DNA from: Ramlibacter sp.
GTDB taxonomy: Bacteria > Pseudomonadota > Gammaproteobacteria > Burkholderiales > Burkholderiaceae_C
Assembly: GCA_028291885.1 (NCBI GenBank)
Contig: JAQGNJ010000079.1
Location: forward strand, 1-37,018
Length of the DNA stretch: 37,018 nt
Direction of reading: 5' to 3'
This document shows, in pieces, positions 1-37,018 of this stretch; position 1 is the stretch's first letter, and each line of letters starts with the position of its first letter. A program made the translations under genes and the position numbers. The notes below the pieces were generated by a model. The model worked only from the letters and a program-made list of their open reading frames with translations. It did no database searches and was not told the origin of the DNA.

Positions 1-699
1 TGGGCCGTGCGCCAGTACGCGATGTCCGGCAACATGGTCGGCGGCTTCTACACCAGCGCCATCGGCTTCGGCTACAACACCGACGTGCTCAGGAAAAAGC
101 AGTTGCCCGAGCCCAAGTGCTGGGCCGACCTGGTCAAGCCGGCGTACAAGGGCGAGATCGAGATCTCGCATCCCGCGACCAGCGGCACCGCCTACACCAT
201 CATCGCGGGACTGGTGCAGATGATGGGCGAGGACGCGGCCTTCGACTACCTCAAGCAGCTGCACAAGAACACCACCGCGTACACCCGCAGCGGCCAGGCG
301 CAGGCGCCCAACGTCGCCAAGGGCGAAGTGGGGATCGGCGTCAGCTTCATCTTCGGTTTCGACAAATGGCGTCACGACAGATTCCCGGTCAAGAGCGCCG
401 CGCCATGCGAAGGAACGGGCTACGAGGTGGGCGGGATCGCGCTGGTCAAGGGAGCGCGCAACAAGGACAACGCCAAGCGCTACTACGACTGGCTGATGAG
501 CCCGGCCGGCCAGGCGATCGGCGGCAAGGCGGGCAGCCTGCAGTCGCCGGCCAACAAGACTTTCAAGCCGGACCCGCGCATCCCCTCGATGGCCAACGTG
601 AAACTGATCAAGTACGACTTCGAGAAGTACGGCAAGGCGGCCGAGCGCAGGCGGCTGATCGAGCGCTGGACGCGCGAGGTGGAGGCGCTGCCTCGCTGA
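1..699 (+). CDS. ABC transporter extracellular solute-binding protein (iron/2-aminoethylphosphonate type), 5' truncated by window
   Basis: Open frame from base 1 to the stop at 699; motifs GFGYNTDVLRKKQLPEPKCWADLVKPAYKGEIEISHPATSGTAYTIIAGLVQMMG and YYDWLMSPAGQAIG typical of Fe/phosphonate-type binding proteins. Confidence 0.85.
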   Translation, partial: WAVRQYAMSGNMVGGFYTSAIGFGYNTDVLRKKQLPEPKCWADLVKPAYKGEIEISHPATSGTAYTIIAGLVQMMGEDAAFDYLKQLHKNTTAYTRSGQAQAPNVAKGEVGIGVSFIFGFDKWRHDRFPVKSAAPCEGTGYEVGGIALVKGARNKDNAKRYYDWLMSPAGQAIGGKAGSLQSPANKTFKPDPRIPSMANVKLIKYDFEKYGKAAERRRLIERWTREVEALPR

Positions 700-700
700 A

Positions 701-717
701 GCTAACCGCCAGCTAAT
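701..717 (+). promoter_or_regulatory. Candidate response-regulator binding site, GCTAA-N6-GCTAA direct repeat
   Basis: GCTAACCGCCAGCTAAT, 11-bp period, 47 bp upstream of the RR start; matched by a similar site at 2804-2820. Confidence 0.5.
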
Positions 718-763
718 TGAGGCGGCGCATCATCCACACTGGATTCAAGCTCCGGGAGAAACC

Positions 764-1453
764 ATGCGCGTGCTGCTGGTCGAAGACGACGAGATGATCG
801 GACAGAGCCTGCGCGACGCCCTGGACGCGAACGGCTGGTCGGTCGACTGGGTCAAGGACGGCCTGCTGGCGCAGAGCGCGCTGGACGACGGCGACTATGC
901 CTGCGTGCTGCTGGACCTGGGCCTGCCCAAGCTGGATGGCACGGAGGTGCTGCGCAAGGCCCGCAGCCAGGGCAACCAGACGCCGGTGCTGGTCCTCACG
1001 GCCCGCGATGGCCTGGACGACCGCGTGGCCGGCCTGGACATCGGCGCCGACGACTACCTGGTCAAGCCCTACGAGTTCCGCGAGCTGCTGGCCCGGATGC
1101 GCGCCGTGATCCGCCGCCGTGACGGTAGCGCGCATTCCGTGATCGGCAGCGCCGAGGTGCAGCTGGACCTGACCACGCGGGAAGTGCTGGTGCAGGGCGA
1201 GCGCTCGCAACTGTCGGCGCGGGAATACGCATTGCTGCACGCGCTGCTGGAGCGGCCGGGGGCGATCCTGTCGCGCGACCAGCTGGAGAACCGCATCTAC
1301 GGCTGGGGCGAAGAGGTCAGCAGCAATGCCGTCGACGTCCTGATCCACGGCATGCGGCGCAAGCTCGGTGCGGACGCGATCCGCAATGTGCGCGGCCTGG
1401 GCTGGCGCATCGCCGGCGCGTCGGCGCGGGTGGTGCAGGAAGGTGCGCGATGA
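764..1453 (+). CDS. OmpR/PhoB-family response regulator (QseB/PmrA/TctD-like)
   Basis: MRVLLVEDDEMIGQSLRDAL receiver, LLDLGLPKLDGTEVL phosphoacceptor region, C-terminal winged helix SSNAVDVLIHGMRRKLGADAIRNVRGLGWRI. Confidence 0.95.
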   Translation: MRVLLVEDDEMIGQSLRDALDANGWSVDWVKDGLLAQSALDDGDYACVLLDLGLPKLDGTEVLRKARSQGNQTPVLVLTARDGLDDRVAGLDIGADDYLVKPYEFRELLARMRAVIRRRDGSAHSVIGSAEVQLDLTTREVLVQGERSQLSAREYALLHALLERPGAILSRDQLENRIYGWGEEVSSNAVDVLIHGMRRKLGADAIRNVRGLGWRIAGASARVVQEGAR

Positions 1454-2796
1454 TCCACATCTTTCCCAGTGGTCCCATGTGCTCTCTGCGGCGGGCGCTG
1501 CTGCTCTGGCTGGTGCCGATGTTCGTGCTGGTCGGCCTGGTCTCGGCGGCGTGCGCGTACTGGAGCTACGGCCGCATGGTCGGCACCTTCATGGACGACC
1601 AGATGGAGCAACTGGCCCTGTCGATCGCGACCAACGAGGGGTACGCCCCGCCGCCCGGCCTCACCCGCGAGCGTGCCCACAAGTGGGGAAGCTACGTCAC
1701 CCAGGTCTTCGGCGCGGACGGGCGCCTGCAGGCGACGGCCCTGCCGCAGCTGGCCGTCGGCTTGCAGGCCCAGCCGGGCTTCCACGACCTGGAGCAGGAC
1801 GGCACTGGCTGGCGCGCTTACACCACGGCGCCGGGCGCGTCCGGCCACCGGGTGCAGGTGCTCCAGAGCAGCCAGTTCCGCGGCACCCTGGCAACGGAGC
1901 GCGCGGGCGCGGCGATCGCGCCGATCCTGCTGCTGCTGCCTCTGTCGGTGCTGGTGCTCTGGGGCGTGGTGGCCGCGGTGTCTCGCGCCGTGCAGGACAT
2001 CGGCCGGCAGGCCGCCTCGCAGGACGAACACCATATCTCGGAACTGACGCTCGAGCGGGTGCCGCACGAGATCAAGCCGCTGGTCACGTCGTTCAACAGC
2101 CTGCTCTCGCGATTGCGTGACGCCTTCGCGACCCAGCGGCGGTTCGTGCAGGACGCCGCGCACGAACTTCGCACGCCGATCACGGCGGTGGCGCTGCAAC
2201 TCGAGAACGTCCGCCGCGACCTGCCGCCCGGCGCCTGTGCCCAGAGCTTCACCCAGCTGGAAAGCGGCGTCCAGCGCGCGCAGAGGCTGGTCGACCAGTT
2301 GCTGAAGATGTCGCGCCAGGAAGCCGCTGCGCCGGACCCGGCGACGGCCGTGGACCTGGACGCGCAATTGCGCGAGAGCATCAACACGCTGATCGGGCTG
2401 GCCGACCAGCGCGACATCGACCTGGGACTGGTCGAGAGCGCAGGGACGAAGCCCGCCGCGGCGCTGCGGTGCGCGCCCGGCGACTTGCGCAGCGTGCTCG
2501 ACAACCTGATCGAGAACGCGCTGCGCTACACGCCCGAAGGCGGCGTCGTCGACGTCCGCGTGCTGGATGAAGGCGGGCGGGTCGCGGTCGAAGTGGTGGA
2601 CAACGGGCCCGGCATTCCCGAGGACATGCTGGCCCGCGTGTTCGACCGCTTCTTCCGCGTTCCCGGCACCGGCGGGCGCGGCAGCGGCCTGGGCCTGTCG
2701 ATTGCGCAGAGCGCCGCGCAGCGCTGCGGGCTGCGCATCGCGCTGCGCAACCGCGGTGATCGCAGCGGGCTGGTTGCGCGGATCGAGCCGGCCTGA
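1450..2796 (+). CDS. Sensor histidine kinase (two TM, HisKA, HATPase)
   Basis: FVQDAAHELRTPITAVALQLE H-box, NLIENALRYTP N-box, DNGPGIP, GSGLGLSIAQ; ATGA overlap with the RR gene. Confidence 0.95.
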   Translation: MIHIFPSGPMCSLRRALLLWLVPMFVLVGLVSAACAYWSYGRMVGTFMDDQMEQLALSIATNEGYAPPPGLTRERAHKWGSYVTQVFGADGRLQATALPQLAVGLQAQPGFHDLEQDGTGWRAYTTAPGASGHRVQVLQSSQFRGTLATERAGAAIAPILLLLPLSVLVLWGVVAAVSRAVQDIGRQAASQDEHHISELTLERVPHEIKPLVTSFNSLLSRLRDAFATQRRFVQDAAHELRTPITAVALQLENVRRDLPPGACAQSFTQLESGVQRAQRLVDQLLKMSRQEAAAPDPATAVDLDAQLRESINTLIGLADQRDIDLGLVESAGTKPAAALRCAPGDLRSVLDNLIENALRYTPEGGVVDVRVLDEGGRVAVEVVDNGPGIPEDMLARVFDRFFRVPGTGGRGSGLGLSIAQSAAQRCGLRIALRNRGDRSGLVARIEPA

Positions 2797-2803
2797 AGCC
2801 GCT

Positions 2804-2841
2804 GCTAATCCCCGGCTAAGGAAACCCTCACGGTGGCCTAA
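2804..2841 (+). promoter_or_regulatory. Candidate response-regulator binding site with GCTAA repeats in 11/22-bp phase
   Basis: GCTAATCCCCGGCTAA at 2804-2819, plus CCTAA at 2837-2841, 22 bp from the second repeat. Confidence 0.5.
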
Positions 2842-2941
2842 GGCCAGCTGCCTACAGTGGAATCACGGTTGGCGCTGCAGCTTCTCGAGCGCAGTCGGCA
2901 ACCGGAAAACGGTTCACCCAATGCCACTGAAAGGTTCCATC

Positions 2942-3235
2942 ATGAATGCCAAAGCCCTCCTCGCCATCGCCGCTTTCGCCGCCGCCGCTTCCGCCGGTGC
3001 GCGCGCCGACGAAGCCGATGGCTCGCAGTACGCCCTCAAGTTCGAAGGCACCCGCACCCGCGCCGAAGTGATGGCCGAGGCGGCCACCGTGTCCGCGACC
3101 CGCAGCACGGAGCCGGCCGGTTCGCGCGTCGCCGCCCAGCCGCGATCGGGCGTGGATGCGAAGGCAGTGCGGGCCGAAGCGGCGCGCGCGCTCAGGCTGG
3201 GACAGATCCCCTCGGGCGAAAGCGGCCGGATGTGA
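2942..3235 (+). CDS. Small secreted protein, DUF4148-like (97 aa)
   Basis: MNAKALLAIAAFAAAASAGARADEADGSQYALKFEGTRTRAEVMAEAA: signal peptide and RAEVMAEA motif resembling DUF4148. Confidence 0.7.
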   Translation: MNAKALLAIAAFAAAASAGARADEADGSQYALKFEGTRTRAEVMAEAATVSATRSTEPAGSRVAAQPRSGVDAKAVRAEAARALRLGQIPSGESGRM

Positions 3236-3256
3236 GCTCCCGGCTCCAGCAACGGG

Positions 3257-3284
3257 AAAAAGCGCCGCGAGGCGCTTTTTTTTT
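3257..3284. terminator. Bidirectional rho-independent terminator between convergent genes
   Basis: AAAAAGCGCC-gcga-GGCGCTTTTT plus further Ts; lies between the stops at 3235 (+) and 3293 (-). Confidence 0.85.
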
Positions 3285-3292
3285 CGGGTGGA

Positions 3293-4195
3293 TCAGAAGC
3301 CGATGTAGAGCGTATGCGGGTTGGTGGCCGTGCAAACGCCTGTCGTGCAGGTGCCGGACTGTCCCGGCGGCATCGATCCGTCGACCGTATAGCTCTGGGG
3401 CACCGCGCTGCCCGTGCCGCTGGTGGCCGTCAGGGTCAGCGTGTAGTTCAGGCCCAGTGCGGTCCCATTGGCGCTGGCGACCGCGGGAGGAGGGATCGAG
3501 TTGAGCGAGAGCGTGTACGGCGTGTTGTAGGTGCATGTCAGCTGGAACGGGCTCGCCCCGGTCGCCGCCGTCCGCATGAACGAGGTGTAGTTCATCGCCA
3601 GCGTCGCGGGCGGTGTGTTGAAGTAGCAGTTGTGCTGGATGCTCACCGATGCGCCGAAGACCGCGCTTTGCAGGATGGCCCCGGTCGCCGACCGCGCGAT
3701 GTTGCTCAGGCGCACGATGACCGAAATGGCGAGATCGTCGTACACCCCGGCGGGCGCGCCGGTCTGGCCCGAGGGAACGCGCAGATAGTAGGTGTAGGTG
3801 AACGGCTGCGCGTTTGCGTTGTTCGCCATCTGGTAGACGACGCCGCCGTTGGTGCCGCTGCCGTAGTTTGCGCCTGCGCCGGTCGTCCATTGCCCGCCCG
3901 CGACCGAGCCCTGGTAGATGTTGTACGTGAGCGTCTGCGTGCCGTTCTGGCGGGTCATGGCCCGTCCCGCGGGCGGCTCGCCCTGGTCGACCCCGATGTA
4001 GATGTAGGGACGCGCGGGGTCGCCCGCCTGCTTGGTGCATTGCCCGCTGATGGTCCCCGTGTAGTTGGTGTTCGCGCCCGAGACGTAGAGGACCGTCATG
4101 GGCATCGAGGTCGCCGTCACGGTGCAAATGACGGCATGGGCCGAGCCGCAAGCGGCCAGCAGGAAGAAAAGCAGGGTTTTGAGGAGGTGATGCAT
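3293..4195 (-). CDS. Spore coat U (SCPU) domain protein with two tandem domains, CsuE-like putative tip adhesin
   Basis: MHHLLKTLLFFLLAACGSAHAVICTVTATSMPM... first SCPU-like unit, then CYFNTPPATLAMNYTSF...PHTLYIGF; ATGA overlap with the usher stop. Confidence 0.85.
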   Translation of the reverse strand: MHHLLKTLLFFLLAACGSAHAVICTVTATSMPMTVLYVSGANTNYTGTISGQCTKQAGDPARPYIYIGVDQGEPPAGRAMTRQNGTQTLTYNIYQGSVAGGQWTTGAGANYGSGTNGGVVYQMANNANAQPFTYTYYLRVPSGQTGAPAGVYDDLAISVIVRLSNIARSATGAILQSAVFGASVSIQHNCYFNTPPATLAMNYTSFMRTAATGASPFQLTCTYNTPYTLSLNSIPPPAVASANGTALGLNYTLTLTATSGTGSAVPQSYTVDGSMPPGQSGTCTTGVCTATNPHTLYIGF

Positions 4196-6582
4196 CAGCG
4201 ACGTATCCCGGAACATGTCAACGGCCCGACGCGCGCGATCTCGTCCAGGTTGCCCGGGGGCAACTCTACCGCGAGCACGCATGACTGCCCGTTCCATTTC
4301 AGCCGCAGTTCGTTCTTCGCCTGCAGTCCCGTGACAAAAGCCTCGCCACGCCTGGCGACGAAGAATTCCTTGCGATCGGCGAGCAGTTCGAGCTCGGCGC
4401 CTGGCGGCGCCGGCCCGCCGTCGTCCAGGACGATGCGGATCAATGCGCCGCGGCCGCTGCGAACCGGAAACCTGACGATCAGGCCGGTGCGCGCCGGCGG
4501 CACCACCACTTGCTCGATGCTGTCGATCTCGGCGCTGATCGGCAATTCGCTGGGATCGAGCCGCAGGCTGTTGGTCTGGTACGAGAGCAGGCCGGTCACG
4601 AGCGCCTTGCCGTTGGGGCCGGTGCGAGCCGTCAGGCGCCCGTTCGAACCGACGCCGACGTCGGCGTAGCCGGGGACCTCGACGAGCGCAAAGCTGTCCT
4701 GGATCGGCCGCGAGGCGAAGACCTGGCCGTCGATCATCACCAGCCCACCTTGCGCACCGAGCCGGACGGTCTGCTGCTCGGTGGAGGCGCTCACGTCGGC
4801 CGACACCAGGCCCCTGGTCCCCTGGTAGAAGACGCCGCCCTCGGCGAAATTGAGCGCGTTGCGGCGCCCTCCCAGCGCCCGCCAGCCCCAGCCGTTCTCG
4901 GCGGTCAGTCCCTGGCTGACGCTGGTGTAGCCGTCGGTCTGTCCCCTGCGGTGCGAGAAGCTGCTCGCCGACGAAACCTGCCGCTCGAGCGGAACAAGCA
5001 GGCTCACGCCGAAGGAGGTCGCTGCGCCGGCGGGGCCGGAGTCCTTCACGCGGACCACGTTGAAGGTCAGCGAAGCGCGTGCGCCGATCTGCAGCCCGTA
5101 GTTGGCGCTGTAGGTGACCAGCGGGCCGCGGTCGTACGAGTCGACCCGGGCATAGGCGACACCGAGCGAACCGAAGCGCTCCGACGAGAAGTTGTAGCTG
5201 GCGGACAGTTGCCGCCGGGACGGCAAGCTGGCGGCGTCCTGGCCGATCTGGCGGTAGCTGCGCGACGCGCCTTCCGCGCTCAGGGTGAAGCCGTGGCGCA
5301 GGCTCGAATTCTCGACGGCGACCATCCAGTGCTGGCCCTGGCCTGCCTTGTCGTCGCGACTGAAAGCTCCGGACGCGTTGCCCAGCATCTGCCAGGGCAG
5401 GGCGGTCGCGATCCCCAGGCCCGCGCCCCATGTGTCGCGGCTGGCCTCCGCGCGCGCTTGCATCGTCAGGCTTTTGCTCAAGCCCTGGCGCCACAGGCCC
5501 GAGACGAAGCGTTCACTGTAGTCCGCACTGTCGGCGCCGATGTTCTCGTGAACGGCGCCGATCTCGAAGCTCCAGTCGGACAGGCCTTTCTCCAGCAGTT
5601 CCGCGCGGCTGAAAAAGTCCTGGACCAGCGTGGTCTCGCGGCCGAGCGCGTCGCGCACCACCAGCCGCGCCTGGCCGCTGCCTGTCAGCAGCGGAAAGTT
5701 GTCGATGGCGAAGGGCCCGGCGGGCACGCGCGAGGTCTGCCGCAAGGCATCGTTGATATAGAGCTCCACCGTGCTGGGCGCCGTCGACAGGCCGCCGAGG
5801 ATGGGAAGCGGCTGGGTGATGAAGCCGGGCCGCAGGCCGAAATTGCGGCCGATCTGCAGGCCGCCGAAATACAGCGGACGCCCCCAGCTGCCGGTCCGGG
5901 TGGTGCTGTCGCCCACGCGCAGCGTCAGGTTGTGCTCCGGAAAATCGCGGGTGAAAGTGGTCTCCGCCCGCCGCAGGCTGCGGGGCGAATCGGGATCGGT
6001 TCCCGCCAGGTTGCGGCCGATGAAGTTCGATGTCAGCACGCCCCAGCGGCTGGCGAAGCCGGCTTCCGTCAGCGCGCCGAGATCGCGCACTGTCCGTGAC
6101 CCGCGCAGGCTGGTCTGATTGAGGTTCAGGTCGAAGTTGAGAAACAGCGCCGGTTCAGCCTCGCTGACGGGCAGCCTTTCGGCGGACTCCGCGCCCAGGC
6201 GGGTGGCGGCGAACGCGCCCGGTGAAAACACCAGCTCCACGGACTGGTTGGCGTGGTTCATCTGCGCCTTGAAGCCAGGAACCGAGGAAAGCGGATACCA
6301 CTGCTGGCCCAGGTGGGTGACGCCAAGGACGGTCGGTGCGCGATTGAGCCGCCATTCGTCGAATGCCTCCGCGGGCGCATAGAGCGTCCCGCCCCGCTCC
6401 AGCAGCGTCCAGCTCCCCGACCTGGCGCCATTGACCGAAACTTCCAGCGGGAGCATGCGGTCGCGCCGCGACGCCTCCGCGCCCGGGGCACTCTGGGCCT
6501 GGGACTGCGCCAGCACCGCGCCGGATCCCAGGGCCGCAGTCACGATCACGATCAAGGCTGCGCAGCCCGGCAGGTACAACAT
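4195..6582 (-). CDS. Outer membrane fimbrial usher, archaic (CsuD-like) type
   Basis: 795 aa; LEVSVNGARSG, LFLNFDLNLNQTS, ELYINDALRQTSRVPAGPFAIDNFPLLTGSGQARLVVRDALGRET, C-terminal GLIVRFPVRSGRGALIRIVLDDG. Confidence 0.95.
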   Translation of the reverse strand: MLYLPGCAALIVIVTAALGSGAVLAQSQAQSAPGAEASRRDRMLPLEVSVNGARSGSWTLLERGGTLYAPAEAFDEWRLNRAPTVLGVTHLGQQWYPLSSVPGFKAQMNHANQSVELVFSPGAFAATRLGAESAERLPVSEAEPALFLNFDLNLNQTSLRGSRTVRDLGALTEAGFASRWGVLTSNFIGRNLAGTDPDSPRSLRRAETTFTRDFPEHNLTLRVGDSTTRTGSWGRPLYFGGLQIGRNFGLRPGFITQPLPILGGLSTAPSTVELYINDALRQTSRVPAGPFAIDNFPLLTGSGQARLVVRDALGRETTLVQDFFSRAELLEKGLSDWSFEIGAVHENIGADSADYSERFVSGLWRQGLSKSLTMQARAEASRDTWGAGLGIATALPWQMLGNASGAFSRDDKAGQGQHWMVAVENSSLRHGFTLSAEGASRSYRQIGQDAASLPSRRQLSASYNFSSERFGSLGVAYARVDSYDRGPLVTYSANYGLQIGARASLTFNVVRVKDSGPAGAATSFGVSLLVPLERQVSSASSFSHRRGQTDGYTSVSQGLTAENGWGWRALGGRRNALNFAEGGVFYQGTRGLVSADVSASTEQQTVRLGAQGGLVMIDGQVFASRPIQDSFALVEVPGYADVGVGSNGRLTARTGPNGKALVTGLLSYQTNSLRLDPSELPISAEIDSIEQVVVPPARTGLIVRFPVRSGRGALIRIVLDDGGPAPPGAELELLADRKEFFVARRGEAFVTGLQAKNELRLKWNGQSCVLAVELPPGNLDEIARVGPLTCSGIRR

Positions 6583-6607
6583 GGCGTGGTGAGGTGCGGG
6601 TCAATAG

Positions 6608-6630
6608 CGCGCCATGACCCGCATGGCGCG
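6608..6630 (-). other. Intra-operon stem-loop between chaperone and usher genes
   Basis: CGCGCCATG-acccg-CATGGCGCG perfect 9-bp inverted repeat in the chaperone-usher intergenic gap. Confidence 0.5.
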
Positions 6631-6652
6631 ACCCGCTACCAAAAAATCCGGT

Positions 6653-7426
6653 TCAGGGCAGTGTCACGTCAAAGCTTTGCGCTTTGCCATCGTCGAAGCT
6701 GACGGCCAGTTGCACGGCGCCAGCGGGAATTGCCTGTTCGCCCTTGATCTCCATCGCCTTGCGGGCGCCGGGCAGGATGTAGGTTCCGCCTTCGAACACA
6801 CCGAGCACCCGATCGCCGCGCCGAAGCTGGATCTGCCGGACCTGGGCGTAGGCGGTGCCGGAATTGGCGCACGAAGCGCTCAAGGCCTGCCCGGTCACTC
6901 CCACCAGTTGGCAGTTGATTTCACGCTTGGCCACGGGTGGCGTGATGAAGACGGGCATGGAAAGAGCCAGCGCAACCGACACCTGCACGGTCTGGTCCTT
7001 GGGGGTCGTGGCCTCCGGCACCTCACGCATGATCAGGCGGTAGGTCAGTTGCCGGCTGGCGTCCGCCGGCTTGAGCAACGCGAGACGGACCACCTGGCGT
7101 GCCTTGGGGGCCAGCTTGAGGATGGGCGGCGACAGGATCAGGTCTTCGGTCGGCGTCAGCTCGTCGGTGCCGTCCGCCTTCTGCGACCAGTTGTTCAACT
7201 CGGCTTGCAACGCGACCTCGGTGTCGCCTTCGTTGACGATCGTGATGGCGACAGCGCGGTCCCTGGGCTGCATGTAGATCCGGATCGGCGTGACCGAAAA
7301 AGCGGCGGCGCTGGCGGGAAGCGGCAGCGAGGCGAGGCCGATGGCGGCAAGCGTTCCGGCCGTGACCGAAAGCAAGCCCAGCTGGAAACGTTCCTGCGGC
7401 CGATCCAGATGCTTTTTCATTAACAC
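6653..7426 (-). CDS. Periplasmic pilus chaperone, archaic (CsuC-like) type
   Basis: SAAAFSVTPIRIYMQPRDRAVAITIVNEGDTEVALQAELNNWSQ...LILSPPILKLAPKARQVVRLALL; two-domain Ig-like chaperone pattern. Confidence 0.93.
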   Translation of the reverse strand: MLMKKHLDRPQERFQLGLLSVTAGTLAAIGLASLPLPASAAAFSVTPIRIYMQPRDRAVAITIVNEGDTEVALQAELNNWSQKADGTDELTPTEDLILSPPILKLAPKARQVVRLALLKPADASRQLTYRLIMREVPEATTPKDQTVQVSVALALSMPVFITPPVAKREINCQLVGVTGQALSASCANSGTAYAQVRQIQLRRGDRVLGVFEGGTYILPGARKAMEIKGEQAIPAGAVQLAVSFDDGKAQSFDVTLP

Positions 7427-7448
7427 AGCTTACCAGCTCAGCCATTGT

Positions 7449-7832
7449 TTAGAAACTCACCATCATCTCGACGGCACCATCCCCGCCATCGCTGTTGTAA
7501 ACGCGCAATGCCGTGACGGTGCCGGCGCCGAACGGGACCGGCGGGCCGGACAACAGCCTGAGTTTTGCCAGGGGTTCGAAGTGGAAGCGGAAAGCCCCAC
7601 CTTGCGTTCCCGCGAAAGGCTTGTCGGGCGCCGGCGCGATGCTGACGAACTGTCCGCCGCTGCAGGTGACGCTCACCAGCGCGTTGGTCTCCTCGCTCAA
7701 AGCCTGGCTGAGGCAAAGCCCAGAACCATCGAGCCGGATCTGCACCACGAATGCGCCGCTTGCCGTCCCAGCCACCGCCGTTGTCAAGAACCCGAACGCC
7801 AATCCAAAGGCAAGAATCGTCCTGCGGATCAC
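7449..7832 (-). CDS. Small secreted fimbrial subunit-like protein (about 127 aa), GTG start assumed
   Basis: VIRRTILAFGLAFGFLTTAVAGTASGAFVVQIRL signal peptide; two internal Cys; C-terminal beta-strand VEMMVSF; lies between the SCPU pilin and chaperone genes. Confidence 0.65.
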   Translation of the reverse strand: MIRRTILAFGLAFGFLTTAVAGTASGAFVVQIRLDGSGLCLSQALSEETNALVSVTCSGGQFVSIAPAPDKPFAGTQGGAFRFHFEPLAKLRLLSGPPVPFGAGTVTALRVYNSDGGDGAVEMMVSF

Positions 7833-7843
7833 GGACCAGGCGA

Positions 7844-8326
7844 TCAGTAGGTGATGGTGAGGGTGCGCACCTTGTTGGCCGTGCCGGCTGTCACCGTGCC
7901 CGCCTGGCCCGCCGCAGCGTTGCCATGGACGTAGAACGTCGTGCCGGTGGAAGCGGCGGTCTGGTTGGTCAGCGACGCGACCGGACCGACGGCATGGGTT
8001 CCGCTGGTGCTCAGAGCCAGGGTGTAGGCGATGCCGGTCGTGCCGTCCGTGACGGAAGCCGAATCCAGCTCCATCGTTTCGATCACTTCGCCGGTGGTGC
8101 AGCGAACACCGAAGCTCGTGCTTCCCGTCGAGGCCGCGGTCTGGAACGATGTGTAGGCCAGCGCCAGATCGGTGATCACGGCGCCTGTGGCTGCGTTTTC
8201 GGTGTTGATCTCGCATTTCGACGTCAGCGTGATGTTGACGTTGAAGGTACCCGATGCGGTCGCTGCCAGGGCACTGGTGGCGATTGCGGAAAACGCGAGG
8301 ATCACAACAAGGAAGAGCTTCTTCAT
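7844..8326 (-). CDS. SCPU-domain major pilin-like subunit (CsuA/B-like, 160 aa)
   Basis: MKKLFLVVILAFSAIATSALAATASGTFNVNITLTSKCEI...LALAYTSFQTAASTGSTSFGVRCT...YTLALSTSG. Confidence 0.9.
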   Translation of the reverse strand: MKKLFLVVILAFSAIATSALAATASGTFNVNITLTSKCEINTENAATGAVITDLALAYTSFQTAASTGSTSFGVRCTTGEVIETMELDSASVTDGTTGIAYTLALSTSGTHAVGPVASLTNQTAASTGTTFYVHGNAAAGQAGTVTAGTANKVRTLTITY

Positions 8327-8398
8327 AGGACTCCTGGAACAGTTGAAATGGTTAAGGAAAATGCTTAGGCAATTTGCTTAGAGGCCGAACTGTAGTAC

Positions 8399-8504
8399 AC
8401 GGAGTAACAGGGTGCAACCAGAAACTTGTGCAAATAGTCACAAGTAATCAATACGTTTGCCTGGCCTTTGCGGATTTACAACGGCTAGGCTACCTTTTGT
8501 TACC
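8399..8504 (-). promoter_or_regulatory. Candidate regulatory region of the Csu-like operon
   Basis: Contains ACGGAGT (8399-8405), CAACC, ACTTGTG-N8-CACAAGT inverted repeat (8424-8445) and GCTACCTTTTGTTACC (8489-8504); related elements precede the second fibre operon. Confidence 0.45.
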
Positions 8505-8586
8505 TTCGGCGGCTGCCGGGCGGTTGAGGTCTCCGCAAGCCATCCTCATCTCGTGCACGCCGCTACGATTCCTCCTTTTTCCTGCC

Positions 8587-10497
8587 ATGACCCAAAAACA
8601 AACCCTCTCCTTCCAGGCCGAAGTCGCGCAACTGCTGCATCTCGTCACCCATTCGCTCTACTCGAACAAGGAAATCTTCCTGCGCGAGCTGATCTCCAAT
8701 GCCTCGGACGCGTGCGACAAGCTGCGCTTCGAAGCCCTGAACCAGGCCGCTCTTTACGAAGACGCGCCCAATCTCGAAGTCAGGGTGAGCTTCGACAAGG
8801 AAGCGCGGACGCTGACCATCGCGGACAACGGCATCGGCCTGTCGGCGCAGGAGGCGATCGACAACCTCGGCACGATCGCCAAGAGCGGCACGCGCGAATT
8901 CATGGGCCGCCTGTCCGGCGACCAGAAGGCCGACGCCCAGCTGATCGGGCAGTTCGGCGTCGGCTTTTATTCCGGCTTCATCGTGGCCGACAAGATCAGC
9001 GTGGAGTCGCGCCGGGCCGGGCTGCCACCGGAGCAGGGCGTGCGCTGGACCAGTGGCGGCGCCGGCGATTTCGAGGTGGAGGAAGTCACCCGGCCCCAGC
9101 GCGGCACCCGCGTGACGCTGCACCTGCGCGAGGATGCCGGGGAGTACCTGAACACATGGAAGCTCAAGAGCGTCATCTCCAAGTACTCCGACCATATTTC
9201 GCTGCCCATCCTCATGCGCAAGGAGGAATGGAAGGAGGGGGAGGACAACAAGGGCGGCGAGATGGTGCTCGCCGACGAATGGGAAACCGTCAACCAGGCC
9301 AGTGCGCTGTGGAGCCGCGCCAAGAAGGACATCAGCCTCGAGCAGTACCAGGAGTTCTACAAGCAGATCAGCCATGACACCGAGCCGCCGCTGACCTGGT
9401 CGCACAACCGGGTCGAGGGCTCGACCGAATACACCCAGCTGCTGTACATCCCTTCGCACGCGCCGTTCGACCTGTGGAACCGGGACAAGGCCGCGGGCGT
9501 GAAGCTGTACGTCAAGCGCGTGTTCATCATGGACGACGCCGAAGCGCTGTTGCCGGTCTACCTGCGCTTCGTCAAGGGCGTGATCGACTCGGCCGACCTG
9601 CCGCTGAACGTCAGCCGCGAGTTGCTGCAGGAGAGCAGGGACGTGCGGGCGATCCGCGAAGGTTCGACCAAGCGCGTGCTGGCGATGCTGGAGGACCTGG
9701 CGAAGCTCGAGAAGGACGATGCGGCCTCCGGGGAGGACAAGGGCAAGTACGCGATGTTCTATTCCGAATTCGGCCCCGTGCTCAAGGAAGGCCTGGGCGA
9801 GGACTTCGGCAATCACGAGCGGCTCGCCAAGCTCCTGCGCTTTGCCTCGACCGCCTCGGACGCGACCAGCGTCTCGCTGGCCGACTACAAGGCGCGGATG
9901 AAGGAAGGCCAGGACGCGATCTACTACATCACGGCCGACTCGCTGCTCGCCGCCAAGAACAGCCCGCAACTGGAAGTCTTCCGCAAGAAGGGCATCGAGG
10001 TGCTGCTGATGACGGACCGCGTCGACGAGTGGGCGCTGAACTACCTGCAGGACTTCGACGGCACGCCGATGCAGTCGGTCGCCCGCGGTGCGGTCGACCT
10101 GGGCAAGCTCCAGGACGAATCGGAGAAGAAGGCGGCCGAAGAAGCGGCCGAGGCGTTCAAGCCGGTTCTCGAAAAACTCAAGCAGGCGCTCAAGGACAAG
10201 GCCGAAGACGTGCGCGTGACCACGCGGCTGGTGGATTCGCCCGCCTGCCTGGTCGTGCAGGACGCGGGAATGAGCATGCAGCTGGCGAGGATGCTCAAGC
10301 AGGCCGGGCAGAAGGTGCCGCAGGTCAAGCCGGTGCTCGAGGTGAATGCCGACCACGCGCTGGTGAAGAAGCTGGAAGGCTCCGACCGCTTCGACGATCT
10401 GGCCCACATCCTGTTCGACCAGGCGCTGCTGGCCGAGGGCGGCCTGCCCGAAGATCCGGCGGCCTACGTGCGCCGCGTCAACTCGCTGCTGGCGTAA
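8587..10497 (+). CDS. htpG: Molecular chaperone HtpG (Hsp90)
   Basis: [86 protein letters not shown]. Confidence 0.98.
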
Positions 10498-10500
10498 GGA

Positions 10501-12507
10501 TCAGCGATCACGCTGCAGCGCGAAGTCGGTCGTGGTGGTGGAGCGGACCAGCACATGCGCGGCCACCGCGTCGCGCTGGACCGGATTCCACGGCAAGGGA
10601 ACGTTGTCGGGCTGGAGCTGGACCCGATGCTCACCGGCGACGACCCAGGGGAATTCGTAGCGGCCCTGGGCGTCCGTCCGGGTGACGTAGCGACCGTCCA
10701 GGACCATGGTGACATTGGGAACCCCGGCTTCGGACGCCTCGCGGCGGCCGTTGTTGTCGGCGTCGAGATAGACCACGCCCGCGATGCCGCCGGCGCCCAT
10801 CCCTGGAGCACCGCCTAGCGGTGCAACCGACGAGCCCGCCCGGTCTTCATAACGCAGGGTGAGCTGGAATCGCCGCGCCGAGATCACCGGCGTCACCGAC
10901 GTGGCGGCCTGCGTCAGGGTGGAAATCAGCGCGAACGCCTCCGGATCTTCTCCCCTGACGCTGGTGAACTGGGCCAGCACACTCCAGCGCGGGTCGATAG
11001 CCCAGGCCACGCCGAGCGTGCCGCTGATCTGGCGCGCGCCGCCGCCCTGCGAGCCGCGCAGGTTGGCGTCGACCGAGACCCTCGACCATGGGCGGGTGCT
11101 GCCGATCACGCCCCAGCTGAAGGCCCGCGTGTCGCGCTCCGGCAGGTGGACCCGCTCGAGCGCCGCCGAGAGCGACAGCGCGCTGTCGGCCGCCAGCAGG
11201 AAGCTGTGGTCGATGCCCAGCCGCATCGAGCGACGCGTGCCGGCACGCAGCACGTCGGCCAGCCACTGCGTCTGGCCGAGATCGGACGCATGTTCCCATC
11301 CGAGCTGGGCCGATACGCCGTTGGCGCCGGCCTGACGCACCGACAGCGCCGCCAGCGCGGTGTTGCGCGTGTCCATGCGGTAGCGGCCGGACACGTTGCC
11401 GAACACGCTGGGGCCGCTCGTGCCGCTCACGCTGTCGGTCCATTCCGTCGAGGTGGTGAGCTGCCAGCGCCGGGTGGACACGTCGCCGCGCCAATAGATG
11501 CCGCGGATGTCCGAAATCGCGCCGTAAGTGCCCCAGCGCAGGTTCGGCTCCAGCTGGAACACTCCAGCCGCCTGCCTCAGCCACTGGCTGCGCCACTGCG
11601 CGTCCACCCAGACGCCCTTGCCGCTCTCGTGACCCAAGCCCGCGGCGGCCGGGTCGCGCGTTGCGCTGCTCGTCATCGCGTTCACCTGCAGCTGCAGCCC
11701 ACCCTCGCGCTGCCAGACAGGCAGGCCGCCCGCGGCAACCTGATCGGCCCAGGGCGCCACGCCTTCCCAGCGCCATGCGGACCACAGCCCGCGAACGCCC
11801 TGGTCGGCAGCCGGGTTGCTGCTGTCGGCGATCCCGCTGGCATCGAACAACTGGAACGCGAGGGAGGAACTCGACGCCGGCCCCGGCAAGGCTTGCTGGC
11901 CGCCGGCAAAGGCGAGCCGGCCCCGGCCAGGGTTGAAGCCGTTGACGCCCAGGCCGGAATAGAGGCCGGGGCGGCCCAGGGAGGCGTTGAGCGTCGTCTG
12001 TTCGCCGAGCAGGTATTCCGCCGTGACTCCCTCGAGCGGCGACGAAGGCAGTGCAATGCGGCCGAAACCGCGGGCCATCGGGACTTGCAGGCTGACCAGG
12101 GCGCCCACGCTGTGGTTGGCCATCCAGCCGCCGTCCAGCGGAAAGGCGCGCTGGTCGAAGCGCCACAGGGGCGCTGCGTCGTCGCCTCCCTGCCGCGACG
12201 CTGCGTCCTGCTGTTCGGTGCGGCTGACGGCTGCGCTCAGCGAAAGCGCGCCATAGCCGGGTGTGTCGAGGAAGCCGGAAAAGGAGATGCCTTTCGAGGT
12301 GCTGCGTTGCAAACCGCTGTCCCTGGCCAGGTCGTATTCCACCCGCCAGCCGCGGGGCCAGCCGCTGCTGCGGGGGAGTTCGAGCGTCATCGCCAGCGAT
12401 GGCTGGTTTCCTTCCTCCAGGACTTTGTCGACGTAGGGCTCGGCCGCGGCCGGCAGGGCGAGCGCCAGGAGAGAAGCGCCCAGCCCTTTCCGGACGCTGG
12501 GGCTCAT
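10501..12507 (-). CDS. Atypical usher-like outer membrane protein with C-terminal SdrD-B/carboxypeptidase-regulatory-like domain (668 aa)
   Basis: Signal peptide, alternating beta-rich sequence, C-terminal GIAGVVYLDADNNGRREASEAGVPNVTMVLDGRYVTRTDAQGRYEFPWVVAGEHRVQLQ; ATGA overlap with the chaperone gene. Confidence 0.7.
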   Translation of the reverse strand: MSPSVRKGLGASLLALALPAAAEPYVDKVLEEGNQPSLAMTLELPRSSGWPRGWRVEYDLARDSGLQRSTSKGISFSGFLDTPGYGALSLSAAVSRTEQQDAASRQGGDDAAPLWRFDQRAFPLDGGWMANHSVGALVSLQVPMARGFGRIALPSSPLEGVTAEYLLGEQTTLNASLGRPGLYSGLGVNGFNPGRGRLAFAGGQQALPGPASSSSLAFQLFDASGIADSSNPAADQGVRGLWSAWRWEGVAPWADQVAAGGLPVWQREGGLQLQVNAMTSSATRDPAAAGLGHESGKGVWVDAQWRSQWLRQAAGVFQLEPNLRWGTYGAISDIRGIYWRGDVSTRRWQLTTSTEWTDSVSGTSGPSVFGNVSGRYRMDTRNTALAALSVRQAGANGVSAQLGWEHASDLGQTQWLADVLRAGTRRSMRLGIDHSFLLAADSALSLSAALERVHLPERDTRAFSWGVIGSTRPWSRVSVDANLRGSQGGGARQISGTLGVAWAIDPRWSVLAQFTSVRGEDPEAFALISTLTQAATSVTPVISARRFQLTLRYEDRAGSSVAPLGGAPGMGAGGIAGVVYLDADNNGRREASEAGVPNVTMVLDGRYVTRTDAQGRYEFPWVVAGEHRVQLQPDNVPLPWNPVQRDAVAAHVLVRSTTTTDFALQRDR

Positions 12508-13310
12508 TTGCTGAAGCGGCGGTCCAGCTCCGTGCTGCGCCCTTTGCCCCATTCGAGTTTGCCCTTGACCGTGATCGGGAACGCGGCCTGGACCACGGTG
12601 TTCGGGTCGCCCTGCCGGGTCAGCTTCAGGGCGATGCTGCGTGTTTCGCCCGGCAGGATCGGCGTGTTCGCCGCGCTGACGTCGAGCGGCTGGCCCTGGG
12701 CGTCGGTGCCGGTCAGGAAGCCGTCGAGGCGGCCGTGGGCGGTTCCGGAATTGCGGACATCGATCACCGCGACGGGCGAGCCGTTGCGCACTTCCACCCG
12801 CCCGTCCTGCACGCTCAGTTCGGGCGCCACGTCGCCGACGCGGACGTAAACGATCACGCCGACCCGGGCGCCCAAGGGCACGGATTGCGTTGCGCCGGCA
12901 AAGCTGGACTCCTTGCCCTCCAGCATGATCGCGAACCTGCATTCGACCGGCGCCTGGCCCGCCGGCGGCGCGACTTCGAATCGAAAGCGATAGGGCTGGC
13001 GCGGGGGAACCGTCAGTTCCCGGCGCTCGATCGCCACCCAGGGCCTGCAGCTTCCAGCGCGCAGCTCGTCCTCCAGAACCACCGTGTCGTCGCTGCGGAA
13101 GGTCCAGTCGGCGGTGCGGATCAGCAGTGTGCCCGGTGTTGTCGACGCGTTGGTGATCTCGATGGTCTGGCGCACCCGCTCGCCGGGTTTTGCCGTCAGC
13201 TCGAAGCGGGGCGGGGAGATGGCGAAGGAGAAGTCCGCATGGACGCAGGTCGCGGCGCAGGCAAGCGCGGCGATCGAAACGGCCTGGCCGACGGACAACG
13301 GGAGATTCAT
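12504..13310 (-). CDS. PapD-like periplasmic chaperone (about 268 aa)
   Basis: DFSFAISPPRFELTAKPGERVRQTIEITNASTTPGTLLIRTADWTF...; Ig-like chaperone pattern; ATG at 13310, alternative TTG at 13316. Confidence 0.7.
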   Translation of the reverse strand: MNLPLSVGQAVSIAALACAATCVHADFSFAISPPRFELTAKPGERVRQTIEITNASTTPGTLLIRTADWTFRSDDTVVLEDELRAGSCRPWVAIERRELTVPPRQPYRFRFEVAPPAGQAPVECRFAIMLEGKESSFAGATQSVPLGARVGVIVYVRVGDVAPELSVQDGRVEVRNGSPVAVIDVRNSGTAHGRLDGFLTGTDAQGQPLDVSAANTPILPGETRSIALKLTRQGDPNTVVQAAFPITVKGKLEWGKGRSTELDRRFSK

Positions 13311-13312
13311 GC

Positions 13313-13795
13313 TCAAGGCGAAACCTCGATCTCGAAATAGAAATTCAACGTCTGCATCTGCGTCAGCCGCTCACCGTCGGTCTCCAGCGTCAGCAACAGC
13401 GATTCGACCAGCGTCGCGGGCGACGCCGGTCCCTGGTAAACCAAGGCGCGCTCGCCGCTGTAGAGGGTGCCCGGCAGCAGCCTGCCCTGGGTGGTCCAGC
13501 GGGCACGGACCCGCTCGCCGGTGACCGGTGCGAGCACCATGTAAATGCGCGACGACTGGTTGATCCAGGGCGCCAGGTTCAGCCTGACATCGACGCGCAG
13601 TGTCGCTTCGACGGTGTTCTCGCGCACGCGTCCCGGCGCCACGTTGCGCCACTTCATGTTGACCACGGGTTCGCTGACCACGGTTCCGGTCTCGTCGATG
13701 CGGGACGACGTCGCCTGCGCCGCCGTGGCCAAGCCCCACAGGACAGCGCAAACGAGCGCCGCGCGAAACCGGGTGGTCTGCTTGCCGGGCGCCAT
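13313..13795 (-). CDS. Secreted protein of the second fibre operon (160 aa), possible minor subunit
   Basis: Signal peptide (FRAALVCAVLWGLATAAQA), beta-rich mature part ending LNFYFEIEVSP; 2-bp gap to the upstream gene's stop (13798). Confidence 0.6.
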   Translation of the reverse strand: MAPGKQTTRFRAALVCAVLWGLATAAQATSSRIDETGTVVSEPVVNMKWRNVAPGRVRENTVEATLRVDVRLNLAPWINQSSRIYMVLAPVTGERVRARWTTQGRLLPGTLYSGERALVYQGPASPATLVESLLLTLETDGERLTQMQTLNFYFEIEVSP

Positions 13796-13797
13796 CG

Positions 13798-14436
13798 TCA
13801 CGGCGCCGTCAGTGTGTAGGTTGCCCGGCCGTTGAAGGTGCCGGCGGCGTAACCCCTGGCATTGCTGAAGCTGAATGTCAGGCAGCTCTCGAACCAGCGG
13901 TTTGCCGGGATGCTGAGCAGCGGCTGGGCGGGCACTCCGGCAAACTGGCCGGCGGGAATGGTGGCAGTGGTGTCGCCATTGCCGCCGCTCGCCCACGTGA
14001 TGGCGGAAAAGGGGATCTGGTCCGCCGCCGCATTCAGCAGGTTGGCCGGGGTCGTGACGGTCAGCGACGCGGTGCCGGTCGAGCCCGGGATCCGATAGAA
14101 GCCACCGACATAGACCTGGCCAGGGGGTGAGCAGAAGGCATAGCCGTCGTAAGGGCTGTTTGCAACGGTGCTGTTGCTGGTCATCGGCAGGCTTCCGGTG
14201 CCCAGGGCCGCGGCCGGAACTGTCACGCTGACGCTGTTGATCGTGGCGTTGTCGCTGGGCGTGCCCCCGTTGGTGAAGCTACCGCGGCTCATGGTGCCGG
14301 CCCCGACCTGGAGATAGATCGTACGGTTTCCCGGAGTGATGGCGACCAGGTAGGCATTCGCCGCCGGCAGCCACGAGACCCAGGCGGCCAACAGCCAGGC
14401 CAGCTGTCTCAGCTTCGGGAAAGGGGCTGTGTTCAA
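13798..14436 (-). CDS. Secreted structural subunit paralogue of the 14511-15143 product (212 aa)
   Basis: Shares [IF]xLQVG[AT]GT, SVTVPAA[AS]LG, PFSxI / PWSEI and C-terminal YAAG-[TS]-[FY]...RxxYTxTxP with the upstream protein. Confidence 0.7.
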   Translation of the reverse strand: MNTAPFPKLRQLAWLLAAWVSWLPAANAYLVAITPGNRTIYLQVGAGTMSRGSFTNGGTPSDNATINSVSVTVPAAALGTGSLPMTSNSTVANSPYDGYAFCSPPGQVYVGGFYRIPGSTGTASLTVTTPANLLNAAADQIPFSAITWASGGNGDTTATIPAGQFAGVPAQPLLSIPANRWFESCLTFSFSNARGYAAGTFNGRATYTLTAP

Positions 14437-14476
14437 CGCGACGTCCTGCCAGTGACGATGAGCTTACCCGACAATG

Positions 14477-14506
14477 GGGACAGCCAGAAGCTGTCTTCTC
14501 TGTCCC
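14477..14506 (-). other. Intra-operon stem-loop just downstream of the first subunit gene
   Basis: GGGACAG-cc-AGAAG-ctgt-CTTCT-CTGTCCC: 12 paired positions with a 2-nt bulge, 4 nt past the 14511 stop. Confidence 0.65.
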
Positions 14507-14510
14507 TGGC

Positions 14511-15143
14511 TCAGGGCATCGTCGCGGTGTAAACGAGGCGGCCGTTCGTGCCGCCCGTCGCGCCGTAGCTTCCGGCAGCGTAGGCCACGGTGTTGTCGTA
14601 CTTGAAGGTCCAGATGCCTTCCTCGCGAACGACCTTGTTGGTGGCCGTGATCGTCGTTGCGGCGCCGACGCCGGCTGCTGTCGGGATGGCCGGGTGCGCG
14701 ATCACGGCCGCCGTATAGCCGGAGGTAGCAACAGTCGGGGCGGTCGGCGTCACGAGGATCTCCGACCAGGGGATGGTGTCGGTGCCGCTGGTCAGCGCGC
14801 CCGGGCTGGTTGCCGTCAGGCCGATGTTGCCGTTGTTGCCGAACACACGCACGCGGACTGCGCCGGCCGTCAGGTCACCGCCGGTGCCGGCGATGTCGGT
14901 GCCGTCACCCAGGCTGGCGGCCGGAACGGTGAAGGTCAGGCTGTCGATCGTGCCGAGGTCGGTCAGGTTGGTGCCGGTGCCGACCTGCAGGAACAGGACG
15001 CGCGGGATGACGACGGTAAAGTCGAGGCGGGCCGTCGCCGTGGAGTTCGGGCCGGCGGCCGTGTTCACGTCGGATTCGGCCAGAGCGGTCAGGGGTGTCG
15101 CCAGAACTGCGACGACGGCTGCAACCAGGGAGAGCTTTTTCAT
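14511..15143 (-). CDS. Secreted structural subunit, putative major fibre subunit (210 aa)
   Basis: MKKLSLVAAVVAVLATPLTALAESDVNTAAG signal peptide; promoter-proximal; C-terminal YAAGSYGATGGTNGRLVYTATMP. Confidence 0.75.
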   Translation of the reverse strand: MKKLSLVAAVVAVLATPLTALAESDVNTAAGPNSTATARLDFTVVIPRVLFLQVGTGTNLTDLGTIDSLTFTVPAASLGDGTDIAGTGGDLTAGAVRVRVFGNNGNIGLTATSPGALTSGTDTIPWSEILVTPTAPTVATSGYTAAVIAHPAIPTAAGVGAATTITATNKVVREEGIWTFKYDNTVAYAAGSYGATGGTNGRLVYTATMP

Positions 15144-15183
15144 GACAGTTCCTTCAACAAAGTGATTGGGGTTTCAACGCACT

Positions 15184-15315
15184 ACGGAGTTGAATGTAAC
15201 CACTTGTGCTGCTTGTTTCAAGTTGTTTCAAGCGCGGAACGTTAGGAATCAGGCACTTGCAAGCTAAAACTCAAACCAGCGTGCAAAACTTCACGAGTTG
15301 GTAACGAAAAGTTAC
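15184..15315 (-). promoter_or_regulatory. Candidate regulatory region of the second fibre operon
   Basis: ACGGAGT (15184-15190), TGTAACCACTTGTG (15195-15208), tandem TTGTTTCAAG x2 (15213-15232), GTAAC-gaaaa-GTTAC (15301-15315). Confidence 0.45.
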
Positions 15316-15383
15316 AACAAATCGGCTCGCCGGCTTGGGCGGGCCCGCGGCGAGGTTGTTGCTGCCGGGGCTCGCCGAGGTAG

Positions 15384-16085
15384 CTATTCGGCCTCGAAGC
15401 CGCCGGACCGCCGGATCGGCTTTGCGTCATCCCCCGTGAGCAGCCGGACCAATGCCGTCGCCGCGGTGCGGTCTGCAGCACGGGCGCAGACCGCTGCGGC
15501 ATAGACCGTGGCCAGCTCGAATTCCTTTGGCAGCGCAGCAACGAGCCGGACCCCGGGGGTGTAGAGGATCTCGGTGACCTGGGTGCAGCCGACGAGGTCC
15601 TCGGCCGCTGCCTGCGTCATTTCGCGCATCGCCGTCGCGCCATTGGGGAACGGCCGGAGCTTTGCGGCGAGTTCCTCGTCCAGGCCCAGGGATTTCAGCA
15701 CCTTCATGAAGTGGATCCCGGCAGTCGCCTTGACCGGGTCCGGGAAATAGATGCCGCGAGCCTGCCGGAGCAAGGTGGACAAGGCCGCCGCCGTGTCCAC
15801 CGCCGGCATCGCCCGACCGGATTTGACCGCGATCCCGGTGCGCACCACGCCCAAGGGAAGCGCGCTGCCGGCGACGACGTGGCCTTGCCGCTCCAGCTGC
15901 GCGATCAGCGCCTCGGTAAGGATCACCACGTCGCACGGTGCGCCCGACAGCAGTTTGTCCTTCATCAGGCCGACGGCGCCGAACGTCCCCTGGATGGACA
16001 AGCCACTCTCCTGCTGGAAGCGGTCCTGCAACCGGCCCACCAGGCCCTGCGCAGCCCCGGCGCTGATCAAGTCCAGCTGCTTCAT
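15384..16085 (-). CDS. ModA-like substrate-binding domain protein
   Basis: MKQLDLISAGAAQGLVGRLQDRFQQESGLSIQGTFGAVGLMKDKLLSGAPCDVVILTEALIAQLERQGHVV; ATGA overlap with the upstream gene. Confidence 0.85.
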   Translation of the reverse strand: MKQLDLISAGAAQGLVGRLQDRFQQESGLSIQGTFGAVGLMKDKLLSGAPCDVVILTEALIAQLERQGHVVAGSALPLGVVRTGIAVKSGRAMPAVDTAAALSTLLRQARGIYFPDPVKATAGIHFMKVLKSLGLDEELAAKLRPFPNGATAMREMTQAAAEDLVGCTQVTEILYTPGVRLVAALPKEFELATVYAAAVCARAADRTAATALVRLLTGDDAKPIRRSGGFEAE

Positions 16086-16729
16086 CACTCCGCCTTGATG
16101 TGGGCGGTCCTGATCACCTTGGCCCATTTGGCGATGTCGTCCTGGACGTATCTGTCGAAGACCTCGGGCGTCATCACCAGCGGGGTCGCGCCCTGCCTGC
16201 CCCACTGCTGGCGCACTTCGGCGTTCCCGCCGATCTTGGAGACCGCTTCGTTGAGGCGGTCGACCACGGCCTTGGGTGTGCCCTTCGGCGCCATCAGCCC
16301 AAGCCAGATCGTGGCCTCGTAGTTGGGGACGCCCGATTCGTGCACCGTCGGAACATCCGGCAGCACGTCGGAGCGCTGCCGCCCGGTGGTGGCGATGGCT
16401 TTGACCTTGCCGGCCTTGATCTGTTCGACCATGGTCGTGACGGCATCGAACATCATGTCCACCTGGCCGCCGATGACGTCGGTGCGGGCGCCGGAGCTGC
16501 CCTTGTACGGGATGTGGACCAGGTAGACGTCGGCCATGCTCTTGAACAATTCGCCGGCCATGTGGTAGAAGCGGGCGTAGTTGTCCGCCGGACCGCCGGT
16601 CGCGAACGGCACGATGATCTTCACCGGCCGGCTCGGGTAGGCCTGGCCGAAGGCGGGAGCGGCGAGCAGCGAGCCGGCCAGTCCCAGCGCCAGCAGCAGG
16701 GAACGGCGGTGGCTCGCTTGCGGCGCCAT
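16085..16729 (-). CDS. Bug-family (TctC-like) tripartite tricarboxylate transporter substrate-binding protein with internal deletion (214 aa)
   Basis: YPSRPVKIIVPFATGGPADNYARF joined directly to YHMAGELFKSMADVYLVHIPYKGSSGARTDVIGGQ; lacks the middle segment present in the adjacent 322-aa Bug protein. Confidence 0.85.
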   Translation of the reverse strand: MAPQASHRRSLLLALGLAGSLLAAPAFGQAYPSRPVKIIVPFATGGPADNYARFYHMAGELFKSMADVYLVHIPYKGSSGARTDVIGGQVDMMFDAVTTMVEQIKAGKVKAIATTGRQRSDVLPDVPTVHESGVPNYEATIWLGLMAPKGTPKAVVDRLNEAVSKIGGNAEVRQQWGRQGATPLVMTPEVFDRYVQDDIAKWAKVIRTAHIKAE

Positions 16730-16731
16730 GG

Positions 16732-17700
16732 CTATTCCACCTTGCCGATCTTCTTGACCACCTCGGACATGCGCCTGGCGTCGGCCTGCACGTACTTCTC
16801 GAACTCCGGCGTGTCCTGGTAGAGGATGGGGCTGCCCGCGTTCAGGATCACCTCCTTGACCTTAGCGTCCATCGCCGCCGCCCGCGCCGCCGCACGCAGG
16901 CGCTGCGCCACCGGCTCCGGGGTCGCAGCCGGGATGAACAGGCCCGACCACTGCGCGTATTCGGCGTTGTAGCCGGCGGCCTTGAGCGACGGCACGTCCG
17001 GCAAGGCGTCGAGCTTGCCGTTGCCCCAGTGCGCCAGGACCCGCAGCTTTCCGGCCTTGACGTGCTGCAGCACCGTGGCGGGACCGGAGGAGACCGCGTC
17101 GATCTGCCCGCCCAGCAAGGCGACGACCGCCGGGCCGGCGCCGGTGAAAGGAACATGCGTGAGCTTGATGCCGGCGTCCTGCGACAGGATCTCCATCGGG
17201 ACGTGCATGGTTCCGTAGTTGCCCGAGGAGCCGTAGTTGATCGCGCCGGGACGCTTCTTCGCGTCCTCGACGAAGTCCTTCACCGTTTTCCAAGGCGCAT
17301 CGGCTCGCACCGCGAGCACGGTGGGGTCGGCGGTGAAGCGGGCGATGGGCCGCAGCGAGTTCGGCGCGAACATCTGGGCGCGACCCAGCACCACGTCCGC
17401 CTCGGGAATGACCGTCAGCGAGGACAGCGACAGCAACACGGAATAGCCGTCGGCCGGCGCCTTGCTGACCAGCGCCATGCCGATGCCGCCACCGGCGCCG
17501 CCCCTGTTTTCGATGACGACCGGCTGGCCCAGGTCGCGCGACATGGCTTCGGCCACCGGGCGCGCCACGATGTCGGCGAGCCCGCCCGGCGGGAACGGAA
17601 CGACCATGGTGATCGGCTTGGCGGGCCAGGCAGCCTGGGCGGCGGCAAGGCCGGCGGCGGCCAGAAGAAGGGCGGCGACGACTACGGAACGACGGTGCAT
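16732..17700 (-). CDS. Bug-family (TctC-like) substrate-binding protein, full length (322 aa)
   Basis: AWPAKPITMVVPFPPGGLADIVARP...VIENRGGAGGGIGMALVSKAPADGY...THVPFTGAGPAVVALLGGQIDAV. Confidence 0.95.
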   Translation of the reverse strand: MHRRSVVVAALLLAAAGLAAAQAAWPAKPITMVVPFPPGGLADIVARPVAEAMSRDLGQPVVIENRGGAGGGIGMALVSKAPADGYSVLLSLSSLTVIPEADVVLGRAQMFAPNSLRPIARFTADPTVLAVRADAPWKTVKDFVEDAKKRPGAINYGSSGNYGTMHVPMEILSQDAGIKLTHVPFTGAGPAVVALLGGQIDAVSSGPATVLQHVKAGKLRVLAHWGNGKLDALPDVPSLKAAGYNAEYAQWSGLFIPAATPEPVAQRLRAAARAAAMDAKVKEVILNAGSPILYQDTPEFEKYVQADARRMSEVVKKIGKVE

Positions 17701-17807
17701 CTGGAGGACTCCTTTTTCGCAGAGCATGCTGGATGCCGGCTGCGCAACCGGAGAGAGTTTTCCCCATGCGCGCAAGCCGCCGGCGCGCGTACGGGCCGCG
17801 CGCCGGT

Positions 17808-18797
17808 TCAGGCGGACAAGGGCGGTTCGGCCATCGCCTCGAGCTGCTCCTGGAGCATCTGGACCTGACCCTGCCAGTAATCGCTGCTGCCGAACCAGGG
17901 GAAGGTCGGCGGAAATGCCGGGTCATCCCAGCGCCGCGCCAGCCACGCGCTGTAGTGGATCAGCCGCAGCGTGCGCAGCGGTTCGATCAGCACCAGCTCG
18001 CGCCTGTCGAATTCGCGGAACTGCTCGTAGCCATCGAGCAGCGCTCCGAGCTGCTGGTTGCGGTCGCGCCGCTCGCCCGACAGCAGCATCCACAGGTCCT
18101 GGACCGCGGGACCGGTGCAGGTGTCGTCCAGGTCGACGAAGTGCGGCCCCTGATCCGGCGTCCAGAGGATGTTTCCGGGGTGGCAATCGCCGTGCAGGCG
18201 GATCCGGCGCGCCGGGTTCGCTTCCAGCATCGAAGAGATCATCTCGATCGCGGCGTTGCAATGCTTGAGCCAGGGACCTTGCACGTCGAGCGGGATCGCG
18301 TCGTTGGCCAGCAGCCAGTCACGCGGCTCGATCGCGAACGTCTGCACGTCCAGCTGCGGCCGCGCGGCGAAAGACTGGCCCGCACCGACGGTGTGGATGC
18401 GCGCCAGGAAGCGGCCGATCCACTCCAGAACCTCGAAGTCGTCGAGTTCCGGCCGCCGGCCGCCGCGGCGCGGGCTGACGCTGAAGCGGAATCCCGCGTG
18501 CTGGTTCAGGCTGCGGCCGTCCAGGAGCAGCGGGCCGACGGCCGGGATTTCCGCTGCCATCAACTGCGCGGCGAAGCCATGTTCCTCCAGGATCTGCTGC
18601 TCGTTCCAGCGTCCGGGCCGGTAGAACTTGGCGACGACGCTGTCATTGCCCTCGAAAGCGTCCTCCAGCTGGATCTGGTAGACCCGGTTTTCGTACGAAC
18701 TCAGTCCGAGCAGGCGCCCGTCGCCGTGCAGGCCGACCGAGGACAGGGCGTCGAGCACCACGTCGGGCGTGAGGTGCTCATAGGGATGGGAAGACAT
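17808..18797 (-). CDS. srkA: Stress response serine/threonine protein kinase (SrkA/YihE-like)
   Basis: SYENRVYQIQLEDAFEGNDSVVAKFYRPGRWNEQQILEEHGF; IRLHGDCHPGNILW; FVDLDDTCTGPAVQDLWMLLSG. Confidence 0.93.
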   Translation of the reverse strand: MSSHPYEHLTPDVVLDALSSVGLHGDGRLLGLSSYENRVYQIQLEDAFEGNDSVVAKFYRPGRWNEQQILEEHGFAAQLMAAEIPAVGPLLLDGRSLNQHAGFRFSVSPRRGGRRPELDDFEVLEWIGRFLARIHTVGAGQSFAARPQLDVQTFAIEPRDWLLANDAIPLDVQGPWLKHCNAAIEMISSMLEANPARRIRLHGDCHPGNILWTPDQGPHFVDLDDTCTGPAVQDLWMLLSGERRDRNQQLGALLDGYEQFREFDRRELVLIEPLRTLRLIHYSAWLARRWDDPAFPPTFPWFGSSDYWQGQVQMLQEQLEAMAEPPLSA

Positions 18798-18823
18798 GCG
18801 CCATTGTCTCCCGCCCATTCGCT

Positions 18824-19918
18824 TCAGGCCGTGGACAGCGACAGGATGTGACCGCGCCGCGGATCGCCCTTTCCCGCCAGCACCTGCGCATAGACGGCCC
18901 GCAAGGCCGCTGGCCCGCGATGGTGTTGCGCGACCAGCCATGGCGTTTCGTCACCCGCAACCCGCGCGAGGAAAGCCTGCCAGCCGTTCACCAGGCGGCT
19001 GCGGAGCTGTGCGGCGCCCCAGTCGGCGATACGCTTTGCCGCCTGGGCCGGCGCGAAGAACAGCACCGGACGCGGACCCTCCAGGCCCTTGCCGCCGCCC
19101 AGCTGCTCGACGTGCGTGCCGCCGACCGAGCAGCTGTATCTCAGGTTGGCGAACCGGCTGTGGATGCGGCGGCGCAGGTCGGCGTTGCCGGCGAAGTCGA
19201 TGTAGACGGTCGCCGCGTCGGCAGGCAACTGGTCGAGTTCTTCATAGGCCAGCACGTGGCTGTAGCAGCCCAGGCTCTCGCAGAACGCCTTGTTGGCCGC
19301 GGAGGTGAGGCCGACCACTTGCAGTCCCGGCCGCTGGGCCAGGTGGAACGCCGACCCGTACGCGGTCTTGCTCGAAGCGCTCGAAAGCAGCATGGTGGCG
19401 GCGCCGAAGAACGCGTTGTCGGCGAGGAAGTCGTCGATCAGCCAGGAGGTCATGAACAGCGGCCGCAACAGCGCCTGCAGGTCTTCGGTGTCCGCGCGAT
19501 AGAACGGGTCGGCGCCACAGCGCTGGTACTGGTTGTACACGGCGTGCAGCTCACTGCGATGCGGCGCCGCATCGGAAAAGCCGGTGAAGGCGAGCCGGTC
19601 CGGCTGCAGGACCGCATGGTCGGCCATCGGCCAGTAACCCCAGACCCGCTCTCCCACCGCAACGCCCGGGTGCAGCGACTGCAGCACCGTCGCGAAGCCC
19701 CAGACCGGCACGACGCCCCAGCCCGCTTCGGCTGCCGGGAAGAATTGCCAGTAGTCCATCGCATCGCCGAAGGCCGCGTAAGTGATGTTGTTCGACGTCA
19801 GGGCGAAGCTCTCGACGCGAAGGCGCGCCTGGCCCTGGGCGAGCGGCGCGTCCGCAGCTCGATGCAGCCGGGTTTCGGCAAGCTGGTCCTTGCGAACGAG
19901 GAGGGTGGTCGTGCTCAT
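18824..19918 (-). CDS. DUF2855 family protein
   Basis: LTSNNITYAAFGDAMDYWQFFPAAEAGWGVVPVWGFATV; SSASSKTAYGSAFHLA; YIDFAGNADLRRRIH. Confidence 0.85.
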   Translation of the reverse strand: MSTTTLLVRKDQLAETRLHRAADAPLAQGQARLRVESFALTSNNITYAAFGDAMDYWQFFPAAEAGWGVVPVWGFATVLQSLHPGVAVGERVWGYWPMADHAVLQPDRLAFTGFSDAAPHRSELHAVYNQYQRCGADPFYRADTEDLQALLRPLFMTSWLIDDFLADNAFFGAATMLLSSASSKTAYGSAFHLAQRPGLQVVGLTSAANKAFCESLGCYSHVLAYEELDQLPADAATVYIDFAGNADLRRRIHSRFANLRYSCSVGGTHVEQLGGGKGLEGPRPVLFFAPAQAAKRIADWGAAQLRSRLVNGWQAFLARVAGDETPWLVAQHHRGPAALRAVYAQVLAGKGDPRRGHILSLSTA

Positions 19919-19937
19919 GGCGCCATCGTCAACGAAA

Positions 19938-19966
19938 CGGCCCGCCTGTTCAACACAGGCGGGCCG
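19938..19966 (-). terminator. Hairpin downstream of ohr, likely terminator
   Basis: CGGCCCGCCTGT-tcaac-ACAGGCGGGCCG, 12-bp perfect stem; minus-strand 3' flank TTTCGTT. Confidence 0.6.
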
Positions 19967-19987
19967 CGTCGGGGACAGGCGCCGGGA

Positions 19988-20407
19988 TCAGACCACGTTG
20001 ATCGTCACGTCGATGTTGCCGCGCGTCGCGTTGGAATAGGGGCAGACCTGGTGGGCCGCGTCGACCAGCTTGCGGGCCGCTTCTGGTTCCATGCCGGGAA
20101 GGCTCACGTCCAGCCGCGCGGCGATGCCGTAAGCCTCGCCGACCTTGCCCAGATCGACGCTCGAGTCGATCGCCAGGCCCTCCGGCAGGGTGATCTTCTG
20201 CATGCCGGCGACGGCCTTGATCGCGCCGATGAAGCACGCGGCGTAACCGGCTGCGAACAGCTGCTCGGGATTGGTGCCGGTGCCGGCGGCGCCTGGGGAC
20301 GACAGCTTGATGTCGAGCCGGCCGTCATCCGTGCGCGAGGCGCCGTCGCGGCCGCCGGTGGTATGGGCCTTGGCGGTGTACATGACTTTGTCGAGCTTTG
20401 CGGTCAT
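19988..20407 (-). CDS. ohr: Organic hydroperoxide resistance protein Ohr (OsmC/Ohr family)
   Basis: DKVMYTAKAHTTGGRDGASRTDDGRLDIKLSSPGAAGTGTNPEQLFAAGYAACFIGAI; HQVCPYSNATRGNIDV. Confidence 0.97.
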   Translation of the reverse strand: MTAKLDKVMYTAKAHTTGGRDGASRTDDGRLDIKLSSPGAAGTGTNPEQLFAAGYAACFIGAIKAVAGMQKITLPEGLAIDSSVDLGKVGEAYGIAARLDVSLPGMEPEAARKLVDAAHQVCPYSNATRGNIDVTINVV

Positions 20408-20435
20408 TTGGAGCTTTCAGGTTGGGTGGGTGAAA

Positions 20436-20885
20436 TCAGGCCGTGAGGCGCTGGCGCAGGGCTTGCACCTGCCGGGTGAGTGAAACGACGTCCGCCGTCG
20501 GGCACTGCGTGGCCTGCAGGATGGCGGACGGGACCTTGGCGGCGCGGGTCTTGAGCTTGCGGCCGGCGGCAGTCAGGGTGACGTGGACGCGCCGCTCGTC
20601 GTCCAGGGCCCGGATGCGGGCAACCAGGCCCGCCGCTTCCAGCCGCTTGAGCAGCGGCGTGAGCGTTCCGGAGTCCAGGAACAGGCGCTCGCCGAGTTCG
20701 GACACCATCAGGCCGTCGCGCTCCCAGAGCACCAGCATCGCGAGGTATTGCGGATACGTCAGGCCGAGCGCCTCCAGCACCGGCTTGTACAGCTTGGTCA
20801 TGGCCAGCGACGCGGAATAGAGCGCGAAGCACAGCTGGTTGTCCAGCTGCAGCGCGGGGTCGGTGGAGGTCTTCGGCGACGGCAT
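20436..20885 (-). CDS. ohrR: MarR-family organic peroxide regulator OhrR
   Basis: [75 protein letters not shown] with the reactive Cys position; next to ohr. Confidence 0.95.
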
Positions 20886-20907
20886 GCCTGAATCATAGCA
20901 GCCGATT

Positions 20908-20923
20908 AGATCGTGCGCAATCT
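20908..20923. promoter_or_regulatory. Candidate OhrR operator (imperfect palindrome)
   Basis: AGATCGTGCGCAATCT, 12 of 16 positions dyad-symmetric, 23 bp upstream of the ohrR start. Confidence 0.4.
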
Positions 20924-20964
20924 TTCCGGCCGGAGCCTTGCGCGGGATCGATCGTCCGGTAAGC

Positions 20965-21930
20965 CTAGGCCGCGCCCGGACGCACGACGGTGCGCACCGT
21001 CATCAGCTCGTCCAGAACCGCGTCCAGCGTCAGCATCTCGCGGTAGACGCCCAGGGCGAGCTGGGGCGGCCCGAAGGCCTTTTGGCGGGACAGGGCGTCG
21101 CCCAGCATCCAGCGCAGGATGAACATTCGCGCCTCACGTTGCGGCCATTTGCGCACCAGGTCGCCGCTCAGTTGCTTGTCGCTGGCGATCTCCTCCCCGG
21201 CGGTCGAGGGCGCGTCCCACTGCGGCGCGTTCTGCCCGAAGCGGCCGCGGTAGGCGTCGCGAACCAGTTCCCATTCCTGCCGCCGGTCCAGCTGCCGGTA
21301 CAGCTCGCGCAGTTCCAGGAACACCCAGGGGCTGGTGTAGCGAAAGTCGACCAGGTGTTGCTCGAGCAGCTCCGCCGCGCCCCTGAATTCGCGCCGGGCG
21401 CACAGCCTTTGCAGCCGCTCGCGCAGCTCGTGCAGGTCCACCAGCGTCGCCTCGCGGCGCGAAGGCGTGTCGCCGATCACGGACACATAGACCGGGCTGG
21501 ACGCCTCGACGATGTCGCGGCCGTCGGGAAATGTCTCGCCGGCGCCCCTGCGGTCGGTCGCCTGCCGCACCTTGTTCTTGCCGGTCGAGCGCGCCGAGTC
21601 GCCGTCCATTTCGATTCCGAGCCGGCGGCGCCGCTCGCACACCCAGCCCACCGCTGCGGCGAGTGCGGCGCTTGCCAGCAGCCAGGTCAACTCGGGCGGC
21701 GGCGCCGCGACCATGCGGCGCGGGAGCGCGACGGCCGCCGGCCACGCGGTCTTCGGCTCGGCCAAGCTGGCCAGGAAAACCGTTGCGGCGTTGCCTGCGG
21801 CCGCGGTCTTGGGCGGCGCGGGCGGGCGTTCCGGCGGGACCTGCCGCAATTCGGGGGTGCCCCGCAGGACGATCGAGGAAGCCTCGGACTCCGGGTCGGT
21901 CGAAAGGGAAGCTGGTTTCTCCGAAGTCAA
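20965..21930 (-). CDS. FimV-like membrane protein (321 aa)
   Basis: One TM segment (LTWLLASAALAAAVGWVCERRRRLG) and C-terminal FRGAAELLEQHLVDFRYTSPWVFLELRELYRQLDRRQEW resembling FimV-related proteins. Confidence 0.5.
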   Translation of the reverse strand: MTSEKPASLSTDPESEASSIVLRGTPELRQVPPERPPAPPKTAAAGNAATVFLASLAEPKTAWPAAVALPRRMVAAPPPELTWLLASAALAAAVGWVCERRRRLGIEMDGDSARSTGKNKVRQATDRRGAGETFPDGRDIVEASSPVYVSVIGDTPSRREATLVDLHELRERLQRLCARREFRGAAELLEQHLVDFRYTSPWVFLELRELYRQLDRRQEWELVRDAYRGRFGQNAPQWDAPSTAGEEIASDKQLSGDLVRKWPQREARMFILRWMLGDALSRQKAFGPPQLALGVYREMLTLDAVLDELMTVRTVVRPGAA

Positions 21931-22057
21931 GGGTCCGCCGTCTTAAGTCCTTGGTATTCAGATGTTACAAGGAGCTCGGCCGTTTGCCTACGCGGATGTC
22001 GCTTCAACGCAAAAGGCGGGCGCATCGCCTCCCGCTGGCGGGCTTTGCCTTTGGCGC

Positions 22058-22879
22058 TCAGGCCCGGAACCGCCGCCGCGTCAGGGCCAGCGCCAGCCAG
22101 AAAGCGCCCACGGCGTAGACCGCAAGCACCACGGCGTGGCGAAACGGATGTTCGGGCCACCGGTCCATGAACAGCGGCCGGACCAGCTCCACCGCGTTGG
22201 TCAGCGGCAGCCAGTCGGAAACCCAGCGCAGCAGCGGCGGCAGCTGGTCGCGCGGGAAGAACACGCCGGACAGGAACATCATCGGCGTGAGGAACAGCGT
22301 GAAGTAGTAGGTGAAGAAGTCGTAGCTTTTCGCGAGCGCGTTGAAGATCAGCGCGATGCACGAGAAGGTGATGCCGGCGCCGAGCAGCACCGGCCATGCC
22401 ACCAGCAGCTTGGGGCTGTGGCTGATGCCCAGCGCCAGCATCACGCCCAGGATCGCCGTGACGGTGAAGATCGCCTTGTACGCGGCCCAGAGCATCTCCG
22501 CGAACACCACGCTGTCCAGGCTGACCGGCGCGTTCATGATGCCGTCCCAGGTTTTCTGCACGTGCATGCGCGAGAAGGCCGAGTACAGCGCTTCGAACGA
22601 CGCGGCGTTCATCGCGCTCATGCAGATCGAGCCGCTGGCCAGGAACAGGATGTAGGGAACCTGCGTCGTGCCGCCGGCGCCTTGCACCGTGACCTGGCCG
22701 ACCAGCGCCCCCATGCCGTAGCCGAAGGCGACCAGCCACATCAGCGGCTCGGCGATGTTGCCCACCAGGCTCGGGATCGCGAGCTTGCGCCAGACCAGCA
22801 GGTTGCGCAGGAACACCGGCCACCAGCGCAGCGACAGGTCTGGCGCGCGCCAGATGCCCTGGTTCACTGCGCCGCTCAT
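22058..22879 (-). CDS. ABC-2 type transporter permease (NodJ-like)
   Basis: LRNLLVWRKLAIPSLVGNIAEPLMWLVAFGYGMGALVG; FEALYSAFSRMHVQKTWDGIMNAPVSLDSVVFAEMLWAAYKA; LTPMMFLSGVFFPRDQLP. Confidence 0.93.
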   Translation of the reverse strand: MSGAVNQGIWRAPDLSLRWWPVFLRNLLVWRKLAIPSLVGNIAEPLMWLVAFGYGMGALVGQVTVQGAGGTTQVPYILFLASGSICMSAMNAASFEALYSAFSRMHVQKTWDGIMNAPVSLDSVVFAEMLWAAYKAIFTVTAILGVMLALGISHSPKLLVAWPVLLGAGITFSCIALIFNALAKSYDFFTYYFTLFLTPMMFLSGVFFPRDQLPPLLRWVSDWLPLTNAVELVRPLFMDRWPEHPFRHAVVLAVYAVGAFWLALALTRRRFRA

Positions 22880-23799
22880 CCTTCCTCCCGGATCTGGCGG
22901 CCCGTGAGCTTGAGGAACAGGTCCTCCAGGTTGGCGGGCCGGTGCAGCGTCCGCAGCCCGGGATGGGCGGCGAGGGCGTCGAGCAGCGGCTTCGCCTCGT
23001 GCGTGTAGAAGAACACGGTCTCGCCGCTCACTTCGACGCGTGCCGCCAATGCCTTGACCGGCGACGCCGCGAGCGCCAGCGCGCCGTTGCCGTAGGCTTC
23101 GACGACGTCCGGTTCCAGGTGCTGCGCGATCAGGTCGCGCGGCCTGCCCTCGGCGATCTTGCGGCCGTGGTCCAGCACCAGCAGGCGGGAGCACAGGCGC
23201 TCGGCTTCGTCCATGAAGTGGGTCGTCAGCAGGATGGCCTTGCCTTGCTGCAGCAGCACCTGCAGCCGCTCCCACATCAGGTGGCGGGCCTGCGGGTCGA
23301 GCCCGGTGGTGGGTTCGTCCAGCAGCAGCAGCTTGGGGTCGTTCACCAGCGCGCGGGCCAGGCTCAGGCGCCGGCGCATGCCGCCGGAGAGTTGGGCCGG
23401 CGTCGCGTCCGCCTTGTGCGAGAGCGCCGCGAACTCCAGCAGGCGGGGGATGCGCTCGCGGATCTGCGCCGTCTTCATCCCGAAATAGCGCCCGTACACC
23501 AGCAGGTTCTCGGCGCAGCTGAAGTCCGGGTCGAGCGTGTCGAACTGGGTGACGACGCCCAGCTGCGCCTTGATCGCCAACGCGTCTTGCGGCATGGCGA
23601 GCCCGAGCGCCGCGATCTCGCCGGCGTCCGGCGCAGTGAGCCCGAGACACATCCGGATCGTCGTGGTCTTGCCGGCGCCGTTGGGCCCGATCACCCCGAG
23701 GCATTCGCCCGGCGCGATCCCGAACGACAGGTCCTGGACGACCTTCGCGCCGCCATAGTGCTTGCTCAGGTGCCTGGCCTCGAACAGGAGCTCGGTCAT
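22876..23799 (-). CDS. ABC transporter ATP-binding protein (NodI-like)
   Basis: GVIGPNGAGKTTTIRM Walker A; LSGGMRRRLSLARALVNDPKLLLLDEPTTGLDP signature and Walker B; ATGA overlap with the permease gene. Confidence 0.96.
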   Translation of the reverse strand: MTELLFEARHLSKHYGGAKVVQDLSFGIAPGECLGVIGPNGAGKTTTIRMCLGLTAPDAGEIAALGLAMPQDALAIKAQLGVVTQFDTLDPDFSCAENLLVYGRYFGMKTAQIRERIPRLLEFAALSHKADATPAQLSGGMRRRLSLARALVNDPKLLLLDEPTTGLDPQARHLMWERLQVLLQQGKAILLTTHFMDEAERLCSRLLVLDHGRKIAEGRPRDLIAQHLEPDVVEAYGNGALALAASPVKALAARVEVSGETVFFYTHEAKPLLDALAAHPGLRTLHRPANLEDLFLKLTGRQIREEG

Positions 23800-23869
23800 C
23801 GCCCGATTGTGTCGCACGCCCGGGCGCCGCCGGGTCGCCTAGAATTTTCCTTCCAACAACTTCTGGTGA

Positions 23870-24721
23870 ATGCCTGTGCCCGATCGCCTCGCGGTGACGC
23901 CCCAATACCTGTTGCCCAAGCGCCTGCTCACGGCTTTTGCCGGCGTCGTCGCCAACTGGCACGGCGGGCCGGTGACCCACGCCATCATTCGCAGGTTCGT
24001 CGCCAAGTACAAGGTCGACATGAGCGAGGCGGCCAACCCCGACATCCGCAGGTACGCCACCTTCAACGACTTCTTCACGCGGGCGCTGCGGGACGGCGCA
24101 CGCCCGATCGCCGACGCGCCGCTGGTCTGTCCGGTCGATGCGGCGATCAGCCAGTTCGGGCCGATCGAGCACGACCAGATCTTCCAGGCCAAGGGCCACA
24201 GCTATTCGACGCGGGCGCTGGTCGGCGGCGACCAGGCGCTGGCGCACCGCTTCGACCACGGCCACTTCGCAACGCTATACCTCGCGCCCAGGGACTACCA
24301 CCGCATCCACATGCCCTGCGAGGGCCGGCTGACGCGGATGATCTATGTGCCCGGCGACCTGTTCTCGGTCAACCCGCTGACGGCGCGCCACGTGCCGAGC
24401 CTGTTCGCCCGCAACGAGCGGGTGGTCTGCGTGTTCGAGACCGCGTTCGGTCCCTTCGTCAACGTGCTGGTCGGCGCGACGATCGTCGGCAGCGTCGCCA
24501 CGGTCTGGCACGGCGTGGTCAACCCGCCGCGCACGCGCGAGATCCGGGAGTGGCGCTACGACGACCAGAACATCGTGCTGGCCAAGGGCGCCGAGATGGG
24601 CCGCTTCCTGCTCGGGTCGACCGTGGTGATGCTGTTCCCGCGCAAGGTCGTCACCTTCACGCCCGACTGGGCGCCGACCCGGCCGGTGCGGCTCGGCGAG
24701 GCGATGGGCACGATCGCCTGA
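23870..24721 (+). CDS. psd: Phosphatidylserine decarboxylase
   Basis: YATFNDFFTRALRDGARPI; LAPRDYHRIHMPCEGRL; LGST motif in MGRFLLGSTVVMLFP. Confidence 0.97.
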   Translation: MPVPDRLAVTPQYLLPKRLLTAFAGVVANWHGGPVTHAIIRRFVAKYKVDMSEAANPDIRRYATFNDFFTRALRDGARPIADAPLVCPVDAAISQFGPIEHDQIFQAKGHSYSTRALVGGDQALAHRFDHGHFATLYLAPRDYHRIHMPCEGRLTRMIYVPGDLFSVNPLTARHVPSLFARNERVVCVFETAFGPFVNVLVGATIVGSVATVWHGVVNPPRTREIREWRYDDQNIVLAKGAEMGRFLLGSTVVMLFPRKVVTFTPDWAPTRPVRLGEAMGTIA

Positions 24722-24728
24722 TCGCCGC

Positions 24729-26246
24729 CTACTGGAAAGCCACTTCGTCGAAGCTGCGCAGCTTGCGGCTGTGCAGGCGCTGGCTGCCTTCGCGGCGCAG
24801 GATCTCGATGGCCCGCATGCCGATGCGCAGGTGCTGGTCGACCCGCTCGCGATAGAACTGGTTGGCCATGCCCGGCAGCTTGATCTCGCCGTGCAGCGGC
24901 TTGTCGCTCACGCACAGCAGCGTGCCGTACGGCACGCGGAAGCGAAAGCCGTTGGCCGCGATGGTCGCGCTTTCCATGTCCAGCGCCACGGCGCGGCTCT
25001 GGCTGAAGCGGCGCTGCGGCTGGTTGCCGGGAAGCAGCTCCCAGTTGCGGTTGTCGGTGGAAGCGACGGTGCCGGTGCGCATGATGCGCTTGAGGTCCGC
25101 GCCCTTGAAGCCGGTCACGTCGGCCACCGCCTGCTCCAGCGCGACCTGGATCTCGGCCAGCGCCGGGATCGGCACCCACAGCGGCAACTCCTCGTCGAGC
25201 ACGTGGTCCTCGCGCACGTAGGCGTGGGCCAGCACGTAGTCGCCCAGCTGCTGGCTGTTGCGCAGGCCCGCGCAGTGGCCGAGCATCATCCAGGCGTGCG
25301 GCCGCAGCACGGCGATGTGGTCGGTAATCGTCTTCGCGTTGGCCGGGCCGACGCCGATGTTCACCATCGTGATGCCGCCATGGCCCGGGCGCATCAGGTG
25401 GTAGGCCGGCATCTGCGGCAGGCGGGGCGGCGCCGTTCCGGCAGCGGCTTCGGGCAAGGCGCCGTCGGCGCCCAGCGGCTGTCCTTCCAGGCCGACGCGG
25501 CGCGTCACCACGTTGCCGGGCTCGACGAACGCGATGTAGTCGCTGTTCGGGTTGGCCATTTCCTCATGGCCAAGCCTGACGAATTCGTCGATGTAGAACT
25601 GGTAGTTGGTGAACAGCACGAAATTCTGGAACCACTCGGGCGCGGTGCCGGTGTAGTGGCGCAGGCGGTGCAACGAGTAGTCGACTCGCGCCGCCGTGAA
25701 CAGCGCCAGCGGCTGCGGCTCGCCGGGGCGGTGCTCCCAGGTGCCGTTGGCGATGCCGTCGTCCATCGCCCCGAGGTCGGGCAGATCGAACACGTCCCGC
25801 ATCAGAGCCCGCCGGGCGGGGCTCAGGGTTCCCTCGATGTAGTCGTTCTCGGCGAACGAGAAATGCACGGGGATGGGTTGCGTGCTCGTGCCCACCTCGA
25901 AGTCGACGCCGTGGTTCTGGCGCAGGAGCCGGAATTGCTCGAGGTAGTAGTTGCTGTAAAGGTCCGGCCGCGTCAGCGTGGTTTCGAAGCGGCCCGCGCC
26001 GGCGACGAAGCCGTAGCTCAGGCCCGAATTTTCGAGCTCGTTCTGCCGCACCACGGTGTCGGTGTGGATGCGCACGAACGGATAGCAGGCGCGCACGTGG
26101 CCGGGCAGGCTGTCGCCGCTCACGAACCGCTGCATCGCGTCGCGCAGATGGCCGATCTGCTGCGTGTAGATCTCTCGCACCTTGGCGAGCGCGCTTGCGG
26201 GATCGGTATGCCGGCTCGGCGCGATGAAAGGGGGCATGTAGGGCAT
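24729..26246 (-). CDS. amn: AMP nucleosidase
   Basis: NYQFYIDEFVRLGHEEMA; HGGITMVNIGVGPANAKTITDHIAVLRPHAWMMLGHCAGLRNSQQLGDYVLAHAYVREDHVLDEELPLWVPIPALAEIQVAL. Confidence 0.97.
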   Translation of the reverse strand: MPYMPPFIAPSRHTDPASALAKVREIYTQQIGHLRDAMQRFVSGDSLPGHVRACYPFVRIHTDTVVRQNELENSGLSYGFVAGAGRFETTLTRPDLYSNYYLEQFRLLRQNHGVDFEVGTSTQPIPVHFSFAENDYIEGTLSPARRALMRDVFDLPDLGAMDDGIANGTWEHRPGEPQPLALFTAARVDYSLHRLRHYTGTAPEWFQNFVLFTNYQFYIDEFVRLGHEEMANPNSDYIAFVEPGNVVTRRVGLEGQPLGADGALPEAAAGTAPPRLPQMPAYHLMRPGHGGITMVNIGVGPANAKTITDHIAVLRPHAWMMLGHCAGLRNSQQLGDYVLAHAYVREDHVLDEELPLWVPIPALAEIQVALEQAVADVTGFKGADLKRIMRTGTVASTDNRNWELLPGNQPQRRFSQSRAVALDMESATIAANGFRFRVPYGTLLCVSDKPLHGEIKLPGMANQFYRERVDQHLRIGMRAIEILRREGSQRLHSRKLRSFDEVAFQ

Positions 26247-26405
26247 GAATCCTATTGTGCAACGCGCATCCGGGGTCGCTGCCGGGCTGTTGCGCGTGAG
26301 ACAAAGTCCTACACGGTGTAACGAACTCACCTGACTATGCCTGAGGCTGCTGGTTTTCTAAAGTTGGCGCATCGAAACCGACTTCATGCCTACAGGAGAA
26401 TGCGA

Positions 26406-26666
26406 ATGAGAACAGAAACGATGGCAGCCAATCCGTTCGAGTTGATGATGGATCCGGAACGGGTCCGCCAGACAATCGCGAAATCGGAGTCGCTGAGCAA
26501 ATTGAGCCAGCGTCAGTGCCATCCGCTGGATCGCGCCGTGATCCGCAGCGCCAGCGCCGAACTCGCCGCCTACGATGCGAAGATCGATCGCACCACCATC
26601 TACCTGCCGCCGGAGGACCCGAAGCCGGCGCCCATCGTGCGCGCCTATTCCGAACCCCTGAACTGA
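26406..26666 (+). CDS. Small hypothetical protein (86 aa)
   Basis: MRTETMAANPFELMMDPERVRQTIAKSESLSKLSQRQCHPLDRAV; AGGAG at 26394-26398; followed by a strong hairpin. Confidence 0.65.
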   Translation: MRTETMAANPFELMMDPERVRQTIAKSESLSKLSQRQCHPLDRAVIRSASAELAAYDAKIDRTTIYLPPEDPKPAPIVRAYSEPLN

Positions 26667-26675
26667 GTTTTTCCT

Positions 26676-26712
26676 GCAAAGGCCCGGCTCCTCACCTGAG
26701 CCGGGCCTTTGC
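26676..26712. terminator. Strong hairpin between convergent genes, likely terminator
   Basis: GCAAAGGCCCGGCTC-ctcacct-GAGCCGGGCCTTTGC, 15-bp perfect stem, 7-nt loop, no long T-run. Confidence 0.7.
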
Positions 26713-26743
26713 GTTTGCGGGTCGCAACCCGCTTGCGTGCGGA

Positions 26744-28765
26744 TCAGGAGCGGCGATCCCGTGGCAGCGGTACAGGCTGCTGTTGCGGCCAGGGCGCGGT
26801 GAACGGCGCCTGCAGCTGGCGCCGCTGCTGCTCGAGCCGCTCTCTTTCGTCACGCCTTGCCTGCGCGTCGCGACGCTCCTGTGCTTCGCGACGCGCCTGC
26901 ATATCCGCATTCGCCAGCGCCAGCGCCCGCCGGACCTGCGCATCGTGACGGGCTTGCGCATCGGCTTCGGCCTGGGCCTTTGCCTCGGCCTGCGTTCTCG
27001 CGTCGGCCTGCGCCCTGGCCTGCAGCTGCGCGGCCCGGCGCGCTTGTTCCTGCTTCATGGCGTCGCGCTGCAGCTTGGCCTGCTGCTGCGCACGCGCCTG
27101 CCGCTCCGCGCGGGCCTGCGCCTGCTCACGCTCGACCTGGGCGCGGCGCTGCGCCTCGCGCAGGGCCGCTTCGCGTTGCGCCGCCACCCGCTGCTTGTGC
27201 GCTTTCTCGCGCGCAAGCTGCGCTTGCACCGCGCGGCGGGCCTGTTCGCGCTGGGCCTGCTCACGCTGCGCCTGCGCCTGCGCCACTGCGCGGGCTGCTT
27301 CCTCCCGCCGTGCCCGTTCGTTCTGCTGCGCCCCAAGCGCGACTTGCACCTGCTCGCTCGTGATCGTGACCGGCTGCTGCTGCGCGGCCGCTGGCGGCGC
27401 GGCAGCGACTGCTGGGGCCGGCCTGGGCGCGACGATCCGCGCCAGTTGCAGCTCCGGCAGTGGGGGCGGGCCGGGCCGCCCGGAGTGAGGCGGTGGTGCG
27501 ACAGCTTGCGAGCGCGCGACTTCGCCCGGCGCGAGACGCTGCAGCTTGCCGCGGATCGGCCAACCCGGCTGGAAGTCGTCGAGCGTGACCGCCGTGATCG
27601 CTTCCGTGCGCCGGTGGGCGGAGGCGCCGGTGGCCGGTTCGACAGCGGCCATGTTGCGGTTGACGGTGCTCACGTACACCGGGCTGGCCCCGAACGCCGG
27701 CTGCCAGGGCTCGCCCGGTCCGAGCGCGAACCATGCAACGCCAAGGCGGCCGGTGGCGAGCCGCACGTTGCCGCTTGCGCCCGCATTTCCGGCGAATGCG
27801 ACGAGTGCCGGCGCGTAGACGGGACGGGCCGGCATCCGTCCGGGGACCCATGCCCAGCGTTCGGCGATGACCGCCCAGCGACCGTAGTGCGACGTCGCGA
27901 AACCCCAGGGCGCATCGTCGAGCCAGGTCCAGCCCCAGGGCGCCACCGAGTCCCAGCGGCCGAAGCGAAACGGCGCCCAGCCGGGATCGTCCTGGTGCGG
28001 CGTCCACACCGGACCCAGCGCGGCGTCGCGCGACCAGCGGCCATGGCTGTCGAGTTCCTGGTAGCCGGTGACCTCGCGCGGGACATAGCGCGCCGAGATC
28101 GACTGGTCCTCGCGCCGGTCACGATCGCTCGCCCAGCGGTCGAAACCGTCCTGCGGCGGCGCCTCCTGTGCATTGACCTGCACCAGCGCGCGGCCGCGGA
28201 ACACGACCTGCTGGCCGCCGCCCAGCGCCAGCGTCTGGCCGTTCTCGCCGTAGGCCACGCCGGTGCCCGAATGCACCGTGACCCGCGTGGTGCCGCCGGC
28301 CGAGTCCACGTCGAGCCGGTATTCCCCGGCTTGCACGGCACGAAAGGACAGGTTGGGCGTGTCGAGCTGCAGGTTGTCGCCGTCCAACAGCTCGCGCAGC
28401 CGGACCTGCACCGCGCCATGCGGGACCGACAAGCGGGTCACACGGTCGTCCAGGGCCAGGATCGCCACGTGGGTCTGGCCGTCCAGGCGGATCGCGATCG
28501 CGCCGGCATGCACTTCAGCGCGCGAGCCGCGGTCCGCCCACAGGCGGTCGCCCTGCGTCAGCGGACGGTTCGGCGGCACGTCCATCCACTCGCTGTCGCC
28601 CAGCGGAGAGAACGCGACCGAGCCTTCCCTGTAGTTGAGCAAGCCGACACGCGCCGGCGGGTCGGCCTGCGCCAGCACCTGCGTGGCGACCGTGGCCAGC
28701 AGCATGGCGGCGCAGCCCCACCGCAGAATTCCCTGGATCCGATCAAGCCGGCTCATGACGTTCAC
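26744..28765 (-). CDS. FecR-like/DUF6600-like protein with long Arg/Ala/Gln-rich C-terminal region (673 aa)
   Basis: VGLLNYREGSVAFSPLGDSEWMDVPPNRPLTQGDRLWADRGSRAEVHAG; WAPFRFGRWDSVAPWGWTWLDDAPWGFATSHYGRWAV; long AQAQREQAQREQARR-type tail. Confidence 0.8.
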   Translation of the reverse strand: MNVMSRLDRIQGILRWGCAAMLLATVATQVLAQADPPARVGLLNYREGSVAFSPLGDSEWMDVPPNRPLTQGDRLWADRGSRAEVHAGAIAIRLDGQTHVAILALDDRVTRLSVPHGAVQVRLRELLDGDNLQLDTPNLSFRAVQAGEYRLDVDSAGGTTRVTVHSGTGVAYGENGQTLALGGGQQVVFRGRALVQVNAQEAPPQDGFDRWASDRDRREDQSISARYVPREVTGYQELDSHGRWSRDAALGPVWTPHQDDPGWAPFRFGRWDSVAPWGWTWLDDAPWGFATSHYGRWAVIAERWAWVPGRMPARPVYAPALVAFAGNAGASGNVRLATGRLGVAWFALGPGEPWQPAFGASPVYVSTVNRNMAAVEPATGASAHRRTEAITAVTLDDFQPGWPIRGKLQRLAPGEVARSQAVAPPPHSGRPGPPPLPELQLARIVAPRPAPAVAAAPPAAAQQQPVTITSEQVQVALGAQQNERARREEAARAVAQAQAQREQAQREQARRAVQAQLAREKAHKQRVAAQREAALREAQRRAQVEREQAQARAERQARAQQQAKLQRDAMKQEQARRAAQLQARAQADARTQAEAKAQAEADAQARHDAQVRRALALANADMQARREAQERRDAQARRDERERLEQQRRQLQAPFTAPWPQQQPVPLPRDRRS

Positions 28766-28868
28766 TCCACCCTGATTAACGCGCTTCTCATCGGGAAGAC
28801 TGCTAACGGTAAGTAAAGTGGCGGCGCGCCCCGCGGCGGCTTTGTAATCTCCTGTAAAGCGGTCGGAC

Positions 28869-30236
28869 TCAGGCCCGGACCGGCTCGCGCATCGTCACGA
28901 ATTCTTCGGCCGCCGTCGGGTGGATGCCGATCGTGCTGTCGAACACGGCCTTGGTGGCGCCGGCTTTCATCGCAACCGCGAAGCCCTGAACGACCTCGCC
29001 GGCATCCGGCCCGACCATGTGCAGGCCCACCACCCGGTCGGTCGCCGCCTCCACCACCAGCTTCATCAGGGTGCGCTCGCTGCTGCCGCCGAGCGTGTTC
29101 TTGAGCGGCGTGAATTCGCTGCGAAACACCGTCACCTGGCCGAAGCGCCGCCGGGCCTCGGCCTCGCCCAGTCCGACGGTGGCGATGTTCGGATGGGTGA
29201 AGACCGCCGTCGGGATGAACTCGTAATCCATCTTGCGCGCGCCCTGGCCGAAGAGCCGGTCGACCAGCGTCATGGCTTCCGCAAGCGCCACCGGCGTCAA
29301 CTGCACGCGCGAAGTCACGTCGCCAATCGCGTGGATCGACGGCACCGAGCTGCGGTAGTGCTCGTCGACGACGATCGCGCCGCCCTTGTCCTGCTTCACC
29401 CCCACGGCTTCGAGCCCGAGGCCGTTGACGTTGGGGCTCCGCCCGGTGGCGTAGAGCACGGTGTCGGCGAGGACGGTGCGACCATCGGCCAGGTGGGCCC
29501 GCAGCCCGTGCGGCGTTTTTTCGATGGACTTCACGTCGCTCGACGTGTGCAGATCGACACCGTGCTTGCGCATTTCCGCTTCGATGAAGGCCCGCACGTC
29601 GTCGTCGAAGCCGCGCAACACCTGTGGGCCGCGGTGGAGCTGCGTCACCTTCGCGCCCAGGCCATTGAAGATCGACGCGAATTCGCAGGCGATGTAGCCG
29701 CCGCCCACCACCAGCAGCCGCCGCGGAAAGGGATCCAGGTCGAACATGCTGTCGGAAGTGACCACCAGTTCATGGCCCGGAAAGAAGGGCACCGTCGGAG
29801 TGCCCCCGGTCGCGATCAGGATGTTGGACGCGCAGTAGAGCCGGTCGCCGGTTTCGGTCCGCACCTTCACCGTGTCGGGTCCGACCGGCTCGGCCCAGCC
29901 GCGCACCAGGTGCACGCCGGCCGTGGACAGCAGCTTGTCGTAGACGCCGTTCAGGCGCGAGATCTCCCTGGCGCGATTGGCCTTCAGCCGGTCCCAGTCG
30001 AGCCGCGGCGTTCCCGCGTCCCAGCCGAAGCCGGCCGCATCCTCGAACTCCTGCGCGAAATGCGCCGCGTAGCTGTAAAGCTTTTTCGGGATGCAGCCGA
30101 CGTTGACGCAGGTGCCGCCGAGCGCAGCGGCTTCGGCCAGCACCACGCGGGCTCCGCGTTGCGCGGCCATGCGGGCGGCGCGCACGCCGCCGCTTCCGCC
30201 GCCGATGACGAAGAAGTCGCAGGGGATGGGTTCCAA
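28869..30236 (-). CDS. gor: Glutathione-disulfide reductase
   Basis: FVIGGGSGGVRAARMAAQRGARVVLAEAAALGGTCVNVGCIPKKLYSYAAHFAQEFEDAAGFGW; GIHPTAAEEFVTMREP. Confidence 0.97.
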   Translation of the reverse strand: MEPIPCDFFVIGGGSGGVRAARMAAQRGARVVLAEAAALGGTCVNVGCIPKKLYSYAAHFAQEFEDAAGFGWDAGTPRLDWDRLKANRAREISRLNGVYDKLLSTAGVHLVRGWAEPVGPDTVKVRTETGDRLYCASNILIATGGTPTVPFFPGHELVVTSDSMFDLDPFPRRLLVVGGGYIACEFASIFNGLGAKVTQLHRGPQVLRGFDDDVRAFIEAEMRKHGVDLHTSSDVKSIEKTPHGLRAHLADGRTVLADTVLYATGRSPNVNGLGLEAVGVKQDKGGAIVVDEHYRSSVPSIHAIGDVTSRVQLTPVALAEAMTLVDRLFGQGARKMDYEFIPTAVFTHPNIATVGLGEAEARRRFGQVTVFRSEFTPLKNTLGGSSERTLMKLVVEAATDRVVGLHMVGPDAGEVVQGFAVAMKAGATKAVFDSTIGIHPTAAEEFVTMREPVRA

Positions 30237-30325
30237 GGCAGGCTCCTGGCCACGCAGGCCGTGTATCGATTCGATGAACGGGGTCCGAGCGCGGATGGCG
30301 TTCGCCCCGCCGCTATCATGCCGTG

Positions 30326-31132
30326 ATGTCCTCCACCGGAACCTGGTCCCAGGCCTTCGTCAGCATCGCCGTGGCGCCGGCGCGATGGCTGGCCGGCTGG
30401 TGGAAGATCGTCGAGTTCGGCGCCATCGTGCTGGTGCTGGCGATGTCGCCGTCGTCCTACCGCGGCGGCGCCGTCGGCAGCGTCCTTGCGCGCCACATCT
30501 ACCTGGACACCGCCCCGATCCTCGGCTGGTTCACCGCGCTGAGCGCGCTTCTGACGCTGGTGATCACGCGCATCGTGGTCGTCACGGCCAACAGCTACGG
30601 GCTGTCGCAGTACGCGCTGGAGATGGTGATCCGGGTGCTGGTGCTGGAGCTGATCCCGCTGACGGCGTCGCTGTTCGTCGCGCTGCGCTGCACCATCCCC
30701 AACGGCGCCGCCCTGGCCGAGATGCGGCGGCTCGGCCGCTTCGACGCGCTGCGCCGGCAGGGCATCGATCCCGTGACGCGCGAAATGCTGCCGCGCGTGC
30801 TCGCCGGCGTCTTCTCCGCGATCACGCTGGCGGCGCTCAGCTGCGTGGTGGCGCTGGGCCTGGCTTACCTGGCGGTGTACGGCATGAGCGCCGCGGGCGT
30901 GCAGGCCTACACCCGCATGTTCGGCCACGTCTTCAATCCCGCTGTCTCGCTGATCTTCGTGCTCAAGACGCTGTTTTTCAGCCTGGCGGTCTCCACCATC
31001 CCGATGGCTTCGGCGCTGTACGACCTGGAAGGCGACGGTTCCCGGGAAAGCGCGGCGCTGCAGGGACTGGTGCGCATGTTCGCCGTGCTGCTGGCCATCG
31101 AGGCGCTCTCGCTGGTGGGCAACTACTATTGA
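30326..31132 (+). CDS. MlaE-family ABC permease-like membrane protein
   Basis: Multi-TM; MVIRVLVLELIPLTASLFVALRCTIPNGAALAEM and EMLPRVLAGVFSAITLAAL resemble MlaE/YrbE permeases; followed by an MCE protein. Confidence 0.75.
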   Translation: MSSTGTWSQAFVSIAVAPARWLAGWWKIVEFGAIVLVLAMSPSSYRGGAVGSVLARHIYLDTAPILGWFTALSALLTLVITRIVVVTANSYGLSQYALEMVIRVLVLELIPLTASLFVALRCTIPNGAALAEMRRLGRFDALRRQGIDPVTREMLPRVLAGVFSAITLAALSCVVALGLAYLAVYGMSAAGVQAYTRMFGHVFNPAVSLIFVLKTLFFSLAVSTIPMASALYDLEGDGSRESAALQGLVRMFAVLLAIEALSLVGNYY

Positions 31133-31136
31133 GCCG

Positions 31137-32150
31137 ATGAGCACTCCTCCAGACCAGCAGGGCACACCGGTCCTCAATTCCGAACCGGCCGCGCATGCCC
31201 CGGTGCGCCACCTGCAGCTGAAGGCACGACTGCTGCTGCTGTTCACGGGGCTGCTGGTCGCCGGGTCGGCGTTCTACCTGCTGTATGCGCGCGGCGTATT
31301 CGAGCCGACCCAGACGCTGGTGCTCGCTACCGACGATTCGGAGGGCGTGCTGGTCGGCATGGACCTGACCTTCTCGGGCTTCCCGATCGGGCGCGTGCGC
31401 AGGGTCGAACTGGCGCCCGAGGGCAATGTCCGCATCGTCATCGACGTGGCGAGCAAGGACGCGCACTGGCTGCGCACCTCCAGCGTGTTCACCCTGGTGC
31501 GCGGCGTGGTCGGGGCGACCAATCTGCGCGCCTTCTCCGGCATCCTCACCGACCCGCCGCTGCCGGACGGCGCCGTGCGGCAGGTGCTGCGCGGCGATGC
31601 CTCGGCCGAGATCCCGAGGGTGATCGCCGAAGCGCGGCAGGTGCTGGAGAACGTCAATGCGATGACGGGCGAGGACGCGACGCTGCGCACGGCACTGGCC
31701 GACGTGCAGGCGATCACCGCACAGCTCAAGGGACCGCGCGGCGCGTTGCAGGTCCTGTTCGGCAACGAGGCGGACGCGAAGAAGCTGGTCGTCGCCCTCG
31801 ACCGGACCAACACCCTGCTGGCGCGCATGGACCAGCTCGCCGTTCGCATCGACGGCCTCGCCGGCAAGGCCGACAGCCAGGTGTTCGGCCAGGACGGCCT
31901 GGTGCGCGACGCGCGCAACACGATGCGCCAGCTCGATGGCCTGCTCGCCGACACCCGCGAGAGCCTCAAGAAGGTCGACGCGGTGCTGGTCGAGGTGCAG
32001 GGCGCCGGCGCCAACGTGCGCAAGGCCACCGCGGACCTCGGGCCGCTGCGTGCCGACGTGGAGAGCAACCTGCGCAAGATCGAGAGCCTGATCAACGAGA
32101 TCAACCGCAAATGGCCGTTCGCGCGCGACACGGAGATCAAGCTGCCATGA
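31137..32150 (+). CDS. MlaD/MCE-family protein
   Basis: Single N-terminal TM; QTLVLATDDSEGVLVGMDLTFSGFPIGRVRRVELAPEGNVRIVIDVASKDAHWLRTSSVFTL. Confidence 0.9.
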   Translation: MSTPPDQQGTPVLNSEPAAHAPVRHLQLKARLLLLFTGLLVAGSAFYLLYARGVFEPTQTLVLATDDSEGVLVGMDLTFSGFPIGRVRRVELAPEGNVRIVIDVASKDAHWLRTSSVFTLVRGVVGATNLRAFSGILTDPPLPDGAVRQVLRGDASAEIPRVIAEARQVLENVNAMTGEDATLRTALADVQAITAQLKGPRGALQVLFGNEADAKKLVVALDRTNTLLARMDQLAVRIDGLAGKADSQVFGQDGLVRDARNTMRQLDGLLADTRESLKKVDAVLVEVQGAGANVRKATADLGPLRADVESNLRKIESLINEINRKWPFARDTEIKLP

Positions 32151-32797
32151 CCAGGATCGCCTCGCTGCTGCTGGTGCTCGTCCTCGCCGCCTGCGGCAGC
32201 AAGCCCAAGGCGCCGGAGTGGCAGATGAACGCCCACGGCGCGCTCGAGCGCTACATCGCCGCCTTCATGGCAGCGGACACCCGGGTGGAGGCGGCGGAAT
32301 TCAGCCGCGCCCGCGACGAGCTGGCTCGCACCGGGGACGCCGGCCTGGTGGCGCGCGCGGAGCTGACCCGGTGCGCATTGCGCGTGGCGAGCCTCGCGTT
32401 CGAACCCTGCGTCGGCTTCGACGCGCTGCGGCCGGATGCGCCGCCGGCGGAACGGGCTTATGGCGACTATCTCGCTGGAACGGCCTTGCCGCCGGACGCA
32501 GCGTTGCTGCCCCCGGCACACCGGGCCGTGGCTGCGCCCAGCGCTGATGCCGGCGCCGTGCAGTCCATCGACGATCCGCTGGCGCGCCTGGTCGCCGCCG
32601 GCGTGCTGCTGCGGACCGGACGCGCGAGTCCCGCGGTGCTGCAGCTCGCGGTGGACACCGCGTCTGCCCAGGGTTGGCGGCGGCCGCTGCTGGCGTGGCT
32701 GGGCGCCCAGGCGCGCCGCGCCGAACTCGCGGGCGCGACCCAGGAGGCGCAACGGCTGCGTCGCCGGATGGCGCTGGTGCTCGGGGAAATCCAATAG
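32147..32797 (+). CDS. Putative lipoprotein, third gene of the MCE operon
   Basis: MTRIASLLLVLVLAACGSK lipobox; ATGA overlap with the MCE gene. Confidence 0.75.
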   Translation: MTRIASLLLVLVLAACGSKPKAPEWQMNAHGALERYIAAFMAADTRVEAAEFSRARDELARTGDAGLVARAELTRCALRVASLAFEPCVGFDALRPDAPPAERAYGDYLAGTALPPDAALLPPAHRAVAAPSADAGAVQSIDDPLARLVAAGVLLRTGRASPAVLQLAVDTASAQGWRRPLLAWLGAQARRAELAGATQEAQRLRRRMALVLGEIQ

Positions 32798-32846
32798 CTG
32801 TGCCAGCCGGCAGGCAATAATCGGCGCCTGCCATAAGGAGATATCT

Positions 32847-33260
32847 GTGCGATTGATGATCTGCGCTGCCGCGCTGTCCCTCGTTGCCTGCGCCGTCCCG
32901 GCCCAGGGTCCGGCTGCCGCCACCACCACCACGACCAAGAGCGGGCTGGTCTACCAGTCGCTCAAGGAAGGCAGCGGCGCTTCGCCGGCCGCGACCGACG
33001 TGGTCAAAGTCCACTACCGCGGCACCTTGCAGGACGGCAAGGAATTCGACAGCTCGTACAAGCGTGGCGAGCCGACCGAGTTTCCGCTGAACCGGGTGAT
33101 CCCGTGCTGGACCGAAGGCGTGCAGCTGATGAAGCCGGGCGGCAAGGCCAGGCTGACCTGCCCGCCTTCGATCGCCTACGGCTCGCGTGGCGCCGGCGGC
33201 GTGATCCCGCCCGACGCGACGCTGAACTTCGAGATCGAGCTGGTCTCGGTCAAGCGCTAA
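32847..33260 (+). CDS. FKBP-type peptidyl-prolyl isomerase, exported
   Basis: VKVHYRGTLQDGKEFDSSYKRGEPTEFPLNRVIPCWTEGVQLMKPGGKARLTCPPSIAYGSRGAGGVIPPDATLNFEIELV; AAGGAG at 32835-32840 before GTG at 32847. Confidence 0.95.
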   Translation: MRLMICAAALSLVACAVPAQGPAAATTTTTKSGLVYQSLKEGSGASPAATDVVKVHYRGTLQDGKEFDSSYKRGEPTEFPLNRVIPCWTEGVQLMKPGGKARLTCPPSIAYGSRGAGGVIPPDATLNFEIELVSVKR

Positions 33261-33883
33261 GCCGCGGCCGCGGCTTGGCGGGCGGTCCTGAACGTGATCG
33301 AGTAGCGAAGCGCCTTGGTCGGCGCGACGCTGTGCTGCCACGCCCAGCGCGCCGGCCCGCGCAGCAGGTAGATCGACCGCGGCTCGATTGCCAGCTTGAG
33401 CACGTCGCTGCGTTTGAGGCCTTCCGATGGCCATGGCCGCAAGCGCATGGTCGCTGCGCCGAGCAGGGAGACGCCGACGATGTCTTCGAAGTCCGGGACG
33501 TCGCGGTGCCATCCCAGCGGCGTCCCCTCGCCGTACTCGGCGACCAGCACCTGGGTGAAGTCCTGCGGCTGCACACCGAGCCACTGTGCGACGCGCGCTC
33601 GCAAAGGCCCCAACTCGGGCGGGATGGGCAGGGCCTGCTGCAGCCGGTTAACCTCGAAATCGTATTTGCCGCCGAAGCTCAGCACCCGCCGCCGCGCAGT
33701 GTAGGCCTTGTAGCGCATGGCTTCCAGCGGCCAGCCCTGGAGCAGGCGCACCAGCTCCTGCTCTTGCCGCGCATCGAGGAAGTCGCGCTCGTAGACCATG
33801 CCCCGCGGCAGCGCGGGCCCGGCCGGCGGCGGCTCGTCGAACAGGCTGCCTTGCGCCTGCGGTGCGTCGCGCCCGGCGCTCAA
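33257..33883 (-). CDS. alkB: AlkB-family 2-oxoglutarate/Fe(II) dioxygenase (DNA repair)
   Basis: VAEYGEGTPLGWHRDVPDFEDIVGVSLLGAATMRLRPW; WQHSVAPTKALRYSITFRT; probable TTG start overlapping the upstream stop. Confidence 0.9.
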   Translation of the reverse strand: MSAGRDAPQAQGSLFDEPPPAGPALPRGMVYERDFLDARQEQELVRLLQGWPLEAMRYKAYTARRRVLSFGGKYDFEVNRLQQALPIPPELGPLRARVAQWLGVQPQDFTQVLVAEYGEGTPLGWHRDVPDFEDIVGVSLLGAATMRLRPWPSEGLKRSDVLKLAIEPRSIYLLRGPARWAWQHSVAPTKALRYSITFRTARQAAAAA

Positions 33884-34788
33884 CTTTCCGCCAGCAAGCG
33901 GCGCGCGGCCTGGTAGGTCGGCACTTCCACCCACAAGCCGTCCACCAGCGCGCGGTCGTCGCCCTGTTCGCGCGCGGCCTCGAACGCCGTCACGATCTTG
34001 TGCGCCTGGGCGATCTCCTGCGCCGACGGCGTGAACACCTCGCGCAAGCGGGCCGCGTGCTCGGGTCGCACCAGGCTCTTGGTCCGGTAGCCGAGGCTGC
34101 GCGAGGCGATCGCTTCCGCCACTGCCCCCTCGGCGTCGGCAAAGGTGTAGGGCGCGTCGACCGGTTCGATCGCCGCGGCCCGGCATTCCAGCAGGAAACG
34201 CCGCCTCGCGTAATCCAGTTCGCCGCCGCCGCGGCTGCGTTCGGCGCACAGGTCGGCGGCCAGGTCCTCCGCGCCAAGCAGAGCGCAGCGCACCCGCGCG
34301 CTGGCGCTTGCGATCTCGCGCACGCTCACGACGCCCAGCGCGGTTTCGCAGACCGGCAGGATCTCGGTCGTGCCGCGCTCGATCCCGAGCGCCGCCTCGT
34401 GCGTGGCGATCGCAACGTCCAGCCCGCGGATCTGGAAGGCGCCGGCCGACTTCGGGTACGCGATGATGTCCGGGCGCGCGGGCATCACGGCCTGAAGGTC
34501 GACGTAGCCATGGGTCTCCAGCGCGTTGATCCGCACACAGACCATCGCCCCCGCTTCGCGCCAGCGCTGAAACAGCTCCGGCGCGAGGTTCCGGGCCTGC
34601 TGCCGCTGCTGCGGCGGGGTGAAATCTTCCAAGTCCTGGATCAGGACGTCGGCGCCGGAGCGGGCCATCGCCTCGTGCATCGCCGCGTCCGCGCCCGGGC
34701 CGAACAGCCAGGTTCGCCTGAGCTCGGGGCTGCGCTCAGGACGGCGCTGGGTGAGGTGGTGGTCCGTCAAGATGCGGGGCGTGTTCAT
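33880..34788 (-). CDS. HpcH/HpaI aldolase/citrate lyase family protein
   Basis: RRTWLFGPGADAAMHEAMARSGADVLIQDLEDFTPP; VCVRINALET; DIIAYPKSAG; LGAEDLAADL. Confidence 0.93.
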   Translation of the reverse strand: MNTPRILTDHHLTQRRPERSPELRRTWLFGPGADAAMHEAMARSGADVLIQDLEDFTPPQQRQQARNLAPELFQRWREAGAMVCVRINALETHGYVDLQAVMPARPDIIAYPKSAGAFQIRGLDVAIATHEAALGIERGTTEILPVCETALGVVSVREIASASARVRCALLGAEDLAADLCAERSRGGGELDYARRRFLLECRAAAIEPVDAPYTFADAEGAVAEAIASRSLGYRTKSLVRPEHAARLREVFTPSAQEIAQAHKIVTAFEAAREQGDDRALVDGLWVEVPTYQAARRLLAES

Positions 34789-34851
34789 GGAAGCCGCAGG
34801 CTGTCTCGTCAGGCTATTCTGGAACGAACTCCGCCGGCGGGGGCCTTGGCG

Positions 34852-35097
34852 TTACAAATTCAACGGCCGCGCTGGATGGCGCAAATAGGCGCCGATCCCG
34901 GCCGTCCCCGGCCCGGGGTTCGCCCCCGGGCCGACCCGGAAATCGAGCGCCTCGAAGGCGACCGGCTTGCCGCAAACCGAGCAGGCGGGAACCACGGCGG
35001 TGACTTCGCCGCACTCCCGGTGCACGACCAGCACGGGCTGGCGTCCCGGGGCGGCCATCCACTTGTCGCCCCAGGCCATCAGCGACAGCAGCACGCA
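34852..35097 (-). pseudogene. C-terminal remnant of an HxlR-family regulator
   Basis: VLLSLMAWGDKWMAAPGRQPVLVVHRECGEVTAVVPACSVCGKPVAFEALDFRVGPGA resembles the HxlR C-terminus; the N-terminal winged helix is absent. Confidence 0.65.
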
Positions 35098-35109
35098 CCT
35101 GGAGTTCGT

Positions 35110-35339
35110 GACGCTGCCGACGGCCGCGGCTACCGCAACGTCGTGATGCAGGTCATGCGCATGCGCTGGGGCGCATCACGCAGATCCACACGCTGGAAGA
35201 CACGCAGCGCGCTGCGAGGCTGCTGCAGTGGCGGGCGGCGCAGGGCTTGAGCGAGGCGCTGGCGCCGCCGATCAGCGACGTCGAATGGCCGCCGGCCGGG
35301 CCGTTCCCCGGACGCGATCCGGCGCCGCAAGCGGCCTGA
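35110..35339 (+). pseudogene. C-terminal remnant of an NTF2-like/SnoaL-like protein, frameshifted near 35173
   Basis: DAADGRGYRNVVMQVMRMRWG in one frame continues as (R)ITQIHTLEDTQRAARLLQWRAAQGLSEALAPPISD in another. Confidence 0.55.
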
Positions 35340-35369
35340 GCCGCACCACTTTCGACCCGCCAAGTAAAA

Positions 35370-35395
35370 AGCCCGGCACCTTGCGGTGCCGGGCT
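35370..35395 (-). terminator. Rho-independent terminator of the H1-like gene
   Basis: AGCCCGGCACC-ttgc-GGTGCCGGGCT; on the minus strand the stem is followed by TTTTTAC. Confidence 0.85.
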
Positions 35396-35421
35396 CGAGG
35401 GGCGGTGAACCGCCGCTGCCG

Positions 35422-35889
35422 TCAGGGCTTGCTGGCCGTCGGAAAAGGCCAGGCCGCTTGCGGGTTCAGAGTGGTCTGAGCCGCAGGCGCGGCAGCCGGG
35501 GCAGCAGCTGCCTTGGCTACAGGCTTGGCCGCTGCCTTGGCGGCGGGCTTTGCCGCAGGCTTGGGGGCAGCGGGCTTTTTCGCTGCTTTCTTCGCAGCGG
35601 GCTTTTTCGCCGCTTTTTTCGCTGCAGGCCGCTTCTTGGCTGCCGGCTTGCGGGCCGCGGCCTTCTTGGCCGTGGTCTTCTTCGCAGCTGCCTTCTTCGC
35701 CGGCGCCTTCTTGGCTGCCGTCTTCTTGGCGGCCGGGCGCTTCGCAGCGGCCTTCTTGGCTGGTGCCTTCTTCGCCGGTGCCTTCTTGGCGGCTACCTTC
35801 TTCGCAGGAGCCTTCTTTGCTGCCGACTTCTTCGCAGCGGGACGCTTCGCAGCGGCTTTCTTAGCCGTAGCTTTTTTCGCAGTTGCCAT
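35422..35889 (-). CDS. Histone H1-like [10 protein letters not shown]-repeat DNA-binding protein (155 aa)
   Basis: [56 protein letters not shown]...; Lys/Ala/Pro repeats typical of bacterial H1-like proteins. Confidence 0.9.
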
Positions 35890-35900
35890 TTCTATTCTCC

Positions 35901-35918
35901 TTGATCAAGTTGATCAAC
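35901..35918 (-). promoter_or_regulatory. Tandem TTGATCAA palindromes adjoining the H1-like gene RBS
   Basis: TTGATCAA at 35901-35908 and 35910-35917 (9-bp period), abutting AAGGAG on the minus strand. Confidence 0.4.
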
Positions 35919-35964
35919 ATCAACTAAAGAAGCACTTCATGCTTGTTGGTTGCACGAAGCGATC

Positions 35965-35994
35965 CATGGAGTTGGGCTCGTGCCCAGCTCCATG
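35965..35994 (-). other. Stem-loop between nrdB and the H1-like gene
   Basis: CATGGAGTTGGGC-tcgt-GCCCAGCTCCATG, 13-position stem with one G.U pair. Confidence 0.6.
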
Positions 35995-36077
35995 AACACC
36001 GGTGCGCGAACCGTTCCCGCTCTTGTGGCGTGGTCGTCGGTTCGTGCGAATCTCGAGCTCATTCCCGTCTTGTTCCA

Positions 36078-37018
36078 CTAGTCCCAGCTCAGCGCGCCGC
36101 CGGACTGGTATTCGATCACGCGGGTTTCGAAGAAATTGCGCTCTTTCTTCAGGTCAATCATTTCGCTCATCCAGGGGAAGGGATTTTCCTCGTTCGGGAA
36201 AAGCGCTTCCAGGCCGATCTGCGTGGCGCGCCGGTTGGCGATGTAGCGCAGATAGCCCTTGAACATGGATGCGTTCATGCCCAGCACGCCGCGGGGCATG
36301 GTGTCTTCCGCATATTTGTATTCGAGCTCGACGGCCTTCTGGAACAGCACCTTGATCTCGGCCTTGAATTCGGCCGTCCACAGGTGCGGGTTCTCCAGCT
36401 TGAGCTGGTTGATCAGGTCGATGCCGAAATTGCAGTGCATCGATTCGTCGCGAAGGATGTACTGGTACTGCTCGGCGGCGCCGGTCATCTTGTTCTGCCG
36501 GCCGAGAGCCAGGATCTGGGTGAAGCCGACGTAGAAGAACAGGCCTTCCATCAGGCAGGCGAAGACGATGATCGATTTCAGCAGCTTCTGGTCGTTTTCC
36601 AGGGTGCCGGTCTCGAATTTCGGGTCGGTCAGGGTCTCGATGAACGGGATCAGGAACTGGTCCTTGTCGTGGATCGATTCGATCTCGTTGTAGGCGTTGA
36701 AGATTTCCTGCTCGTCCAGGCCGAGCGACTCGACGATGTACTGGTAGGCGTGGGTGTGGATCGCCTCTTCGAATGCCTGGCGCAGCAGGTACTGGCGGCA
36801 TTCCGGCGCCGTGATGTGGCGGTAGGTGCCCAGCACGATGTTGTTCGCGGCCAGCGAGTCGGCCGTCACGAAAAAGCCCAGGTTGCGCTTGACCAGGCGG
36901 CGCTCGTCTTCCGACAGGCCGTTCGGGCTCTTCCACAGCTCGATGTCGCGCTGCATGTTCACTTCCTGCGGCATCCAGTGGTTCGCGCAGCCGGCCAGGT
37001 AGTTGTCCCAGGCCCACT
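36078..37018 (-). CDS. nrdB: Class I ribonucleotide reductase beta subunit, 5' end beyond the window
   Basis: [101 protein letters not shown]. Confidence 0.97.

Follow-up and report, generated by a model that had tools for sequence, protein, structure and literature searches.

What do the five tightly packed minus-strand genes at positions 10501-15143 of the window (the whole 37,018-nucleotide stretch of Ramlibacter sp. DNA that was analysed) assemble? Our reading of the open reading frames gives two subunits, a protein we call p160, a chaperone and an outer-membrane barrel (Table 1). The first-pass annotation had taken these genes for a fibre-assembly operon of non-canonical layout that encodes a PapD-like chaperone and a protein resembling ushers, and this predicted function was upheld in the tests that we ran. 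The cassette is probably a chaperone-usher pilus system of divergent type in which the usher is reduced. Its layout is as originally described, with a chaperone/barrel overlap of ATGA at 12504-12507 and 2-bp gaps at 13310/13313 and 13795/13798, all read directly from the sequence. The mechanical frame of the barrel gene encodes 813 amino acids; we prefer the start at 12507, because it overlaps the chaperone stop, opens with a signal peptide and suits the homologues better. Predicted RNA structure in the intergenic stretch between the subunit genes was not clearly significant (z -1.4).

Table 1. Features of the cassette, in window coordinates
Feature	Position	Strand	Remarks
Subunit 1	14511..15143	-	210 aa, ATG start
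Subunit 2	13798..14436	-	212 aa, TTG start
p160	13313..13795	-	160 aa
PapD-superfamily periplasmic chaperone	12504..13310	-	268 aa
Reduced usher-like outer-membrane barrel	10501..12507	-	668 aa
Promoter-like site 5' of subunit 1, TTGAAA-17-TACATT	15193..15221	-	consensus match only
Donor-strand-like segment of subunit 1, TATARLDFTVVI	15006..15041	-	alternating hydrophobics, upstream of strand A
Chaperone Cys73, SCRPW signature	13047..13049	-	candidate disulphide partner of Cys109
Chaperone Cys109, ECRF signature	12939..12941	-	invariant
N-terminal tail of mature barrel protein, EPYVDKVLEEGNQP	12400..12441	-	invariant Y-x-D
SdrD_B/CarboxypepD_reg-like domain in usher CTD1 position	10504..10797	-	Pfam and profile comparison

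None of the five proteins was recognised by the Pfam or NCBIfam models for ushers, chaperones or pilins, in keeping with the initial view that the subunits are not recognisable as SCPU or FimA proteins, and no match of the genes to an already named pilus class was found. As a control in the same Pfam scan, the Csu-type usher of the window matched PF00577 (3e-36) and the Csu-type chaperone PF00345 (3e-19). The Csu-type operon lies in the same genome just past htpG, with its usher at window positions 4195-6582.

Sequence and structural modelling indicate that the 668-aa protein is a large outer-membrane barrel that carries a single CTD1-like domain. It has a signal peptide and a short N-terminal tail, and its AlphaFold model (pLDDT 83.5) shows approximately 26 strands and one C-terminal domain, where a 24-strand barrel with a plug had been expected; neither a plug nor an N-terminal domain is present. 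In a Foldseek search of solved structures, ranks 1 to 15 were all FimD or PapC, the ushers of type 1 and P pili (3e-13 to 5.6e-8), ahead of TonB-dependent receptors, so that this search places the protein with ushers and not in an unrelated family, albeit at modest query-normalised TM-scores of 0.24-0.40. Profile comparison with 40 full-length barrels likewise placed ushers first (E 9.5e-10), followed by TonB receptors (1.1e-3), LptD (0.025) and reversed ushers (0.21). When the C-terminal domain was removed from the profile, ushers (1.9e-3) and TonB receptors (9.8e-4) were no longer separated, and the sequence link to ushers thus rests mainly on the CTD1-like domain. This domain matches Pfam SdrD_B (PF17210, 1.4e-7), and every one of the 21 proteins in alignment A1 has it. 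The SdrD-B/carboxypeptidase-regulatory-like ending reported in the first-pass annotation is therefore real; it is not a foreign replacement, however, as it occupies the CTD1 position of ushers and aligns with the usher C-terminal domain in profile comparison (E 3.9e-8). With the B-type domains of staphylococcal SdrD and UafA it shares a sequence match over a stretch of only about 60 residues, whereas the remainder of the cassette protein is an outer-membrane barrel. A phmmer search of the barrel against PDB sequences returned only SdrD-type domains, and profiles of the barrel, p160 and the subunits gave SdrD domains or chance matches only.

Three parts of a canonical usher are missing from the barrel protein. 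No profile match was obtained for the N-terminal domain, which in FimD spans approximately 125 residues; a distant usher serving as control matched at 3.4e-6. The first strand of the model begins after only 29 residues, leaving no space for such a domain. The plug likewise gave no profile match (control, 7.8e-5), and the model contains no inserted domain. There was no match to PF13953 (PapC_C), the CTD2 model, which recognises the Csu usher of the window, and the protein stops after its CTD1-like domain. PF00577 matched none of the 21 members of alignment A1 and, at E 1e-3, gave no hit where the barrel is encoded in 35 genomes, in a search that recovered canonical ushers as a control. What the barrel proteins do have is the N-terminal Y-x-D tail, whose Y and D are shared by all 40 homologues; in the model it is of low confidence and forms no strand.

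The chaperone is, by its sequence, a PapD superfamily member nearest to the archaic (Csu) type. We base this link on an uniterated profile test and excluded the iterated search as evidence, because iteration itself drew in Csu chaperones. Profile A7, built without Csu members, found significant non-member matches in the ORF set only to Csu-type or related chaperones (5.5e-11, 1.4e-5, 3.3e-4 and 1.6e-3). The chaperone profile aligns with P0006 over both domains (E 6.6e-5) and with P0010, a bridging chaperone, over 223 columns (E 1.6e-15). Pfam PapD_N did not match the chaperone, and phmmer against PDB sequences found nothing; the best PDB match of its profile, a WxL-interacting protein (7e-4), was taken as generic Ig-like similarity. 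Cys73 and Cys109 are invariant in all 38 aligned chaperones. In the archaic (Csu/SCPU) clade, the non-classical anchor arginine of the chaperone, a carboxylate anchor, is CsuC Arg89 (PMC4654587). A conserved arginine of the cassette chaperones (34 of 38) aligns two residues away from it, and Arg110 was dropped as its equivalent on account of this offset.

As first proposed, subunits 1 and 2 are true paralogues, since an iterated profile of either recovers the other at 1e-37 to 1e-42. Each carries a signal peptide, and by sequence and model they are short beta proteins in which the last strand closes the chain; a terminal aromatic-strand motif lies 3-4 residues from the C-terminus in 93 of 93 subunits. 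This ending and the pattern of N-terminal extensions would suit subunits whose incomplete Ig fold is complemented by a donor strand. The AlphaFold model of subunit 1 (pLDDT 92.4) retrieved chaperone-usher pilins at Foldseek ranks 1 to 7, led by FimG, PapG and CS20, with weak E-values of 0.017-0.08. Its residues 1-27 form no strand, and its donor-strand-like segment is conserved across the class of subunits with long N-termini. From the predicted cleavage site to a conserved Gly, subunit 2 has 16 residues versus 32 in subunit 1, and every measurable locus has one such short subunit (16-26 residues, the others 29-42). The gene for the short subunit immediately precedes that of p160 or of the chaperone, as the subunit 2 gene precedes p160, except in L035, where the subunit genes are elsewhere in the cluster. 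With lengths of about 170-250 aa in the cases with a clear start, all subunits in the loci found are the size of one domain, and none is a CsuE-like two-domain tip adhesin. Subunit 1, with its donor-strand-like extension, is thus a candidate for the main fibre subunit, and subunit 2, which has no such extension, a candidate for the tip. The third secreted protein, p160, is a beta-rich, conserved accessory component (alignments A3 and A8) found in every untruncated cassette save L138 and L142. Profile comparison gave no match between p160 and the usher N-terminal domain or plug, of which it might have been a detached form, nor between p160 and the subunits, from which it might have diverged.

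Neighbourhood conservation extends well beyond this genome. We found the same gene set in 40 loci from Burkholderiales and other Gammaproteobacteria, and its recurrence with gene order and strand reshuffled argues that the arrangement is not due to chance. The barrel gene adjoins the chaperone gene in 40 of 40 loci, whether it closes the gene series, opens it or is encoded on the opposite strand, and the only two chaperone loci that lack a barrel both end at a contig edge. A plasmid search found nothing, and a literature search of partial coverage, in open-licence papers, turned up no account of a system of this kind.

In the mechanism that we propose, the chaperone would cap each subunit by donor-strand complementation and carry it to the barrel, where docking may occur via the invariant Y-x-D tail, which would take the place of a globular N-terminal domain. 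The first to go in would be subunit 2, as the tip, subunit 1 would then be added repeatedly by donor-strand exchange, and the fibre would exit through the barrel, with the CTD1-like domain handling it. p160 may be an accessory factor, perhaps a terminator, an anchor or a second tip protein, and two loci manage without it.

Could the cassette instead be an ordinary archaic (Csu/SCPU) pilus whose sequences have drifted beyond profile cut-offs? Csu chaperones are the nearest to the cassette chaperone, and there are bridging loci (L145, L146 and L045) with chaperones related to profile A7 and usher-like or large ORFs that end in CarboxypepD_reg and lack a PF00577 match. L145, for example, pairs an intermediate chaperone with a C-terminally related usher-like protein of 833 aa. 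Unlike the cassette, however, L145 has space for an N-terminal domain in its usher-like protein and lacks the SCRPW cysteine in its chaperone. We consider drift unlikely, as the missing N-terminal domain, plug and CTD2 alter the architecture itself: few residues precede the first strand, no domain is inserted, and neither domain matched where the distant usher control matched both. The absence of a CsuE-like two-domain subunit, the additional p160 and the chaperone's own invariant cysteine pair also speak against it. A slightly less likely alternative is that the barrel is another kind of pore, such as a TonB-receptor-, LptD- or porin-like protein with a generic SdrD_B domain, and that the chaperone and subunits form a periplasmic or secreted matrix protein system with no donor-strand fibre. 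The SdrD_B/CarboxypepD_reg superfamily is common among unrelated proteins, the barrel-only profiles match TonB receptors and ushers about equally, and the fold similarity to ushers is modest. Yet whole-model Foldseek puts ushers ahead by several orders of magnitude, the full-length profile comparison favours them as well, the chaperone is PapD-like, and one short with at least one extended subunit is the pattern expected of a pilus. It is highly improbable that this is a partial or decayed cassette dependent on the Csu-type usher encoded elsewhere in its genome. A Csu-type operon is indeed present past htpG, but even at a cut-off of E 1e-3 PF00577 detects no usher in 27 of the 35 genomes that carry the cassette, which already contradicts this idea, and each barrel is either a full-length open frame or truncated only where its contig ends.

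Among the closest known systems are the archaic (Csu-type, sigma) pili, represented by CsuC, CsuD and CsuA/B of Acinetobacter baumannii and CupE of Pseudomonas aeruginosa. The cassette resembles them in its PapD-superfamily chaperone of detectable profile similarity, in a barrel gene adjoining chaperone and subunit genes, and in the donor-strand-like N-terminal extension of most subunits. It differs in the three missing usher parts, in having p160 and no two-domain tip adhesin, and in chaperone signatures that include invariant cysteines while the CsuC Arg89 position is not clearly conserved. With classical FimD and PapC it appears to share a barrel followed by a CTD1-like domain, whereas the same usher parts are missing and its predicted strands outnumber their 24. 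There is about an even chance that the cassettes constitute a separate chaperone-usher class, in which the usher lacks N-terminal docking domain, plug and CTD2, chaperone-subunit complexes dock on the short linear Y-x-D tail, and gating of the pore falls to the single C-terminal domain, to p160 or to a bound tip complex.

Usher assembly is understood as a hand-over from the N-terminal domain to two C-terminal domains at a plugged pore, and we know of no characterised fibre whose usher lacks N-terminal domain and plug. Surveys relying on the Pfam usher model overlook the systems described here, and would score the 27 genomes without a PF00577 usher as having no chaperone-usher pilus. A reduced usher would offer a minimal platform for testing chaperone docking and gating, and a naturally occurring system in which chaperone, pilin logic and large barrel persist but three usher parts have been dropped would reveal which parts are essential.

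The five minus-strand genes that the first-pass annotation proposed as a non-canonical fibre-assembly operon are borne out, including the 4-bp ATGA overlap and two 2-bp gaps. A Csu-type operon lies across an htpG-like gene from this cassette, and a single housekeeping gene thus has a different pilus system on either side. In Pfam and NCBIfam searches, the best match was an SdrD_B/CarboxypepD_reg-like domain at the C-terminal end of the 668-aa usher-like protein (the barrel), while the rest of the barrel and the other cassette proteins had no significant match; as a control, the window's Csu-type chaperone and usher were recognised at 3e-19 and 3e-36. Between the genes for subunits 1 and 2 lies an inverted repeat (14440-14515) that folds only a little more stably than shuffled sequences (z -1.4).

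Features of the two pilus systems in the window
Feature	Position	Strand	Remarks
Csu-type chaperone-usher operon	3192-8326	minus	
Csu-type usher	4195-6582	minus	PF00577
Csu-type chaperone	6653-7426	minus	PapD_N
SCPU-like subunit	7844-8326	minus	
htpG-like gene	8374-10497	plus	between Csu-type operon and new cassette
Five-gene cassette	10501-15143	minus	transcribed in the order subunit 1, subunit 2, p160 (160-aa secreted beta-rich protein), chaperone, barrel

The cassette chaperone is claimed by no family model, and it is a member of the PapD superfamily. A profile built from 26 cassette chaperones, with Csu members left out, was run on the ORFs of 25 loci, where its significant outside matches were Csu-type or related chaperones only (5.5e-11, 1.4e-5, 3.3e-4 and 1.6e-3). 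In profile comparisons it aligned over 194 columns with the window's Csu chaperone (E 6.6e-5) and over 223 columns with the chaperone of the bridging locus L145 (E 1.6e-15), itself a sub-threshold PapD_N match. The cassette chaperones share their own signature, SCRPW and ECRF, in which both cysteines are conserved without exception (38 of 38), and their conserved Arg aligns two residues off CsuC Arg89, the published non-classical anchor (PMC4654587). At L144:8614-10335, a related chaperone is paired with just one secreted protein (269 aa), and no usher-like gene was seen around the pair.

The best seven PDB matches of the subunit 1 model (AlphaFold, 66 homologues, pLDDT 92.4) are FimG, CS20 and PapG pilin domains at weak E-values (0.017-0.08); the anatomy of the subunit termini is the stronger pilin argument. 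Each locus has one short subunit, with 16-26 residues between the predicted signal cleavage site, estimated by a simple script rather than a dedicated predictor, and the conserved strand-A glycine; the remaining subunits have 29-42 residues there and carry an alternating hydrophobic segment (TATARLDFTVVI in the window). All 93 subunits stop 3-4 residues past the terminal strand motif. The gene for the short subunit immediately precedes that for p160, or the chaperone gene if p160 is absent; the exception is L035, whose subunit genes are placed at the opposite end of the cluster. L035 also has, between its barrel and subunit genes and on the opposite strand, an additional, truncated homologue of the subunits of 157 aa (5975-6448, plus strand). 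A donor-strand fibre requires one tip subunit needing no donor strand and at least one extended subunit, roles that the short and long subunits would fill.

In the barrel model (AlphaFold, 28 homologues, pLDDT 83.5), about 26 strands span mature residues 30 to 535, and a single C-terminal domain comes after them. The first strand begins after just 29 residues, and the strands follow one another with no inserted domain, at odds with the 24-strand barrel with plug initially expected. The anticipated usher likeness did emerge from the structure search: the ushers FimD and PapC take the first 15 places among the PDB matches (E 3e-13 to 5.6e-8) and TonB-dependent receptors come next, although TM-scores of 0.24-0.40 make this an argument from rank, not from superposition. 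A profile of 40 barrels matched an alignment of about 29 ushers at E 9.5e-10, compared with 1.1e-3 for TonB receptors, 0.025 for LptD and 0.21 for reversed ushers. The match between the C-terminal domain and usher CTD1 (3.9e-8) accounts for most of this signal, and the barrel part alone does not discriminate (ushers 1.9e-3, TonB receptors 9.8e-4). Thus, the SdrD-B domain is best seen as the CTD1 equivalent. CTD2 is absent, and the usher N-terminal domain and plug found no match in the barrel protein; a distant usher control, itself within the usher alignment, matched both. The first residues of the mature barrel protein contain an invariant Y-x-D (40 of 40). Because the N-terminal tail of classical ushers makes up about 60% of the N-terminal domain's chaperone-binding surface (PMC9452303), this analogy suggests the Y-x-D tail as a candidate chaperone docking site.

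We infer that the cassette works like a chaperone-usher pathway, in export as in polymerisation. PF00577 matches the barrel in none of the 35 cassette-bearing genomes and, even at E 1e-3, matches nothing in 27 of them; thus, the cassette borrows no Csu usher. With the PF00577 model, N-terminal domain, plug and CTD2 all looked for and not found, it falls outside any named clade by the usual criteria. We found no existing description of such a system in open-licence papers, and one may exist elsewhere.

Searches of related genomes found the same gene set in Comamonadaceae, other Burkholderiales and further Gammaproteobacteria; the chaperone was matched in 21 of 301 genomes of the family sample, strongly in 18. 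A chaperone adjoins each of the 40 barrels (full or contig-cut). The window's order, subunits-p160-chaperone-barrel, is one of several: loci that start with the barrel, such as L036-L042, usually have an extra subunit behind the chaperone, L035 has its subunits last, and the barrel is on the opposite strand in L107-L109, L132-L137, L139 and L141. The linkage persists through these rearrangements, which speaks for a joint function of the parts. Genome G1103 has two copies, L132 and L135. Among untruncated cassettes, p160 is absent only from L138 (4743-10555) and L142 (866-6202), in both of which the gene for the short subunit immediately precedes the chaperone gene; this makes p160 dispensable or replaceable.

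Among 399 evenly sampled Pseudomonadota genomes, full-length barrels were confined to the window's own family, the remaining matches covering the C-terminal domain only, and the system is therefore sporadic. Three bridging loci (L145:8116-12299, L146:5989-10695 and L045:5982-10842) combine intermediate chaperones with large proteins that have a CarboxypepD_reg C-terminus and no PF00577 match; the usher-like protein of L145, at 833 aa, has room for an N-terminal domain. These loci hint at further usher types missed by standard models.
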